Below are positions 1 to 64,000 of a DNA stretch of 64,000 nt, one piece after another (within the stretch, counting starts at the first letter, position 1; each line of letters starts with the position of its first letter). Position numbers and translations under genes: made by a program. The notes under the pieces were generated by a model. That model did not search any database and was not told where the DNA came from. It saw only the letters and a program-made list of their open reading frames with translations. This DNA is from Curtobacterium flaccumfaciens (lineage in GTDB: Bacteria; Actinomycetota; Actinomycetes; Actinomycetales; Microbacteriaceae): positions 1 through 64,000 of the forward strand of contig NZ_SNVW01000011.1 in NCBI RefSeq assembly GCF_004361695.1. Reading direction: 5' to 3'.

Positions 1-135
<135 letters not shown>

Positions 136-159
136 CGCCTCCAGGCGTTGCGCTGTGCG

Positions 160-792
160 CTACGGGTTGATCGGGGTGTCCGTCGCGTCGCCCGTCGGCT
201 CGGAGCCGCTCTCGGAGGGGGACGTCGACGTGCTCGTCGGGGTCGGCGTCGGCGCGAGGGTCTGGTACTCCTCCTGCGAGCTGGTGAGCACCGGCACGCT
301 GGCGGAGACGCCCTCGGCGCCGGAGTACGAGAAGTAGACCTTGACGAGCGAGCCGGGCTTCGCGTCGGCGTTGTCGAAGATGACGTCGGTGCCCGCGCCG
401 GCCTCGGTGCCCTGCGTGGTGGAGCCGGTGTCCTCGGTGGCGCCCTCAGCCGTGGTGTCGGTCGTCATCGCGAGGTCGACGTGCGTGTTCGCCGGGACCT
501 CGACGGTCTGGGTGTCGCCGCCGATCTCGATCGAGACGGTGATGTCGTCCTTCTCGGCGTTGTTGACGAGCGTGCCGATGAAGCGGGCCTGCTCGCCGTC
601 GTCCGAGATGAGCAGCGCGTTGCGGACGTCGATCTTGCCCGTCGACACGTCCACACCGTCGGTGATCTGCTTGATCTCCGTGGTCTGGGCGGGCGACATG
701 AACTCGCACCCGGTGGCGCCGAGCGCGATGGTTGCCGCAACGGCGACGGACACGAGTACCCGAGCTCGCAAGAGATTCCTCCGGAAGATCAC
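160..792 (-). CDS. Putative lipoprotein, function unknown
   Basis: A 210-aa protein that begins with a basic N-terminus, a hydrophobic stretch and an ATGC lipobox with Cys29, so it is probably exported and lipid-anchored on the outer face of the membrane. The Ala at lipobox position -3 is atypical. The mature part looks like a single beta-rich domain (about 35-165) with DUF-like 'additional strand' character, followed by a Ser/Thr/Pro-rich low-complexity tail from about residue 175. The chosen start is GTG. It is divergent from carD, and the 123 bp between them must hold both promoters. No specific family is recognised. Its downstream terminator probably lies in the unreliable edge sequence. 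Confidence 0.8.
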   Translation of the reverse strand: MIFRRNLLRARVLVSVAVAATIALGATGCEFMSPAQTTEIKQITDGVDVSTGKIDVRNALLISDDGEQARFIGTLVNNAEKDDITVSIEIGGDTQTVEVPANTHVDLAMTTDTTAEGATEDTGSTTQGTEAGAGTDVIFDNADAKPGSLVKVYFSYSGAEGVSASVPVLTSSQEEYQTLAPTPTPTSTSTSPSESGSEPTGDATDTPINP

Positions 793-883
793 GATGTGGA
801 CCGGACGGTCCGAACTCCACCATCCTAGCGATCACCTGGAGGCCGTCGTGGTTAGGTACCCCTTACCCCAATTTCGCTTGTGG

Positions 884-907
884 TAAACTGGGTGTCTCGG
901 AACGGAG
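884..907 (+). promoter_or_regulatory. Likely carD promoter -10 and ribosome binding site
   Basis: TAAACT at 884-889 is a plausible -10 box; no convincing -35 box is seen. GGAG at 904-907 lies 8 nt before the ATG at 916 and serves as Shine-Dalgarno. Inference from spacing only. Confidence 0.4.
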
Positions 908-915
908 CCTGATAC

Positions 916-1398
916 ATGCAATTCGAGGTCGGCGAGACCGTGGTCTACCCCCATCACGGGGCGGCAACCATCTCTGAAGTGAAGACGCGCGTCATCAAGG
1001 GCGAGGAAAAGGTCTACCTGAAGCTGCGGGTCACCCAGGGTGACCTGACGATCGAGGTACCGGCGGACAACGTCGACCTGGTCGGTGTCCGCGACGTGAT
1101 CGGCAAGGAAGGGCTCGACAAGGTGTTCGAGGTCCTCCGGGCCCCCTTCACCGAAGAGCCCACGAACTGGTCGAGGCGCTACAAGGCGAACCTCGAGAAG
1201 CTCGCTTCCGGTGACGTCATCAAGGTGTCCGAGGTCGTCCGCGACCTCTGGCGACGTGACCAGGACCGCGGCCTGTCCGCGGGTGAGAAGCGGATGCTCG
1301 CCAAGGCGCGGCAGATCCTCATCTCCGAGCTGGCACTGGCCGAGAAGACCGACGAGGACAAGGCATCGACCGTCCTCGACGAGGTCCTGGCTTCCTGA
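916..1398 (+). CDS. carD: CarD family transcriptional regulator
   Basis: A 160-aa protein of typical CarD length. The N-terminal Tudor-like RNA-polymerase-interacting domain (about 1-60) starts with the family signature [14 protein letters not shown] helical DNA-contacting domain follows (about 70-160), including the NWSRRY segment. In actinobacteria CarD binds the RNAP beta subunit and stabilises open promoter complexes, notably at rRNA and housekeeping promoters. The start is set by the ATG at 916 with GGAG upstream. The gene directly precedes ispDF and cysS on the same strand, the usual neighbourhood in Actinobacteria, and readthrough into ispDF is likely because only about 60 bp separate them. 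Confidence 0.97.
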
Positions 1399-1459
1399 GC
1401 CCGACACCAGCGCACTGAACGCAGCAGCACGAACGACGACCGCACGGTTCCCCTCCGGG

Positions 1460-2635
1460 GTGGACCGGGCGGTCGTCGTCGTTGCAGCCGGCTCCGGCAC
1501 GCGGCTCGGGATCGGGACCGCCAAGGCCTTCGTCCCGGTGGCCGGTTCGCTCATGCTCGCGCGGGCGCTCGAGCCGCTGTTCACCCTGCCGTCGCCGACG
1601 CTCGTCGTCGTGGTCGCCCCGGCTCCGCTGGTCGACGAGTGCCGACAGCTGGTCGCGTCCGTCGCGGGCGCCGCGGTCGCGTACACGGCGGTCGTCCCGG
1701 GAGGCACGGATCGCCATGGTTCGGTCGAGGCCGGCCTGGCCGTCCTGCCGGACTCCGTCACCTCGGTGCTGGTGCACGACGCGGCACGGTGCCTGACGCC
1801 GGCGGGCCAGTTCACGAGGGTGTTCGACGCGGTCGCCGCGGCGGTCGCCGCTGGCAGCCCCGCCGGGTTCGTCCCGGCGCTGCCCGTGACCGACACCGTG
1901 AAGCGCGTCGAGGGCGACGCCGTCGTCGAGACCGTCGACCGCGCGGCCTTGGTCGGGGTGCAGACGCCGCAGGGCTTCCCGCTCGCCGCACTCCGGCAGG
2001 CGTACGCGGTGGCGGAGCGGGCCGAGACCGACGACGCGGGCGTGTTCCAGGCGGCCGGCGGCACCGTGCGGTTCGTCCCCGGCGACGCCGACGCGTTCAA
2101 GATCACCACGGCGTGGGACCTCGCACGGGCCGAGTCGGTCGTGCGGTCGCGCACCCCGGCCCCGGACGGCATCCGGGTCGGGCTCGGTGTCGACGTGCAC
2201 GCGTTCGACGCCGACGCGCCCTGCCGGGTCGGGCTCCTCGACTTCCCGGGCGAGGCCGGGCTCTCCGGGCACAGCGACGGCGACGCGGTCGCGCACGCGG
2301 TGTGCGACGCCCTGCTGTCGGCGGGTGGCCTCGGGGACATCGGCGGTCGGTTCGGCACCTCGGACCCGGCGTACGCCGGGGCAGCGGGCGACGTCTTCGT
2401 CCGCGGGGCCGTGGACGCGCTGGCGTCGGCCGGGCTCGTCCCGACGTCGGTGACGGTGCAGGTCATCGGGAACCGCCCGCGCATCGGCGGTCGCCGGACG
2501 GAGATGCAGGACGCGCTGTCGGCGGTCGTCGGGGCTCCCGTGGCGGTGTCCGGCACGACGACCGACGGGCTCGGGTTCACCGGACGCAGTGCAGGGCTCG
2601 CCGCGATCGCGACAGCCCTCGTCCGACCGGCCTGA
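1460..2635 (+). CDS. ispDF: Bifunctional MEP pathway enzyme IspD-IspF
   Basis: About 391 aa combining two consecutive steps of methylerythritol-phosphate isoprenoid synthesis. The N-terminal half (1-~230) is the IspD cytidylyltransferase, with the glycine-rich AAGSGTRLG loop at residues 9-17. The C-terminal half (~238-391) is the IspF cyclodiphosphate synthase, with metal ligands in GVDVHAF (Asp245, His247) and in the HSDGDAV segment around His271. The frame is open further upstream into carD; GTG at 1460 is chosen because IspD homology begins there. No strong ribosome site is visible, so the start is less certain than the product. Fusion of non-adjacent MEP enzymes is known in several bacterial groups. 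Confidence 0.93.
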
Positions 2636-2640
2636 CGTCC

Positions 2641-2653
2641 TAGGCTTGGGGCG
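2641..2653 (+). promoter_or_regulatory. TAGGCT -10 box giving a leaderless cysS start
   Basis: TAGGCT (2641-2646) sits 6 nt before the GTG start and there is no Shine-Dalgarno, which implies transcription starts at or very near the start codon. Confidence 0.5.
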
Positions 2654-4062
2654 TGACCGTACGCCTCTACGACTCCCGCGCCGCAGCCGTCGTCGACCTC
2701 GTCCCGCTGGTCGACGGACACGTGAGCATGTACGTCTGCGGTCCGACTGTGCAGTCGTCGCCGCACATCGGCCACCTCCGGTCCGCCCTGGTCTACGACA
2801 TCTGGCGTCGCTGGCTCACCCACCGCGGGCTGCGCGTGACCCTGGTGCGGAACGTCACCGACATCGACGACAAGGTGCTCGACCTCGCCGCCACCACGGA
2901 CGAGGAGTGGTTCGCCCGGGCGTACCGCGTCGAGCTCGAGTTCACCGCCGCCTACAACGCCCTCGGCATCCTGCCCCCGACCTACGAGCCGCGTGCGACC
3001 GCCAGCGTGCCGCAGATGCACGACATCATCGCGAAGCTCATCGACCGCGGGCACGCCTACGCCGCGGCGGACGGTTCCGGCGACGTGTACTTCGACACCG
3101 GCAGCTGGGAGTCCTACGGCGCGCTCACCCGCCAGCGTCGCGAGGACATGGTCGAGGCCGCCGACGCCGACCCCCGCGGCAAGCGCGACCCCCGCGACTT
3201 CGCGCTCTGGAAGGGGGCGAAGCCGGGGGAGCCGTCGACCGCGAACTGGGACTCGCCCTGGGGGCCGGGGCGCCCCGGCTGGCACATCGAGTGCTCCGCG
3301 ATGTCGCGCCGCTACCTCGGACCGGCGTTCGACATCCACGGCGGCGGACTCGACCTCCGGTTCCCGCACCACGAGAACGAGCTCGCGCAGTCGACGGCGG
3401 CCGGTGACCCCTTCGCGTCGTACTGGCTGCACAACGGGCTCGTGTCGGTCGGCGGCCAGAAGATGTCGAAGTCGCTCGGCAACTCGGTCTTCGCCGCCGA
3501 CATGCTCGGGTCCGCGCGACCGATCGTCGTCCGGTACGCGCTCGGCGCCGCCCACTACCGCTCGACGATCGACCACCACGACGGTTCCCTGGCCGAGGCC
3601 GAGGCGGCGCTCGACCGCATCGACGGCTTCCTGTCCCGTGCCGCCACGCGCCTCGAAGGGGTCCGGCTGGCCGACGCCCCCGGGGTCCCCGACGCCTTCG
3701 CGGACGCCATGGACGACGACCTCGCGGTGCCCCAGGCACTCGCCGTCCTGCACGACACCGTGCGTGCCGGCAACGCTGCGCTGGACGCGGACGATGCGGA
3801 AGCGCTCGGAACCGCGTACCATCAGGTGGCCGCGATGGTCGAGGTGCTCGGCATCGACCCGCGGGCCGCCCACTGGTCTGGCGGTGGCCACGACGCATCG
3901 GCCGCACCACTCGCAGCCCTCGTCGAACGCCTCGTGCAGGAGCGGACCGACGCCAGGGCAGCACGCGACTTCGCCACGGCCGACCGCGTGCGAGACGATC
4001 TCGCATCCGCGGGCATCACCATCGAAGACACCGCAGCAGGTACACGCTGGAGCATCGCCTGA
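2653..4062 (+). CDS. cysS: Cysteine--tRNA ligase
   Basis: 469 aa, normal for CysRS, the class I enzyme that charges tRNA-Cys. The zinc-binding Cys29 lies in MYVCGPTVQ, the HIGH motif is at residues 38-41, the [13 protein letters not shown] zinc/ATP segment lies near residue 235, and KMSKS is at 270-274. A C-terminal DALR-like helical region follows. The start is GTG at 2653, supported by the TAGGCT box just upstream. It lies 17 bp after ispDF and 28 bp before rlmB, so it belongs to the same gene block, although its own promoter suggests separate control. The alternative MshC (mycothiol ligase) is less likely, given full-length anticodon-binding C-terminal sequence and the rlmB neighbour. Confidence 0.96.
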
Positions 4063-4090
4063 CAACGGCAGTGCCGGACAGGAGAGAGCA

Positions 4091-5101
4091 ATGAAGAACG
4101 TCTCGGGGAGCAAGAAGGGTCGGCCCGGCGCCGTCCGCTCCGGCCGCAAGGGCAACAAGCAGGTCGGCTCCGGCGGCCAGGGCGCGCAGGCGCTCGAGGG
4201 TCGGAAGCCCACACCGAAGGCCGAGGACCGGCCGTACCACCCGGCCGGCAAGCGCAAGGCCGCCAAGGAGCGCTTCGAAGCCGCGCGCGGTCGTCACGGT
4301 GCGTCGAGCTCGCCGCAGCAGCGGACCGGTCGTCCGCCGACACGGAAGACCGACGACCACGAGCTCGTCACCGGTCGCAACTCGGTGCTCGAGGCCCTGC
4401 GCACGAAGACCCCCTCCAGCACGCTCTACATCGCCACCCGCATCGAGGTCGACGACCGCGTGAAGGAGATCCTCGCGCTCGCCAACCACCGCGGCCTGCC
4501 GATCATCGAGCTGATGCGCCCCGAGCTCGACCGCATCACCGGGCACGACAGCGTGCACCAGGGCGTCGCGCTCAAGGTGCCGGCGTACGAGTACGCCGTC
4601 GCCGAGGACATCGTCGAGCGCGCGTTCTCGCGCGACCAGGTGCCGCTCATGGTCGCCCTCGACGGCATCACGGACCCGCGCAACCTCGGTGCGATCATCC
4701 GCTCCACCGCGGCGTTCGGCGGTCACGGGGTCATCGTGCCGCAGCGTCGTTCCGTCGGCGTGACCGCCAGCGCGTGGAAGACCTCCGCCGGTGCCGCCGC
4801 CCGCACGCCGGTCGCGATGGCGCCGAACCTCACCCAGACGCTGAAGTCGCTCAAGTCGATGGGCCTCTTCGTCCTCGGCCTCGACGGCGACGGCGACGTG
4901 GAGCTCGACGGCCTCGAGCTCGCCGACCGCCCGATCGTGATCGTCGTCGGGTCAGAGGGCAAGGGCCTGTCGCGCCTGGTCACCGAGACCTGCGACGCGA
5001 TCGTGTCGATCCCGATCTCGAGTGCGACCGAGTCCCTCAACGCGGGCATCGCCGCGAGCGTCACCCTGTGGGAGGTGGCTCGGCGCCGTCGCGCGTCGTA
5101 A
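4091..5101 (+). CDS. rlmB: 23S rRNA 2'-O-ribose methyltransferase, RlmB/TrmH (SPOUT) family
   Basis: 336 aa starting at ATG 4091 behind a clear AGGAGAG ribosome site. The first ~90 residues are a Lys/Arg/Gly-rich, probably unstructured extension. Next come the SpoU substrate-binding domain (about 95-170, 'ELVTGRNSVLEAL') and the SPOUT methylase domain. The three SPOUT motifs are visible: NLGAIIRSTAAFG, VGSEGKGLSRLV and SLNAGIAASVTLWE. The family transfers a methyl group from S-adenosylmethionine to the 2'-OH of an rRNA guanosine (G2251 in E. coli for RlmB). The cysS-rlmB pairing is standard in actinobacteria. The exact rRNA target is inferred from the family, not shown here. Confidence 0.93.
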   Translation: MKNVSGSKKGRPGAVRSGRKGNKQVGSGGQGAQALEGRKPTPKAEDRPYHPAGKRKAAKERFEAARGRHGASSSPQQRTGRPPTRKTDDHELVTGRNSVLEALRTKTPSSTLYIATRIEVDDRVKEILALANHRGLPIIELMRPELDRITGHDSVHQGVALKVPAYEYAVAEDIVERAFSRDQVPLMVALDGITDPRNLGAIIRSTAAFGGHGVIVPQRRSVGVTASAWKTSAGAAARTPVAMAPNLTQTLKSLKSMGLFVLGLDGDGDVELDGLELADRPIVIVVGSEGKGLSRLVTETCDAIVSIPISSATESLNAGIAASVTLWEVARRRRAS

Positions 5102-5175
5102 CGCCGAGCGACTGGCGCACGCAGACGCAGCCGCTGGCCCACGCAGACGCTGGCGCCCGCAGCCGCCGGCGGCAC

Positions 5176-6489
5176 TCAGACGCTGGCGCGCCAGTCCTCG
5201 ACGTCGTCGGTGTCGGAGTCGTCCACCTCGGCGTCCGCGACGACGGGGATCGGCAGCGTCATCGACGACGTCGGCGGGTTGATGAGCAGCCGCTCGTCAC
5301 GACGGTGCCGCAGCACGTCGTTGATGTACGCGGTCGTGGCCTCGGGCAGCGAGACCGAGCGCTCTTCCTGCTGGGACATGAACCAGCGGTGCTCGAGGAG
5401 CTCGTGGAAGACCTCGGCCGGCTCGAGTCGTCCGCGGAGCTCCCGCGGGATCGACCGGATGACCGGCTCGAAGACCTTCGACACCCACTCGTGGGCCACC
5501 ATCTCCTCGTCGAGCAGGTCGCGGCCGTTGCGGGCCCGGTACGAGTCGAGGTCGTTGAGGAGCCGCCGTGCCTGGTTCTCGCCGGCGTCGAGGCCGGTGA
5601 GCCGCAGCAGCCGCCGCTGGTGGTGCCCGGCGTCGACGACCTTGGGCTGGATGCGCACCTGCGAACCGCCCTCGGTGGTGTGGATCGACAGCTCCTCGAT
5701 GTCGAACCCGAGCGCGTTGAGCCGCTCCACGCGGTCGTTGATGCGCCAGCGCTCCTTGATGTCGAACTGCTCGGTGCCGGTGAGTTCCTTCCAGAGGATC
5801 CGGTACTGGGCGACGATCCGGTTCGCGACGTCCACCGCGTCGGCGTTCTCGTCGAGCCGGCCGCCGGCCTCGAGGTCGAGGAGCTCGCCGGCGATGTTCA
5901 CCCGGGCCACCTCGAGGTCGTTCTCGCGCTGTCCGTTCGACAGGCCACCCGGGTAGAGCTTGCCGGTCTCGGCGTCGACGAGGTACGCGGCGAAGGCGCC
6001 GGCGTCCCGACGGAACAGGGTGTTCGACAGTGAGACGTCGCCCCAGTAGAAGCCGATGACGTGCAGGCGCACGAGGAGCAGGGCGAGGGCGTCGACCAGG
6101 CGCGTTGCCGTCTCCGGTCGGAGGGTCTGCGAGTAGAGCGCGCGGTACGGCAGCGAGAAGCGCAGGTGCCGCGTCACGAGGACGGGGTGCAGGGGCTCGC
6201 CGTCGGCGCTCACCCGGTTGGTGATGACCGCGACCGGGTCGACGCAGGGCACGTCCATGCGCTGCAGCGTGCGGAGCATCTCGTACTCGGAGCGGGCGAC
6301 CTCTTCCCCGGTCTCCTTCACGGCGGCGACGTACCCGCTGAGGTGCACGAACCGGACCAGGTGCCGCGAGATGCCCTTCGGCAGCGCCACGATGGCGTCG
6401 TCCGGCCAGTCGGCGAGCGGGACGTCCCAGGGCAGGTCGAGGAGTCCGGGGTCGACGGTGGCTGCGGTGATGGACAACGAGTCGGACAC
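5176..6489 (-). CDS. DUF4032 domain protein with kinase-like fold
   Basis: 437 aa, recognised as the actinobacterial DUF4032 family. The N-terminal half (about 1-200) resembles lipopolysaccharide/Kdo kinases: HLSGYVAAVKETGEEVARSE has the look of the conserved Lys and Glu of a kinase N-lobe, and the segment RLHVIGFYWGDVSLSNTLF resembles a catalytic loop (GD..L.N), followed by YLVDAETG in the position of the DFG metal-binding motif. The C-terminal part (about 215-437) carries DUF4032 proper. The substrate is unknown; a role in the cell envelope is only an inference. It is convergent with rlmB; its upstream region holds a 4 x 15-bp tandem repeat. Confidence 0.85.
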   Translation of the reverse strand: MSDSLSITAATVDPGLLDLPWDVPLADWPDDAIVALPKGISRHLVRFVHLSGYVAAVKETGEEVARSEYEMLRTLQRMDVPCVDPVAVITNRVSADGEPLHPVLVTRHLRFSLPYRALYSQTLRPETATRLVDALALLLVRLHVIGFYWGDVSLSNTLFRRDAGAFAAYLVDAETGKLYPGGLSNGQRENDLEVARVNIAGELLDLEAGGRLDENADAVDVANRIVAQYRILWKELTGTEQFDIKERWRINDRVERLNALGFDIEELSIHTTEGGSQVRIQPKVVDAGHHQRRLLRLTGLDAGENQARRLLNDLDSYRARNGRDLLDEEMVAHEWVSKVFEPVIRSIPRELRGRLEPAEVFHELLEHRWFMSQQEERSVSLPEATTAYINDVLRHRRDERLLINPPTSSMTLPIPVVADAEVDDSDTDDVEDWRASV

Positions 6490-6503
6490 GAGGGTTCCTC
6501 TTG

Positions 6504-6563
6504 GTGCTGGAGCGCGGGGTGCTGGAGGGCGGAGTGCTGGAGCGCGGGGTGCTGGAGTGCGGA
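6504..6563. repeat. Four-copy 15-bp tandem repeat
   Basis: Four consecutive 15-bp units of GTGCTGGAGCGCGGG, copies 2 and 4 with small changes, at 6504, 6519, 6534 and 6549. It sits between the DUF4032 start and the hairpin behind the sugar ABC ATPase, so it would be in the DUF4032 leader. Confidence 0.9.
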
Positions 6564-6587
6564 TCGGGACCGGACTGCGAACGGACG

Positions 6588-6619
6588 GGAGGCGCGGTGC
6601 CCGCTGGCACCGCGCCTCC
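6588..6619. terminator. Hairpin terminator of the repeated GGAGGCGCGG family
   Basis: A perfect 14-bp arm, GGAGGCGCGGTGCC, with a 4-nt loop. It lies 20 bp beyond the stop of the ABC ATPase, reading leftward. The same arm recurs behind several other genes of the window. Confidence 0.7.
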
Positions 6620-6638
6620 TGTGAGTGACCTTCCGCCG

Positions 6639-7739
<1,101 letters not shown>

Positions 7740-7978
7740 GAGCGTTCGGTCCTTTCTTCACCGGCAGGTACGTGCCGGACGATCCGAGTGAAGCGGTGTG
7801 CCCGTGGGGGCCCCGGATGGTCGTCGTCGACCATCGGTGTTCATACAACACGAGTTCCCTGCGATGCGCCAGTGCTGGGCCGCTGGTTGGCTGGTTCCCA
7901 GAGCGTCCCACTACAATCGCCGGGTCCGTCCGCCGCTCGGGGGAGGTACGGCGGACGCCGAACCAGGAGGACCACTCG

Positions 7979-8884
7979 ATGACCAACCGCCCCGAGGGTG
8001 ACGCCCGCGCCGCGCGGAACGAGCGACGAGAAGCAGCCAGGCAGCGGGCGCAGCGCGCACGCACGCAGCAGAAGCGCCGGCAGCGGGGTGTGCGTCTCGG
8101 CCTGCAGATCGGCCTCGGCGTCGTGCTGCTCGCCGCAGCGACCATCGTCACGCTCGTGCTCGTCGACTCCGTGCAGCCCGCCGGGCCCGGTCCCGCGAAC
8201 ACCTCGCAGGGCGGCATCACGATCGGGCAGGACCTCAAGGCGGTCAGCGCCGCACCGTCGCCGAGCGCCACCGACGGCTCGGGCGCGGTGCGCATCACGA
8301 TGTACGTCGACTACCTCTGCCCCACGTGCGGGCAGTTCGAGAAGGCGAACGGCGAGTACATCCAGAGCCTGGTCGAGTCCGGCGCCGCGACGGTCGACAT
8401 CCACCCCATCGCGACCCTGTCGAACCGGTCGCAGGGCACGAAGTACTCGCTTCGGGCCGCCAACGCCGCCGCCTGCGTCGCGAACGACTCCCCCGACCAG
8501 TTCTTCGCCGTGCACGAGGCGCTCTTCGCGGCACAGCCCGAGCAGAACACGGCCGGCCTGACCGACGCCCAGCTCACCCGCGTGGTGACCGGCGTCGACG
8601 GACTCACGAAGCGCAGCGCGATCCGGAACTGCATCCAGGACCAGACGTACGCGAAGTGGGTGGACGAGCGGACGAGTTCGGTGACCAGCGGGGACATCCC
8701 CGGCTCGACGCTGAACGAGTTCCCCGGGGTGCCGCTCGTGCTCGTGAACGGACAGCGCTACGAGCTCACGTCGCCGATCACGAACGACGACTTCCGCACC
8801 TTCGTGGTGACCGCGGCCGGTGCGACCGACACCACGCCGACGCCGACGCCGACCGCATCGGTCAGCGCGACGCCGTCCAGCTGA
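7979..8884 (+). CDS. Membrane-anchored DsbA/thioredoxin-like oxidoreductase
   Basis: 301 aa from ATG 7979, which has an AGGAGG site 9 nt upstream. The N-terminus is long and Arg/Gln/Ala-rich (1-~40), one membrane helix follows (~42-64), then an outward-facing thioredoxin-fold domain with the active-site CPTC at 114-117 and a cis-Pro-type 'FPGVPLVLVNG' segment near 250. The tail is Thr/Pro-rich. This is the 'thioredoxin domain/DsbA family' of actinobacterial envelope oxidoreductases, which probably forms or shuffles disulfides in exported proteins. It is convergent with the zinc peptidase gene 20 bp away, and a VKOR/DsbB partner is not present here. Confidence 0.9.
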   Translation: MTNRPEGDARAARNERREAARQRAQRARTQQKRRQRGVRLGLQIGLGVVLLAAATIVTLVLVDSVQPAGPGPANTSQGGITIGQDLKAVSAAPSPSATDGSGAVRITMYVDYLCPTCGQFEKANGEYIQSLVESGAATVDIHPIATLSNRSQGTKYSLRAANAAACVANDSPDQFFAVHEALFAAQPEQNTAGLTDAQLTRVVTGVDGLTKRSAIRNCIQDQTYAKWVDERTSSVTSGDIPGSTLNEFPGVPLVLVNGQRYELTSPITNDDFRTFVVTAAGATDTTPTPTPTASVSATPSS

Positions 8885-8903
8885 CCGATGGACTCGGGGC
8901 CGG

Positions 8904-9797
8904 CTACAGCGACGAACCCGGGATGCTGAAGGTGTCGCAGGACGTCGCGCCCCGCTGGTAGCCGCGCAGGAACCAGTTCTGGCGCTGCTCGCTCGACCCG
9001 TGCGTGAACGAGTCCGGGTCGGCCCGGCCGCTCGAGCGCTCCTGGATGCTGTCGTCGCCCACGGCACTCGCGGCGGACAGCGCGTCGTCGATCTGCGCGC
9101 GGGTGATCGGCTCGAAGAAGGTCTCGCCGTCGGCGTCCTTCGTGGTCGCGGCGTCGCCCACCCAGGCGCCGGCATAGCAGTCGGCCTGCAGTTCCACGCG
9201 GACGCTGCCGGACGACGCTCCCGTGCCCGAACGGTCCGTCGAGGCGAAGGCGCCCTGGAGCTGCTGGACGTGGTGGCCCCACTCGTGCGCGACGACGTAC
9301 ATCTGGGCGAGCGGGCCGCCGGACGATCCGTACCGCGACTGCAGGTCGTCGTAGAACGCGGTGTCGAGGTAGATCGAGCGGTCCGGCGGGCAGTAGAACG
9401 GCCCGGTCGAGGCCGATGCCTGCCCGCACCCGGTGTCGGTCGACCCGGTGAAGAGGACGAACCCGGGGGTCGTGTACGCGATGCCGAGCTGCCGGGACTC
9501 CGTGGTCCAGTAGGCGTCGAGCGACTCGGCCGCGCCCTCCATGCGGCACTCGACCTTGAGGTTGGCGTCCCGCCCGGTGCGGCACTCCGCCGCGGGATCG
9601 GCCGTCTCACCCGTCTGCTGGATCTCGGTCGTGCCGCCCCCGCCGCCGACGATGCCGCTCAGGTCCACACCGGTGAACTGGGCGATGAGGAACACCAGGA
9701 TCGCGCCGACGCCGACCGCGCCACCGCCGATCGCCGCGCCCCGGCCCCGCCGCGTGACCTTGCCGCCCTTGAGCTGTGAGTCCTCGTTGAACGTCAT
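8904..9797 (-). CDS. Neutral zinc metallopeptidase, YpfJ family
   Basis: 297 aa starting at MTFNEDSQLKGG (ATG at 9797). A basic N-terminus is followed by one membrane helix (~24-45) and the extracytoplasmic 'neutral zinc metallopeptidase' domain. The HEWGH motif at 171-175 provides the two zinc histidines and catalytic Glu172; a downstream 'ELQADCYAGAW' segment supplies the third ligand, as in the family. The conserved Cys residues (ECR, TGCGQ, YCPP, ADCY, SCD) suggest disulfides, which fits the neighbouring DsbA-like protein. Substrates are unknown. An alternative start 27 codons upstream exists but adds unrelated Arg-rich sequence. Confidence 0.92.
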   Translation of the reverse strand: MTFNEDSQLKGGKVTRRGRGAAIGGGAVGVGAILVFLIAQFTGVDLSGIVGGGGGTTEIQQTGETADPAAECRTGRDANLKVECRMEGAAESLDAYWTTESRQLGIAYTTPGFVLFTGSTDTGCGQASASTGPFYCPPDRSIYLDTAFYDDLQSRYGSSGGPLAQMYVVAHEWGHHVQQLQGAFASTDRSGTGASSGSVRVELQADCYAGAWVGDAATTKDADGETFFEPITRAQIDDALSAASAVGDDSIQERSSGRADPDSFTHGSSEQRQNWFLRGYQRGATSCDTFSIPGSSL

Positions 9798-9856
9798 GCC
9801 CCGAATGTACGGATGCTCCGAGCGACGTGCCCGGCACGGCGAGTAGACACGGGCAC

Positions 9857-10798
9857 ATGGCGAACCTCGACGAAGCACACCCCCTGTTCCTGTTCGCGAT
9901 GGACCAGCGTTCGTCGCTCCTCGAGCACACGTACGACGAGTCCGGTGGTGAGCCCGTCGACGAGGCCGAGGCCGAACGGGTCCGTGCCGGCAAGCAGCTC
10001 GTGTACCGCGGCGTCCTCACGGCACTCGCCGCCGGAGCCTCCCGCGACCGCACCGGGGTCCTGGTCGACGAGCGGTACGGCGCGGACGTCGCGCGGCTCG
10101 CGAAGGACGCCGGGCTGCAGCTCGCGATGCCGGTCGAGCGCTCGGGTCGCGAGTGGTTCGAGCTCGAGTACGGCGACGACTGGCTGGCCCACGTCGACGC
10201 GTTCGACCCCGACTTCGTCAAGGTGCTCGTGCGGGACAACCCCGCCTTCGACGCGGACCGTCGGGAGCAGCAGGCGAGCGACCTGGCTGCGGTGTCGGCC
10301 GCGCTGCACGACGCCGGGCGGCCGTTCCTCGTCGAACTGCTCGTCCCCGGGACCGACGACCAGCAGGCCTCGGTCGACGACTACGACCGCGACCTGCGCC
10401 CCGACCTGGTCGTGCATGTGCTCGAGTACCTGCAGGACCGCGGGGTCGAGGCCGACGTGTGGAAGCTCGAGGGCCTCGACACGCGCGAGGACGCCGAACG
10501 GGTCGTCGCCACCGCGCGACGCGGCGGCCGTGACGCGGTGCAGTGCATCGTCCTCGGTCGCGACGCCCCCGAGGAGCAGCTCGACCACTGGCTGCGCACC
10601 GCGGCACCGGTCGACGGCTTCGTCGGGTTCGCGATCGGCCGGAGCAACTGGCAGGAACCGCTCGAGGACGTCGTGCGCGAGCACCTCGACACCGAGGCCG
10701 CGGAACAGCTCATCGCGGCGAACTACCGGCACTTCGTCGACACGTGGCTCGAAGCCCGCGGCGGGGTCGAGCACGGGGTGGACGCCGGAGCGGTCTGA
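9857..10798 (+). CDS. DUF2090 domain protein, aldolase-like TIM barrel
   Basis: About 313 aa from ATG 9857. It matches the DUF2090 family, which forms the C-terminal domain of some IolC-type sugar kinases and also occurs alone, as here. The opening LFLFAMDQRSSLLEHTY and the later 'GVLVDERYGADVAR' and 'VWKLEGLD' segments are typical of this class I aldolase-like barrel (tagatose-bisphosphate aldolase relatives); Lys in VWKLEG is the position expected for a Schiff base, but this is inference. A TAGACA box lies 7 nt before the start and no Shine-Dalgarno is seen. It is convergent with the epimerase gene 22 bp downstream. Physiological substrate unknown. Confidence 0.85.
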   Translation: MANLDEAHPLFLFAMDQRSSLLEHTYDESGGEPVDEAEAERVRAGKQLVYRGVLTALAAGASRDRTGVLVDERYGADVARLAKDAGLQLAMPVERSGREWFELEYGDDWLAHVDAFDPDFVKVLVRDNPAFDADRREQQASDLAAVSAALHDAGRPFLVELLVPGTDDQQASVDDYDRDLRPDLVVHVLEYLQDRGVEADVWKLEGLDTREDAERVVATARRGGRDAVQCIVLGRDAPEEQLDHWLRTAAPVDGFVGFAIGRSNWQEPLEDVVREHLDTEAAEQLIAANYRHFVDTWLEARGGVEHGVDAGAV

Positions 10799-10820
10799 GC
10801 CCCGGGCGCGGATCAGCCCC

Positions 10821-11597
10821 TCAGGTGCGGATCAGCGGCTCCACGGCCGCCAGGTCCTCGCCGATCCCCACGTCGACGAGCTCGATCCGCCCGGCGAGCG
10901 TCGCGGCGGGACCGGCCAGCAGACCCGCCTTGACACCGCCGAACGTCACCGTGACGTCGGCGTGCAGCACGTGGTCGTCGGCGATCCCGCCGGTGTCCAC
11001 GTCGATGCCGCTCGGCACGTCGACCGCGACGACGAACGGCGCGCGCTGGTCACGGGCGAGTTCGCGGATCGACTCCACCACCTCGCGCGCGGGCGACCGC
11101 AGGGCCGACGCCCCGTGCACCCCGATGCCGAGGATGCCGTCGAGCACGAGGTCCGCCTCGAGCGCGGCCTCGGTCGCCACCGCGGCGAGCCGCTCGCCGT
11201 CGCGCGGGACCGCGGCGCGCAGGATGTCCGCAGCACCGGCACCTGCGCGAGGCTCCGGTCCCGAGGTGCCGGACGGGCCGGCCAGGAGGCGCGCGCCGGC
11301 TTCCAGCGCCGCTGCCAGGCCCGCCTCGTGCACACGTGCGCCGACGCGCAGGACCGCCACGTGCCTCCCGGCCGCCGCGAGGCGAGCACCCGCGAACAGG
11401 GCGTCACCACCGTTGTCGCCGCTGCCGGCCAGCACCAGGACCGACCCCGGTCCGTCACCGGGCCGCACGGCCGGGTCGTCGAGCAGGTCGCCGACGATCG
11501 CTGCCAGCCCGTCGGCCGCACGCTGCATGAGGGGTTCCCCCGCGTCGAGGTGCGGCCGCTCCGCCGCCCGGATCTGATCGCCGCCGTAGCCGTCCAT
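10821..11597 (-). CDS. nnrE: NAD(P)H-hydrate epimerase
   Basis: About 258 aa of the YjeF N-terminal family, which interconverts R and S epimers of damaged NAD(P)HX so that the dehydratase NnrD can repair them. The signature VLVLAGSGDNGGDALFAGR-like loop (VLVLAGSGDNGGD) and the later ADLVLDGILGIG and VAVDVPSGID motifs, including the K+-site Asp residues, are present. The dehydratase domain, fused in E. coli, is absent, so NnrD should be elsewhere. ATG at 11597 begins where homology starts; an in-frame ATG at 11633 would overlap the divergent hydrolase start. The C-terminus matches the family end (GIGEDL). Confidence 0.9.
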   Translation of the reverse strand: MDGYGGDQIRAAERPHLDAGEPLMQRAADGLAAIVGDLLDDPAVRPGDGPGSVLVLAGSGDNGGDALFAGARLAAAGRHVAVLRVGARVHEAGLAAALEAGARLLAGPSGTSGPEPRAGAGAADILRAAVPRDGERLAAVATEAALEADLVLDGILGIGVHGASALRSPAREVVESIRELARDQRAPFVVAVDVPSGIDVDTGGIADDHVLHADVTVTFGGVKAGLLAGPAATLAGRIELVDVGIGEDLAAVEPLIRT

Positions 11598-11631
11598 GAC
11601 GACCACAGTGCCCCGGTAGCCTTGAGAGGAC

Positions 11632-12411
11632 ATGTCACTCGTCCCCGAAGCGCCCCGACCCCGTGCCGTGATGTCCCCGGACGGCCTGCCGATCGCGACC
11701 TACGACTTCGGCGATCCCGAAGCGCCGGCCGTCGTCGCCGTGCACGGCTTCGCCTCCGGTGCCGTGCTCAACTGGCACGCCTCCGGCTGGACCCGCGACC
11801 TGGTCCGTGCCGGGTACCGCGTCGTCGCGCTCGACCAGCGCGGACACGGCGCCAGCGCCAAGCCGCGCGACCCGGGCGCGTACTCGATGGACCTCCTCGT
11901 CGCCGACGTCACCACCGTCATCGACACCTACCTGCTCGACGACGTCGCGTTCCTCGGCTACTCGCTCGGCGCACGGGTCGGCTGGCACACCGCCGAGCGG
12001 CTGCCGGACCGCATCACCCGCGCCGTCTTCGGCGGCATCCCGGACGCCGACCCGATGCGCCGCGTGCGGGTGGACCAGGCGAAGGCGTACCTCGCCGACG
12101 GCACCCCGATCGAGGACCGGGTGACGAACGGGTACCTGACGATGGCGGGCAACGTCGAGGGGAACGACCTCGCGGCGCTCGTGGCGATGGTCGAGGGCAT
12201 GCGCGACAGCATCGAGCCGACGCCCTCGAACGCCCCGACGCAGCCGATCCTGATGGCGGCGGGCAGCGAGGACGGCATCCGGGACAGCGCCGTGCGGCTC
12301 GCGGCGGCCGCGCCCGACGCGTCGTTCTTCGAGATCCCGGGGCGCAACCACTTCAACGCGCCGACGTCGCGGGCGTTCCGCGAGGCGGCGATCGCGTTCC
12401 TGCGGGCCTGA
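11632..12411 (+). CDS. Alpha/beta hydrolase
   Basis: 259 aa with the classical fold: oxyanion strand VAVHGFASG near 41, VVALDQRGHG near 65, nucleophile elbow GYSLG with Ser111, and a late acid and His in GRNHFN near 240. The cap region (about 135-185) is short. It may act as an esterase or a lactone/enol-lactone hydrolase, but the substrate cannot be assigned. A TAGCCT box at 11617 and GAGAGGA just before the ATG support this start. The last 21 bp, including the stop, are duplicated in tandem immediately downstream. Confidence 0.9.
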   Translation: MSLVPEAPRPRAVMSPDGLPIATYDFGDPEAPAVVAVHGFASGAVLNWHASGWTRDLVRAGYRVVALDQRGHGASAKPRDPGAYSMDLLVADVTTVIDTYLLDDVAFLGYSLGARVGWHTAERLPDRITRAVFGGIPDADPMRRVRVDQAKAYLADGTPIEDRVTNGYLTMAGNVEGNDLAALVAMVEGMRDSIEPTPSNAPTQPILMAAGSEDGIRDSAVRLAAAAPDASFFEIPGRNHFNAPTSRAFREAAIAFLRA

Positions 12412-12432
12412 ATCGCGTTCCTGCGGGCCTGA
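12391..12432 (+). repeat. Perfect 21-bp tandem duplication spanning a stop codon
   Basis: The last six codons plus stop of the hydrolase (12391-12411) are repeated exactly at 12412-12432. The second copy lies after the stop, so the protein is unchanged. Confidence 0.97.
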
Positions 12433-12553
12433 GCCGTCGGGCGCTGGTCGCCGCGACCTGTCCACCGCGGGCCGACGAGGCCGCGCCGCCCGAACCCTGA
12501 CGGGTATTGGCAGGTCCCCTCTGTTCCGGCGCGACGCGCGTACCGTCCCGCCC

Positions 12554-13585
12554 ATGGACTACAGACTCCTCGGCAACAGCGGGACATCGGTGTCGACGCT
12601 GACCCTCGGCACCATGACGTTCGGCAGCGAAGCCGACGAACCCACCTCACACGCCATCATCGACGCCTTCGTGGCGGCCGGCGGCACGCTCGTCGACACG
12701 GCGGACGTGTACTCCGGCAACGAGTCCGAGCGGATCATCGGCCGCTGGCTCGCAGCACACCCGACCGAGGCGGCGCAGGTCGTCCTCGCCACCAAGGGCC
12801 GCTTCCCGCAGGGCGACGGACCGAACGACCTCGGGCTGTCGCGCCGGCACCTCCGCGTCGCCCTCGACGCCTCGCTCGAACGGCTCGGCGTCGACCACAT
12901 CGACCTCTACCAGATGCACGCCTGGGACGCCCTCACCCCGATCGAGGAGACCCTGCGCTTCCTCGACGACGCCGTGTCCGCGGGCAAGATCGGCTCCTAC
13001 GGGTTCTCGAACTACCTCGGCTACCAGATCACGAAGGCCGTGTACGAGGCGAAGGCGCACCACTTCGCCCCGCCCGTCACCCTGCAGCCGCAGTACAACC
13101 TGCTCGTCCGCGACATCGAGCACGAGGTCGTACCGGCCTGCCTCGACGCCGGGATCGGCCTGCTGCCCTGGTCGCCCCTCGCCGGCGGCTGGCTCACCGG
13201 CAAGTACCAGCGCGACGAGGCCCCCACCGGCACCACGCGCCTCGGCGAGAACCCGCAGCGCGGCATGGAGGCGTGGGAGGCCCGCAACGGCGACGAACGC
13301 ACCTGGGCCGTCCTCGACGCGGTGTCGACGATCGCCGACGCCCACGGGGTCTCCCGTTCGCAGGTCGCGCTCGCGTGGCTCCTCGCGCGTCCGGCGGTCA
13401 CGAGCGTCATCCTCGGCGTCCGCACGCTCTCGCAGCTCGAGGACAACCTCGGCGCAGCCGACCTCGTGCTCGACGAGTCCGAACTGCAGACCCTGACCGA
13501 CGTGAGCGCCCCGCGGGTCGACGACTACCCGTACGGCACGGCCGGCGTCGCGCAGCGCGAGCGCAAGATCACCGGCGGACGCTGA
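12554..13585 (+). CDS. Aldo/keto reductase
   Basis: 343 aa, a full-length (alpha/beta)8 NADPH-dependent oxidoreductase. It shows the family landmarks GGTLVDTADVYSGNESE (catalytic Asp and Tyr), VVLATKGRF (catalytic Lys), DHIDLYQMHAWD (catalytic His) and the C-terminal cofactor segment SVILGVRTLSQLEDNL. It is closest in style to YghZ/AKR11-13-like enzymes that reduce aldehydes or ketones of unknown nature. TACCGT lies 7 nt before the ATG and no ribosome site is seen, so the mRNA is probably leaderless. It is followed by 266 bp without a gene but with a strong hairpin. Confidence 0.93.
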   Translation: MDYRLLGNSGTSVSTLTLGTMTFGSEADEPTSHAIIDAFVAAGGTLVDTADVYSGNESERIIGRWLAAHPTEAAQVVLATKGRFPQGDGPNDLGLSRRHLRVALDASLERLGVDHIDLYQMHAWDALTPIEETLRFLDDAVSAGKIGSYGFSNYLGYQITKAVYEAKAHHFAPPVTLQPQYNLLVRDIEHEVVPACLDAGIGLLPWSPLAGGWLTGKYQRDEAPTGTTRLGENPQRGMEAWEARNGDERTWAVLDAVSTIADAHGVSRSQVALAWLLARPAVTSVILGVRTLSQLEDNLGAADLVLDESELQTLTDVSAPRVDDYPYGTAGVAQRERKITGGR

Positions 13586-13762
13586 ACGGACGGGCAGGGG
13601 ACGGCCCGGTCACTGGGCGCCCGCTGTCCGCCTTCTGCGGCTTTCCGCGAGGATGTGCACGCGCCTGGACACGGTGCTCGATGAGGTGTCACCATCGCTG
13701 CACGACCGGCTGGTTACCGCGTCGAGCGCTCGGAACGCCCCCTGATCCGCGTTCCACGCGCC

Positions 13763-13796
13763 GGAAGCCCCGGGCGATCACTCGCCCGGGGCTTCC
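13763..13796. terminator. Perfect 15-bp hairpin between genes
   Basis: Arm GGAAGCCCCGGGCGA, loop of 4 nt, perfect complement. It lies downstream of the aldo/keto reductase and upstream of the DUF3800 gene. There is no T tract, as usual in this genome. The rest of 13586-13851 shows no recognisable gene or RNA. Confidence 0.6.
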
Positions 13797-13851
13797 GCAC
13801 GTCCGGGAGCGCCGCCGTGCATCCCGCGCATGCGTACGGCAGTATTCCACC

Positions 13852-14559
13852 GTGCTCCTCTGCTTCGTCGACGAATCGTTCAAGGCCGACTTCTACGGCT
13901 TCGGTGCGGTGATGGCCGATGCGGAGCAGACCCGGGCCCTCACCGCACACGTGCACGGCATCGTCGCGGCCCTCGACGGGTACGGGGTCGCTCCGCGGAC
14001 CGAGATCCACGCCCATCCCCTCTTCCACGGCAAGGACGCGTGGACCGGCGTTCCGCCGCGGGTGCGGGCGAAGGTGTTCATCGACGTCGTCGAAGCCGTG
14101 CGCGCCTCCGGTGCGACGGTGCTGTTGCGCGGTGTCCGGCCGGAGCGACTCCGTCGCCACCAGGACGCGCGCGCGTACCCCGACCGGCACGCGCCCGAGC
14201 AGGTGGCGTTCCAGCACCTGTTGCAGCGTGCGGACCGCACGGCCGCGGCGAACGAGACGTACGCGCTCGTCATCGCTGACGAGCGATCAGATCGCGACCG
14301 GCACCGCGAGCGCGTCGCCGTCTACCAGGCGTACGGAACGCCGGGCACGTACATGCACACGCGGCTCGAGCGCCTCCTCGACACCGTGCACTTCGCTCCG
14401 AGTCACCATTCGCGGATGCTGCAGATCGCGGACCTGATCGCGTTCGTGTGGGTGCGCTCCCAGACCGTCACCGAACAGGATGCTCGGCAGGCGCGGGTGA
14501 TGGCGTCGCTGGTCGCGGACATCCAGGGGTGCGCGTCCGGGGCGGGCACGTGGCCCTGA
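13852..14559 (+). CDS. DUF3800 domain protein
   Basis: 235 aa from GTG 13852, where the DUF3800 signature starts at once: LLCFVDESFKADFYGFGAV. The family has an RNase H-like fold with conserved acidic residues (here Asp7-Glu8 and the late 'LQIADLIAF' Asp) and is frequent near mobile elements and defence islands; a nuclease role is suspected but unproven. The gene lies just outside the left attachment site of the integrated element, so it belongs to the host side. A CAGTAT box 6 nt before the start may make the mRNA leaderless. A hairpin follows at 14594. Confidence 0.85.
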   Translation: MLLCFVDESFKADFYGFGAVMADAEQTRALTAHVHGIVAALDGYGVAPRTEIHAHPLFHGKDAWTGVPPRVRAKVFIDVVEAVRASGATVLLRGVRPERLRRHQDARAYPDRHAPEQVAFQHLLQRADRTAAANETYALVIADERSDRDRHRERVAVYQAYGTPGTYMHTRLERLLDTVHFAPSHHSRMLQIADLIAFVWVRSQTVTEQDARQARVMASLVADIQGCASGAGTWP

Positions 14560-14593
14560 GCACCGGCACTGGCACCGGCACCGGATGCACGAC

Positions 14594-14614
14594 AGCCCCG
14601 CTCGCGGCGGGGCT
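14594..14614. terminator. Hairpin after the DUF3800 gene
   Basis: AGCCCCGC, 5-nt loop, GCGGGGCT, 35 bp past the stop codon. No T run follows. Confidence 0.5.
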
Positions 14615-14664
14615 GAAGGCGGTGCGGGCGGCGACGATGTCGCGGCCTGCGGGCTCAGTATATG

Positions 14665-14704
14665 GGGCCGGCAGCGGGACTTGAACCCGCAACCCCCGTA
14701 TTAC
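14665..14704. repeat. Left attachment site (att), copy of the tRNA-Thr 3' half
   Basis: These 40 bp are identical to 29534-29573, the 3' part of tRNA-Thr(TGT). The match stops in the anticodon loop and the following sequence cannot complete a tRNA, so it is a displaced 3' fragment. This is the pattern left when an integrase inserts an element into a tRNA 3' end. Confidence 0.93.
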
Positions 14705-14805
14705 CTGACGGTGCATTCCAGCTACTTCCCCTAGATGGCGACTTGTGCGTTCAACTGGGCTTCTCCTGCTCGTGAGGTTCCGGCAAATTCCGCGCTATGG
14801 CGGAG

Positions 14806-14819
14806 AATCTGCGGGGTAA
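14806..14819. promoter_or_regulatory. Possible integrase arm site, left end
   Basis: AATCTGCGGGGTAA occurs here, 101 bp inside the left att copy, and again in the same orientation at 29456-29469 next to the right att copy, where GCGGGGTAA is also repeated at 29472-29480. Such sequences near both ends of an element are candidates for integrase arm-type binding sites. Confidence 0.4.
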
Positions 14820-14830
14820 GTGCGGGTTCG

Positions 14831-15124
14831 TCACTCCATCGGGTGAGGTGGCCTCGGCGACGGCCACTGACCGCGATACCCCGCCGCTTGCGCGCGTCCA
14901 ACGCGCTTCCGACCTCGCGACTGCGGTGACTGCTTCCACGGATCACTCGGCTCCGACAGGTACGCCCGCACCTCCGACGGCCAGAAGCGGTGTGCCCTGC
15001 CGACCCGGAACGAGGGAAACAGCAGGTCGTTGCCGAGCTCGCGGGCCTTCCACTCGGAGATGTTGAGCCACTTCGCGAGCTCCGGTACGTCGAGGGCATG
15101 GCTGTCGTCCGGTGCGTCCTTCAC
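14831..15124 (-). CDS. Small helix-turn-helix protein, excisionase-like
   Basis: 97 aa with a MerR/excisionase-type winged helix (about 10-60): DVPELAKWLNISEWKARELG is the helix-turn-helix and the following 'FRVGRAHRFWPSEVRAYL' is the wing and closing helix. The C-terminal 35 residues are Arg/Ser/Pro-rich. Its place immediately inside the left attachment site fits an excision factor or a local regulator. Start GTG 15124 has TACGGT 6 nt upstream and no ribosome site, so it is probably leaderless. A second excisionase-like gene exists at the other end (27144), so which one directs excision is open. Confidence 0.7.
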   Translation of the reverse strand: MKDAPDDSHALDVPELAKWLNISEWKARELGNDLLFPSFRVGRAHRFWPSEVRAYLSEPSDPWKQSPQSRGRKRVGRAQAAGYRGQWPSPRPPHPME

Positions 15125-15244
15125 GGGTGAACCGTACGTGCGTAGCTACCGGTGCGCGGGACGTCCAAGAGTTCGCGCATGTCTTCGACCGCCTCCTCAG
15201 ATCTGTCGATTGCCGGTCAGCGTCGAGGGGGCGACGATCGATGC

Positions 15245-15442
15245 ATGGAAGACAAGGGGCAACTCGCGTATTCGATCGATCACTTCGCAGCAGTCTGCGA
15301 CCTATCCGACTGGACGATCCGCGAAGCGATTCGGAGGGGTGAGCTGGTGCCGAAGTTCCCGGGGAAGAAGAAGGCGCTCATCCTGCGTGAGGAGGGGGAG
15401 CGCTGGCTGCAGTCGCTCCCCGATGAGCCACGATGTCTGTAG
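15245..15442 (+). CDS. Small helix-turn-helix protein
   Basis: 65 aa: residues 8-60 form an excisionase/AlpA-like DNA-binding fold (YSIDHFAAVCDLSDWTIREA, then a basic 'FPGKKKALILREEGERWL' wing). It is divergent from the HTH gene at 14831 with 120 bp between them, so the two may control that interval. GAGGGGG about 10 nt upstream could act as ribosome site for ATG 15245; an in-frame start further upstream would add Ser/Arg-rich sequence without homology. Function inferred from fold only. Confidence 0.6.
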   Translation: MEDKGQLAYSIDHFAAVCDLSDWTIREAIRRGELVPKFPGKKKALILREEGERWLQSLPDEPRCL

Positions 15443-15476
15443 CCCTGCATGTCGGAGGTTCGGTTACCGTCACCGG

Positions 15477-15688
15477 GTGGCTCGGAGACGTTGTGACAGG
15501 TGGGCGCTCGGGCCAGCGCTAAGCCTGCCGGAGGCGGCCTATGGGGGCCCGTGTACGACCTCGCAGCGCCCGACCCGGTGTTCGTGTGGGTGACGTTCCC
15601 CGATCGCTCTCTCGAGGTCGAGGGGCGGGTCAAGGCGTACACGGAGCAGTTGACTGCGGACAAGATGAAGCGCGGACGGAGGCGCTAG
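15477..15688 (+). pseudogene. Frameshifted paralog of the 83-aa gene at 18021
   Basis: From GTG 15477 one frame reads VARRRCDRWALGPALSLPEA, matching the N-terminus of the intact protein at 18021 (MAHRRRDRWTLGPAYSLPEL). The match then jumps to the next frame, which reads LAAPDPVFVWVTFPDRSLEVEGRVKAYTE against LPAPDPVLCWLQFPDRILEVEGRVIAYTE. Comparing DNA, one base is missing around 15541-15550 (GCCTATGGGGGCCC against GCCCGCGGCGGGCCC). After the conserved part the end diverges and is shorter. So this is a broken duplicate of an accessory gene of the same element. A sequencing error at the G run is the alternative. Confidence 0.75.
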
Positions 15689-15712
15689 TGCAGAGCGGTT
15701 ATGAAGTGTCGG

Positions 15713-16630
15713 TCAGGAGTCAGCACGTGGCACCTGCAGCATCCTGAATCGGCGGAGCCGGTCAGCTGATCGATACATCTTCAGTGCGATCGGCAGGATG
15801 ATGGTCAGCTGGCCGACGTTTGCCTCCATCCGAGTGCTGCGAATGTTGCCGCGGGGTGGGGCAATCTCGATGAGGGTTGCCGCGCTAGTCGCGCGAGCGG
15901 TGGATGGGTGTGTGAGCCCGCTGACGTATTGCCAGACGGACCGCAGGAGGTTGCCGTTGATCCCTACCCGGTCGCCCGCCGCCTCCACGAGAGGGCCGTA
16001 CCCCGGCATCGTGACGTCGCACTCGGAGCGGTCCAGCCCATTGCGCTCGATCACGTCGACGATGTACGACCGGCCGCGCCGGCGATTCTGCTTCGCCTTC
16101 TTCTCCATCTCTTGCCGCTCGCTGCCGGCGGGTAACGATCGGGCGATCTCCCGCGCCAGTTCCTGCTCGTACGCGAGTTCCGTCGATCGGGCACGGACCA
16201 ATCGCGTGAGCCGTTCGCGCTGCGACTCGGAGTCGAGCAACCACAAAGCCTGCGCAGCGGACTCGATGACGCTCCGGAGCAGCGGGTACATCGCGACGAT
16301 TGGGACGGTCAATTGCTCGGCATCATCCGGGTGCATCAGCTGCCGCAGCGCTTGTAGGTTGTCGATGCCGACCAGCATGCAGAATTGCACCATGTGGCTA
16401 AGCTGCAGGGGGTTGGAGCGCGCGTCGTCGGCCGACATGACGCTGCGGCGCTCCGACCGGACCTTGGACAGCTGCTCGGCTTTCGCAAACAGGTCGGGGA
16501 TCGTTTCAAGCAGCCGGATTAGTTCCGCGGCGGATCGCAGTTCGTCTTCAGTCTCCTGCCCTCGCAGGCGTTTGAGCGCCGCGGTATTCGACTGAAGGAT
16601 GTCGTCCTGCTCGGAGGCACGCTCAGCCAT
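15713..16630 (-). CDS. Hypothetical protein, accessory
   Basis: 305 aa, mostly alpha-helical, soluble, with charged helices at the N-terminus (1-60), a more hydrophobic helical middle (75-145) and a basic KKAKQNRRRGRSY stretch near 180. A conserved-looking segment near 225-255 ends in YVSGLTHPSTARATS. No family is recognised with confidence; the shape recalls proteins in actinobacterial accessory islands annotated as hypothetical. It is transcribed leftward and converges on the frameshifted gene at 15477. The upstream neighbour (16679) is on the same strand 49 bp away, so the two may be co-transcribed. ATG 16630. Confidence 0.7.
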   Translation of the reverse strand: MAERASEQDDILQSNTAALKRLRGQETEDELRSAAELIRLLETIPDLFAKAEQLSKVRSERRSVMSADDARSNPLQLSHMVQFCMLVGIDNLQALRQLMHPDDAEQLTVPIVAMYPLLRSVIESAAQALWLLDSESQRERLTRLVRARSTELAYEQELAREIARSLPAGSERQEMEKKAKQNRRRGRSYIVDVIERNGLDRSECDVTMPGYGPLVEAAGDRVGINGNLLRSVWQYVSGLTHPSTARATSAATLIEIAPPRGNIRSTRMEANVGQLTIILPIALKMYRSADRLRRFRMLQVPRADS

Positions 16631-16678
16631 TCGGCACCGAAACGCAAGCTGTAGCGTGAACAGGCGAGCGGGTCGGTC

Positions 16679-17404
16679 TCAAAGCCCGAGCAGCTTCCGC
16701 TTCGCGGCGGTGAACTCTTCGTCTGTGAGGATGCCTGCCTGGTGGAATCCAGCGAGACGCTCGAGCTCACCGTTCAGGTCAGACGCCGTGGAAGCGGGTG
16801 CGGCCGGAGCGGCCGCCGTCACGGGATTCGCAGGACTTGCTGCAGGGAACGGTGTGCCTTGGTAGTTCACGTGCGAGGTCTGCTCGCGCACGCGTAGCCC
16901 CTCACGTGCTTTGAACGCGGCGTCGTTGATCGCGTTGACGCCCTCGCGGAAGTTCGGGATGTCTTCAAGCCGCACCTGCTCGCCGCCGCCCGAGCGCTCC
17001 GCCCACAGCGTGATGGTGCCGAGGCCGCGGGCTTTCTGCGCCATCGACTGCTTCGCGTCGACGTCGTGAATCTCGTGCGTCCGGATCTGCTGCGCGTTGG
17101 TGCGGAGGGTCCCGGATTCGAAGTGGAGGTACTCCGGCGTCAACGTGTACCGGCCGCCGCCGATCTGCGTGATTGGCTTCCCGACCGCCGACCAGAGAAC
17201 GTCCGCTCGAGCTGCGGGGTCGGTGCGGGTAACAAGGTTCCGGCCTGCGTCAGCGATCTTCGAGCCAAGCCCGGTGCGCTGCGGAGCGGTAGGAGGCGAG
17301 GCGGGAGTCTGCGTCTGCTCGGTCCACTGCTGACCGTCCCACCAGCGAGTCGTGCCCTGCGAGTCTGGGTACCAGCCAGCCGGCGGCGGAGCGGTGTCGG
17401 TCAT
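16679..17404 (-). CDS. DUF2510 - PH-like - SHOCT protein
   Basis: 241 aa from ATG 17404, chosen because CGAGAGGA lies 7-8 nt upstream. Three parts can be seen: an N-terminal DUF2510 motif (PPAGWYPDSQGTTRWWDGQQ, about 6-25), a central beta-rich region that looks like a bacterial PH domain (about 65-165, with 'GGRYTLTPEYLHFESG'), and a C-terminal SHOCT helix pair (about 205-241, 'LERLAGFHQAGILTDEEF'). This combination is common in actinobacteria and their phages. The PH/SHOCT pairing suggests binding to a partner or to membranes, but no function is established. Confidence 0.85.
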   Translation of the reverse strand: MTDTAPPPAGWYPDSQGTTRWWDGQQWTEQTQTPASPPTAPQRTGLGSKIADAGRNLVTRTDPAARADVLWSAVGKPITQIGGGRYTLTPEYLHFESGTLRTNAQQIRTHEIHDVDAKQSMAQKARGLGTITLWAERSGGGEQVRLEDIPNFREGVNAINDAAFKAREGLRVREQTSHVNYQGTPFPAASPANPVTAAAPAAPASTASDLNGELERLAGFHQAGILTDEEFTAAKRKLLGL

Positions 17405-17473
17405 CGTCATTCCTCTCGAGTTGACCGCAGCGTATCGAGCGGCCAACCCTGTTCGGAAGCCCACGTCCGGGGC

Positions 17474-17728
17474 ATGTCAGCGGATCCCGTGATCATGTTC
17501 GTCATGGACTTCACGACCCACTACGTCGCTCGGGTATTCGACGGAGGAGTGGACATCACGCCCGAAGGCTGGGGTTGCTGGCCCCGCTCATCACTCGGCC
17601 ACCCTGCTGAGGTTCTTGACGCACCCCTGGCGACCGGCGGCCCCGCCTACCGTTTCGAGCGCTGGGGCGAAGAAGACCAGCACCACTTGGTGAGATACCG
17701 ACTTGTCGGGCTGGCACCTCGCAGGTGA
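17474..17728 (+). CDS. Hypothetical protein, first gene of a three-gene overlapping cluster
   Basis: 84 aa from ATG 17474 (MSADPVIMFVMDFTTHYVARVF). The sequence is compact, with no signal peptide or membrane helix and a Gly/Pro/Trp-rich middle. Its stop overlaps the GTG start of the next gene by 4 bp (GTGA), so translation is probably coupled. No family recognised. It reads away from the DUF2510 gene, with a 69-bp divergent intergenic region. Confidence 0.6.
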   Translation: MSADPVIMFVMDFTTHYVARVFDGGVDITPEGWGCWPRSSLGHPAEVLDAPLATGGPAYRFERWGEEDQHHLVRYRLVGLAPRR

Positions 17729-18021
17729 GCGAGGAACACCGGTGGGGGCCGCCCGAACACCAGGACGTCCCGATCTACGCAGCCGACTCGCTGCCCCTCG
17801 ACGAGATCGGCAGCCCCGAGTCCGTCGACCCGCCCCAGCCCGTGTGGATCGACCGGCTCGAGTTCGAGCAGATCGGCCAGCTCGTGAAGGTGAAGGCGTT
17901 TGCCGTGGCACGGTCCGACGTCGCCGTGTTCGTCGAGATCGCCTGGCAGGGCCGCCCGCAGCGCGCGTGGGTTCCCCGCTCGAGCGTGACCGTCCGACGG
18001 CTCACCCCGCGACGCGACTGA
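17725..18021 (+). CDS. Hypothetical protein, second gene of the cluster
   Basis: 98 aa. The N-terminal third is acidic and Pro-rich; the C-terminal half looks like a small beta barrel (VWIDRLEFEQIGQLVKVKAF ... VAVFVEIAWQGRPQRAWVPRSSVTV), with the pattern of a short SH3-like fold. It overlaps both neighbours (GTGA upstream, TGATG downstream), which indicates a tight translational unit. No family recognised; the conserved architecture of the unit and the duplicated third gene suggest a functional module of the element. Confidence 0.65.
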   Translation: MSEEHRWGPPEHQDVPIYAADSLPLDEIGSPESVDPPQPVWIDRLEFEQIGQLVKVKAFAVARSDVAVFVEIAWQGRPQRAWVPRSSVTVRRLTPRRD

Positions 18022-18272
18022 TGGCCCACCGGCGACGCGATCGCTGGACGCTCGGACCGGCGTACTCGCTGCCAGAGCTCGCCCGCGGCGGGCCCGAGGT
18101 CGACCTGCCCGCTCCGGACCCGGTTCTCTGTTGGTTGCAGTTCCCCGACCGCATCCTCGAGGTGGAGGGGCGGGTCATCGCGTACACGGAACGCGCGGTG
18201 CTCGTCGAGTGGGGGTTCGGGCAGGTGGCTAACTGCGCTTGGGTGTGGCGGGATGCAGTCCGTCACCCGTAG
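18021..18272 (+). CDS. Hypothetical protein, third gene of the cluster, intact paralog
   Basis: 83 aa starting MAHRRRDRWTLGPAYSLPEL. The C-terminal half reads as beta strands (VLCWLQFPDRILEVEGRVIAYTERAVLVEW) with a conserved final WVWRDAV. A frameshifted copy of this gene lies at 15477, which shows the protein belongs to a small duplicated family within the element. The ATG overlaps the upstream stop (TGATG). Function unknown; the strand pattern resembles that of the preceding 98-aa protein, so the two may be distantly related. Confidence 0.7.
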   Translation: MAHRRRDRWTLGPAYSLPELARGGPEVDLPAPDPVLCWLQFPDRILEVEGRVIAYTERAVLVEWGFGQVANCAWVWRDAVRHP

Positions 18273-18320
18273 GGACCACCAGGATCATCGTCGCCTGCGG
18301 GCTGTCGGTAGTCTGCAGGA

Positions 18321-18776
18321 ATGGCAGACGGATGGACAGCGATTGGCGATTTCGTGGGCTCTGCTGGCCCAACTGTGGCCACGATCCTGACGTCTGGCAC
18401 AATCAGCGCGCTCAGCACGGCGCTGATCGTAGGCTCACGAGAGAAGCGAGCCCTGCGCCGCTCGCGCAGCTACGACGAGACGTCGCACGCCGCGGCAGCG
18501 CTCCGCAAGTACCGCCGCCTCGTTCTGCGCTACGGCCAGGGGGACAACAGCACCAATGACCCGGAGCGCGACCGTGAACTCGCTCGACGCGGCAGTTCTC
18601 TCCTCATAGCGTGCTCCCTGATTGGGGCCGGAGAACTCTCGGATACCGCGCAGGCATACGTGGACACAGGGGACCTCTTCGCGCTGCACGATGAGGAGAC
18701 AACGGCCGATGCTGAGATCAAGGCCTTCAACATCCTCATGAAGAAGATCGCGCAGAGCCGGAAGTCAGTGCGCTAG
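18321..18776 (+). CDS. Hypothetical protein with one hydrophobic segment
   Basis: 151 aa. Residues 10-38 (FVGSAGPTVATILTSGTISA and on) are hydrophobic/small and could be a membrane helix, followed by a basic stretch SREKRALRRSRSY and a helical, charged C-terminal domain. The topology would put most of the protein in the cytoplasm. TAGTCT lies 6 nt before the ATG and there is no Shine-Dalgarno beyond GCAGGA directly abutting the start, so leaderless expression is likely. It converges with the STAS-like gene with a 4-bp overlap. Family not recognised. Confidence 0.65.
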   Translation: MADGWTAIGDFVGSAGPTVATILTSGTISALSTALIVGSREKRALRRSRSYDETSHAAAALRKYRRLVLRYGQGDNSTNDPERDRELARRGSSLLIACSLIGAGELSDTAQAYVDTGDLFALHDEETTADAEIKAFNILMKKIAQSRKSVR

Positions 18777-19072
18777 ATCGCCGCTAGATCCGCAGCGCTA
18801 GCGATGTTTACCGCGACGTGATTGTGGTGCTTACTGGCGTCGGTCATCTGCCGCTCAAACCGCTCCGGAGCTGAGACCAGCAGGATGTTGCTCGCGCCGC
18901 GCTCAGCGAGCTTCTTCACTAGCTCGTCCGCGAACGAGATCGTCGACGTTGCGAGCGCCCGACCGTTGACGTACACGACGCCGCCTTCAGGCGTGCCGCT
19001 GGCGTTCTCCACCAAGTCGTCTGCCGCTTCGCGCGTGCCAACCAACCGGGGCAGTGTGATCTTCAGAGTCAT
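18773..19072 (-). CDS. STAS-like domain protein (DUF4325 type)
   Basis: 99 aa that match the STAS-like DUF4325 pattern: the central TSTISFADELVKKLAERGAS helix-strand unit and NILLVSAPERFERQM. In related anti-sigma-factor antagonists the Ser before the SFADEL helix is the phosphorylation site; Ser43-Ser46 here are candidates, by inference. A GAAGGGA ribosome site precedes ATG 19072. The gene follows the STAS-GHKL ATPase gene at 74 bp on the same strand, so the two form an operon. By analogy with SpoIIAB/SpoIIAA partner switching, the pair may be a kinase/antagonist module, but no sigma factor or effector is adjacent. Confidence 0.75.
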   Translation of the reverse strand: MTLKITLPRLVGTREAADDLVENASGTPEGGVVYVNGRALATSTISFADELVKKLAERGASNILLVSAPERFERQMTDASKHHNHVAVNIASAADLAAI

Positions 19073-19145
19073 GATCCCTTCACCTCACCCGAGTTCAACG
19101 CCTCTAGTGCGTTGAGTCTTCCACAGTATCCGCAGCGTGTACGGC

Positions 19146-20015
19146 TCATTTTCGGCGGTTCCGTACCCGCAGTTCTCCTTCGAGAACGGAGACCGGTAGC
19201 GGCTCGTCGAAGAGCGTCTCGCTCGTGCTTCTCGGGAAGACGAGGAACTGACCGCGTCCGGATCGTAGGCGAAGCGTACCGCCCATGTCCCGAACCTTGT
19301 CTCTGAGTTCGGTCAACCCGTACCCGCGGTTCTCTTCATCGACCCCGCTCACGCCAGGCTCCAGCGCGATCTTGAGGGCGTGGCTGTCATCGCGCGGCTT
19401 GTGTCGGCGAAGCGCGCGCGCAAAGCCCCGGCCCGCATCGGCCACAGCGAAACGGAAGACCGTCCCCCCGTGCGTCTTCTGGGCGGCTGCGTAGCCGCGC
19501 GGGGACCGCGAGTGCTCGAGGACGTTCTCTCCCATCGCGGTGAGGCTCATGAACATGATCGCGGCGGCGTCTTCGTCCTGGTCGTGAACCACCTCCCAGA
19601 CACGCGTCGCCAGTTCCTCCGCGCCTCGTGCGTCGACGAACGGCGTCACAGTGAGCAAGCTGTCGCCGACCTCATGTTCCCGAACCGAGGGCAGATCATG
19701 CGTAGCGCCCACGTCTTCAAGCTGCTTGCCGAGTCGCGCCCGAGCAACGTAGTTCGCAACGTCGTCGCTCTTGGGACGCAGCACGTGAACTGCCCGGCCA
19801 CGCGTCCGTGCCTTGTGCGCGTAGGCCGCGATTGCCACGAGCCCCGCAGGCGTCACGAATCCCAAGTCGGAGAGGTCCGCAGTCATGACCCCGCGAGCGC
19901 GAGCCTTCTCGAACGCGGCATGCATGTTGTTGCTGCCGAAGGACCCAACTGGCCTAATGTCTCTTGCCACGTCCCCGCCCGCGCCCGCCTTCTCTGACAC
20001 CTGAGTATGCCCCAC
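19146..20015 (-). CDS. STAS - GHKL ATPase fusion protein
   Basis: 289 aa. Residues ~25-105 look like a STAS domain (VMTADLSDLGFVTPAGLVAI, then GRAVHVLRP). Residues ~140-270 are a HATPase_c/GHKL nucleotide-binding domain: N-box MGENVLEHS, G1 box VADAGRGFARAL, G2 box ENRGYGL, then the closing strand GGTLRLRSGRGQF. No histidine-phosphoacceptor domain or membrane segment is present, so it is a cytoplasmic anti-sigma-type kinase or an ATP-driven switch rather than a sensor kinase. GTG at 20015 is chosen; an in-frame GTG five codons later is possible. It precedes the DUF4325 gene in one operon within the cargo part of the element. Confidence 0.8.
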   Translation of the reverse strand: MGHTQVSEKAGAGGDVARDIRPVGSFGSNNMHAAFEKARARGVMTADLSDLGFVTPAGLVAIAAYAHKARTRGRAVHVLRPKSDDVANYVARARLGKQLEDVGATHDLPSVREHEVGDSLLTVTPFVDARGAEELATRVWEVVHDQDEDAAAIMFMSLTAMGENVLEHSRSPRGYAAAQKTHGGTVFRFAVADAGRGFARALRRHKPRDDSHALKIALEPGVSGVDEENRGYGLTELRDKVRDMGGTLRLRSGRGQFLVFPRSTSETLFDEPLPVSVLEGELRVRNRRK

Positions 20016-20136
20016 TGTTCCGCGAGAGTCGTGCAGCTCGGCTCCTGGAACCGCATCCAGAAGTCACCGATGACGAGAGACCGCCACCGGGCTCCCGCAG
20101 GGATCGGTGAAGGGTCTTCTATTCGCCCGCGGCCGA

Positions 20137-20280
20137 TCAGTCAGCACGGTCTGGCCAGGGCAGGCCCAGCCACTTTGCGGTACAAGACACATGCACTCGT
20201 TGCCCGTCGTCGAGGACGAGCGAATCGGCCCCGTGGGCAGGGACGTGCCGCTCGCAGGCGGGGCAAAGGTTCGGGTGCAC
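20137..20280 (-). CDS. Possible small zinc-binding protein
   Basis: A 47-aa reading frame from GTG 20280. It has the pattern C-P-A-C near the N-terminus and H-V-S-C near residue 30, which looks like a treble-clef or ribbon zinc site, followed by a Trp/Pro-rich end (KWLGLPWPDRAD). There is no clear ribosome site. It lies upstream of the STAS-GHKL gene on the same strand and after the terminator of the tape measure gene, so it could be the first gene of that operon. Evidence is composition and motif only. Confidence 0.35.
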   Translation of the reverse strand: MHPNLCPACERHVPAHGADSLVLDDGQRVHVSCTAKWLGLPWPDRAD

Positions 20281-20331
20281 CCGATCATGCTGACGTCTGC
20301 CTCACGTACGTCGCTCGCCCCAAGTCGGGTG

Positions 20332-20387
20332 ACCCAACGACGGAAGACCCTCACCAGGAGACTGGTGGGGGTCTTCCATCGTTGGGT
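20332..20387. terminator. Long hairpin downstream of the tape measure gene
   Basis: ACCCAACG, GGAAGACCC and CACCAG pair in order with their complements around a 4-nt loop at 20358-20361, with two small interruptions. It lies about 80 bp past the tape measure stop. Besides this hairpin and the possible 47-aa gene, the interval 20016-20465 shows nothing else. Confidence 0.7.
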
Positions 20388-20465
20388 GTGGTCACACGCC
20401 CTTGAAGTACACGGACGCTGTCGTGCCGACAAGTGCGTCGATGCATCAGGAATGATCCCTGACGT

Positions 20466-23189
20466 TCACCGTCCGCCACTGCGCTTGCTCTCGTACCGGT
20501 CGTAGGTCCAGCGGGCCTCTTCCAGGTCCCGCTTCGTGTTGCCCTTGCTCTCGAGGTGCACGTGGAAGCCGCCCGCGCCGGTGCTGCCCGTAGCGACGCC
20601 CTGCTGCGCGTAGACGATCTGTGGGGGCGTCGGCACGTAGGTCTCCCGCTGCACGGGCCCTCCACCGGCGTACTGAGCCGGGTTGTACAGTCCCTGGTTG
20701 ACCGCATGCAGGAACCCCATGCCGTACTTGGAGGCAGCCGACGCCTTCACGACGAACTCACCGTTCGAGAGCTTCGCGTCGATGCTGTCCGAGGTCGACG
20801 TCCCCGGCCCGTAGACCGGACCGCCACCCGCGCGAGGCACCTTGAGGCCACCCGTGGTGTACAGGTTCTCCGGGTCGATCTTGTGCACGTTGATCGAGAT
20901 GTCGATGTTCCGCTGGATCTGGTCCTGCCGGCGCTTGATCTCGTCGAGCGCCAACCCAGCAGTGTTCGTCTCGGCGAGGATCTTGATCTGCTTCGCCGAC
21001 GGCAGCTGGAACACCTTGTCCGCGAGCTTCTGCACCTCACCGGCGTTGAAACCAGCTGCAGTCGCGGACTCGATGAACTTCTGCCGCTGCGCCGCCAGGG
21101 TACCGGCGTACTTCTCCGCCGCCTCCTTCGCACCCATCGTCGACTGGTCCACCGCGTACTGCTTCGACGCAGCCTCCTGCGCCTTCCCGGCGAGATCAGA
21201 CAGCATCGACGCGTTGCCCGCACCGACCGCAGTGTTCTCGTCGAGCGACGTCGTGTAGCCCTTGGTGTTCTCCCGCTGCTGCTTCACCTGATCCGACAGG
21301 CCAGCGAGGGACTCCTGGTAGGAGGCATTCGCGCTGATGGCGTCCTGGTTGACGTCGTTGACCTTGTCGAACTGGGCGATCAGATCCGAGAGCTCGGACG
21401 CGAGATCGGAGACCGTCGTCGCTTCCTGCTGGTACTGCTGCGACGCGGTCGCGGCGGTATCGCCCGCCTCACCGTTCGCGGCGCTGGCGTTCTTCCAGTC
21501 CCCCTGCGAGTCCACGAGCTCCTGGCGGATCTGGGAAAGCGAGACGCGAGCGTTGTTGAACTTGCCGCTGACGATGTTGTAGCCCTGCAGGGCGGCGATC
21601 AGGTTCGACGTGCCGCCGAGCTTGTCGCGCATCTGCTCGAAGGCGTCCCCACCCTCGATGACAGCGTCGGTGAGCTCCTTCTGAGAGACGCCTGCCTTCT
21701 TCGCGTCGTCGAACAGACCCTTGTCGGCGAGGTTCTTGACGATCACCGCCCGGGTGCTCTTGGTGAGTGCCCCGGTCTGCTTGTCGAGGGTCTCGGTCAG
21801 TTCCTCCGTGTTGGCCTTCGCTTCCGCAGCGATCGACACCCAAGTGGAGACACCGAGCGCGAGGGCACCGAACGCTGCGCCCGCCACCCCTGACAGCGCC
21901 GCCGTGGAACGGAACGAGGTCCCCATCGACGCGAGTTGTACTTTCATCGCGCCGATCTTCGGGATGGCCGTGAAGACGGCACCGCCGAACAATGTCACGC
22001 CGGCAGCGAGAGCCGTCACGCTGAGCCCGGCGCTCAGCACAGGCTCGGGAAGGTCACCGATCATCTGCACGAGACCGGTCGCGGTCTTGGTGATGTCGCG
22101 GAGGCTCGCGTTCGCGCCAGACCCGGTCTTGATCAGCGCGGTGTCGAACGCGCCGCCGAGCTGCTCGACGTCGCCCTTGAGATTGTCGAGCTTGATGCGG
22201 GCGGTCTCCGCGGCGTAGCCGTTGTCGTTGACCTTGCCGGTCCACTCCGCGATACCGTCTGCACCCTCGGCGTAGAGGACGTTCGCGGCGCGCACTGCGT
22301 CGTTGCCGAAGATCGTCGCGAGGGCAGCGTTCCGCTGCTCATCGGACAGGCCGCCGAGCTTGTCCTGCAGCTGCGCGGCGATGCCGCCGAAGGACAGCAT
22401 CTTGCCGGACGAGTCGTAGACGTCGATGCCGTACTGCTTCATCGTCCCAGCAGCGTTCTTCGACGGGTTCTGCAGGGCGATGATGGCGGTCTTGAGCGAA
22501 GTACCAGCATCAGAGCCGAGGAGGCCCGCGGACGCGAACGCCGCGAGCGCGCCGGTGGTCTCGTTGATGCTGAACCCGGCCTGCGAAGCGACGAGGCCGC
22601 CCTGGTTGAGTGCCTGCGACAAGTCCTGCACGGAGCCCTGCGCCTTGCCTGCTCCGGCGGCGAGGAGGTCGGCGACGTGCGGGACTTCGCTGCCCTCGAG
22701 CTTGAACTGGGTCATCGCAGTCGCGGCGATCTGGGCCGCGTCGGCGACCTTGAGCTCACCTGCGGAGGCGAGGTCGAGCGCGCCGGCAAGTCCACCGCCC
22801 AGGATGTCCTTCGTGCCGACACCGGCCTTCGAGAGCTCCTCGATCGCGTTCGCCGCCTCGGTGGCGGAGAACACGGTCCGCGCGCCGGCGTCGATCGCAG
22901 CGTCGCGGAGCTGGTTCATCTCACCGGCGGAGGCATGGGTGGCCGCCTGAACGGACGACATCGCCTGGTCGAACTCGGCGTACTTCGCCACCGCCAGCGC
23001 CACAGCAGTCGCCGCGACCGCGCCGAACGCGAACGATGCGCGCCCGAGGCCGTCGAGGGCCTCGCGCTTCTGCCCGAGCTTCTCAGCTTCGGAGCCGAGC
23101 TCACGCGTCTTGCGCGCGGCGGCATCCATGCCGGAGAGGTAGCCGGAAACCTCGGCTACGAGGGAAGTCTTGACGGTGCGGTTCGCCAA
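20466..23189 (-). CDS. Phage tail tape measure protein
   Basis: 907 aa. It opens with MANRTVKTSLVAEVSGYLSGM, the start seen in tape measure proteins of small Microbacterium and Arthrobacter siphophages, and continues with the TP901-type core (AKYAEFDQAMSSVQAATHAS, then repeated 'AANAIEELSKAGV', 'LNQGGLVASQAGFSINETTGALAAFASAGL', given here in parts). Hydrophobic segments occur near 390-460 and long coiled-coil helices follow. The product sets tail length and is ejected during infection. Start codon is TTG 23189, supported by the conserved N-terminus although no ribosome site is visible. No tail tube, chaperone or minor tail gene is adjacent, which is very unusual. Confidence 0.93.
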   Translation of the reverse strand: MANRTVKTSLVAEVSGYLSGMDAAARKTRELGSEAEKLGQKREALDGLGRASFAFGAVAATAVALAVAKYAEFDQAMSSVQAATHASAGEMNQLRDAAIDAGARTVFSATEAANAIEELSKAGVGTKDILGGGLAGALDLASAGELKVADAAQIAATAMTQFKLEGSEVPHVADLLAAGAGKAQGSVQDLSQALNQGGLVASQAGFSINETTGALAAFASAGLLGSDAGTSLKTAIIALQNPSKNAAGTMKQYGIDVYDSSGKMLSFGGIAAQLQDKLGGLSDEQRNAALATIFGNDAVRAANVLYAEGADGIAEWTGKVNDNGYAAETARIKLDNLKGDVEQLGGAFDTALIKTGSGANASLRDITKTATGLVQMIGDLPEPVLSAGLSVTALAAGVTLFGGAVFTAIPKIGAMKVQLASMGTSFRSTAALSGVAGAAFGALALGVSTWVSIAAEAKANTEELTETLDKQTGALTKSTRAVIVKNLADKGLFDDAKKAGVSQKELTDAVIEGGDAFEQMRDKLGGTSNLIAALQGYNIVSGKFNNARVSLSQIRQELVDSQGDWKNASAANGEAGDTAATASQQYQQEATTVSDLASELSDLIAQFDKVNDVNQDAISANASYQESLAGLSDQVKQQRENTKGYTTSLDENTAVGAGNASMLSDLAGKAQEAASKQYAVDQSTMGAKEAAEKYAGTLAAQRQKFIESATAAGFNAGEVQKLADKVFQLPSAKQIKILAETNTAGLALDEIKRRQDQIQRNIDISINVHKIDPENLYTTGGLKVPRAGGGPVYGPGTSTSDSIDAKLSNGEFVVKASAASKYGMGFLHAVNQGLYNPAQYAGGGPVQRETYVPTPPQIVYAQQGVATGSTGAGGFHVHLESKGNTKRDLEEARWTYDRYESKRSGGR

Positions 23190-23312
23190 CGGAGGACACG
23201 CTTCCTAGCGCTTCCCCCGGGAGTTGCTAGGGGTTGTCCTCCGGCCAGCCAGCGATGCTGTCTGACCCACCCGCGACGTGTTCGGCAGTGGTGTCCGTCA
23301 CCTTTATTCTAC
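23190..23312 (-). promoter_or_regulatory. Promoter and structured leader of the tape measure gene
   Basis: TAGAAT (minus strand, 23306-23311) is a strong -10-like box that follows the terminator of the preceding gene. The ~110-nt leader contains a 24-aa frame at 23227-23301 (GTG start, ending SIAGWPEDNP) and a CTAGC/GCTAG-flanked hairpin at about 23206-23230. The short frame begins too close to the -10 box to be on the transcript with certainty, so its translation is doubtful. Confidence 0.4.
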
Positions 23313-23334
23313 CGGTGACTGGGGACGAAACGAA

Positions 23335-23371
23335 GGAACCGCGGCCACCCATCAGGGCGGACCGCGGTTCC
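23335..23371. terminator. Hairpin after the small terminase-like gene
   Basis: GGAACCGCGG pairs with CCGCGGTTCC around a 17-nt loop, 12 bp past the stop at 23383 (leftward reading). It separates the upstream genes from the tape measure gene. Confidence 0.6.
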
Positions 23372-23382
23372 GATTCGGGACG

Positions 23383-23625
23383 TCAGATCGTGCTCGGATC
23401 GAACACCCCGTCCTCCACTTCTTCCTCGTCGTTGACGTCATCCACGATCGGCGTCCGCAGCTCGGCGTCGATCCGAGACAGCTCCGCGATCAGACGAGCG
23501 AGAGCGTGCGACGCTACGGTGCCGCCGTCGATCTCCTCCGCGATGCGACGCCGGAGAGCCTCGAGAACCCCCCGTCTGCTGCCCTCGACCGCTGGTGCGA
23601 TCTTGACCTTCTGGGCTCTGGGCAC
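23383..23625 (-). CDS. Small phage protein, possible terminase small subunit-like
   Basis: 80 aa from GTG 23625 with an AAAGGAGGA ribosome site. The arrangement RRGVLEALRRRIAEEIDGG, then LARLIAELSRIDAELRT, followed by an acidic tail (DDVNDEEEVEDGVFD), is the form seen in short actinophage proteins placed before terminase genes and sometimes called small terminase. Two helices could form a DNA-binding hairpin. No large terminase follows; the next gene is the tape measure. The annotation is by resemblance and is tentative. Confidence 0.55.
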   Translation of the reverse strand: MPRAQKVKIAPAVEGSRRGVLEALRRRIAEEIDGGTVASHALARLIAELSRIDAELRTPIVDDVNDEEEVEDGVFDPSTI

Positions 23626-23722
23626 GGTGTCCTCCTTTCGTTTTTCTGAGCCGGGGAGAGACGGTGCCTATCCCCTGTGGTACTTCCAGGTGTGGCGTGG
23701 GGGGACCCCGGGGTGGGGGTCG

Positions 23723-24088
23723 TCAGTCGTAGTACAGATCGGGGTCGCGGCCGAAGAGCTCGTTGACGAATCGCTTCGTCTCCCGAGGTGAGTGGCGTGT
23801 GTGGATCACAGCCGTCGAGCCTTCGCGAGGGGCGACGTTGCCGAGCCGTGCACCGGGTCCGCCGCCGAGCACGACGAGACGTTCCGCCTGGTGTTGGAGG
23901 GTTTCTTCGTCGGTCGCGCTGAGGAAGTCGAGGTACTCGGCCTTGATGCCGTGCTGGCCGGCGATGCGAGCCCGGAGTGTGCTGAGCTCTGCTTCTCGGG
24001 CCTGCGCTTCGGAGTCCGCTAGGCGCCCTTGCATCTCCGCGAGTTGAGCCTGTAGTTCGGCAGGGGTCGAAGGTTCCGTGTCCGTCAT
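23723..24088 (-). CDS. Hypothetical phage protein with N-terminal coiled coil
   Basis: 121 aa. Residues 8-50 form a Gln/Ala/Glu-rich coiled coil (AELQAQLAEMQGRLADSEAQ); a globular part follows ending in RFVNELFGRDPDLYYD. A coiled coil plus a short C-terminal hook recalls phage scaffolding proteins, yet no capsid gene follows, so this remains a guess. It is 12 bp downstream of the 179-aa gene and in the same leftward series. Confidence 0.6.
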   Translation of the reverse strand: MTDTEPSTPAELQAQLAEMQGRLADSEAQAREAELSTLRARIAGQHGIKAEYLDFLSATDEETLQHQAERLVVLGGGPGARLGNVAPREGSTAVIHTRHSPRETKRFVNELFGRDPDLYYD

Positions 24089-24100
24089 TGCCGTCCTGCT

Positions 24101-24640
24101 TTAGGCGATCAGGTAGGACAGCGTGCGCTGGAAGCTGCCGGAGGTGAGCACCTTCTCGAGGCTTTCGATCTCCTCGGCTGCGGCGGCGGAGTCGGGGTGC
24201 TCGGCGGCGAACTGCTTGACCGCTTCCGACCATCCGTTCTCGGAGGCCTTGCGGAAGAGCGCGTGGGCCATGGTGCGGTCGTTACTTCGGAGTGCCTGGC
24301 CCATCAGCCGAGCGGCCATGTCCTTGTCCGCGACTCGCTCTGCACGGTCCTGGGCGTCGCGGAACGCGATGATGTCGGTTGCGCCGTACCCGATCTTCGC
24401 GTCGAGCTTGGTCTGCAGGTTGCGGATCCGGCCCTTGACCAGCCCGATCTCCTTGTCGCGGAGCTGCGCTGCCTCGGCCTTGGCCTGTGCTTTGGCGTCC
24501 GCGAGCTCGGCGACCTTGCCGGCGTCGCTGAGGTTGCCGTCGCTCTCGATGTTCTTCCGCTGTCGGCCGTAGTCCTTCTGGATCTCGGCGGCCTCGGCGC
24601 GGAGACCGAGCACTTCTGCTTCGAGTTCTGGGGTGATCAT
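24101..24640 (-). CDS. Hypothetical coiled-coil phage protein
   Basis: 179 aa from ATG 24640, which overlaps the upstream stop (ATGA). The N-terminal 85 residues are charged and helical (LRAEAAEIQKDYGRQRKNIE ... KAEAAQLRDKEIGL) and would form a coiled coil; the C-terminal half holds shorter helices with the run NDRTMAHALFRKASENGWSE. No membrane segment. Similar proteins occur beside structural genes of small actinophages, but no specific role can be named. Confidence 0.6.
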   Translation of the reverse strand: MITPELEAEVLGLRAEAAEIQKDYGRQRKNIESDGNLSDAGKVAELADAKAQAKAEAAQLRDKEIGLVKGRIRNLQTKLDAKIGYGATDIIAFRDAQDRAERVADKDMAARLMGQALRSNDRTMAHALFRKASENGWSEAVKQFAAEHPDSAAAAEEIESLEKVLTSGSFQRTLSYLIA

Positions 24641-25041
24641 GTCTTGTCCGTTCGTTCGGTGTACTGGGCGAGTTGTTCGCGGTCCACACGCCATGCGCGT
24701 CCGACGCGTACGGCGTGGAGCCGACGTTCCTGGATTGCTTTGCGGATGCCGCGGTCCGAGAGTCCGAGGGCTTCGGCTGCTTGTCGGGTGCTCATCCAGT
24801 CCGCAGTGTGATCGAGTTCCGGGGTCGCGGCCTGTCGCGTTCCGGTAGCGGAACTGCGCCAGGTGAGCGCGACGAGGGTGAGGGCGACGAGCGTGTTGTC
24901 GACCTCGGGGTCTTCGCCGCGGTGCCGACGCCGGTAGTCGTCGAGGCCGGCGTGCCGAAGCAGGTAGGCGGCGACTCTTCCCGTGACTACTGCTTCGGGC
25001 CCTCGACCGCCGAGGACGAGATGCTCTGGGGGGCGGTGCAC
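24637..25041 (-). CDS. Phage protein with C-terminal excisionase-type helix-turn-helix
   Basis: 134 aa from GTG 25041, preceded by AAGGAGGA. The N-terminal ~85 residues (VHRPPEHLVLGGRGPEAVVT, then a YLLRHAGLDDYRRRH helix) are followed by a linker and an excisionase/MerR-like DNA-binding unit at ~85-134: MSTRQAAEALGLSDRGIRKA plus wing LHAVRVGRAWRVDREQL. It overlaps the next gene by 4 bp. The frame is open far upstream, but homology and the ribosome site set this start. A DNA-binding phage regulator or replication accessory is plausible. Confidence 0.7.
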   Translation of the reverse strand: MHRPPEHLVLGGRGPEAVVTGRVAAYLLRHAGLDDYRRRHRGEDPEVDNTLVALTLVALTWRSSATGTRQAATPELDHTADWMSTRQAAEALGLSDRGIRKAIQERRLHAVRVGRAWRVDREQLAQYTERTDKT

Positions 25042-25100
25042 GCGTCCTCCTTCGGTGTGTTCGGGTCTGGTGGCTGGTCGTCGGCGGGGTGCCGCGGTTA

Positions 25101-25520
25101 CTAGCTGTCGGTGGCGGCTGCAGCTCGGATGGCCTTGAGGTAGTCCTGCTCGACGACGCGCATCGGTGTGCTGGTGTCGTCGAGCAGGGCCAGCGCCGGC
25201 TCGAGGTGCTGGACGGTCAGGTACAGCACGGTTGCGAGGAGGACGTTCGGCCACGCTTCCGGGCCGATGAAGCCCTCGATGTGGTTCTGGTGGCGGGCGA
25301 GGATCTCCGCGAGGCCGGTCACCTGCTCGTCGGAGCGTGCGGCGAGCTCGGCGGCGAGGTAGAAGCCGGCGATGCTGACGGTTCCTGTGCCAGCGATCGC
25401 GGTGGGGATGTTGTCGGCGTCGGTGTAGAGCTGCGGGTCGAGCAGCTCGTTCCCGAGGCCCTCGATCTTCGTGAACTGCTCCTGCAGCCACTGCGCGATT
25501 TCGGGTGGTGTATTCGTCAC
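25101..25520 (-). CDS. Hypothetical phage protein
   Basis: 139 aa from GTG 25520 with AAGGAGA 7 nt upstream. Acidic and helical, with a hydrophobic stretch TAIAGTGTVSIAGFYLAAEL near residues 40-60 and another at WPNVLLATVLYLTVQHLEPA; both could be buried helices rather than membrane spans. It is the first gene after the iteron array in the leftward series and lies 60 bp before the 134-aa gene. No family is recognised. Confidence 0.6.
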   Translation of the reverse strand: MTNTPPEIAQWLQEQFTKIEGLGNELLDPQLYTDADNIPTAIAGTGTVSIAGFYLAAELAARSDEQVTGLAEILARHQNHIEGFIGPEAWPNVLLATVLYLTVQHLEPALALLDDTSTPMRVVEQDYLKAIRAAAATDS

Positions 25521-25658
25521 GAGTGTTCTCCTTCACTGGATGCGGTTGAGGGTGATGCTGAGGGACGCGACCGACGCGAGCCGATGAGCTCGAACCGACC
25601 GCCCCGACTTCACTTCCGGTTCTGTTGCGGTTCTCTTGTGGTTCTTCTTTCCATTCGG

Positions 25659-25761
25659 GTCCCGCTCCGGGACCTACGTACGTCTCGGAACGGGACCACC
25701 TCTGTCCCGCTCCGGGACGGGAGGGTCCCGGAGCGGGACTAGGTAGGTCTCGCTCCGGGAC
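25659..25761. repeat. Five-copy palindromic iteron array, possible replication origin or operator
   Basis: Five 15-bp palindromes of the form GTCYCGNNNCGGGAC start at 25659, 25682, 25704, 25725 and 25747. The spacing of 23, 22, 21 and 22 bp is close to two helical turns, so bound proteins would line up on one DNA face. The array ends 2 bp before the stop codon of a helix-turn-helix gene (25764). Iterons beside an initiator gene are typical of plasmid and phage origins; repressor operators are the alternative. Confidence 0.85.
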
Positions 25762-25763
25762 CC

Positions 25764-26075
25764 TCACGCTGCAGGCTCGAGGGCTGGCGCTCGGGACGCT
25801 GAGTCGTAGTCGGGCAGGTAGTACCGGTTGCTCGTCTTCCGGCCGCTGGGATCCTCGCGAGCCTCGATCTCGACGAGTCCGAGTTCGTCCTGCAGCGACG
25901 CGACGGTACGGATGACGGTCGAGCGGCCCAGGTTGCTTTCCGCCGCCATGAGGTTGTGCGACGGCCATGCGCAGTGCTCTGCGTCGTTGAAGTGGAAGGC
26001 GATGATCATGAGTACCGACTTCTGCGTGGGGGAGGTCTCCTGGCCGACAGCCCACTTGATCGCGTTGAAGCTCAC
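25764..26075 (-). CDS. Winged-helix protein, possible replication initiator
   Basis: About 103 aa from GTG 26075, chosen because CCGGAGG lies just upstream; ATG at 26090 is the alternative (108 aa). The sequence carries the replication-type helix-turn-helix domain (HTH_36-like): VSFNAIKWAVGQETSPTQKS, 'MIIAFHFNDAEHCAWPSHN', then a recognition helix LGRSTVIRTVASLQDELGLV and a wing rich in Arg/Glu. Such domains open many plasmid and phage replication proteins; here the catalytic or oligomerisation part is absent, so the protein may only bind the adjacent iterons or act as a regulator. Placement next to the array is the main functional hint. Confidence 0.75.
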   Translation of the reverse strand: MSFNAIKWAVGQETSPTQKSVLMIIAFHFNDAEHCAWPSHNLMAAESNLGRSTVIRTVASLQDELGLVEIEAREDPSGRKTSNRYYLPDYDSASRAPALEPAA

Positions 26076-26168
26076 GTGGCCTCCGGGCATCTGTCGGTGG
26101 TGTGTGTGACCATTGAGTTGTTCCCCTTCGGGCGGGGCCGCGTGGTGTCGGCCCCGCCCTCTCTCATG

Positions 26169-26471
26169 TCAGGCGGCGTTGAACTGCTCGGCACTGCGGA
26201 GGGCGTAGAGGACTGCGGCACGGAGCTCCATGTACTCGGGGTGTGAGGTCTCCGTCGAGGGCTCTGGAGGCCCGTTCACCTGTTCCGGCTGCTCGCCGTG
26301 TCGGGTCATCCACACGGACCACGGGTCGTCTTCCGCACGCTTCTCGATCGTCACGGTGGCGATCGCCGTGTGGACGGTACGGAAGCGGTGCGCGTAGTCG
26401 GTTGCGGAGTGCCAGAGCCCGTAGTGCACACATCCGCGCTGCCGGCATCGGGCCTGAGTGCTCTTGTCCAT
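26169..26471 (-). CDS. Hypothetical phage protein
   Basis: 100 aa, ATG at 26471 overlapping the upstream stop (ATGA). The N-terminus has Cys/His residues (CRQRGCVHYGLWHS) that could bind zinc; the rest is charged with a final helix MELRAAVLYALRSAEQFNAA. The middle WSVWMTRHGEQPEQV is Trp-rich. Last gene of the overlapping early operon before the winged-helix gene. No family recognised. Confidence 0.6.
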   Translation of the reverse strand: MDKSTQARCRQRGCVHYGLWHSATDYAHRFRTVHTAIATVTIEKRAEDDPWSVWMTRHGEQPEQVNGPPEPSTETSHPEYMELRAAVLYALRSAEQFNAA

Positions 26472-26695
26472 CACGCGGCCACCTGCAGAGTCGGCGCGAG
26501 CAGCGGAACAGCGAGCGGGGCCGTCCGGATGTCTGTGACCCGGGCGATGAGCGCGTGCGCCAGGCGCAGCGCCTCGGAGGGGGTGAGAACGAGCGAGTAG
26601 CCATCGCTGAACTGACTGGGCTGTGCGTCGATGAGGATCTCCGATCGGCCGGTGGCGGTGCTCTCGACCTCGACGAGCTTGGTGACGTCGCCCAT
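26471..26695 (-). CDS. Hypothetical phage protein
   Basis: 74 aa from ATG 26695, with 4-bp overlaps on both sides. A strand-rich N-terminal half (VTKLVEVESTATGRSEILID) and a helix LTPSEALRLAHALIARV suggest a small alpha/beta protein. It is a frequent type of short early phage protein in actinophages, of unknown role. Confidence 0.6.
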   Translation of the reverse strand: MGDVTKLVEVESTATGRSEILIDAQPSQFSDGYSLVLTPSEALRLAHALIARVTDIRTAPLAVPLLAPTLQVAA

Positions 26696-27060
26696 CAGTG
26701 CGACTCCCCGTTCAGCTCGGCCGCGAGCGCCACGGCGCTGTTGTAGTGGGCGGTGAAGAACGCGACGCGCTCGGGCGTGAGGCGGATGTCGTCGTCGCAG
26801 AGGAACCCCGACACGTACCAACGGGACTCGGATTCGGGCACCTCGTCGGACGCGGCGAACTTGGCGACCTCGATGCGCGTGTCTTGGGCGGTCACGACGG
26901 AGGCCTTGTGCTGCAGCAGGTCGCCCCAAGTGAGCAGGTGCTGGGTGCCGTAGATGTAGCAGCCGGGCTCATTGCACGGGACGAGGACGACGACGTCGCT
27001 GTCGATCTCGTGCCAACGGATGTCGTGGGCGTCTGCTACGGTCAGAATCGTCTTGTTCAT
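26695..27060 (-). CDS. Hypothetical phage protein
   Basis: 121 aa from ATG 27060, which has a clear GCAGGAGA ribosome site. An in-frame ATG at 27144 overlapping the excisionase stop (ATGA) would add 28 residues of doubtful sequence. The protein has an N-terminal strand-rich part (KTILTVADAHDIRWHEIDSD), Cys residues in PCNEPGCYIYG, and a C-terminal helical part ending TPERVAFFTAHYNSAVALAA. Sharing the end segment with the following 74-aa protein in style (SEALRLAHALIA) suggests related domains. Function unknown. Confidence 0.6.
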   Translation of the reverse strand: MNKTILTVADAHDIRWHEIDSDVVVLVPCNEPGCYIYGTQHLLTWGDLLQHKASVVTAQDTRIEVAKFAASDEVPESESRWYVSGFLCDDDIRLTPERVAFFTAHYNSAVALAAELNGESH

Positions 27061-27143
27061 AGTGTCTCCTGCGGGGATGTTGTGGGCGGTGCCCTCGAAG
27101 CCCTGGCCGGCTTCGGGGGCGATTTTCGTTGCGGACAGCGGCA

Positions 27144-27353
27144 TCAAGACGCCTCGCTCAGCGAATCGAGCCAGCTGAGGACGTCGGCCTTGCGGTATCG
27201 GACGGCCTGCCCGATCTTCGTGACGCGCGGCCCCCGTCCTTCGACCTTCCATCGAGCCAGCGTCTGAACCGAGACCTCGATGAACTGGGAGAGCTGCACA
27301 CGGGTGGACCACTCGGGAAGGTCTTCCACCTGCCGAATCGCCTGCATCGTCAT
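27144..27353 (-). CDS. Excisionase/AlpA-type helix-turn-helix protein
   Basis: 69 aa: a compact MerR/excisionase fold, VQLSQFIEVSVQTLARWKVE as helix-turn-helix and VTKIGQAVRYRKADVLSWLD as wing plus closing helix. It is the first gene of the leftward early operon, divergent from the repressor gene with 123 bp between them. That position fits an Xis that is derepressed together with the early genes. The ATG at 27353 begins the homologous region; further ATG codons upstream are absent. It overlaps the next possible start by ATGA. Confidence 0.8.
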   Translation of the reverse strand: MTMQAIRQVEDLPEWSTRVQLSQFIEVSVQTLARWKVEGRGPRVTKIGQAVRYRKADVLSWLDSLSEAS

Positions 27354-27365
27354 ATCAGTCTTTCT

Positions 27366-27470
27366 TTGACACTAGGGCCGCTGACGGTGTCAACGTTTGA
27401 AGCCGTGTCTGGATGTTACGCACAAGAGTCGGTGAGTGTCAACACAACACGGCGGAATCTGCTGTATGGT
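27366..27470. promoter_or_regulatory. Divergent control region with three GTGTCAA operators
   Basis: TTGACAC at 27366, GTGTCAA at 27387 and GTGTCAA at 27436 are copies of one 7-bp word, the first two forming an inverted pair. The copy at 27436 also supplies a TTGACA -35 box for the leftward operon, with TAACAT (27413-27418) as its -10. TATGGT at 27465 lies 6 nt before the repressor ATG. The layout is that of an immunity switch in which the repressor shuts the early promoter. Confidence 0.6.
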
Positions 27471-27476
27471 CTTTCT

Positions 27477-28340
27477 ATGACACCCCCGACTGGACGCGGC
27501 GCGCGATCGCAGCAGCCCGAAGACATCGCCGCACGTGAGCGCCTAGCGGCGTGGGCGAAGGCGTACAGCGATGCCGTCGTCGACGGCGTTCTCCACTACC
27601 GCGACAAACGGGGCATGAGGAACTCCGACCTCATGGCGCGTCTTGATCAACTCGGCTGGACAGTGACTTCCAACACCCTCGCCGGCATCCTCAGCAAGAA
27701 GCGCACGAGTATGCCCGTCACTGACGTGATGCTCTTCGCCGCGGCGCTCAACGTGCCACCCGCGGCGCTGCTGTTCTCGACTCACAGGGGTGAAGAGCTG
27801 CGTCTCTACCCGGCGGCCACCCGAACGGTTCCGCCGTACCAGGCCGTCAAGTGGTTCTCCGGGTCCTCAGCGCTTCCGCTCGCCGCGTTCGACGATGACT
27901 TCGTCGACCTGGCCGATGACTACTACGAGGTCGGTGACATCGTGGCGCGCACCGAGGAGATCGACGAGGCTGCTCGCGCCTTCCGGGACCTGCACGCTGG
28001 TTTGCTCGCCGCCGAGCAGCGCGGGGATGACGTCGCATCGACGCTCGATCAAGCTCAGGCTGCCCTCGAAGCCCTGGCGGAGCGCCGGCGCTACCTCCGT
28101 GTCTTTCACCCCGAAGCCGCGCTACCCACCGTTCGGCCGGCACTCGCGTTTGTAGACCAGCCGAAGCGCAACTGGCCCGCGCTGCCCCTCGCGGAGTTCA
28201 CGACGGACCATGAGCTGCGACTTGCTCTTCGTGACCAGTCGGCTACCCCTCAGCAGCGTGCTGACTCGTCTGGGCAGCTGGACCAGCTCGAGGTGTCGCG
28301 CAAGAAGCTGCTCGAAGGGGGGATCAGTGGCGAGGCCTAG
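27477..28340 (+). CDS. CI-like phage repressor with helix-turn-helix
   Basis: 287 aa. Residues ~30-95 form a Cro/CI-type helix-turn-helix (GMRNSDLMARLDQLGWTVTS, then LAGILSKKRTSMPVTDVMLF). The rest is helical and charged with an acidic patch (DDDFVDLADDYYEVGD) and a coiled coil near 160-210; no LexA-type protease dyad is evident. It probably maintains the integrated state by binding the GTGTCAA sites upstream. TATGGT 6 nt before ATG 27477 and no ribosome site imply leaderless mRNA, as for several phage repressors. It overlaps the integrase start by 14 bp. Confidence 0.8.
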   Translation: MTPPTGRGARSQQPEDIAARERLAAWAKAYSDAVVDGVLHYRDKRGMRNSDLMARLDQLGWTVTSNTLAGILSKKRTSMPVTDVMLFAAALNVPPAALLFSTHRGEELRLYPAATRTVPPYQAVKWFSGSSALPLAAFDDDFVDLADDYYEVGDIVARTEEIDEAARAFRDLHAGLLAAEQRGDDVASTLDQAQAALEALAERRRYLRVFHPEAALPTVRPALAFVDQPKRNWPALPLAEFTTDHELRLALRDQSATPQQRADSSGQLDQLEVSRKKLLEGGISGEA

Positions 28341-29469
28341 GACACCCATCGGCGCGCACGGAGCCATCTCCGTCGTGCAGTTGGATGACGGGCCCTGGCG
28401 AGCGCGAACTCGCTTCCGCTTCGAGGACGGCCGGCTACGCCAGGTCGAGCGATTCGACACCAGCGGTCCCAAGGCTCGCCGGAAGCTGCTCGCAGCCCTC
28501 ACCACGATCAAGGCGACGACGAGCGGGACCATCAATCAGCACACCCCGCTCAACCGGCTGGCCGATCGCTACGTCGAGAACAAGCGGACTGGCGGAGTCG
28601 CGCCGACGACGCTGGCTGCCTACGAACGGACGCTGAGCAAGATCGTCCTGCCGGCGCTGGGGGAGTTGGCCGTGCTCGAGGCGACCCCTGAGCGACTGCA
28701 GCGCTTCATGGACCAGGTCATCGCAAAGCATGGCCCCGCATCCGCGAAGATGTGTCGCGCCGTCCTCAGCGGAATGCTCGGCCTGGCGGTCCGCAACGAC
28801 GCTGCACGCACGAACGCGGTACGCGAGCTCGAGCGCGTCTCGCAGCGCCGTGATGGTGCAACTGCGCTCAACGCGGAACAGCTGCAGGCGCTGCTGACGC
28901 GGGCGGACCTCGACGAGCGGGTGCAGGCCCTCGACCTCGCCGACCTCCTCCGGTTCATGGCCGGCACCGGCTGTCGCATCGGCGAGGCCTGCGCGATGGT
29001 CTGGGAAGACGTCTACCCCGGCGCGGTCCACATCCACTCGACCGTGGTCCGGCTTCGGGGGCAGGGACTACTCCGCCAGGAGCACGGTAAGACGCAGGGA
29101 TCCGATCGCCGCATTGCCATCCCAGAGCACGTCGATGAGATGCTCAAGCGCCGGGCCGCCGATCGCGGGGTAGGGACCCTCGTCTTCCCGTCCGTCCTCG
29201 GCAATCTTCGCGACCCGAATAACACCCAGGCCGACTGGCGTGGCGTTCGCGAGTCCCTCGGGTTCCCCGGCGTCAAGCTTCACGCCTTCCGGAAGACTGT
29301 CGCAACGCTCCTTGACGGTGCTGGCCTGTCGGCGCGCGACATCGCGGAGTACCTCGGGCACAAGAACCCGTCCATGACACAGGACAGGTACATGGGGCGC
29401 AACACGGGCAGCGCGGCCGCGGCGCGAGCCCTGTCGGCGCTCACGCACGGAACGCAATCTGCGGGGTAA
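28327..29469 (+). CDS. int: Tyrosine site-specific integrase
   Basis: 380 aa from GTG 28327 with an AGGGGGG site inside the end of the repressor gene. Arm-binding N-terminus (~1-60), SAM-like core-binding domain (~65-165, 'LADRYVENKRTGGVAPTTLA') and the catalytic domain from ~185. All catalytic residues are present: Arg217 (TGCRIGE), His319 and Arg322 (LHAFRKT), His345 (LGHKN), Tyr355 (RYMG). It inserts and excises the element at the tRNA-Thr 3' end, 66 bp downstream. Expression with the repressor means integrase is made in the integrated state. Confidence 0.96.
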   Translation: MARPRTPIGAHGAISVVQLDDGPWRARTRFRFEDGRLRQVERFDTSGPKARRKLLAALTTIKATTSGTINQHTPLNRLADRYVENKRTGGVAPTTLAAYERTLSKIVLPALGELAVLEATPERLQRFMDQVIAKHGPASAKMCRAVLSGMLGLAVRNDAARTNAVRELERVSQRRDGATALNAEQLQALLTRADLDERVQALDLADLLRFMAGTGCRIGEACAMVWEDVYPGAVHIHSTVVRLRGQGLLRQEHGKTQGSDRRIAIPEHVDEMLKRRAADRGVGTLVFPSVLGNLRDPNNTQADWRGVRESLGFPGVKLHAFRKTVATLLDGAGLSARDIAEYLGHKNPSMTQDRYMGRNTGSAAAARALSALTHGTQSAG

Positions 29470-29480
29470 CCGCGGGGTAA
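29456..29480. promoter_or_regulatory. Possible integrase arm sites, right end
   Basis: AATCTGCGGGGTAA (29456-29469) is identical to 14806-14819, and GCGGGGTAA recurs at 29472-29480. It overlaps the end of the integrase gene. Confidence 0.4.
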
Positions 29481-29487
29481 ACGAAGA

Positions 29488-29530
29488 AGCCCCGATCAGA
29501 GGCCGAGGTAAGCGGCCTCTGATCGGGGCT
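29488..29530. terminator. Strong hairpin between integrase and tRNA-Thr
   Basis: A perfect 17-bp arm, AGCCCCGATCAGAGGCC, with a 9-nt loop and a short T run at the end. It can terminate the integrase transcript rightward and the tRNA transcript leftward. Confidence 0.85.
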
Positions 29531-29533
29531 TTC

Positions 29534-29573
29534 GGGCCGGCAGCGGGACTTGAACCCGCAACCCCCGTATTAC
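29534..29573. repeat. Right attachment site (att) within tRNA-Thr
   Basis: The 40 bp shared with 14665-14704. On this side the repeat is part of the intact tRNA gene, whose 5' half lies outside the element. Confidence 0.93.
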
Positions 29574-29607
29574 AAGTACGGTGCGCTACCAATTGCGCCA
29601 TGCCGGC
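29535..29607 (-). tRNA. tRNA-Thr (anticodon TGT)
   Basis: Read on the minus strand: acceptor stem GCCGGCA with TGCCGGC (7 bp), D-stem GCGC/GCGC, anticodon stem CCGTA/TACGG with loop CTTGTAA giving anticodon TGT for ACA codons, T-stem GCGGG/CCCGC with TTCAAGT. CCA is not encoded. The integrated element ends inside this gene and restores its 3' half. Confidence 0.95.
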
Positions 29608-29642
29608 TGACCCGCTCATCCTACCGACGAGCGGGCCGGGGC

Positions 29643-30062
29643 TCACGCGTCGGTCTCGGCAGCGGCCTTCGCCTCGAAGTTCAGTGAGATCGAGTTCATG
29701 CAGTAGCGGTCACCGGTGGGGGTGCCGAACCCGTCGGGGAACACGTGCCCGAGGTGCGAACCGCAGCTCGCGCACCGGACCTCGGTGCGCGCCATGCCGA
29801 GCGAGTTGTCCTCGATGAGCTGCACCGCCTCCGGGTTCACCGACTCGTAGAACGACGGCCATCCGCAGCCGGAGTCGAACTTCGTGCCGCTCTTGAACAG
29901 CTCCGCGTTGCAGGCCGCACACGTGTAGACGCCGGCGCGCTCCTCGTCGAGGAGTTCACCGGTCCAGGGGCGCTCGGTTCCCGCCTGACGGAGGACGGCG
30001 TACTGGTCCGGGGAGAGCTCCTCGCGCCACTGGGCGTCGGACTTGTCGACGTTGTATGCCAT
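29643..30062 (-). CDS. msrB: Peptide-methionine (R)-S-oxide reductase
   Basis: 139 aa from ATG 30062 with AGGAGGA upstream. All MsrB landmarks are visible: the two zinc CxxC pairs (CAAC near 52, CASC near 101), substrate-binding SGCGWPSFY near 67, HLGHVFPDG, and the catalytic Cys121 in RYCMNSISL. It repairs the R epimer of oxidised methionine using thioredoxin. It is divergent from the GNAT gene. No msrA is adjacent. Confidence 0.96.
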   Translation of the reverse strand: MAYNVDKSDAQWREELSPDQYAVLRQAGTERPWTGELLDEERAGVYTCAACNAELFKSGTKFDSGCGWPSFYESVNPEAVQLIEDNSLGMARTEVRCASCGSHLGHVFPDGFGTPTGDRYCMNSISLNFEAKAAAETDA

Positions 30063-30129
30063 TGTTTCCTCCTGCTTCCGGCCGGGTTCATCACGGGGCA
30101 TTCCCGACCACTCCACTAAACTCGCCACG

Positions 30130-30618
30130 ATGTCCGAACATTCCGTGCACCACGCTCGTTGGGACCGTCTGACGACGGACGAACTGTACGGCATCGTGGT
30201 CCTGCGGAACCGCGTGTTCGCGCTGGAGCAGCGGGTGACCGCCGAGGACTTCGACGGCCGCGACCGTGCGCCGGACACCGAGCACTGGTGGTTCGGCACG
30301 GACCGCGATGCGGTTGGGTACCTGCGTCTGATCCGGCCCGCTCCGGACGAGGACCACCCGGCCGGAGCGTCGCCGCCCGCATGGGTGATCGGACGCGTCG
30401 CCACCGATCCGGCGCACCGGGGGCACGGCATCGCCGGCAGCCTCGTCGCCGCGGTGCTCGCGGTGCACGGGCACGAGCCGATCGTCCTGCACGCCCAGGA
30501 GTACGTCGCAGGCCTGTACGAGCGGCACGGCTTCGTCCGGTTCGGCGAGCCCTACGACGAAGCGGGCATCCGGCACGTCGGGATGGCGCGCACGGGTCCT
30601 GCCCGCGCGGCCGGCTGA
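30130..30618 (+). CDS. GNAT family N-acetyltransferase (ElaA-like)
   Basis: 162 aa from ATG 30130. It resembles ElaA: DELYGIVVLRNRVFALEQRV near 18-40, then the acetyl-CoA site VIGRVATDPAHRGHGIAGSL and the late YERHGFVRFGEPYDEAGI. It transfers an acetyl group to an unknown amine. TAAACT lies 7 nt before the ATG with no ribosome site, so it is probably leaderless. The next gene starts within its stop (TGATG). Confidence 0.9.
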   Translation: MSEHSVHHARWDRLTTDELYGIVVLRNRVFALEQRVTAEDFDGRDRAPDTEHWWFGTDRDAVGYLRLIRPAPDEDHPAGASPPAWVIGRVATDPAHRGHGIAGSLVAAVLAVHGHEPIVLHAQEYVAGLYERHGFVRFGEPYDEAGIRHVGMARTGPARAAG

Positions 30619-31613
30619 TGGACACCCGCGAGCGGTACGCCGCGTACGCCGAGCGCATCGCGTCCGTCTCGCCCTCCTACGCCGCCTGGGCGCGGTCGCT
30701 CGACGACGACCTGGTCGCGCTCCTCGGCGAGGTGCCGGAACCGAAGCGGCAGCCGGAACTCCTCTTCGCGGTCGCCCGGCGGCTGGGCGCGGACCCCGCG
30801 GACCCCGGTGCGCTCCGCGCCGTCGGCCTGGAGGCGCGACCCGCCCTGGTCGCGGCCCTCGCCTCCGCCACGGTGCAGGCCAACGACCCGCGGCGGCTCG
30901 GTCCCGTCGTCCCGCTCTTCGCAGCGCTCGCGGCGCGGGTCGGCCGACCGCTCGGCCTCGTCGACGCGGGTGCGGCGGCGGGGCTCTGCTCGATCCCCGA
31001 CCGCGTGACGCTCGACCACCGCTCCGGGGAGGACGTCGTCCGGGTGCACACCGCGCCGTCCGACCCGTCGCTCCACCTCACCGCCGACGTCACCGGGGTG
31101 CCGATCGGGCCGACGACGACGCCGATCCGGATCGCGGCGCGGATCGCCCTCGACCCGAACCCGATCGACCTGGCGGCACCGCACGCGTTCGACCGGCTGG
31201 TCGAGGCCGTCCCGCCCGAGGCGACGGACCGGACCGCCCTGATGCGCGAGGCGGCGCGCGCGACGCTCGCCGTGCCTCCAGTCCGGATCACGGGCACGCT
31301 GCCCGGTGACCTGGATCGTGCGCTGGACGCCCTGCCGGACGGCACGGAACCCGTGGTCCTCACCACCGGCACCCTCGTCTACGTGCCGGGGGCGGAGCGG
31401 CAGCGGTTCGTGGACCGCGTCCGCGACCGCGGCGTGCACTGGATCGCCCTGGAACGCACCGGCATCGTGACCGCCGTCGCCGACACCCTGCCCACCGACG
31501 TCGACCCCGGCGACCCCGACGCCTTCGCGACGGCGTCGCTCGACGGTGTCGCGTGTGCCGTGTCGGACCCGTTCGGCGTCCGCGTCCGGTGGCTCCGCGA
31601 CCCGAACCTGTGA
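30618..31613 (+). CDS. DUF2332 family protein
   Basis: 331 aa, translationally coupled to the GNAT gene (TGATG). It shows the DUF2332 pattern: N-terminal RERYAAYAERIASVSPSYAA, QPELLFAVARRLG, the GLVDAGAAAGLCSIPDRVTL glycine-rich region, and the late VLTTGTLVYVPGAERQRFVD and VHWIALE motifs. The order of these motifs recalls a SAM-dependent methyltransferase fold with a helical N-terminal part, but no activity is known for the family. Confidence 0.88.
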   Translation: MDTRERYAAYAERIASVSPSYAAWARSLDDDLVALLGEVPEPKRQPELLFAVARRLGADPADPGALRAVGLEARPALVAALASATVQANDPRRLGPVVPLFAALAARVGRPLGLVDAGAAAGLCSIPDRVTLDHRSGEDVVRVHTAPSDPSLHLTADVTGVPIGPTTTPIRIAARIALDPNPIDLAAPHAFDRLVEAVPPEATDRTALMREAARATLAVPPVRITGTLPGDLDRALDALPDGTEPVVLTTGTLVYVPGAERQRFVDRVRDRGVHWIALERTGIVTAVADTLPTDVDPGDPDAFATASLDGVACAVSDPFGVRVRWLRDPNL

Positions 31614-31709
31614 CCCGTCTTCGCGACAGTCCAGCGGCGTGCCAGGGTCGTGCTGCGCTCCACCCCTACGATGTGCGAGACCCGTTACCCGACCGTGATC
31701 GGAACCGCA

Positions 31710-32039
31710 GTGACCGCCACCCCCGCCGACGAGCGCAGTGCTGACCAGCTCAGCGAACTCGCCGTGCACGTGCTCGCGTTCGAGCACGAACGGGCACGGC
31801 AGGACCGCTCGCGGCACGACCGCACGAAGGAAGCGGAGATCCGGGTCGAGTTCGAGATGTCGCCGGCGCGGTACTACCAGGTGCTGAACCGTGTGATCGA
31901 CTCGCCCGCGGCGCTCGCGTACGACCCGCAGCTGGTCTCCCGGCTGCAGCGGCTGCGGCACGCGCGCACCAGTGCCCGGGCGGCGCGCAGCTTCGTCGCC
32001 CCCGGCGCGGCTCCCGAAGGACGTGAAGAGGAACGATGA
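31710..32039 (+). CDS. DUF3263 domain protein
   Basis: About 109 aa from GTG 31710 (VTATPADERSADQLSELAVH), with GGAA upstream; ATG 31671 or GTG 31650 are in-frame alternatives, but TACGAT at 31666-31671 looks like the -10 box, so the later start is preferred. The DUF3263 helices (VLAFEHERARQDRSRHDRTK, then RVEFEMSPARYYQVLNRVID) resemble a DNA-binding helical domain; the family is actinobacterial and its role is unknown. It overlaps the LytR_C gene by 4 bp (ATGA), a conserved pairing in the group. Confidence 0.85.
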   Translation: MTATPADERSADQLSELAVHVLAFEHERARQDRSRHDRTKEAEIRVEFEMSPARYYQVLNRVIDSPAALAYDPQLVSRLQRLRHARTSARAARSFVAPGAAPEGREEER

Positions 32040-32620
32040 GCACGAGACACCCCCGTGACCGGTTCGACGACGTCGCCGTCGGCCCGCGGGTCGGCGCACA
32101 CCGTGGCGCGCAGCGGCGTGGGCGCGGCTGGATCGCGTTCGCCTGGGCCGCCCTCGCCACCGGGGTGCTCGTCGGCCTCGGGGTGCTCGCCCTCGCCCTG
32201 CTGAACGGTAGCTACTCCTTCCCCGGGTCGACCACCTCGCCGTCCGCGTCGTCGTCGGCGTCCGCCACCGCGAAGCCGTCGGCGTCGTCGACCCCCTCCG
32301 CTCCCGCGTCGCAGGCGCCGGCCGCCGGCACCCCGGCGGACCAGGGGTCGAGCACGCTCGTCGTCCTGAACGGCACGACCACGACCGGCCTCGCCGCGAA
32401 GGGCAGTGCCGCGCTGACCGCCGCCGGGTGGAAGGTCACCTCGACGGGCGACGCCGGCACCACCGGCAGCACCTCGACGATCGTCTACTACCAGCAGGCG
32501 TCCCAGGCGGCCGTCGCGCAGGGGATCGCGAAGTCGCTCGGTGTCACCGCGGTGCAGCAGTCGGCGGCGTTCCCGAACGCGGACATCAGTGTCGTGCTCG
32601 GCGCGGACTACGCCGGCTGA
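32036..32620 (+). CDS. Membrane protein with LytR C-terminal domain
   Basis: 194 aa. A basic cytoplasmic N-terminus (1-~30), one membrane helix (~32-56), a Ser/Thr/Pro-rich spacer (~62-105) and the LytR_C domain (~108-190, STLVVLNGTTTTGLAAKGSA ... NADISVVLGADYAG). LytR_C often accompanies LCP enzymes that attach glycopolymers to peptidoglycan; here it stands alone. RBS AGGAA precedes ATG 32036. Coupled to DUF3263. Confidence 0.87.
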   Translation: MSTRHPRDRFDDVAVGPRVGAHRGAQRRGRGWIAFAWAALATGVLVGLGVLALALLNGSYSFPGSTTSPSASSSASATAKPSASSTPSAPASQAPAAGTPADQGSSTLVVLNGTTTTGLAAKGSAALTAAGWKVTSTGDAGTTGSTSTIVYYQQASQAAVAQGIAKSLGVTAVQQSAAFPNADISVVLGADYAG

Positions 32621-32748
32621 CGCATTCCTGCGGCGGTTCCGTCGACGTTCCGGGGTGGCTCGGGTGCCGGTTCCGGGTGCATTTGTGACGGTCGTGTTTC
32701 CGGCACGTTGATTTCTGACGGAATCGACGTGAAAGAACGTCACACCTC

Positions 32749-34942
<2,194 letters not shown>

Positions 34943-34953
34943 TCCGTCGTACC

Positions 34954-34990
34954 GGAAGGGCCCCGCACGCTGCGCGTGCGGGGCTCTTCC
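34954..34990. terminator. Hairpin terminator of groEL
   Basis: GCCCCGCACGC pairs with GCGTGCGGGGC around a 3-nt loop, with GGAAG/CTTCC extending the stem. It is 12 bp past the stop. Confidence 0.85.
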
Positions 34991-35034
34991 GCGTGCCGGG
35001 CCCGGGATCGCACTTCGTGCGCACACGCTCCGGT

Positions 35035-35052
35035 GAGATCGCACTTCGGCGG
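35035..35052. repeat. 18-bp direct repeat, left of the DUF559 gene
   Basis: GAGATCGCACTTCGGCGG is repeated exactly at 36149-36166 on the other side of the DUF559 gene. Related inverted pieces (GAAGTGCGACTTC near 35077; ATCGCACTTCGTGCG near 35008) are close, so each side can form hairpins. Confidence 0.8.
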
Positions 35053-35106
35053 CCATCGGCGGGCCGATCACCAGCGGAAGTGCGACTTCGGCGTCGGCCG
35101 ATGCCG

Positions 35107-36012
35107 TCAGGACGACCGGCGTCGATGCTCGAACGCGCGACGAAGGTGCTCGAACACCGTCGCTGGTCGAGCAAGGTCGACGGATGTCGCCCGGATCACG
35201 ACCCAGCCTTCGGAGGTGAAGTCGTTGCCCCTGCTCCGGTCTCGTCGAAATGCGTCCCGGTCGGTTCGGTGGTGATCACCGTCGTACTCGAGAGCGATGC
35301 GCAGATCCGGCCATGCCATGTCCGCGCGGCCGATCAACCGACCGTCGGCGGCGTGCACGTCGACGTTGAGGGCGGGCTCGGGAAAGCCGGCATCGACGAC
35401 CATCAGCCGCAGATTCGTCTCCGTCGGCGACTCCGCGCCGGTCCGGATCCGCTCGACCGCTGATCGAGCGCGCACGACGCCGCGGTCGCCCGCTCTGATC
35501 GTCACCGAGAGCTGTTCGAGGGTGGTGAGGCGACCGACGCCCACCATGTGGTCGCCAAGGATCACCAGGTCACGTGTGCTCAGCACCGTCCGGCACTCGT
35601 ACCAGGCCGCAGCGGGCGTGCTGACCCTGGTGCCGAAGACCGTTGTGGAGCGAGCTCGGTCGGCAGCGACACGGTGGCCGACAACCTGCTGGCGTCGTTC
35701 GATCGGCCCCGCTCCGACGGTCGAGACGTGGGCCGTCGAATCGACACGAGTGAGCGCCTGCGGGAGCGGGCAGTTCCAGAGCACCGCGGCCGAGACGTGA
35801 CTCAGGTGCTGGTCGGAGCGGAGCAGGAGGCCGATGGCGATCAGCCGATGCAGGAGTTCGTCCGCGCCGGCAGGGAGACGGACGCCACGTGCGGGTGTTA
35901 TGAGGTCGCGGCGGCGGAGCCGGTCCTTCGCGACGCCCGATGCGAGCGCATCCCGGACGAGGAAGGGCGTGTTCGCGAACCTGCTCGGCAGCGGTCGGGG
36001 TCGGCGGGCCAT
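35107..36012 (-). CDS. DUF559 endonuclease-like protein
   Basis: 301 aa. The N-terminal two thirds (RPRPLPSRFANTPFLVRDAL, then 'LTRVDSTAHVST') have the winged-helix/AbiEi-like layout that often precedes DUF559, and the C-terminal ~100 residues are DUF559, a Vsr/PD-(D/E)XK-type nuclease fold: SPTETNLRLMVVDAGFPEPA, 'GRADMAWPDLRIALEYDGDH' and a final strand EGWVVIRATSVDL. The Glu, Asp and E-Y-D-G-D-H residues are those expected for metal binding. Such stand-alone genes are abundant in Microbacteriaceae and their role is unknown. It is flanked on both sides by the same 18-bp repeat. Confidence 0.82.
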   Translation of the reverse strand: MARRPRPLPSRFANTPFLVRDALASGVAKDRLRRRDLITPARGVRLPAGADELLHRLIAIGLLLRSDQHLSHVSAAVLWNCPLPQALTRVDSTAHVSTVGAGPIERRQQVVGHRVAADRARSTTVFGTRVSTPAAAWYECRTVLSTRDLVILGDHMVGVGRLTTLEQLSVTIRAGDRGVVRARSAVERIRTGAESPTETNLRLMVVDAGFPEPALNVDVHAADGRLIGRADMAWPDLRIALEYDGDHHRTDRDAFRRDRSRGNDFTSEGWVVIRATSVDLARPATVFEHLRRAFEHRRRSS

Positions 36013-36148
36013 GGGGTCCAGCCTGGACACGGTCCGACACGCGCCGCCGAGTGGTGCCTTCGTCGTGGACGAGGTGTCAGCAGGCGCCCCCTGTGGAGGA
36101 CTCGCGAGATCGCAGTCTGTGTCGGTTGAGCGCAGCTTCGGCCGCGGC

Positions 36149-36280
36149 GAGATCGCACTTCGGCGGACTCGCGCGGCGGCGATGCGGCACGAAATGCGAT
36201 CTCGGCGGAAGACGGGCCGGCGCGCGGCGCGGCGGGCCGGCGCGCGGCGCGGCGGGCCGGCGCGCGGCGCGGCGGGCCGG
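36149..36280. repeat. Right copy of the 18-bp repeat and a 3 x 20-bp GC tandem repeat
   Basis: GAGATCGCACTTCGGCGG at 36149-36166 is followed by its partly inverted form (GAAATGCGATCTCGGCGG, 36191-36208). Then CGCGCGGCGCGGCGGGCCGG occurs three times without change at 36221, 36241 and 36261. The gap 36013-36307 contains no gene. Confidence 0.9.
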
Positions 36281-36307
36281 CAGCGGCGGGCCGAGGGAGC
36301 TCGCGGG

Positions 36308-38044
36308 TCAGGCGGCGGGGGGAGCGGGCGGGGTGGGGGCGGCGTAGTCGCGCGGGAGCAGGGGGAGCCAGACGCGGAAGGTGGCGCCGCCGCCCTCGGT
36401 GTCGAAGACCTCGACGGAGCCGTTGTGCGCCGCGACGATGCCCGACACGATGGCGAGGCCGAGCCCCGAGCCGCCGGTGTCACGGGCGCGCGAGGTGTCC
36501 GCACGCCAGAAGCGCTGGAAGATCTTGTCGCGGAGCTGCGGGGGGATGCCCTCGCCGTGGTCGATCACGTCGAGGTGCGCCATGCCGCGGTCGTCGTCCA
36601 CGCCGATGCCGATCTCGATCGGGTCGTCGTGCTCGGTGAACCGCATCGCGTTGCCCATGAGGTTCGTGACGATCTGCCGGATCTTGTTCTCCTCTGCCAG
36701 GACGATCGGCGGACGCTTCGGCAGCACGACGGTGGGGAGCGGTGTGGTCTCGTCGGTCGGGGCGAGGGCGTCGACGCTCATCGCCCGGGTCCGGCGGGCA
36801 CGGAGCCGCGCGATGGTCTGCCGCGAGAACGCGATCGGACCGGTGGTGTTCGCCGACGTGGGTGACGTCGGGGGGACCTCGCCGGTCTCCGAGAACGGCG
36901 ACGTGGACGCCGCCGACCCGAACGCGGACATCGGCGGACGCACGGCCTGTGCCACGCTCTCGCCGGTCACCGAGTCCTCGACGAGCACCTGGATCTCGCG
37001 GTCCGGGTTGGACGCCATCGTGTCGAGCGCGGAGTCGCGTGCGATGGCCACGAGGTCCACCGGGCCGAGCTCGAGCGGCTTCGACTCGTCGATGCGGGCG
37101 AGCTGGAGGAGGTCCTGCACGAGGAGGCCCATGCGCTGGGCTTCCTTCTCGATGCGCTCCATCGCCTGGGCGACGTCCTCTTCCTTGCGGAGCGCACCCA
37201 TGCGGTACAGCTCGGCGTACCCGCGGAGGGACACGAGCGGCGTCCGGAGCTCGTGCGAGGCATCGCCGACGAACCGGCGCATCTGGTCGATGGTGCGCTG
37301 CCGGTCCTCGAACGCGGAGTCGATCCGTTCGAGCATGGAGTTGAGGGAGCGGTTGAGGCGGCCGACCTCGGTGTTCGGGGTGTCCGCTTCGAGGCGCTGG
37401 TTGAAGTCGCCGGCCGCGAAGCGCGCAGCGGTGTCCTCGACGTCGCGCAGGGGGTCGAACGTGGCGGTGACGAGGAGCCGGGTGAGCATCGCCCCGAGCA
37501 GGATCACCGAGATGCCGAAGCCGAGGAAGATGACGGTGAAGCGCGCGATGGTCTGGTCGGTGTCGGCGCTCGACACGGCGACGAGCACGTACCCGGTCTC
37601 GGTGCTGCCGTTCGTCTGGTCCTGCAGCGACGCCGGGATGACCTGCGCGCGCCACTCGTGGTTGTGCTGGCTGTCGTACAGCGAGAACCGCACCCCGCTC
37701 TGCGCCGCGGCGGAGAAGTCGAGCTGGCGGATGTCCGGACGGCTGGACGCCTTCGTCTGGCAGATCCGGTCGCTGTCGGAGTTGTACGCCGCGACGTAGG
37801 CGCTCTGCGAGAGCACGACCGAGAGCTTGCAGTACTGCTCGCCGTCGCTGATGTTCTGGCCCTCGAGCTGCTCGGTCGTGTTCTTCACGCTGTTGTCGAG
37901 CTGCGACATGAGGTAGGTGGACAGCACCGTCATGGTGCCGAGGCCGGCGACGAGCAGGCCGAGCGCGACCAGCAGGACCGTGATCCCGGTGATCTTGGTG
38001 CGGAGGGAGATCCCGTCCCACCAGTGGCTCATTCGCGTGTGCAT
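36308..38044 (-). CDS. Sensor histidine kinase
   Basis: 578 aa. Two membrane helices (~18-45 and ~170-195) enclose an outer sensor domain; then HAMP (~195-250, 'ATFDPLRDVEDTAARFAAGD'), HisKA with the phosphoacceptor His near 264 in DASHELRTPLVSLRG, and HATPase_c (N-box NLMGNAMRFTEHD, G1 DHGEGIP, F box FQRFWRAD, G2 GGSGLGLAIV). Between HisKA and HATPase_c an extra ~85-residue, Ser/Thr/Pro-rich segment (~357-442) interrupts the usual spacing. It is paired with the response regulator upstream. Similar to actinobacterial TcrY/MprB-type kinases; the signal is unknown. Confidence 0.93.
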   Translation of the reverse strand: MHTRMSHWWDGISLRTKITGITVLLVALGLLVAGLGTMTVLSTYLMSQLDNSVKNTTEQLEGQNISDGEQYCKLSVVLSQSAYVAAYNSDSDRICQTKASSRPDIRQLDFSAAAQSGVRFSLYDSQHNHEWRAQVIPASLQDQTNGSTETGYVLVAVSSADTDQTIARFTVIFLGFGISVILLGAMLTRLLVTATFDPLRDVEDTAARFAAGDFNQRLEADTPNTEVGRLNRSLNSMLERIDSAFEDRQRTIDQMRRFVGDASHELRTPLVSLRGYAELYRMGALRKEEDVAQAMERIEKEAQRMGLLVQDLLQLARIDESKPLELGPVDLVAIARDSALDTMASNPDREIQVLVEDSVTGESVAQAVRPPMSAFGSAASTSPFSETGEVPPTSPTSANTTGPIAFSRQTIARLRARRTRAMSVDALAPTDETTPLPTVVLPKRPPIVLAEENKIRQIVTNLMGNAMRFTEHDDPIEIGIGVDDDRGMAHLDVIDHGEGIPPQLRDKIFQRFWRADTSRARDTGGSGLGLAIVSGIVAAHNGSVEVFDTEGGGATFRVWLPLLPRDYAAPTPPAPPAA

Positions 38045-38062
38045 GCTGCCCCAACGATAGAC

Positions 38063-38093
38063 AGCGGCCGCCCGGTGAAACCGGACGGCCGCC
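38063..38093. terminator. Hairpin between response regulator and kinase genes
   Basis: GCGGCCG and CCGG pair with CCGG and CGGCCGC around a GAAA-type loop. Lying inside the two-gene operon, it may lower kinase expression relative to the regulator. Confidence 0.5.
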
Positions 38094-38105
38094 GTGAAGC
38101 GGTGA

Positions 38106-38801
38106 CTAGGAGGCCTTGGATGCCTTGAGCATGTAGCCGAAGCCGCGCTTGGTCTGGATGATCGGCTCGGCCGAGTACTGGTCGAGCTTGCGACGCAGGT
38201 ACGAGATGTAGGACTCGACGATGCCGGCGTCGCCGTTGAAGTCGTACTCCCACACGTGGTCGAGGATCTGCGCCTTCGACAGCACGCGGTTCGGGTTGAG
38301 CATGAGGTAGCGGAGCAGCTTGAACTCGGTGGGGGAGAGCTCGATCTGCGCGTCGCCGATGGTCACCTCGTGCGTGTCCTGGTCCATCGTGAGCTCGCCG
38401 GCGCGGATGATCGCGTCCTCTTCGTCGTTCATGGTGCGACGGAGGATGGCCTTGATGCGGGCGACGATCTCGTCGAGCGAGAACGGCTTCGTGACGTAGT
38501 CGTCGCCACCGACGGTGAGGCCGGTGATCTTGTCCTCGGTGTCGTCCTTCGCGGTGAGGAACAGGATCGGCGAGGTGTAGCCCGACGAGCGGAGGCGCTT
38601 CGTGACGCCGAACCCGTTCATGTCGGGGAGCATCACGTCGAGGATGATGAGGTCCGGCTCTTCTTCCAGCACGGCGGAGATCGCCTGTGCACCGTTGCCC
38701 ACCGCACGCACGGCGAAGCCGGCGAAGCGCAACGAGGTCGTCAGGAGGTCGCGGATGTTCGGCTCGTCGTCGACGATCAGGATCTTGGGGCCATCGCTCA
38801 T
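38106..38801 (-). CDS. OmpR-family response regulator
   Basis: 231 aa. Receiver domain 1-120 with acidic pocket Asp11-Asp12, phospho-acceptor Asp55 (LIILDVMLP), Thr83 and Lys105 regions (FLTAKDD, VTKPFS), then a winged-helix Trans_reg_C domain (~135-228, 'LSPTEFKLLRYLMLNPNRVL', 'VESYISYLRRKLD', 'TKRGFGYML'). It is the partner of the downstream kinase (62 bp). It resembles TcrX/MprA-type regulators; targets are not evident here. Confidence 0.95.
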   Translation of the reverse strand: MSDGPKILIVDDEPNIRDLLTTSLRFAGFAVRAVGNGAQAISAVLEEEPDLIILDVMLPDMNGFGVTKRLRSSGYTSPILFLTAKDDTEDKITGLTVGGDDYVTKPFSLDEIVARIKAILRRTMNDEEDAIIRAGELTMDQDTHEVTIGDAQIELSPTEFKLLRYLMLNPNRVLSKAQILDHVWEYDFNGDAGIVESYISYLRRKLDQYSAEPIIQTKRGFGYMLKASKAS

Positions 38802-38852
38802 GGTCCTATCTTCTGACCGTTCCCTCGGGGTTTCCTGGGAGCGGTGCGTACG

Positions 38853-40550
38853 TCAGCCCACGGGCGTCTGGATCTGGTCCGCGTCGAGGATCGTGTACGA
38901 GTAGCCCTGCTCGGCGAGGAACCGCTGCCGGTTCTGCGCGAAGTCCTGGTCGACGGTGTCCCGCGTCACGAGCGTGTAGAACGACGCCGGCAGGCCGTCC
39001 TTGTTCGGGCGGAGGAGACGCCCGAGCCGCTGTGCTTCCTCTTGCCGGGAGCCGAACGAGCCGGACACCTGGATCGCCACGGTCGCGTCTGGCAGGTCGA
39101 CGGAGAAGTTCGCGACCTTGGAGACGACGAGCACGTCGATCGCGCCCTCGCGGAAGGCCTGGTAGAGCCGCTCGCGCTCGTCGACCGGGGTCGCGCCGGT
39201 GATCTCCGCCGCGTCGAGCGACTCGGCGAGGGCGTCGAGCTGGTCGATGTACTGCCCGATGACGAGGATCTGCTCGCCGCGGTGCTTCTCGATGAGCTCG
39301 CGGACGACCGGGGTCTTCGCCGGGGACGTCGCCGCGAGCCGGTAGCGCTCGTCGTCGCTCGACGCCGCGTACTCGAGACGGTCCTGGTGCGGCAGGTCGA
39401 TGCGGACCTCGAAGCACTCGGCGGGGGAGATGTAGCCCTGCGCCTCGATCTCCTTCCACGGGGCGTCGTAGCGCTTCGGGCCGATGAGCGAGAACACGTC
39501 GCCTTCGCGCCCGTCCTCGCGCACGAGGGTCGCGGTGAGGCCGAGACGTCGACGGGCCTGCAGGTCGGCGGTGAGCTTGAACACCGGCGCGGGGAGCAGG
39601 TGCACCTCGTCGTAGACGATGAGGCCCCAGTCGAGCGCGTCGAGCAGCGACAGGTGCGTGTACTCGCCCTTCCGGCGAGCCGTCAGGATCTGGTAGGTCG
39701 CGATCGTGACCGGCCGGATCTCCTTCACGCTGCCGGAGTACTCGCCGATCTCGTCGTCGGTGAGGGTCGTCCGGCGCAGCAGTTCCGACCGCCACTGCCG
39801 GGCGGAGACGGTGTTCGTGACCAGGATGAGCGTCGTCGCCTTGACCGTGGCCATCGCCCCGGCGCCGACGAGGGTCTTGCCGGCACCACAGGGCAGCACG
39901 ACGACCCCGGACCCCTGCGCGAAGAACGTGTCGACGGCCTGTTCCTGGTAGGGCCGGAGACTCCACTCCGACGTGTCGAGGTCGATCGGGTGCGGCTGCC
40001 CGGGCGTGTAGCCGGCGAGGTCCTCGGCCGGCCAGCCGAGCTTCACGAGCTCCTGCTTGATCTGCCCGCGGGCCCACGGCAGCAGCTCCACTTCTTCCGG
40101 GGAGCGCATGTTGCCGAGCAGCGGCTTGATGCGCTTCGACCGGATGACCTCGGCCAGCACCGACGGCTCCGTCGCGGTCAGGAGCAGCACCGGCTGGAGC
40201 TCGAGCTCTTCGGACGGGGAGTTCGCGATCGCGGGCGCGTCCGGGCGTTCCTCGCGCCGGATGACGAGCCGACCGTAGCGGGCCACGGTGTCGCGGATGT
40301 CCACCGTGACGCTCTGCGGGACGGGGAACTTCGCGAAGTGCTCGAGCGTGTGGATCATGCTCTCGGCGTCGTGTCCGGCCGCGCGCGCGTTCCAGAGACC
40401 GAGCCGCGTGATCCGGTACGTGTGCACGTGTTCCGGGGCGCGTTCGAGCTCAGCGAACACCGCGAGGTCGTGCCGCGCGTCCTCGGCGTCAGGGTGTGCC
40501 ACCTCGAGCAGCACGGTGCGGTCGCTCTGCACGATCAGCGGTCCGTTCAT
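38853..40550 (-). CDS. XPB-type DNA repair helicase
   Basis: 565 aa. After an N-terminal damage-recognition-like domain (1-~190), the SF2 helicase core shows the Q-like LRPYQEQAV, Walker A LPCGAGKT, motif II VYDEVHLLPA, motif III GLTATLVREDG, motif V VVSKVANFSVDLPDA and motif VI QRLGRLLRP. Bacterial XPB is a 3'-5' helicase associated with nucleotide excision repair in actinobacteria. The gene follows a 'helicase-associated' protein on the same strand 58 bp away, its standard partner. ATG 40550. Confidence 0.94.
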   Translation of the reverse strand: MNGPLIVQSDRTVLLEVAHPDAEDARHDLAVFAELERAPEHVHTYRITRLGLWNARAAGHDAESMIHTLEHFAKFPVPQSVTVDIRDTVARYGRLVIRREERPDAPAIANSPSEELELQPVLLLTATEPSVLAEVIRSKRIKPLLGNMRSPEEVELLPWARGQIKQELVKLGWPAEDLAGYTPGQPHPIDLDTSEWSLRPYQEQAVDTFFAQGSGVVVLPCGAGKTLVGAGAMATVKATTLILVTNTVSARQWRSELLRRTTLTDDEIGEYSGSVKEIRPVTIATYQILTARRKGEYTHLSLLDALDWGLIVYDEVHLLPAPVFKLTADLQARRRLGLTATLVREDGREGDVFSLIGPKRYDAPWKEIEAQGYISPAECFEVRIDLPHQDRLEYAASSDDERYRLAATSPAKTPVVRELIEKHRGEQILVIGQYIDQLDALAESLDAAEITGATPVDERERLYQAFREGAIDVLVVSKVANFSVDLPDATVAIQVSGSFGSRQEEAQRLGRLLRPNKDGLPASFYTLVTRDTVDQDFAQNRQRFLAEQGYSYTILDADQIQTPVG

Positions 40551-40608
40551 GACGGATGAGCCTATGCCGCGCGGCTGCGAACCGGCGCGGACCGGCCAGA
40601 CTGTGGAA

Positions 40609-42399
40609 TCAGGCGTCGCTCTCCACAGCCACGACGAGGGAGAGCGGCAGGGTCCGCTCCACGTCGACGGCCGTGTCGCGCCCGCGGACGCGCCCGGCCG
40701 CGACCGACGTCGGGATGATCGAGAACGGCCGTTCCGTGCCGTCCGGCATCCGCACGGTGAGACGGATCGGGGTGCGCCCGCGGACGGCGAGGTCGATCTG
40801 CCGCCCGAGCCACTCCTGCTCCGGCTCGGCGTCGCCGCGTTCGGTGGTCACCCGCAGCCGCTCCACGAGTGCGTGCGCCGCCTGCTCCGGGTTGCGTCCG
40901 CCGCCGCGTCGACGGCCTGGAGGCGCGGATCCCGTCGCGGGGCGGGCTGCGGCCGTCAGCACGGCCGGGTAGCGCTGGTCCTCCAGCGCCGTGTGGACGA
41001 CGTGCGGTGGGTAGCGGGTCAGCAGCGTCGTCAGGTCGCTGCGCTCCCACGCCAGCTGCCGGAGCTCGGCGTCGACCCCGATGAGGTCGAGCTGGTCGGC
41101 GGTGCCGTGCACCCGGGTCCCCGTGCCGTCCGTGCCGACGTCGACGACGATGCTGCCGTCACGCGAGGAGACCTGGTCGACCAGGTAGGCGAGGGGCTGG
41201 GGCAGCCCGGTCGCCGAGAGGCGTTCGAGCAGCGCGACGACCTCGTCGCGGGTGAGCCCGGCGCGGAAGGCGCGTCGGAGCGAGTCCTCGGAGATGCGGT
41301 ACCGGGCGGCGAGCCCGGGTGCCTCGAGCACGGCGACGCTCCGGAGCGCGTCGTCGTCGACGGGCGCGAGCGGCCCGGGGGCGATCACCGTGAGGTCGTG
41401 CTGCAGGTACACGCCGTCCACCGTCGGCGGCAGGTCCGCCGTGGCCGGGGTCGCATCGCCGTCGAGCAGGGCGCGACCGGTGCTCGTCACGAGCCCGTCG
41501 ACCGTCAGACCGAGGGCGTCGGCCGTCCCGGCGACGTCGAGCAGCACGGCGTCGAGCCACCGTGCCCCCGCGGGGAAGGCCCAGCGGCCGACGCCGACGA
41601 GGTCGCGGAGGTCGTCACCCGCGACGGCGAGGACGTCCTGCACGGCGGGGTCGAGCGCGTCCCGCCACGCCGTGACCAGGGACGACCAGCGGTCAGGCCA
41701 GCTCGCGACGAGCCAGGCGTCGCCGGCGGTCGTCGTCGTCCACGTGCCGTCCGCCGGGTCCGCGAAGCCGATCCGCTCGAGGAGTGCGAGCCGGTGCGGC
41801 ACCACCTGCGGATCGGCGCCGGCGCGTTCGCCGAGCGCCTTCGCCAGCGGTGTGCCGATGCCGCCCTTCACGAGTTCGCGCACCGCGCCCTCGGAGACGG
41901 CGCGCAGGAGCTCGGCGAGCACGGTCATCGTCGCGAACGCGTGCTCGGCGCCGACCGTCCGTGCGGTCGTGGGGTCGGCCGCCTGCGAGGCGACCGCCTG
42001 CGAGACCGGGGCGGCGGGCCGGAGGGGAGCCGTGCCTCCAGACAGGCCCACGAGGTCCGGGTGGGCGGCCAGACGGGCCGTCACCGCATCGTCGACCTGG
42101 CCGTCGTCGTCGGCCAGACCGAGTGCGACCGCCGGGGCGAGCGCGTCGGCGTCCACTCCGCCGTCGTCACCGGCGCCGTCGCGTAGTGCCAGGAGCGTGG
42201 CGCGCGGCAGGTGCTCGATCGCGGCGTCCACCGCGTCGTCGGTGCGGAGCGCCTCGGCGAGGTCGAAGAAGTCCGAGATGCGCAACGGACCGGTCTCGCC
42301 GAACACCGCCGTCGGGAGTCGTCGGGCCAGGACGAGCCGCTCGAGGGCGTCGTCCGGCATCGCCCGGAGCCGGGCGGCGAGGTCTGCGGTGGTCGTCAT
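40609..42399 (-). CDS. Helicase-associated domain protein, partner of XPB
   Basis: 596 aa. Recognised as the actinobacterial 'helicase-associated' (XPB/Ssl2 N-terminal-like) protein: N-terminal LAARLRAMPDDALERLVLAR, middle helical repeats, the segment VDGVYLQHDLTVIAPGPLAP that recurs in the family, and a C-terminal domain ending VERTLPLSLVVAVES. It has no complete helicase motif and is thought to work with the neighbouring XPB; its exact function is not established. Transcribed just before the helicase gene. Confidence 0.88.
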   Translation of the reverse strand: MTTTADLAARLRAMPDDALERLVLARRLPTAVFGETGPLRISDFFDLAEALRTDDAVDAAIEHLPRATLLALRDGAGDDGGVDADALAPAVALGLADDDGQVDDAVTARLAAHPDLVGLSGGTAPLRPAAPVSQAVASQAADPTTARTVGAEHAFATMTVLAELLRAVSEGAVRELVKGGIGTPLAKALGERAGADPQVVPHRLALLERIGFADPADGTWTTTTAGDAWLVASWPDRWSSLVTAWRDALDPAVQDVLAVAGDDLRDLVGVGRWAFPAGARWLDAVLLDVAGTADALGLTVDGLVTSTGRALLDGDATPATADLPPTVDGVYLQHDLTVIAPGPLAPVDDDALRSVAVLEAPGLAARYRISEDSLRRAFRAGLTRDEVVALLERLSATGLPQPLAYLVDQVSSRDGSIVVDVGTDGTGTRVHGTADQLDLIGVDAELRQLAWERSDLTTLLTRYPPHVVHTALEDQRYPAVLTAAARPATGSAPPGRRRGGGRNPEQAAHALVERLRVTTERGDAEPEQEWLGRQIDLAVRGRTPIRLTVRMPDGTERPFSIIPTSVAAGRVRGRDTAVDVERTLPLSLVVAVESDA

Positions 42400-42427
42400 C
42401 GTCCGCCGCGATCGTCCGGCGCGGGCC

Positions 42428-42727
42428 TCAGCGCGCCGTCCGGTTCGCTCGCGCCCGGCGCGTCCAGGTGATGCCGAGCAACGTGAACACGAGGACCATG
42501 CCGATCGGGAAGCCGATGAGCGGGATCGCCATGATGACGGGCCAGGGCATCGAACCCTGGGCGCTCGGGACGGTCAGCCACATGACGATCATGGCTGCCA
42601 TGCAGAGGAACGCGGCGATGAAGATCCCGCCGACCATGAACGCGAGTGCGCGTTCGGTACGATTGAACGTCACCGGGGAATCCGCGGAGTCCTGCGGGTT
42701 CCCGGTCGATCGGGTCGGCTTGGCCAT
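42428..42727 (-). CDS. Small membrane protein with two helices
   Basis: 99 aa from ATG 42727. Two membrane helices (~30-55 and ~63-88) are connected by a short loop (VPSAQGSMPWP), with a Thr/Asn-rich N-terminus and a basic end (TRRARANRTAR). Similar small proteins in Microbacteriaceae lie beside this XPB partner gene and are sometimes misnamed as transporter ATPases. It reads divergently from the cold-shock gene. Confidence 0.8.
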   Translation of the reverse strand: MAKPTRSTGNPQDSADSPVTFNRTERALAFMVGGIFIAAFLCMAAMIVMWLTVPSAQGSMPWPVIMAIPLIGFPIGMVLVFTLLGITWTRRARANRTAR

Positions 42728-42783
42728 CGACCCAGGATATCCGACGCACCACGGCCGAACCACGACCACGAGGAGACCGACGA

Positions 42784-43161
42784 ATGCCCACCGGCAAGGT
42801 CAAGTTCTACGACGACCAGAAGGGGTTCGGGTTCATCACCGGCGACGACGGCGAACCCGTCTTCCTGCACGCGTCCTCGCTGCCCGAGGGCGTCACGTCG
42901 GTGAAGGCCGGATCGCGCCTCGAGTACGGCGTGGTCCAGGGCAAGAAGGGGTCGCAGGCGCTGTCCGTGCGGCTCCTCGACCCGCAGCCGTCCCTCGCGA
43001 AGATGTCCCGGCGCTCGGCCGACGACATGGCCGTGATCGTCGAGGACCTCGTGAAGGAGCTCGACCGGATCAGCGGCGACTTCCGCCACGGCCGGTACCC
43101 GAAGAACGGCACCCGTATCGCCGCGATCCTGCGGCACGTCGCTGACCAGTTGGACGCGTGA
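42784..43161 (+). CDS. Cold-shock domain protein with C-terminal extension
   Basis: 125 aa: cold-shock domain 1-~65 with RNP1 KGFGFI and RNP2-like VFLHASSL, followed by a helical extension (~75-125, 'SADDMAVIVEDLVKELDRIS'). This two-part form is typical of actinobacteria next to DUF3027, with which it is translationally coupled (TGATG). It likely binds RNA; the role of the extension is unknown. ATG 42784, upstream GAGGAGACCGACG gives a ribosome site. Confidence 0.92.
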   Translation: MPTGKVKFYDDQKGFGFITGDDGEPVFLHASSLPEGVTSVKAGSRLEYGVVQGKKGSQALSVRLLDPQPSLAKMSRRSADDMAVIVEDLVKELDRISGDFRHGRYPKNGTRIAAILRHVADQLDA

Positions 43162-43952
43162 TGACCGACATCGATCCCTCCTCCGCCTCGGAGCCCACTG
43201 CACCGGTTCCCGGTCCCGACCTCACCGCGCTCGCGCGGCAGGCCCTGCTCGAGGTGACCCCGGAATCGACGGTCGGGGCGTCCGCGGGCACCGTCGACGA
43301 GGGCGACGGCGTCGTCTCCGTCCTGTTCGCCAACCGCATGCCCGGCTACCCGGGCTGGCGCTGGACCGTCTCGATCGCCCAGGTCGAGGGCGACGAGCCG
43401 AGCGTGCTCGAGGTCGAGCTCATGCCGGGCGACGGCTCGCTGGTCGCGCCCGAGTGGGTGCCGTGGTCCGACCGGCTCGCCGAGTACCGGGCCGGGCAGG
43501 ACGCCGAGCACGCGCACGACGACGACGAGGACGACACCGACGACGAAGACGACTTCGACGGCGACGACGACACCGACGACACCGACGACGACGACACCGA
43601 CGACGACGACACCGACGACGAGGCCGACGACGACGAGGACGCCGACTACGACGACTCGGACGACGACGAGTCCGACGACGACGAGTCCGACGATGACGAC
43701 GACTTCGACACCGACGAGGACGACCTCGACGAGTCGGACGACGACGACATCGACGGCGTGGACGTCGACGAACTCGACGCCGACGAGGACGACGCCGACG
43801 CGGACGACGACACGGACACCGACGACGCCCCGCAGCCGTCCCGTGGCGCTCGCCGCCGCGCTCGCCGCGTCCGTCCGGTGGACCCGGACGAGGACCTCGA
43901 GGTCGACCAGCTCGACGCCGGCGAGACCGACCCGGACCACCACCGGTCCTGA
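43161..43952 (+). CDS. DUF3027 protein with long acidic tract
   Basis: 263 aa. The first ~110 residues are the DUF3027 core (LARQALLEVTPESTVGASAG, 'NRMPGYPGWRWTVSIAQVEG', 'LMPGDGSLVAPEWVPWSDRL'). Residues ~115-225 are nearly all Asp/Glu with Thr/Ser, followed by an Arg-rich patch and an acidic end. The usual second DUF3027 zinc-type region is not visible; the acidic tract takes its place. The core resembles Fe-S or RNA-associated small domains, but no role is known. Coupled to the cold-shock gene. Confidence 0.87.
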   Translation: MTDIDPSSASEPTAPVPGPDLTALARQALLEVTPESTVGASAGTVDEGDGVVSVLFANRMPGYPGWRWTVSIAQVEGDEPSVLEVELMPGDGSLVAPEWVPWSDRLAEYRAGQDAEHAHDDDEDDTDDEDDFDGDDDTDDTDDDDTDDDDTDDEADDDEDADYDDSDDDESDDDESDDDDDFDTDEDDLDESDDDDIDGVDVDELDADEDDADADDDTDTDDAPQPSRGARRRARRVRPVDPDEDLEVDQLDAGETDPDHHRS

Positions 43953-44053
43953 CACCGCGAACACACGAGCACACCGCGAACGCACGAACACACCGCGAAC
44001 GCACGAACGCCGACAGCCCCACGGGATCCCGTGGGGCTGTCGGCGTTCGTGCG
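43953..44053. terminator. 54-bp perfect palindrome preceded by 19-bp tandem repeats
   Basis: The bases 44000-44053 form a perfect inverted repeat with no loop, centred on GGATCC at 44024-44029; arms begin CGCACGAACGCCGACAGCCC. It sits between convergent DUF3027 and serC and should terminate both. Just before it, CACCGCGAA recurs every 19 bp (43953, 43972, 43991). Confidence 0.9.
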
Positions 44054-44065
44054 CGCGACGCCGGG

Positions 44066-45181
44066 TCAGCGCAGCGCGGTCACCGTGTAGTCGATCGCGC
44101 GGGTGAGCTTGGCGACGTCGTCCGGGTCGATCGCCGTGAAGGTCGCGACGCGGAGCTGGTTGCGGCCGAGCTTCCGGTACGGCTCGGTGTCGACGATGCC
44201 GTTCTGGCGGAGGGTCGCGGCGACGGCCTTCGCGTCGATCGAGTCGTCGAGGTCGATCGTGGCGACGACCTGCGACCGGTGCTCCGGCACGCTGACGAAC
44301 GGCGTCGCGTAGTCGACCGACTCCGCCCAGTCGTACAGCGTCGAGGACGAGGTCTTCGTGCGGGTGTCGGCCCACGCGAGCCCGCCGGACTGGTTGATCC
44401 ACTGCACCTGGTCGTCGAGCAGGATCAGGGTGGCGAGCGCCGGGGTGTTCAGCGTCTGGTTGAGCCGCGAGTTGTCGACGGCGTTCTTGAGCGACAGGAA
44501 CTCGGGGATGTACCGACCGCTCGCCGCGATGCGCTCGACGCGCTCGAGGGCGGCGGGGGAGAACAGCGCGAGCCAGAGGCCGCCGTCCGAGGCGAAGTTC
44601 TTCTGCGGCGCGAAGTAGTAGACGTCCGTGGCGCTGACGTCGAACGCCGCGCCGCCGGCAGCGCTCGTCGCGTCGACCACGGTGAGGGCGCCGTCGTCAC
44701 CCGCGGCGCGGACGACGGGCGCCATGACGCCGGTCGAGGTCTCGTTGTGCGGGTAGGCGTAGACGTCGACCCCCTCGACGGGTTCGAGCGACGCGAGCGA
44801 GCCGCCGGGGGCCTCGAGCACGTGCGGCGCCTCGAGCCACGGGGCTGCGGCGGCCTTGGCGAACTTGGAGCCGAACTCGCCGAAGGACAGGTTCTCGGCG
44901 CGGCGCTCGATGAGCCCGAACGCGGCGGCGTCCCAGAAGGCGGTCGACCCGCCGTTGCCGAGGACGACCTCGTAGCCCTCGGGCAGGTCGAACAGGTCGG
45001 CGAGGCCGGCGCGCACGCTGCCGACCAGGTCCTTGACGGGCTTCTGGCGGTGGGAGGTGCCGAGGATCGTCGCCCCGCGGGTCACGAGGGACTCGAGCTG
45101 CGCGCCACGGATCTTGGACGGGCCGCAGCCGAATCGTCCGTCGGTCGGGAGGAGGTCGGCGGGGATGACGATGTCTGCCAT
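44066..45181 (-). CDS. serC: Phosphoserine aminotransferase
   Basis: 371 aa of the actinobacterial/archaeal-type SerC. PLP Lys194 lies in YYFAPQKNFASDGG; the start GRFGCGPSKIRGAQLESL, the GNGGSTAFWDAAAFG phosphate-cup region, HNETSTGV and the late NGIVDTEPYRKLGRNQLRVA match the family. It converts 3-phosphohydroxypyruvate to phosphoserine with glutamate. ATG 45181. It shares a palindromic terminator with DUF3027. Confidence 0.95.
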   Translation of the reverse strand: MADIVIPADLLPTDGRFGCGPSKIRGAQLESLVTRGATILGTSHRQKPVKDLVGSVRAGLADLFDLPEGYEVVLGNGGSTAFWDAAAFGLIERRAENLSFGEFGSKFAKAAAAPWLEAPHVLEAPGGSLASLEPVEGVDVYAYPHNETSTGVMAPVVRAAGDDGALTVVDATSAAGGAAFDVSATDVYYFAPQKNFASDGGLWLALFSPAALERVERIAASGRYIPEFLSLKNAVDNSRLNQTLNTPALATLILLDDQVQWINQSGGLAWADTRTKTSSSTLYDWAESVDYATPFVSVPEHRSQVVATIDLDDSIDAKAVAATLRQNGIVDTEPYRKLGRNQLRVATFTAIDPDDVAKLTRAIDYTVTALR

Positions 45182-45377
45182 GCACCGATCCTAACGAGCG
45201 GTATCCCAGCGCTCGTGACCGTGCACCGGCCGGACGGGGCGGACGTGCGCCGCGCCTCCAGGCCGTCCCCGACCCGCGTCGGACGGGAGTTTCTTGCACC
45301 ACGCAAGTGTTGGTCAGTCCTGGACGCCTCGAACAAGTAGGGTGGGGCGCGCTGGGCCCAGACATGAGAGGCGGACC

Positions 45378-46073
45378 GTGACCGATCTCGTCGACACAAC
45401 GGAGATGTACCTCCGCACCATCCTCGACCTCGAGGAGGAGGCGATCGTTCCGCTGCGCGCTCGCATCTCGGAGCGCCTCGGGCACTCTGGCCCCACGGTC
45501 TCGCAGACCATCGCCCGCATGGAGCGCGACGGACTCGTCGTCGTCTCCGGCGACCGGCACCTCGAACTCACGGAAGAGGGCCGCTCCCGCGCGACCCACG
45601 TGATGCGCAAGCACCGCCTGGCGGAGCGGCTGCTCTCCGACGTCATCGGACTCGACTGGGCGTTCGTCCACGACGAGGCCTGCCGCTGGGAGCACGTCAT
45701 GAGCGAGCAGGTCGAGGTCCGCCTGCTCGAGATGCTCGGCAACCCGACCGAGTCGCCGTACGGCAACCCGATCCCCGGCCTGGCCGAGATCGGCGGCCCC
45801 GCAGCCGCCGGGTTCCTCGACGGCGTGCAGAACATCGTCGCCGCGACCGAGGGCACCGACGCCGTCGCGACCGGGGTCATCCGCCGCCTGGGCGAGCCCG
45901 TCCAGTTCGAGCCGGAGCTCCTGCACCAGCTGCGGTCGGCCGGTGTCATGCCGGGTCGCCTGGCGAGCGTGCAGCGGGCCGGTGCCTACGTGGCCGTCCG
46001 CGTCGACGGCGAGGACTCGGGGATCGAGCTGCCGAGCGAGGTCGCGCAGCACGTCTACATCGAGCGCTCGTAG
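45378..46073 (+). CDS. DtxR-family metal-dependent regulator
   Basis: 231 aa from GTG 45378 with GAGGCGGA upstream. Winged helix (1-~70: TTEMYLRTILDLEEEAIVPL, 'ISERLGHSGPTVSQTIARME'), dimerisation and metal-binding domain (~72-140: HVMRKHRLAERLLSDVIGL, 'HDEACRWEHVMSEQVE', with Cys, Glu and His ligands) and a C-terminal SH3-like domain (~150-231). It is closest to IdeR/DtxR (iron) in architecture. A TAGGGT box at about 45339 may be its promoter. Divergent from serC. Confidence 0.93.
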   Translation: MTDLVDTTEMYLRTILDLEEEAIVPLRARISERLGHSGPTVSQTIARMERDGLVVVSGDRHLELTEEGRSRATHVMRKHRLAERLLSDVIGLDWAFVHDEACRWEHVMSEQVEVRLLEMLGNPTESPYGNPIPGLAEIGGPAAAGFLDGVQNIVAATEGTDAVATGVIRRLGEPVQFEPELLHQLRSAGVMPGRLASVQRAGAYVAVRVDGEDSGIELPSEVAQHVYIERS

Positions 46074-46354
46074 CGGTTCCGGCCGCAACGCCCCCGCAAC
46101 TGGGGGAACGGTTCGTTCTGCCCGCTGATCAGGGCTTCTTGACCGAACCGTTACAAAGCGGCGTTTTCATCTCGACAAGGTAACGGTCGGCACGTACACT
46201 CGACGAGTCCGCCGGCCACCCACGAGGCCCAGGACCCGTGACAGGACGTCTCGAACCCGTCTCCTGTCTCGATCGGAAACGATGACGAACGGATGGGGTT
46301 GCGCGGCCGCGGTCACCCACGCGGACGTGATGACGAGACGCCGGAGACACCCCT
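46074..46354 (+). promoter_or_regulatory. Upstream region of the NlpC/P60 gene with nested inverted repeats
   Basis: AACGGTTC (about 46107) pairs with GAACCGTT (about 46144), and CCGTTAC (about 46147) pairs with GTAACGG (about 46180). TACACT at 46195-46200 is a plausible -10 box, leaving a ~150-nt leader. GTAAC-type sites before cell-wall hydrolase genes are reminiscent of MtrA targets in actinobacteria; this is inference. The ydaO riboswitch core is not recognisable. Confidence 0.4.
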
Positions 46355-47326
46355 TTGACGCAGACCGGTTCCGCCGCGGACGCACAGACGCCCGTGAACC
46401 CGACGAATACCGCGAACGCCACCGATGCCCCGCTCTCGCGCCGCGCAGCCCGGCAGGGCGAGACCGACGCGACCCGCACCCGGACGGCGCGCGTGACGCC
46501 CGTCCGTGACGCACCGCTCCCCGGTGGTCGTCGTGCCGCGCAGGCCGCTCGCACCGCCGCCGCCACGAAGGCGAGCTCGTCGGCCCGCAAGCGTCGCTTC
46601 CTCGCACCGGTCGTCCTGACCGTGGCCGCGGGCATGTTCGGCACCGTCGCGGTCGCCCCGGCCTTCGCCGCCACGCAGCAGTCGAGCACCACCGACGCCG
46701 CGAACGCCCAGCGTGCGATCCGCACCACCGAGGCGCAGAACTTCTCCGTGTCCGACGCGGTCGCCCTCGCCGGCACCAGCCGCGACGGCTACGGCGCCAC
46801 CGCGCAGTCGACGCTCGACGCCGAGGCCGCGCAGAAGGCCGCAGCGGCAGCCGCCAAGCAGGCCGCGTCCCAGGCCGCCGCCACGCAGGCAGCGCGTGCC
46901 CAGACCGCGTCGCAGTACGCGGCCTACACCGGCCCGACCGCGTCCGACTACGTCGCGTCCTCGACCGCCGCGAACACGCCGTTCTCGCTGCCGGCCGTGG
47001 TCGCCACCGCCAAGCAGTACATCGGCACCCCGTACGTCTTCGGCGGCGCGGACCCGTCGGGCTTCGACTGCTCGGGCTACGTCATGTTCGTCTACGCGCA
47101 GTACGGCATCAACCTCGCGCACTCCGTGCCGCTGCAGGACCAGGCCGGCACCACGATCCCCGAGTCCGAGGCGCAGCCGGGTGACGTCGTCATCTTCAAC
47201 AACGAGGCGCATGACGGCTTCTACATGGGCAACGGCATGATCATGGACGCCCCGAAGCCCGGCGGCTCCGTGTCGATCCGCCCGATCTGGACCAGCGACT
47301 ACCACATCGTCCGCTTCGGCATCTGA
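46355..47326 (+). CDS. Secreted NlpC/P60 peptidoglycan hydrolase
   Basis: 323 aa with start TTG 46355 behind CCGGAGA. A long Thr/Ala/Arg-rich N-terminus is followed by a hydrophobic export segment (~83-105, ending AFAATQQSS), a Gln/Ala-rich coiled linker (~140-190), and a C-terminal NlpC/P60 domain (~205-323). Catalytic Cys239 is in DCSGYVMFVY and His286 in EAHDGFYMG. It probably cleaves stem peptides at cell separation. The N-terminus before the signal is unusually long (about 80 residues); a later start is possible. Confidence 0.9.
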   Translation: MTQTGSAADAQTPVNPTNTANATDAPLSRRAARQGETDATRTRTARVTPVRDAPLPGGRRAAQAARTAAATKASSSARKRRFLAPVVLTVAAGMFGTVAVAPAFAATQQSSTTDAANAQRAIRTTEAQNFSVSDAVALAGTSRDGYGATAQSTLDAEAAQKAAAAAAKQAASQAAATQAARAQTASQYAAYTGPTASDYVASSTAANTPFSLPAVVATAKQYIGTPYVFGGADPSGFDCSGYVMFVYAQYGINLAHSVPLQDQAGTTIPESEAQPGDVVIFNNEAHDGFYMGNGMIMDAPKPGGSVSIRPIWTSDYHIVRFGI

Positions 47327-47406
47327 CCCGGCCGAGCGCTGCCCGGCGCACCAGCTGCCCGCCGCCGGGCACGACCGCGGTGCGTCGATCCCGTGAACAT
47401 CGCCGA

Positions 47407-47439
47407 AACCGGCCCGCACACCCTCGTGCCGGGCCGGTT
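47407..47439. terminator. Terminator of the NlpC/P60 gene
   Basis: AACCGGCCCG pairs with CGGGCCGGTT, 13-nt loop, then TT. Confidence 0.8.
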
Positions 47440-47446
47440 TCTGACG

Positions 47447-47618
47447 TACCCTGACGCTGCACCGGTCCGATCCGGTCCGCCCAGGGAGACCTCATGTCAT
47501 CGTTCCGCACGACCCGCACCATGGGTCGGCGCGCGCACGTCGACATATGGTCGACCACCGCCTGCGTGCACGAGCACACCCCCGCATGACGCGAGCACTG
47601 CCCTTCCGGGTGGTGCTC
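47447..47618 (+). promoter_or_regulatory. Leader region with short ORF and hairpin before the HNH gene
   Basis: TACCCT (47447-47452) as -10 box, then a good AGGGAGA ribosome site and a 31-codon frame at 47494-47589 (MSSFRTTRTMGRRAHVDIWS and on, with a Cys and several His near the end), followed 4 nt later by an 11-bp hairpin (47593-47618) with a 4-nt loop. A translated short frame followed at once by a hairpin resembles a leader-peptide attenuator. The HNH gene starts 108 bp further on. Confidence 0.4.
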
Positions 47619-47725
47619 TTCGTGGTTCCGGGGTCGTGGACGCGAGCGACGGTCACCTGAGCGGCGCCCCGGCCCGACGCACCCGCACCGCCTGGAAGCC
47701 GTCCAGGCACGTCGGAAGGGAACCC

Positions 47726-48220
47726 ATGCGCACTCTCGTCCTCAACGCCGGTTACGAGCCCCTCGCGGTGATCTCGTTCCGTCGGGCCCTCGTGCTCGTC
47801 ATGAACCAGAAGGCCGCCATCGTCGCCGCGGACCTCGAACACCCGGTCACGGGCTCGACGTCCTCCTACGACCGTCCGTCCGTCATCATCCTGACCCGGT
47901 ACGTGCGGATTCCGCACTCCCGGCTCGTGCCGGTCTCCCGGCGCGGGGTCCTGCGCCGGGACGCCAACCGGTGCGCGTACTGCGACCGGCACGCGACCAC
48001 GATCGACCACGTCCAGCCGCGTTCCCGGGGTGGTGAGGACTCGTGGGAGAACCTCGTCGCCTGCTGCCTCGCCTGCAACAACACCAAGGGCGATCGCACC
48101 CCGCAGGAGATGGGCTGGCGACTGCGCTTCCGCCCGAAGGCGCCGCACGGGTCGTCGTGGGTGGTGCGCGGCATCGAGCGTCCGCAGTCCGAGTGGGACG
48201 AGTACCTGGTGGCCGCGTAG
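47726..48220 (+). CDS. HNH endonuclease
   Basis: 164 aa from ATG 47726 with GGAAGGG upstream. The N-terminal part (MRTLVLNAGYEPLAVISFRR) and the C-terminal HNH domain (RRDANRCAYCDRHATTIDHV, with zinc Cys pairs CAYC and CLAC, and 'SWENLVACCLACNNTKGD') match a highly conserved actinobacterial HNH family. The DHV His and the following Asn supply the catalytic centre. The cellular role is unknown; in related genomes it is a chromosomal housekeeping gene rather than a mobile one. Confidence 0.93.
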   Translation: MRTLVLNAGYEPLAVISFRRALVLVMNQKAAIVAADLEHPVTGSTSSYDRPSVIILTRYVRIPHSRLVPVSRRGVLRRDANRCAYCDRHATTIDHVQPRSRGGEDSWENLVACCLACNNTKGDRTPQEMGWRLRFRPKAPHGSSWVVRGIERPQSEWDEYLVAA

Positions 48221-48260
48221 CGGCCCGTCGCGGTTGTCGCGGTCGTCGCGGCTGTCGCCG

Positions 48261-48310
48261 TGACGGACTGGAGGCGCGTGGCGGGCTCGCCACGCGCCTC
48301 CAGTCCGTCA
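48261..48310. terminator. 23-bp hairpin of the GGAGGCGCG family between convergent genes
   Basis: TGACGGACTGGAGGCGCGTG continues for 3 more bases, then a GGCT loop and the perfect complement. It closes both the HNH and the CPBP protease genes. Confidence 0.88.
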
Positions 48311-49168
48311 GCTGGTCCGGTCCAGGGCGCGCGCCCGGCGGCCCGGCAGGAGGAAGATCGCGACGATCCCGAACACGATGTAGACGAAGTTGAAGAGCGA
48401 CGCGAAGGTGACGAGGGCGTGTGAGCCACCCGTGACCACCGCGTGCGCGTCGTTGAGGCCGCCGACCGCCATCAGGGTCGTCGGGTCGGTGAGCGCGTGC
48501 AGGAGCATCGGTGCGATCAACCAGCGGCTGACGCGGAGCGCGAGGAACATCATCGCGCCGAAGCCCATCGCGTAGCCGACGGTCGCGAAGACGAGCAGCG
48601 GGTTGCCGCCGCCGAGCAGGTTCTGCAGGTGGATCAGTCCGAAGACGAGCGACGACAGGACGAAGACCGCTCGCTCGCTGTACCCGTGACGTTCCAGCAG
48701 TTCGACGGCGAAGCCGCGGGTGAGGAGTTCCTCGGCGAACCCGACGCAGAGGCCGAAGAACAGGATCGCGAGCACCAGCGTCGGCGTGAAGCGGGACCAG
48801 TCGGTTCCGAAGACCTTGAGGACCGGCGGCACGATCGTGATGACGACGGCGATCCACATCCACCGCGGCGCCCGGTCGGCACGGCGGTGGAACAGCCGCG
48901 GCACCCAGCCGAGCGTCGCCGCGAACGCCAGGAGCAGCAGCCCCATCAGGCCGATCGGCAGGATCGACCCGAGGAGCACGCTCGTCGTGTCGCCGTACGG
49001 GTCGTCCAGGTCGATGTACGGCCGGATGACGAGGCCGAGGAGCTGGCCGAGGCCCAGGTACACGGCCAGGTACAGGGCTGCGAGGAGGACCGCGCGCCAC
49101 CAGCCGCCCCGTTGCCAGAACCGCTGCCAAGCGTTCGCGTGCGTCTGGTCCGTCGTCTGGTCCGTCAT
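48308..49168 (-). CDS. CPBP family intramembrane metalloprotease
   Basis: 286 aa with about eight membrane helices. The motifs of the CAAX-protease/bacteriocin-processing (Abi) family are present: EE in VGFAEELLTRGF near 144, HxxxN-like GLIHLQNLLGG, and HALTD near 240. It may process prenylated or small hydrophobic proteins; the substrate is unknown. ATG 49168. Upstream (49169-49280) lies an imperfect tandem repeat rich in GGTCGGTTCGTCG. A second membrane protease (PrsW) is the next gene on the same strand. Confidence 0.9.
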   Translation of the reverse strand: MTDQTTDQTHANAWQRFWQRGGWWRAVLLAALYLAVYLGLGQLLGLVIRPYIDLDDPYGDTTSVLLGSILPIGLMGLLLLAFAATLGWVPRLFHRRADRAPRWMWIAVVITIVPPVLKVFGTDWSRFTPTLVLAILFFGLCVGFAEELLTRGFAVELLERHGYSERAVFVLSSLVFGLIHLQNLLGGGNPLLVFATVGYAMGFGAMMFLALRVSRWLIAPMLLHALTDPTTLMAVGGLNDAHAVVTGGSHALVTFASLFNFVYIVFGIVAIFLLPGRRARALDRTS

Positions 49169-49179
49169 CTGATCCCCTG

Positions 49180-49280
49180 GTGGCTCGGTCGCTGGTTCGG
49201 TCGGTTCGTCGTGCGGTGTCTCGGTCGGTTCGTCGGGCGCTGGCTCGGTCGGTTCGTCGTGCGGTGTCCCGGTCGTGGTC
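49180..49280. repeat. Imperfect tandem repeat between two membrane protease genes
   Basis: CTCGGTCGGTTCGTCG(T/G) recurs with the linker GCGGTGT or GCGCTGG, three times in about 95 bp. Confidence 0.8.
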
Positions 49281-50150
49281 TCACCGCGCGTCGCTCCGGT
49301 CCCGCTGCAGCCGGAGCACCTGCGGTCGGAACCAGAACACGAAGACGGCGACCGCGTACACGGCTTCGAGCACGATGCTCGCCGGCACGCTCCAGTCGCG
49401 GATGGGTCCGTCGATCACCGCGTCGTTGAGGCCGTGGATCGCGGCGGCGCCGAGGTACGCGAGCAGGCCGACACCGACCGCCCTGCCCGCCGTCAGCGTC
49501 TTCGCAGCGAGCCAGATGATCACCGCGGCCCCCACGGTCATCAGCGGGTGCGAGACCTCGGCGATGATGCGGACGACGACGTCCATCATCATGACGAACG
49601 GTGCGTCGGACGGCGCCGGGCCACCGTCGAGGATCGGGTCCAGCGAGGTGATGATGTAGCTGACCCCCTCGAGGAACCCCAGCCAGGCTGCGGCGACGAG
49701 CACGAGCCAGGCGCCGAGCCGCGGCGAACGGTACGTGCGGGAGGACAGCAGCAGGATGACCGGCACCAGGAGCTTCAGGAACTCCTCGACCAGGCCGGGC
49801 CAGATCGCGCCGCCCGGCAGCATCGTGGCCGGGCCGTTCAGGGCGCCGGCAAGCAGCATCGCGATGGTTCCCCAGGCGAGGCCGATCCACAGCGCCTGCA
49901 CGCGGTGGGGGTGCCCGGTCAGCGAGACCTTCTGCCGGAAGTACCACGCGATCGCGACCAGCGGCACGCCGATGCCGATGATCGCGGCGAGGACCACCAC
50001 CACGAGCGAGTACGGCGGCAGGCCGTCCCCGACCGTGGCCTCGCGGCCGCCGGAGAGCATCAGGCTGCCACCCCAGTACCCGAGGAGAGCACCGACGACA
50101 GCGCCCCCGAGGCCGACGATGAGCGGTGCGGTCCCCCGGGGTCGCGACAT
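49281..50150 (-). CDS. PrsW family intramembrane protease
   Basis: 289 aa, with about eight helices. PrsW motifs: EE in GLVEEFLKLL near 121, E-G in FLEGVSYI near 162, His in EVSHPLMT near 197, and HGLND near 237. PrsW-type proteases cleave membrane proteins such as anti-sigma factors (B. subtilis RsiW). No sigma/anti-sigma pair is adjacent. ATG 50150, ORF continues upstream but homology begins at MSRPRGTAP. It is probably co-transcribed with the CPBP gene, which lies 112 bp downstream. Confidence 0.9.
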   Translation of the reverse strand: MSRPRGTAPLIVGLGGAVVGALLGYWGGSLMLSGGREATVGDGLPPYSLVVVVLAAIIGIGVPLVAIAWYFRQKVSLTGHPHRVQALWIGLAWGTIAMLLAGALNGPATMLPGGAIWPGLVEEFLKLLVPVILLLSSRTYRSPRLGAWLVLVAAAWLGFLEGVSYIITSLDPILDGGPAPSDAPFVMMMDVVVRIIAEVSHPLMTVGAAVIIWLAAKTLTAGRAVGVGLLAYLGAAAIHGLNDAVIDGPIRDWSVPASIVLEAVYAVAVFVFWFRPQVLRLQRDRSDAR

Positions 50151-50243
50151 GATGCTGAAACTATCAGCAGGCTGAGGATGCCGGGGGCCTTGGCCGTGTC
50201 CGTGCCCGTGCTTCCACGGCGTGCGTTCGTCGGGGGTGCGTCG

Positions 50244-50249
50244 TAGCGT
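50244..50249 (+). promoter_or_regulatory. TAGCGT -10 box of the epoxide hydrolase gene
   Basis: Six nt before the ATG, no ribosome site: leaderless start likely. Confidence 0.45.
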
Positions 50250-50255
50250 CGGGCC

Positions 50256-51359
50256 ATGGCAGACACCCCGTTCATCGACGACGAGACGATCGCCGACCTG
50301 CGCGCACGCCTCCGTGCCAGCCGGTGGCCCGACGCACCGTCCGGGGTCGGGTGGTCGCTCGGGGTCGACGTCGACGAGCTCCGGCCCCTCGTCGAGTACT
50401 GGGCGGACGGCTTCGACTTCGACGCGCACCGTGCCGCGCTGGCGGCGCTGCCCTCGCGCCGGGTGGTCGTCGACGGCATCCGCGTCCACGTGCTGCACGC
50501 CCGCGCCGGTACCCCGCACGCCCTGCCGCTCCTGCTCGCCCACGGCTGGCCGGACTCCGGGTGGCGGTACCGGAAGGTGCTGCCGATGCTCGTCGAGGCC
50601 GGGTTCGACGTCATCGTGCCGGACATGCCCGGCTACGGGTTCTCCGAGGCGCCGCCGCAGCCGATCGACGCCCGCCGGGTCGCCGGGATGTGGGCGACGC
50701 TGATGACCGAGATCGGGTACGACCGGTTCGCGGTGTCCGGCGGGGACATCGGCACGCACGTCGTCCGGTACCTCGCGCTCGACCACCCGGACCGGGTCGT
50801 GGCCGTGCACCGCATCGACGGCGGTCTCGCGTGGCCGGGGCTCGATCCGTCGACGCTGACCGCGGCCGAGCAGGCGTTCGTCGCCGAGACCGATCGGTGG
50901 CGGACGGCCGAGGGCGCCTACGCGATGCTGCACCGGACGAAACCGCAGACCGTCGCGGTCGCGCTGAACGACTCCCCGGCCGGGCTCGCGGCGTGGATCG
51001 TCGAGAAGCTCCGGTCGTGGAGCGACTGCGACGGGGACCTCTGGTCGGTGTACACGCGGGACGAGGTGCTCGCGCTCCTCACCGAGTACTGGGCGACCGA
51101 GACGATCGGGTCGTCGATGCGGATGTACCACGCGAACGCCGCGGTGCCGGCGGAGCAGATGGCACGCCGGGTCGAGGTGCCGTCGGGGTTCTCGATCTTC
51201 CCGGGGGACCTGGTGCGGGCGCCGAGGGAGTGGTTCGAGCGGACCACGAACCTCGTGTACCACCACGAACTCGAGCGCGGTGGGCACTTCGCGGCGTTCG
51301 AGCAGCCGGAGGTGTTCGTCGACGAGCTCCGCACCTTCCTGGAGCCGTTCCGCCGGTAG
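50256..51359 (+). CDS. Epoxide hydrolase
   Basis: 367 aa. EHN N-terminal domain (1-~105, DLRARLRASRWPDAPSGVGW), then an alpha/beta hydrolase core: oxyanion HGWPDSGWRY, nucleophile Asp164 in SGGDIGTHV (in place of Ser), the lid with Tyr residues, and a late His in GGHFAAFEQP. The enzyme hydrates epoxides to diols; the substrate, whether xenobiotic or cellular, is unknown. It directly precedes tRNA-Arg. Confidence 0.93.
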   Translation: MADTPFIDDETIADLRARLRASRWPDAPSGVGWSLGVDVDELRPLVEYWADGFDFDAHRAALAALPSRRVVVDGIRVHVLHARAGTPHALPLLLAHGWPDSGWRYRKVLPMLVEAGFDVIVPDMPGYGFSEAPPQPIDARRVAGMWATLMTEIGYDRFAVSGGDIGTHVVRYLALDHPDRVVAVHRIDGGLAWPGLDPSTLTAAEQAFVAETDRWRTAEGAYAMLHRTKPQTVAVALNDSPAGLAAWIVEKLRSWSDCDGDLWSVYTRDEVLALLTEYWATETIGSSMRMYHANAAVPAEQMARRVEVPSGFSIFPGDLVRAPREWFERTTNLVYHHELERGGHFAAFEQPEVFVDELRTFLEPFRR

Positions 51360-51372
51360 AGTGGTCGGGCCA

Positions 51373-53020
<1,648 letters not shown>

Positions 53021-53087
53021 CCGCTGCGCACTCGAAGGGGGTCTCCGCGTCGTGCGGAGGCCCCCTTCGTCGTGCTGCGCCGGCGTC

Positions 53088-53365
53088 GAGCGACACATCC
53101 GTTGTCGTACGACGTCGGCGTTGTCGCTCCGGGGCGTGTGCAACTGGAGGCGCGTGCAACGGTTGCGTCCGCGCGCAAGCGACACATCCGTTGTCGTACG
53201 ACGTCGACGTCGTCGCTTGGGGGCGCGTGCAACGGTTGCGTCCGCGCGCAAGTGACACATCCGCTGTCGTACGACGTCGACGTTGTCGCTTGGGGGCGCG
53301 TGCAACGGTTGCGTCCGCGCGCAAGTGACACATCCGTTGTCGTACGACATCGACGTTGTCGCGTC
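53088..53365. repeat. Tandem repeat array of about 73 bp, four units
   Basis: GACACATCC starts at 53092, 53181, 53254 and 53327. Units 2 and 3 are each 73 bp; unit 1 is 89 bp because of an insert; unit 4 is partial. Every unit holds the palindrome GTCGTACGAC and the near-palindrome GCAACGGTTGC. It lies between argG and the convergent permease gene. Reading frames in it are repetitive and not convincing as genes. Confidence 0.93.
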
Positions 53366-53424
53366 AGAGCGCAGGCGACGGGCGCGACCGACCGCGACCG
53401 CCCGCGCCCGCCCGCCCGCAGACG

Positions 53425-53464
53425 GACGGGAGGCGCGGTGCCAGCCGGCACCGCGCCCCCCGTC
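53425..53464. terminator. Hairpin of the GGAGGCGCGG family
   Basis: GACGGGAGGCGCGGTGCC, 4-nt loop, complement with one mismatch. It lies between convergent argG and the AI-2E permease gene. Confidence 0.8.
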
Positions 53465-53484
53465 GAGAGTCCGGACGTCCCGCG

Positions 53485-54627
53485 TCAGCGCGCCTCGGCG
53501 GTCTCCACGCGCTTCTGCCGCCACGCACGAGCGGGCTTGTCCGGCCCGTCCCACACCTGGATCGCGCCCCACGCGGCGGCGAGCAGCGGCACCGAGATGA
53601 TCGCCCCGGTGATACCGGCGAGCACGGTACCGGCGGTCAGGCCGATCAGGATGACGAGCCCGTGCAGCTTGAGCGTCTTGCCCATCAGGACCGGCTGGAG
53701 CAGGTTGCCCTCGAGCTGGTTGACGAGCACGACGATGCCGACCACGATCAGCGCCTGCACGGGGCCGAGCGCGACGAGGGCGACGAGGGCCGCGAGGATG
53801 CCGGCTGCGGTCGCACCGACGATCGGGATGAACGCCGTGATGAACACGACGACGGCGAGGGGGAGCGCGAGCGGGACGCCGACGATCGCGATGCCGACGC
53901 CGATGCCGATGGCGTCGACGGCTGCGACGGTCGCCGTGCCGCGGACGTAGCCGCCGAGGGTCTGCACGACCCGGTCACCGACGCGACGGGCCCGCTGGTA
54001 GCGCTCGCCCGTGAAGGGGCGGAGCAGGAACTCCCAGATGCGCGGGCCGTCCTTGAGGAAGAAGAACAGGACGACGATCATCAGCACGAGGCCGGTGAGG
54101 AAGTTCGCCGTGGCCGAGGCCCCGGCGAGGGCTCCGGAGCCGAACTGCGAGCTGGTGACGAAGTCCTGGATGCCCTTCACGGCCTCGTCGATCTGCGACT
54201 GGTCGATCGAGATCGGGAGCGTCGACGCGAAGTCCTGCAGCTGGTCGAAGCCGCGGAGCGCCGACTTCTGCAGGTCCGGCCACTGCGAGACCACGGCCAC
54301 GACGATGAGCCAGCCGACCAGGCCGAGCACGATGAGCACGCCGACGAGGACCGCGAGCGTCGCCAGGACGGAGGGGACCCGGTGGCGGCGGAGCCACGAG
54401 ACGACGGGGTGCATGGCCGACGCGATGATGAGCGCGAGGAGCACGGGGATCGTGACGACGCTCAGGGTCGCTGCGGCGTAGACGATGCCGATCGCGATGA
54501 CGAGCACGATGATGAGCTGCAGGCACCGGGTCGCGATGCCGCCGAACGAGTCCGACCACTGCTTCGAGACCTCGGACCGGGTGGCGGGGGCGGACGGTGT
54601 GCTGGGGGTGTTGCCGAACAGGGGCAT
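53485..54627 (-). CDS. AI-2E family membrane permease
   Basis: 380 aa from ATG 54627 with GAGGAG upstream. About eight membrane helices: four at the N-terminus (~37-110), a soluble stretch with DQLQDFASTLPISIDQSQID, then the conserved C-terminal half ending in LEGNLLQPVLMGKTLKLHGL and a final hydrophobic pair. The family was named for autoinducer-2 export in E. coli, but many members have other or unknown functions (e.g. Na+/H+ exchange). No quorum-sensing gene is adjacent. Confidence 0.92.
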   Translation of the reverse strand: MPLFGNTPSTPSAPATRSEVSKQWSDSFGGIATRCLQLIIVLVIAIGIVYAAATLSVVTIPVLLALIIASAMHPVVSWLRRHRVPSVLATLAVLVGVLIVLGLVGWLIVVAVVSQWPDLQKSALRGFDQLQDFASTLPISIDQSQIDEAVKGIQDFVTSSQFGSGALAGASATANFLTGLVLMIVVLFFFLKDGPRIWEFLLRPFTGERYQRARRVGDRVVQTLGGYVRGTATVAAVDAIGIGVGIAIVGVPLALPLAVVVFITAFIPIVGATAAGILAALVALVALGPVQALIVVGIVVLVNQLEGNLLQPVLMGKTLKLHGLVILIGLTAGTVLAGITGAIISVPLLAAAWGAIQVWDGPDKPARAWRQKRVETAEAR

Positions 54628-55223
54628 CTGGCTCCTCGGGGTGCGGGTGTGCCCGCCCACCGTACCGGGGACGTCGCCCCGAGGGCCGGGCCGGTCGGAA
54701 CCCGCATCGGCGGTGCCATCGCGCTCCGGCCCGAGCTGCAGGGAAGTGCTCGAGGGCCGGAGCGTCGATGCTCGCAGCGGGTCCCGGCGAGGGTGCGCCG
54801 GTCGGGTGTGACTCGCTGACGATGATCACTCTAGGCGGTCCGCACAAATGTGGACAGACAGATCGGTCTCCCCAGTTCGGGGGACTTGTGCTGGCCCGGT
54901 GCGATGCGGTTTGCGGAGACTTCTCGTTCCCGATCGGGAACGCCGTTACGGTGAGGGGACCAGGCCGGAAGTCAGGTCTCGTGGTCTTGATGCTCCTCGC
55001 GGTCTGCGAGGTCTGGCGCGGCGGGACGGCCTGGTCGAATCCGGAGTGCGCATCACTCCGACGAAGGGCTGGTCGCCATGACCGCCGTCACCGTTCCGTG
55101 CACCGCTGCCACCGTTCTGTTCGTGAGTTCCACCCGTTCCCCGGCCGCCCCGGTCGCCGGCTCGCTGCTGGAACTCGTCCTCTCGTAGGACCACCCCGCC
55201 CGTCGCGCACCAGCGCACCCACT
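54628..55223. other. Gene-poor interval with a palindrome and a possible short gene
   Basis: No confident gene. A perfect 16-bp palindrome, GTTCCCGATCGGGAAC, lies at 54926-54941 and looks like an operator. Downstream, a 36-codon frame at 55078-55188 (MTAVTVPCTAATVLFVSSTR and on) has GAAGGG at suitable distance, but nothing supports its expression. The upstream part 54628-54925 shows only GC-rich sequence without clear frames. Confidence 0.5.
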
Positions 55224-55271
55224 GACGGACTGGAGGCGCGGTGCCAGCCGGCACCGCGCCTCCAGTCCGTC
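55224..55271. terminator. Hairpin of the GGAGGCGCGG family behind the MATE gene
   Basis: A perfect 22-bp arm starting GACGGACTGGAGGCGCGGTG with a 4-nt loop (AGCC). It lies 20 bp past the MATE stop (leftward). Confidence 0.9.
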
Positions 55272-55290
55272 CGGACGCAGGTCCAGGGCG

Positions 55291-56754
55291 TCAGACGGCT
55301 GCCGCTTCCAGCGTTGCGTCCGCACGCTCGGGCGACCCCTCGGCGAGACCGCGCGCGATCCGGCCGCGTGACGCGACCCACAGGACGAGTGCCGCCGCGA
55401 AGACGAGCACCTCGGTGACCGTCAGCGCCCAGATGATCCCGGCGAGCCCGAACCACAGGTTGCCGACGATGACGATCGGGATGAAGAGCACGCCCTGCGC
55501 CATCGAGAGCATCATCGCGGGCAGCACCATCCCGGTCGCCTGGAACAGCGAGGTGAGCAGTCCGGTGAAGCCGTTGACGATGGCCGCGACGAGCTGCGCG
55601 GTGAGGATCGTCAGGCCGATGGCGAGCACCGAGTGGTCACCGGAGAAGATCGTGAAGACCTGCTCGCGGAAGACGAACACCGTGCCCGAGAACACCAGGA
55701 CGATCGTGCCGACGGTGAACGCCGCTCCGCGGAGGGCTGCCCGGAGTCGTGCGGCGTCGCCCTTGCCGAACGCGTAGGCGAGGAGCGGCAGGACGCCGAT
55801 CGTGACGCCCATCACGAGGAACTCCGGCACCTGGGCGATGCGGACGGCGACGCCCATCGCGGCGAGCGGGTCGTCCCCGTAGGCGGCGGCGAGGTTGTTG
55901 AGGACGAGCGTCGTGACGATGAGGAACGCGGACTGCAGGAGCTCGCTCGACCCGATGCCGAAGACGCCGGCCAGGATGTCGCGGCGCAGCGTGAACCACT
56001 TCGGCGCGAAGCTCACGTTCTCGCTGTGCCGCTGCAGCCACACGATCCAGTACCCGATCGCGACGAGGTTCCCGAGGCCGATGGCGAGGGCGGCACCGGC
56101 GACGCCCCAGTGCAGGACGAGGATGAACAGTACGTCGAACACCAGGTTGCCGATCGTCGACAGGATGAGCCCGACCATCGCCTGCCGCGCGGCGCCCTCG
56201 GAGCGGACGATCTGCTCGAGCGCGAACGACGCGGCGAGCACCGGCACGAACGCGAGCATCACGGCCACGTAGGCGCTCGTCGCCGGCACCGCGGCGGCGT
56301 CCGCTCCGAGCACGGCGACGAGGGGCTGCAGGAAGACCAGGCCGACGACGGCGAGGACGGCCCCGGTGACCACCGCTCCCCAGAGGGCGAACGAGGCGAC
56401 GCGCTTGATGTCCTGCGCCTTGGCCGGGTCGTGCTCCGAGGCGCCGAGCATGCGGGACATGAGCGCGCTGCCGCCCACGCCGAACACGCCGCCGACCGCC
56501 ATGATGAGGCCGAGGAGCGGGGTGCCGAAGGTGATCGCGGCGAGCAGGGAGGTGTCGTGCTGGGCGCCGATGAACCCCGCGTTGATGACGTTGTAGACGG
56601 CGCTGACGACCATCGCGGCGGCCATCGGCACGCAGAGGTGCACGAGCGCGCGTCCGATGGGGGCGGCGGAGAGGTACCAGCGGTTCTTCGCCGCTGCGGA
56701 GCCGGGCGTGGTGCCGGGCGTGGGCTCGGTGGTGGACGGTGTCGTGGTGCTCAT
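55291..56754 (-). CDS. MATE family efflux transporter
   Basis: 487 aa from ATG 56754 with AGGAGG 5 nt upstream. Twelve membrane helices in two MATE repeats (about 40-245 and 275-470). The segment GALVH-like 'IGRALVHLCVPMAAAMVVSA' opens the first. These proteins export cationic drugs or metabolites by Na+ or H+ antiport. It is downstream of a MarR regulator on the same strand, probably under its control. The N-terminus is Thr/Pro-rich. Confidence 0.93.
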   Translation of the reverse strand: MSTTTPSTTEPTPGTTPGSAAAKNRWYLSAAPIGRALVHLCVPMAAAMVVSAVYNVINAGFIGAQHDTSLLAAITFGTPLLGLIMAVGGVFGVGGSALMSRMLGASEHDPAKAQDIKRVASFALWGAVVTGAVLAVVGLVFLQPLVAVLGADAAAVPATSAYVAVMLAFVPVLAASFALEQIVRSEGAARQAMVGLILSTIGNLVFDVLFILVLHWGVAGAALAIGLGNLVAIGYWIVWLQRHSENVSFAPKWFTLRRDILAGVFGIGSSELLQSAFLIVTTLVLNNLAAAYGDDPLAAMGVAVRIAQVPEFLVMGVTIGVLPLLAYAFGKGDAARLRAALRGAAFTVGTIVLVFSGTVFVFREQVFTIFSGDHSVLAIGLTILTAQLVAAIVNGFTGLLTSLFQATGMVLPAMMLSMAQGVLFIPIVIVGNLWFGLAGIIWALTVTEVLVFAAALVLWVASRGRIARGLAEGSPERADATLEAAAV

Positions 56755-56945
56755 GGCTGCCTCCTTCAGGGCAGGGCTCCGCCGGCCCTTCCGGGCAGGA
56801 CGGAGCGCACGGCCGCGGGTGCGGTCGCGTGGGTGGGCCTCCGGCGGTGGCCTGGAGGCGTGGGGTGCGCTGGGTGCGCGGGTGCGGCGCGCGGGGCGCG
56901 CTGGTCGTGTCGCCGCGGGCGGTGCGCGGGTGCGGCGCGGGGGCG

Positions 56946-57425
56946 CTAGCGGGTGGGCTCCGGCAGGTCGGCCGTCACCTTCTGCAGGAGCGCCTGCAGC
57001 GTGGTCCGTTCGTCCTCGCTCAACGGGGCGAGCAGGACGTCGTCGAGGGCGATCATCGCGTCCTCGAACCCGGCGATGAGGGCGATCCCCTCGTCGGTGG
57101 CGTACACGCGCTTCGTCCGGGCGTTCTCGGCGTCGGCGCGTCGTTCGACGAGGCCGCGGCGCTCGAGTCCCTGCAGGAGGCTCGAGACGCTGGCCGCACT
57201 CGTCCGGGTGATGTCGGCGATGTCCCGCTGGATCGCCCCGGGCGTGCGCTGCAGGTACCCGAGCACGAAGGACTGCTCCTGGGTGAGGTCGCGTTCCCGC
57301 ACCCACTCCTCGGCGGCCTTGCGCTGCGCCCACCCGATCCAGCGCATCTGCTGGAGGGGGGAGTCCATGCGGGGTGCCTGCTGCGGCTGGGGCTGCTGCG
57401 ACGTCCGGGGGTCCTGCTTCGTCAT
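56946..57425 (-). CDS. MarR family regulator
   Basis: 159 aa from ATG 57425. After a Gln/Pro-rich N-terminus (1-~25) the MarR winged helix extends from ~30: QSFVLGYLQRTPGAIQRDIA, recognition-helix region RTSAASVSSLLQGLERRGLV, wing with ERRADAENARTKRVYATDEG. It probably represses itself and the MATE gene until a ligand binds. Perfect promoter upstream (next entry). 191 bp separate it from the MATE start. Confidence 0.92.
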   Translation of the reverse strand: MTKQDPRTSQQPQPQQAPRMDSPLQQMRWIGWAQRKAAEEWVRERDLTQEQSFVLGYLQRTPGAIQRDIADITRTSAASVSSLLQGLERRGLVERRADAENARTKRVYATDEGIALIAGFEDAMIALDDVLLAPLSEDERTTLQALLQKVTADLPEPTR

Positions 57426-57432
57426 GCTCAGA

Positions 57433-57470
57433 ACACTAACCGTTCGATATCTAACTGTCAACGATCGAAC
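57433..57470 (-). promoter_or_regulatory. marR promoter and operator
   Basis: Minus strand: TTGACA (57456-57461), 17-bp spacer, TAGTGT (57433-57438), then 7 nt to the ATG, so a leaderless transcript. GTTCGAT and ATCGAAC (57442-57470) form an inverted repeat across the -35 region, a likely MarR operator. Confidence 0.7.
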
Positions 57471-57849
57471 TGTCGTGCGCGTCCAACGCGCGTACCTCCC
57501 GAACGGGGGTATCGCCAGCACCCCCGAGGCCCCTTGTAGATTGCACAGGAACGCGGTCTCACCAACCGCTCATCCTCAGCTCGACGACGTCGCCGGGCTC
57601 ACCCGAGGGGATCAGGAATGGCACGAGGACGAACCACGCGCGCACGTTCGATGCGCCCGTTCGTGGAGACCACGGCCCGCCGACCCCTCCTCGCCGGAGG
57701 TGGTCACGCCGGATAGCCGCGCCCGCGCGCAGCACGACGCGCACACGTGACTCCGGGGTCGCCTCACCAGTGACCTCGTCGGATCCCACGGCCAACCACC
57801 GGGGGATGGATCAGCGGCGGAGCACCCCTCCGCCGGAGGAAGAGGCACC
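57471..57849 (+). promoter_or_regulatory. Long upstream region of the surface protein gene
   Basis: No gene is seen. TGTAGATT near 57535 could hold a -10 box, leaving a leader of ~300 nt. GGAGGAAGAGG at 57835-57845 is a strong ribosome site for ATG 57850. No known riboswitch is recognised. Confidence 0.4.
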
Positions 57850-59931
57850 ATGCCACGCACAGCAACACGCATCGCGCTCCGCGCGGGCGCCACGGCCACC
57901 GTCGCGGCGGTCATCATCGGGGGAGCAGCCCTCCCCGCACACGCCGCCGCCTCCGACGCGACCCAGGCCGAGGGCCGGCTCATCGCGGGGAGCGGCACGA
58001 TCGACCTCGACGACGTCGCGGCGCTCGCCGGGTCGTTCGGGGCCACCGCACCGGGCGGACCGGCCGACGGCGGGTCCGACCCGCTCGACCTCACGGTGCT
58101 CAACAGCATCGGGATCAACGTCCCCGGCGGGATCCAGCTGCTCGGGCAGAACGGCCTCGTGAACGTCGGGGTCGCCGGGCAGGTCGCCGCCACCGACACC
58201 ACCTCGGCGGTCGCCGCCTCGGGTGCGGTCGGCGCGGACGGCGCGATCCAGGTCGGCCCGGGGACCCCCGGTACCGGCGCCACCGTGAACCTCACGCCGC
58301 TCCTGGGCGACCTCGACGTCGACGGGGTCGTCAGCGAACTCTCCGTCGGGCTCGGCGCGCTGTCGGCCCGGGCCGAGGCGGACCGCACCTTCGACGGCGC
58401 GGACGTCACCACCGACTACCAGGTCGCCGGAGCGCAGGTCCGCCTGGTCAGCCCGGCGGTGCAGCAGCTCGTGACGAGCTTGGACACGACGCTCGGCACG
58501 ACGGACACGACCGTCAACACGGCACTCGGGGAGGACGGCCTGACGACCGACCTGACCGCCTCGCTGCTGGGCCCGGTGACCGACGCCGTCAACACCCTCG
58601 GGCTCGGCGTGCTCACCCTCGACGACACCACGGCGCAGCTCACCGCGGACGTCGACCTGCAGGGAGCGCTCGCCACCGTCACGCAGCAGCCGCTGACGGA
58701 CGGTCCGGTCACGCTCGACCTGTCCACCGGTGTCGTCTCGATCGACCTCGGGCAGCTCTACACGCTGAACGACCTGCCGGCGAACACCACGCTCCTCGCG
58801 AGCGACACCGTGAACGCGCAGATCACCGGCGCGATCTCGGACATCCTCACCGAGCAGCTGCCGGCGCTCCTCACGAGCACCATCACGAACGCGCTCGACG
58901 CGGCCGCGGTGCAGCTCGTCGTGGACACGGGCGTCGACCTGGCCGGGCTCGACGTCGCGGGTCTCACCCTCACCGTCGACACCACCGTCGGTGACCTGCT
59001 CGGCACCGGGGACGGTGCCACCCTCACGGTGGCCGGCGACGGGATCCTCGGCCCGGTGCTCGGGACGCTCGACCCGCTGCTCCAGCCGCTGCTCGGCTCC
59101 ACCGTCGTGCCGGCGCTCACCGGGATCGTCGGCGACGTGCTCGGCGGTGACTTCGTCGCGGACACCGTGGCGACGCTCCTCACCGCGGTGACCGGTACGG
59201 TCACGGCGCTCGACCCGCTGCTCGACATCGTGAACGAGCTCGTGTCGATCACGATCAACTCGCAGACCGCACCGGCCTTCACCGAGCCGACCGCCGACGA
59301 CACCGGAGCCACCACGGTCCGGGCGGTCCGTCTGCAGCTCCTGCCCGCGGCGGATCTCGCGACGGTCGACCTCGCCACCGCGACCGTCCAGGCGGACCCG
59401 TTCGCCGGGATCGCGATCACGTCGCCTGAAGACGGCACGGACTACGCGGTCGAGGGCGACGACGACACCACCGACGTGCCGGTCACCGGCACGGCGGAGC
59501 CCGGCGCGGACGTCGACGTCACGCTCGACGGTGACGCGGACGGCGTCCAGTCGACCGTCGCCGACGAGGACGGCACCTGGACGGTGACGTTCCCCGACGT
59601 CGCGGTCGGCGACCACGAGGCCGAGGCCGTCGAGACCATCGGCACCCTGGTCAGCGACCCGGACTCGGTCACCTTCGCGGTCGCCGCGGCGCCGGTCGAC
59701 CCGACGGACCCGACGGACCCCGGAACCCCGGGGACCCCGGGTGACGGCGGTGCCGGCGGCGTCGGCGGAGCCGGTGGTGCCGGAGCCGGTGGTGCCGGGA
59801 GCGGCGCGGGTGCCGGCACGGGATCCCTCGCCTTCACCGGTGCCGAGGTCCTGCCGCTGATGCTCCTCGCCGGACTGCTCCTCGCAGCCGGCGGCGGCAC
59901 CCTGGTCGCGCGTCGCATGCGCCGCGTCTGA
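57850..59931 (+). CDS. Choice-of-anchor G surface protein with LAFTG sorting signal
   Basis: 693 aa. A signal peptide (1-~32, cut after AHA) leads into a long beta-rich 'choice-of-anchor G' region (~35-510) with many Thr/Val/Asp/Leu repeats such as LTADVDLQGALATVT. An Ig-like domain follows (~520-615, ITSPEDGTDYAVEGDDDTTD ... VTGTAEPGADVDVTLDG). Next comes a Pro/Asp/Thr linker and a Gly/Ala-rich spacer, then LAFTG at 660-664, a membrane helix and a basic RRMRR tail. LAxTG is the class E sortase motif of high-GC Gram-positives, so the protein is likely anchored to the wall. It may be an adhesin; no sortase gene is present in the window. Confidence 0.9.
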   Translation: MPRTATRIALRAGATATVAAVIIGGAALPAHAAASDATQAEGRLIAGSGTIDLDDVAALAGSFGATAPGGPADGGSDPLDLTVLNSIGINVPGGIQLLGQNGLVNVGVAGQVAATDTTSAVAASGAVGADGAIQVGPGTPGTGATVNLTPLLGDLDVDGVVSELSVGLGALSARAEADRTFDGADVTTDYQVAGAQVRLVSPAVQQLVTSLDTTLGTTDTTVNTALGEDGLTTDLTASLLGPVTDAVNTLGLGVLTLDDTTAQLTADVDLQGALATVTQQPLTDGPVTLDLSTGVVSIDLGQLYTLNDLPANTTLLASDTVNAQITGAISDILTEQLPALLTSTITNALDAAAVQLVVDTGVDLAGLDVAGLTLTVDTTVGDLLGTGDGATLTVAGDGILGPVLGTLDPLLQPLLGSTVVPALTGIVGDVLGGDFVADTVATLLTAVTGTVTALDPLLDIVNELVSITINSQTAPAFTEPTADDTGATTVRAVRLQLLPAADLATVDLATATVQADPFAGIAITSPEDGTDYAVEGDDDTTDVPVTGTAEPGADVDVTLDGDADGVQSTVADEDGTWTVTFPDVAVGDHEAEAVETIGTLVSDPDSVTFAVAAAPVDPTDPTDPGTPGTPGDGGAGGVGGAGGAGAGGAGSGAGAGTGSLAFTGAEVLPLMLLAGLLLAAGGGTLVARRMRRV

Positions 59932-60122
59932 CCAGACGGACGGCCCCGACGGGCGTCGGTGGGGACCGGCGCCCGTCTCCCCGGGTCGCGGCGCGTTCGG
60001 GTCGCCGCGGCCCCGGCCGGTGCGGTGGTGGTTCGGGCCACCGCCGCACCGGCATCCGCCTTTCCCCCGTTCCCTGCCCGTTCGCCCGTTCGCCCGTTCG
60101 CTCTCGAGCCGTGAGGACCACC

Positions 60123-60290
60123 GTGCACGACCACGACACGCACCCCCTCGACCGCCACGTCGGACCGCCGCACGTCGAGCGGTTCCGGCTGACCCGCTCC
60201 GCCGAGACCATCGGCGTCGTCTGCACGTGTGCGATCGGTGCCGACCACGACAACACGGTCCGGCCGATCGGCACCGAACCCGTCCACTGA
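60123..60290 (+). CDS. Small hypothetical protein
   Basis: 55 aa from GTG 60123 with TGAGGA upstream. His/Asp-rich N-terminus, then FRLTRSAETIGVVCTCAIGA with a CxC pair and a final RPIGTEPVH. The composition suggests metal binding. It lies in the 395-bp gap before nadE. Recognition is weak; coding bias and ribosome site are the support. Confidence 0.5.
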   Translation: MHDHDTHPLDRHVGPPHVERFRLTRSAETIGVVCTCAIGADHDNTVRPIGTEPVH

Positions 60291-60326
60291 ACCCGTGCGC
60301 GCCGGCGGTCGCAGCGGGATACTGAG

Positions 60327-61157
60327 GTGGTGCGTGAACTCCAAGCCGCCATCGCAGCGGACCTCAACGTCCAGCCGACCATCGACCCCGAGCAGGAGGT
60401 CGCCCGTCGGGTCGGGTTCCTCCGCGACTACCTGCTGACCACCGGCGCCGCGGGCTACCTGCTCGCGATCAGCGGCGGCCAGGACTCCACGCTCGCCGGC
60501 CGGTTGACCCAGCTCGCGGTGGAGTCCCTCCGCGCCGAGGGCCACGCCGCCGAGTTCACCACCGTCCGCATGCCGTACCGGGTGCAGGCGGACGAGGACG
60601 ACGCGCAGCTCGCCCTGCAGTTCATCGCCGCTGACCCCGGCATCACGATCAACATCGAGCACGGCGTCGACGGGGTCGTGCAGGACACGGCCGCGTCGGG
60701 CGTCCCGCTGAGCGACTTCGTGAAGGGCAACGTCAAGGCGCGGATGCGCATGGTCGCCCAGTACGCCGTGGCGGGGCAGCGCGGGCTGCTCGTCGTCGGC
60801 ACGGACCACGCGGCCGAGGCCGTCACCGGCTTCTTCACCAAGTACGGCGACGGCGGGGTCGACCTCACGCCGCTCACCGGTCTGACGAAGAGCCAGGGGC
60901 GGCAGCTGCTCGAGCACCTCGGCGCGCCGGCACGTCTGTACGAGAAGGCCCCCACGGCGGACCTGCTCGACGAGACGCCGGGCCAGACCGACGAGGCGAA
61001 CCTCGGGCTCCGCTACGCCGAGATCGACGCGTACCTGCAGGGGCACGACGTGCCCGTCGAGGTCGCCGAGGCGATCGAGACGCGCTACCGCGCGACGGAG
61101 CACAAGCGCCAGGTCCCGGCGACGCCCTTCGACGACTGGTGGCGTGCCGGCGCGTAG
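60327..61157 (+). CDS. nadE: NAD+ synthase, ammonia-dependent
   Basis: 276 aa; GTG at 60327 or 60330, the latter being 6 nt after GATACT. The P-loop-like SGGQDST is at 49-55; [20 protein letters not shown] and [20 protein letters not shown] and the final [14 protein letters not shown] are NadE signatures. It amidates nicotinic-acid adenine dinucleotide to NAD+. The glutaminase domain of the long type is absent, so ammonia is the direct donor, as in E. coli NadE. Confidence 0.95.
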
Positions 61158-61178
61158 GCGCCCACGCGACACCGTCCT

Positions 61179-61215
61179 GGAGGCGCGGTGCGGGTCCGAC
61201 CCGCACCGCGCCTCC
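61179..61215. terminator. Hairpin of the GGAGGCGCGG family behind nadE
   Basis: GGAGGCGCGGTGCGGGT, 3-nt loop, perfect complement; 22 bp past the nadE stop. Confidence 0.88.
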
Positions 61216-61248
61216 CGTCTACTCGGCTTCCGGAACGTTCCGTTGGCA

Positions 61249-61292
61249 GGAAATCCTGTCAACATCGGCCCGTTCTGACCGGAAGTCCTGTC
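61249..61292. promoter_or_regulatory. Repeated element upstream of the SPFH gene
   Basis: GGAAATCCTGTC (61249-61260) and GGAAGTCCTGTC (61281-61292) are near-identical and 32 bp apart, the first with a partly inverted partner GGCAGGA. TAGGAT at about 61332 could be the -10 box. Possible operator pair. Confidence 0.35.
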
Positions 61293-61398
61293 GCTCTACC
61301 GTCCTCGCTGTCGTCGTCGCACGGACGGCTCGTAGGATGAGAGCCAACGGAACAACAGATGCGGAATCCAGGCTGCGGCCTGGACCGGAGGGGGAGTC

Positions 61399-62853
61399 AT
61401 GGAAGTCCTGTTCGCGCTCGGAGCCGTCCCGCTGATCGTCGGCGGGATCATCGTCCTCGCGGTGATCGCGTTGATCTACGCGAAGGTCGTGTACCGCAAC
61501 GCGGGTGCCGACGAAGCACTCATCATCACGGGCAAGCGCTCACGCAAGGTCAAGAACGCGGACGGCACCGAGACGGTCGAGTCCGGCATCAAGGTCGTGC
61601 TCGGCGCCGGCGTGCTCGTCCGACCGTTCTTCGAGAAGGTCGCGAAGCTCTCGCTGAGCTCCCGGGCGATCGACATCAACGTCAACGCGCAGGACTCCCG
61701 CGGCGTGACGATCGACGTCGAGGCCGTCGCCCTCGTCAAGGTCGGCGAGACCGACGCCTCCATCCGGGCGGCCGCGCAGCGGTTCCTCGGACAGGAGAAG
61801 AAGATCGACGACTTCGCGCGCGAAGTCCTGTCGGGCTCGCTCCGCGCCTCGATCGGCGCGACGGACGTCTCCACGATCATCCGCAACCGTGACCAGCTCA
61901 CCGTCGCCGTGCTCGACGTCGCGAAGGACGCCCTGCACAGCCAGGGGCTCGACGTCGACTCGTTCGAGATCAAGGGCATCTCCGACCGCAACGAGTACAT
62001 CAGCGACCTCGGTCGTGCCGAGCGCGCTCGCGTTCGGCTCGAGGCCGAGAACGCCGAGGCCCAGGCCGACCGCGAAGCGCGTGAGGCGCGTGCGACCGCC
62101 GACCAGGCCATCGCCGAGGCGGAGAACACGCTCGCCATCCGACGTGCGGCGCTGCAGCTCGACGCCGACCGTGCCTCGGCCGAGGCCGCGGCGGCGGGTC
62201 CGCTCGCCCAGGCCCGCGCGGCGCAGGGCGTGGTCGAGCAGGAGCAGCTGACCGCGCAGAAGCGTGCCGAACTCCGTCGCGCCGAGCTCGAGTCCGAGGT
62301 GAGCGCCGTCGCCGAGGCGCAGGCGCGGAAGACCCGTGTCGAGGCCGAAGCCGCCGCTGCGGCCCAGGTCGAGACGGCCCGCGCCCAGGCCGAGGCCCGG
62401 CGGATCTCCGCCGAGGCGATCGCGGCCGAGGCGAAGGCCGAGTCCGAGGCCCGCAAGCTCGCCGCCGACGCATCGCGTGCCGAGGGCGAAGCGGCCGCCG
62501 ACGCGATCCGCGCCAAGGGGCAGGCCGAGGCCGACGCCACGAAGGCGCAGGCCGACGCCCTTGCACAGCACTCCGACGCCGTGCTCCGCGTCAAGGCGAT
62601 CGAGACGCTGCCGAGCATCGCCCGCGAGCTCGCCGCCCCGATGGGCAACATCGACAAGCTCACGGTGGTGTCGTCCGACGGCGCCGGTGCCTTGTCGAAG
62701 AGCGTTGTCAGTCAGTTCAGCGAGGTCGACGCGCTGCTCGGCACCACGGCCGGGTTCACGCTGAGCGACATCGTGAAGAGCACCACGACCGGCCAGGCAG
62801 CGGCCCGCGCCGTCGTGCGCGAACAGGCGCAGGAGCCGCTGGCCGCCGAGTAG
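61399..62853 (+). CDS. SPFH/flotillin-like membrane protein
   Basis: 484 aa. One N-terminal membrane helix (~5-28), an SPFH/Band-7 domain (~32-195, 'NAGADEALIITGKRSRKVKN' ... 'SRGVTIDVEAVALVKVGETD'), then a long flotillin-type coiled coil with Glu-Ala repeats (~200-385, ARATADQAIAEAENTLAIRR). A Gly/Thr-rich tail closes it. Flotillins make membrane microdomains and assemble other membrane proteins. The usual NfeD partner is not adjacent. GGAGGGGGA precedes ATG 61399. Confidence 0.92.
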   Translation: MEVLFALGAVPLIVGGIIVLAVIALIYAKVVYRNAGADEALIITGKRSRKVKNADGTETVESGIKVVLGAGVLVRPFFEKVAKLSLSSRAIDINVNAQDSRGVTIDVEAVALVKVGETDASIRAAAQRFLGQEKKIDDFAREVLSGSLRASIGATDVSTIIRNRDQLTVAVLDVAKDALHSQGLDVDSFEIKGISDRNEYISDLGRAERARVRLEAENAEAQADREAREARATADQAIAEAENTLAIRRAALQLDADRASAEAAAAGPLAQARAAQGVVEQEQLTAQKRAELRRAELESEVSAVAEAQARKTRVEAEAAAAAQVETARAQAEARRISAEAIAAEAKAESEARKLAADASRAEGEAAADAIRAKGQAEADATKAQADALAQHSDAVLRVKAIETLPSIARELAAPMGNIDKLTVVSSDGAGALSKSVVSQFSEVDALLGTTAGFTLSDIVKSTTTGQAAARAVVREQAQEPLAAE

Positions 62854-62883
62854 GGGTCGGTGCTCGGTGCGGGCGCGACGGGC

Positions 62884-63381
62884 TCAGGCCTCGTCGCGCC
62901 CGTCGTCGTCGCGGCGCTCGCGCTGCTGGCCACCGGCGTCCTCGCGCTGCCCGCCGTGGTCCTCGCGCTCGGCGCGGTCGTGCTGGTGGTCGGCATCGTG
63001 CGGGTGGCGGCCGTCGTGCTGGTGGCGGACGTCGTGCTCGGCGTCGTCACGCTGCTGCGACAGCCGCTGCTGCCAGACGACGCTGCGGGCGGCACCCTCG
63101 AGGATGTCGTCGACGCTGCGGCCGGACTGGGCGGCGAGTGCTCCACTGAGGCCCGCGGTGAGCGTCCCACCCGCGGCGGCCAGGCGTTCGACGACCTCTT
63201 CCTGCCGCTCGGTCAACGGTTCGTCGATCATCTCGTCGATGGTGTCGCGGATGTTCTGCTCGCTCGCGTCCAGGGCCGCCTCGTCGCCCGAGTGCAGTGC
63301 TGCTGCCTCGCCGACGACGACCAGTCCGAGTCGTGCGGCGTCGTCCTCCGGACGTGGGGTGCTGCCGTGCTCGTCAGTCAT
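62884..63381 (-). CDS. Hypothetical protein with His/Asp-rich tail
   Basis: 165 aa. The N-terminal ~110 residues are helical (VVVGEAAALHSGDEAALDAS, then TERQEEVVERLAAAGGTLTA); the C-terminal ~50 residues are a low-complexity His/Asp/Arg/Gln tail (HDVRHQHDGRHPHDADHQHD). The tail resembles metal-storing or nickel-binding tails, but its Asp-His periodicity also fits an expanding repeat. ATG 63381. It converges on the SPFH gene 30 bp away. Confidence 0.65.
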   Translation of the reverse strand: MTDEHGSTPRPEDDAARLGLVVVGEAAALHSGDEAALDASEQNIRDTIDEMIDEPLTERQEEVVERLAAAGGTLTAGLSGALAAQSGRSVDDILEGAARSVVWQQRLSQQRDDAEHDVRHQHDGRHPHDADHQHDRAEREDHGGQREDAGGQQRERRDDDGRDEA

Positions 63382-63452
63382 GCGGAGGACCGTACGCTCC
63401 CGGGGGTCGCGCTTCCTGGATCGACGGGGTACCGCGGCCGACGGTGACCCGT

Positions 63453-64000
63453 TCAGGCCGGAGCGTGCCGGCCGCGGTGACCGATCCGCAAGAGGATCGC
63501 GGACGCCGGTACCTCGTCGTCGGACGAGCGCCCGACGACCACGATCCCGCCCCGGTCGGCCGCGGCCTCGAGCGCGTGGAGAACGACGAGCCCCGATGCC
63601 GGGTCGAGCTCGCTCGTCGGGTCGTCGAGCACCGTGACACCGGCATCGACCGCGAGCGCCCGAGCGAGTGCGACGCGCTGCTGCTGCCCGCCGGAGAGCT
63701 GCTCGGCGAGGTTGGTGCGGACCGCCGGCGGTACCCCGACGGCGTCGAGGGCCTCCGCGATGCGGTCGTCCCGGTCAGGACGTCCCCGCTCCGCGCGACG
63801 GCGGGACGGCGCGTGCGCGAGCAGGCCGAGTGCGACGTTCTCGGTCGCGGTCAGAGCTCCGAGCAGATCGTGGTCCCGCGTCAGGAGCGCGAGCGGTGGC
63901 CGTCCGGCGGCGAGGTCCTCGATCCGGACCGAGCCCGTGCTCCTGGCGCGTGCCGACCGGTCGAGCGGGGGCGCGTCCGGGTCGAGCGCGGCGACGACGG
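63453..64000 (-). CDS. ABC transporter ATP-binding protein, N-terminus beyond the window
   Basis: Partial, 182 codons. From the edge: a Q-loop-like ALLTRDHDLLGALTATENVA, the signature LSGGQQQRVALARAL, Walker B VTVLDDPTSELDP, and a switch His absent at the expected place (the segment is GLVVLHALEAAADRGGIVVV, with 'VVGRSSDD' in place of the usual TH). Walker A must lie past 64000. The LolD/FtsE-type pattern suggests an exporter or lipoprotein/peptide system. The loss of the switch His is unusual and could mean weakened catalysis. Ends GRHAPA. Confidence 0.85.
   Translation of the reverse strand, partial: VVAALDPDAPPLDRSARARSTGSVRIEDLAAGRPPLALLTRDHDLLGALTATENVALGLLAHAPSRRRAERGRPDRDDRIAEALDAVGVPPAVRTNLAEQLSGGQQQRVALARALAVDAGVTVLDDPTSELDPASGLVVLHALEAAADRGGIVVVGRSSDDEVPASAILLRIGHRGRHAPA

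Follow-up and report, generated by a model that had tools for sequence, protein, structure and literature searches.

Organization of the nuclease locus

The window, by which we mean the whole 64-kb stretch of DNA analysed, comes from a genome of Curtobacterium, a genus of soil and plant bacteria, and contains a gene predicted to encode a nuclease-related protein, with groL on one side and a histidine (sensor) kinase gene on the other (both named from reading the translations; Table 1). The exact 18-mer GAGATCGCACTTCGGCGG is present on both sides of the gene (35035–35052 and 36149–36166, + strand), as the earlier note had recorded, and the inverted partners that it saw near each copy are accounted for by larger structures, in that each 18-mer is the first arm of an imperfect palindrome of ~55 bp. 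As single-stranded DNA, both palindromes fold better than shuffled sequences (z −3.1 for the 3′ and −4.1 for the 5′ palindrome). The outermost arms of the region are inverted repeats of each other, at 89% over 19 nt. There are no further matches to the 18-mer with three or fewer mismatches in the window (0.34 expected from shuffles), and Rfam reports nothing at its gathering threshold between 34900 and 36400.

Two other repeats are close by. A strong hairpin 3′ of groL (CGGAAGGGCCCCGCACGC..., 34953–34991) is kept in most relatives and is probably the groL terminator, outside the nuclease-palindrome unit. A short tandem GC-rich repeat (cgggccggcgcgcggcg..., 36211–36280) separates the 5′ palindrome from the histidine kinase gene.

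Table 1. Features of the nuclease locus (window positions, or residues where stated)
Feature	Position	Strand	Basis or remark
Nuclease gene, 301-aa protein	35107–36012	−	ORF and weak Pfam match (PF18741)
AbiEi-like N-terminal part of the protein	about residues 4–190		VIA-align
Vsr/I-Bth0305I-like PD-(D/E)XK-type nuclease domain of the protein	about residues 193–300		VIA-align
55-bp type A palindrome, 3′ side of the nuclease gene, between gene and groL	35035–35089		Holds the first 18-mer
55-bp type A palindrome, 5′ side of the nuclease gene	36149–36203		Holds the second 18-mer
Outer type A arm (GGGATCGCACTTCGTG...), adjoining the 3′ palindrome	35003–35019	+	Left outer arm of the putative unit 35002–36205, within its left terminal inverted repeat, 35002–35020 (+)
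Right terminal inverted repeat of the putative unit 35002–36205	36187–36205	−	Inverted pair I3
Degenerate extra arm (GAGATCGCAGTCTGTG...), between gene and 5′ palindrome	36106–36125	+

A predicted nuclease fused to an AbiEi-like fold

Database matches to the protein are weak. Its sole Pfam match is PF18741 (DUF559/REase_MTES_1575), which at 24.4 bits is below the cut-off of 38.2, and there is no NCBIfam match; two relatives from the P2 group of paralogues (see below) do exceed the DUF559 cut-off (23.0 and 23.4 bits vs 20.6). An AlphaFold2 model was built from an alignment of 38 sequences (pLDDT 94), and since a Foldseek search of the PDB with this model gave no match at E ≤ 0.001, the structural reading depends on VIA-align. 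With this program, residues 193–300 align to the catalytic domain of I-Bth0305I (3r3p; Z 12.2 over 96 residues) and to Vsr (1cw0; Z 10.5 over 99 residues), and residues 4–190 align to AbiEi of S. agalactiae (6y8q; Z 11.5 over 176 residues, rmsd 5.6). The model shows the protein as a predicted Vsr/I-Bth0305I-type nuclease fused to an AbiEi-type fold. Four residues, E198, D231, E242 and H248, are invariant in the alignment of 38 relatives and are presumably catalytic.

The protein shares with the Vsr/I-Bth0305I-type (also DUF559/MTES_1575) nucleases the fold of its C-terminal domain and the conserved acidic and histidine residues, but differs from them in its fusion to an AbiEi-like part, in its partnership with dispersed palindromes, and in its sub-threshold Pfam match. 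With AbiEi, a type IV antitoxin (COG5340), it has the N-terminal fold in common; unlike AbiEi it carries a nuclease domain, and the adjacent genes are groL and the sensor kinase gene rather than one for an AbiEii nucleotidyltransferase toxin.

Palindromes flank the nuclease gene in several genera

Of 99 genomes, 85 encode a relative of the protein (E ≤ 1e-10); all 60 Curtobacterium genomes are among these, and in most the gene adjoins groL. The earlier note suggested a small mobile unit, but the simple reading of the 18-mer pair as the mark of a recent insertion at this locus is rejected, because the position next to groL is shared by most of the genus and the gene has largely been inherited there. 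Carriage on plasmids or phages is not typical either, given that relatives were found in only 4 of 72,556 records in a plasmid collection and 1 of 50,697 in a phage collection.

The flanks of the groL-type orthologues bear palindromes whose arm sequence varies by clade, and we distinguish four types: A (GAGATCGCACTTC), B (GAGGTCGCACGAANTGCCG), C (GAGGTTCCACGACTCGCC) and D (GCGGTCACGAANTGTCG). The 3′ palindrome of several type A genomes starts at the stop codon (TGA) of the nuclease gene. The generality of the bracketing was assessed using the best ungapped motif shared by both flanks. The set comprised 103 distinct nuclease genes, each flanked on either side by 300 bp or more (genes with shorter flanks and duplicates being left out), and 385 control positions of the same length from the same loci. 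A score of at least 16 is reached by 51 of the 103 genes and by none of the controls; in the remaining genes the shared motif is weaker or absent. The bracketed genes include examples from Leifsonia, Microbacterium, Glaciihabitans and Agromyces, in which the bracket sequences are markedly dissimilar.

Dispersed copies of the palindrome

The type A 18-mer is dispersed in its own genome, with 51 places at three or fewer mismatches, compared with 18 for a reversed-pattern control. Eleven copies are exact, nine of them outside the window locus, and perfect type A copies have the form GAGATCGCACTTCGGCGG-N19-CCGCCGAAGTGCGATCTC. Two typed copies have strong potential to fold into a long hairpin (z −11.2 and −9.7). 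We inspected 14 sites away from the nuclease gene using a simple GC3-based gene caller, and none is within a called gene; at the 12 sites with a called gene on both sides, the flanking genes are convergent in seven, tandem in five and divergent in none.

The suggestion that the same repeat might accompany other DUF559 genes of the genome was not borne out: a second DUF559-like gene (C1:146827), whose product is 39% identical to that of the window gene, has no type A arm nearby. The earlier note had also counted it against its idea if the repeat were common away from DUF559 genes, and most copies in this genome are indeed elsewhere. This is, however, what is expected of a REP-like system, and it leaves the idea standing. 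An unrelated common intergenic element is a reading that we reject on the strength of the bracket test and of the matching of arm and nuclease types described below.

Correspondence of arm type and nuclease type

Arms of types A (as an exact pair), B, C and D were counted genome-wide in all 99 genomes, with controls near zero. Matching was examined across 56 genomes, all of which have a groL-type gene, leaving out G009, G023, G074 and G082, which have none among the matches listed. For each type, the median number of copies elsewhere in the genome is higher where the flanks of the nuclease gene carry that type than where they do not (A, 5 vs 0; B, 29 vs 4; C, 19.5 vs 1; D, 25 vs 0). Type B reaches up to 152 arm matches per genome, with tandem arrays, and its matching gives p = 0.045 with loose typing and 4.2e-5 with strict typing, values that ignore phylogeny. 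A fifth family is seen in Leifsonia aquatica, whose bracket arm has 31 matches in its own genome vs none for the control, and one match in total in eight other genomes searched. Five arm families (A–D and that of Leifsonia) are dispersed genome-wide, mostly where the nuclease carries the same type.

The association between enzyme type and abundance of the corresponding palindrome is strong when phylogeny is ignored, with about ten off-pattern genomes and few independent contrasts. Types A, C and D largely coincide with clades of the nuclease tree; the pairing is therefore repeated in few independent lineages, and the two to four phylogenetically independent pairs available per arm type do not give significance. 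There are several kinds of departure from the pattern. One is the presence of B arms in genomes where the groL locus does not account for them: G031 has 47, none of them in its 11-kb groL locus, and G082 has 48 with no groL-type gene among the matches listed. A second is the presence of arms of another type, as in G004 and G032 (16 and 20 C arms despite other nucleases), G005 (16 D arms), and G013 and G030 (type A pairs alongside nucleases of the D clade). The groL locus of G002 is of type D, yet there are 35 C arms in its genome, and a possible explanation is given below.

When compared between sister genomes, the dispersed copies are mostly at the same places, which argues that movement has not been recent; some arrays are present in one genome only.

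Relocation of a bracketed unit

In two species, represented by G006 and G012, an intact type C nuclease gene with both brackets is located away from groL, within an interval of 1290–1291 bp (the unit itself is ~1.2 kb). The same two bounding genes are 27–203 bp apart in the seven other genomes in which both flanks were found; altogether 30 loci were compared, two filled, seven without the unit, and 21 showing one flank only (G002 among these). At the groL site of G006 and G012 two C palindromes still surround a decayed remnant, 561–566 bp apart. Homology between the old (groL) and the new site is confined to the stretch from element to element and ends at the palindromes. Comparison of these sites suggests that the gene and its palindromes can behave as one unit, and G006 and G012 provide the best evidence for it.

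Where G006 and G012 hold the intact unit, G002 has a broken one of type C, consisting of the 5′ palindrome and the 5′ part (C12:92683 region, L262), and this second locus can account for the 35 C arms of a genome with type D at groL.

Paralogues and a possible operator origin

Two groups of paralogues differ from the groL-type genes in the placement of their palindromes. P2 paralogues have a palindrome upstream in 13 of 14 instances and downstream in three of 14, and P3 paralogues have one upstream in 14 of 22 and downstream in none of 22; such a repeat occurs in 8 of 309 control windows. No copies of the P3 arms were found elsewhere in 160 kb sampled of the host genome, and upstream-only palindromes without dispersed copies point to an operator role in this group. 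At five P2 loci (L145, L146, L149, L150 and L196) near-perfect palindromes with arms of about 20–26 bp are located about 100 bp upstream of the nuclease gene, with no downstream copy. The near-perfect palindromes upstream of P2 genes are likely operators.

We infer that the palindrome first served as an autoregulatory operator, and that dispersal arose later, in particular clades. An association between protein and arm fits an operator origin: C-like arms accompany 10 of 11 proteins with T at one helix residue (RLTR), compared with 6 of 45 others, phylogeny being ignored.

These observations raise an alternative for the system as a whole, in which all of the palindromes are binding sites for the AbiEi-like part, the upstream one serves to autoregulate the gene, and the dispersed copies are regulatory or inert and were spread by means other than the nuclease. 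AbiEi has been shown to bind inverted repeats (up to 23 bp) and to repress its own promoter (PMC3985639), and among the paralogues no feature is as constant as the upstream palindrome, which mostly lacks a downstream counterpart and, for P3, has no arms elsewhere in the 160-kb sample. However, operators alone would not account for a downstream copy placed at the stop codon, the tandem arrays, the up to 152 arm matches in a genome, or the relocated bracketed unit, and the preference for convergent and tandem intergenic regions, with none of 12 divergent, also argues against them. We consider this alternative unlikely.

Comparison with REP systems and a proposed mechanism

RAYTs are, to our knowledge, the enzymes that have been linked with extragenic palindromes of bacteria until now. 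No connection between dispersed palindromes and DUF559, Vsr or AbiEi proteins appears in the literature covered (titles and opening abstracts, mostly outside subscription journals). A RAYT origin of the palindromes described here is rejected on the basis of a survey of the Y1 family, in which Y1_Tnp (PF01797; RAYT, IS200) was found in 0 of 37 Curtobacterium genomes.

RAYTs are described as being flanked by inverted REPs, as co-diverging with them, and as correlating with REP abundance (PMC2817692, PMC8266576). Like these RAYT/TnpA-REP REPtrons, the system has a chromosomal gene between inverted palindromes, cognate copies scattered through intergenic DNA, and an enzyme and palindrome that diverge together; a tie of repeat abundance to enzyme type, as in REPtrons, is seen here when phylogeny is ignored. 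In contrast to REPtrons, the enzyme is an AbiEi-like/Vsr-like fusion and not a HUH/Y1 transposase, the element is two-armed and ~55 bp long (arms ~18 bp, spacer ~19 bp), and copies number in the tens, not hundreds to thousands. By eye, the inspected copies have no GTAG or CGTC tetranucleotide beside the palindrome. As the system lacks the defining enzyme (Y1), it is better regarded as a convergent variant of a REPtron than as a member. The analogy with REP-associated transposases, with another class of enzyme, had been proposed in the earlier note, and at the level of arrangement it is well founded in the genome sequences, through the brackets, the clade-specific arms paired with matching dispersed repeats, the Leifsonia example, the intergenic placement, the relocated unit, and the absence of RAYTs. 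That the nuclease binds and cuts the palindromes and has caused their spread is a step that we infer beyond this. Overall, it seems somewhat more probable than not that nuclease and palindromes are partners in a REPtron-like system with an unrelated enzyme.

A simple mechanism can be proposed. The AbiEi-like N-terminal part would probably bind the arms of its cognate ~55-bp palindrome, and the C-terminal Vsr/I-Bth0305I-type nuclease would probably nick or cut at or beside bound palindromes, or at palindrome-like intergenic targets. Repair from another copy, by gene conversion in a homing-like manner, would spread palindromes through intergenic DNA, and the same repair would occasionally copy the whole unit of nuclease gene and brackets. 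Binding specificity and arm sequence would diverge in step, and the palindrome upstream of the gene would probably double as an autoregulatory operator, likely its ancestral role. A broader proposal, which seems slightly less likely than not, is that this represents a second kind of REP system in Actinobacteria, in which an operator palindrome turned selfish and was spread through break repair by a homing-type Vsr nuclease fused to an AbiEi-type DNA-binding part, with a palindrome for each lineage.

Two other explanations are compatible with parts of the data. The palindromes could be an ordinary MITE or REP family moved by some other transposase, with the nuclease gene merely lying among the repeats; many copies are far from any nuclease gene and several genomes have repeats without a matching groL-type nuclease, but the bracketing of 51 of 103 nuclease genes against none of 385 controls, by sequences that differ between clades and genera, and the absence of Y1 transposases from the 37 genomes make this very improbable. 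A defence or genome-marking role, in which the nuclease tells palindrome-bearing from palindrome-free DNA, perhaps to cut DNA entering the cell, and owes its retention to this benefit, finds some encouragement in the AbiEi-like part with its AbiEi-type PADLOC matches and in a Vsr-like DUF559 nuclease of Caulobacter described as connected with DNA damage in the absence of a methyltransferase (PMC12907096), but the PADLOC matches are weak (12.3 bits at best for the window protein, up to 18.8 for relatives), no methyltransferase gene was noticed beside the nuclease gene, and neither the brackets nor the relocation are explained, so that it seems hardly probable.

If the preferred reading, a convergent system with an unrelated nuclease, is correct, enzyme-palindrome partnerships have evolved more than once. 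It would also provide an enzyme whose own flanks reveal its DNA specificity, with five natural enzyme-palindrome pairs with dispersed repeats, and a possible role for the uncharacterised AbiEi/DUF559 fusion proteins of Actinobacteria.

Other inverted repeats

A de novo scan for inverted repeats in 280 kb of G019 yielded 34, of which four are B-like; the same 280 kb contain 16 B arms, compared with none for reversed controls. The scan is dominated by short-loop hairpins, which are probably terminators. One of these, with the core GACGGGAGGC...GCCTCCCGTC, recurs at five G019 sites (L246 11053–11097, L247 9989–10033, L250 4654–4711, L251 19618–19671 and L258 10355–10392) and is probably a repeated terminator family; similar short-loop hairpins (GCCTGGAGGCGCGG..., in L028) are present in the genome of the window. 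G019 also contains an isolated palindrome (L259 10834–10901) with CCTGCAACCGCGGTTGCAGG twice around an A-rich spacer of 28 bp, which is unrelated to the nuclease arms.
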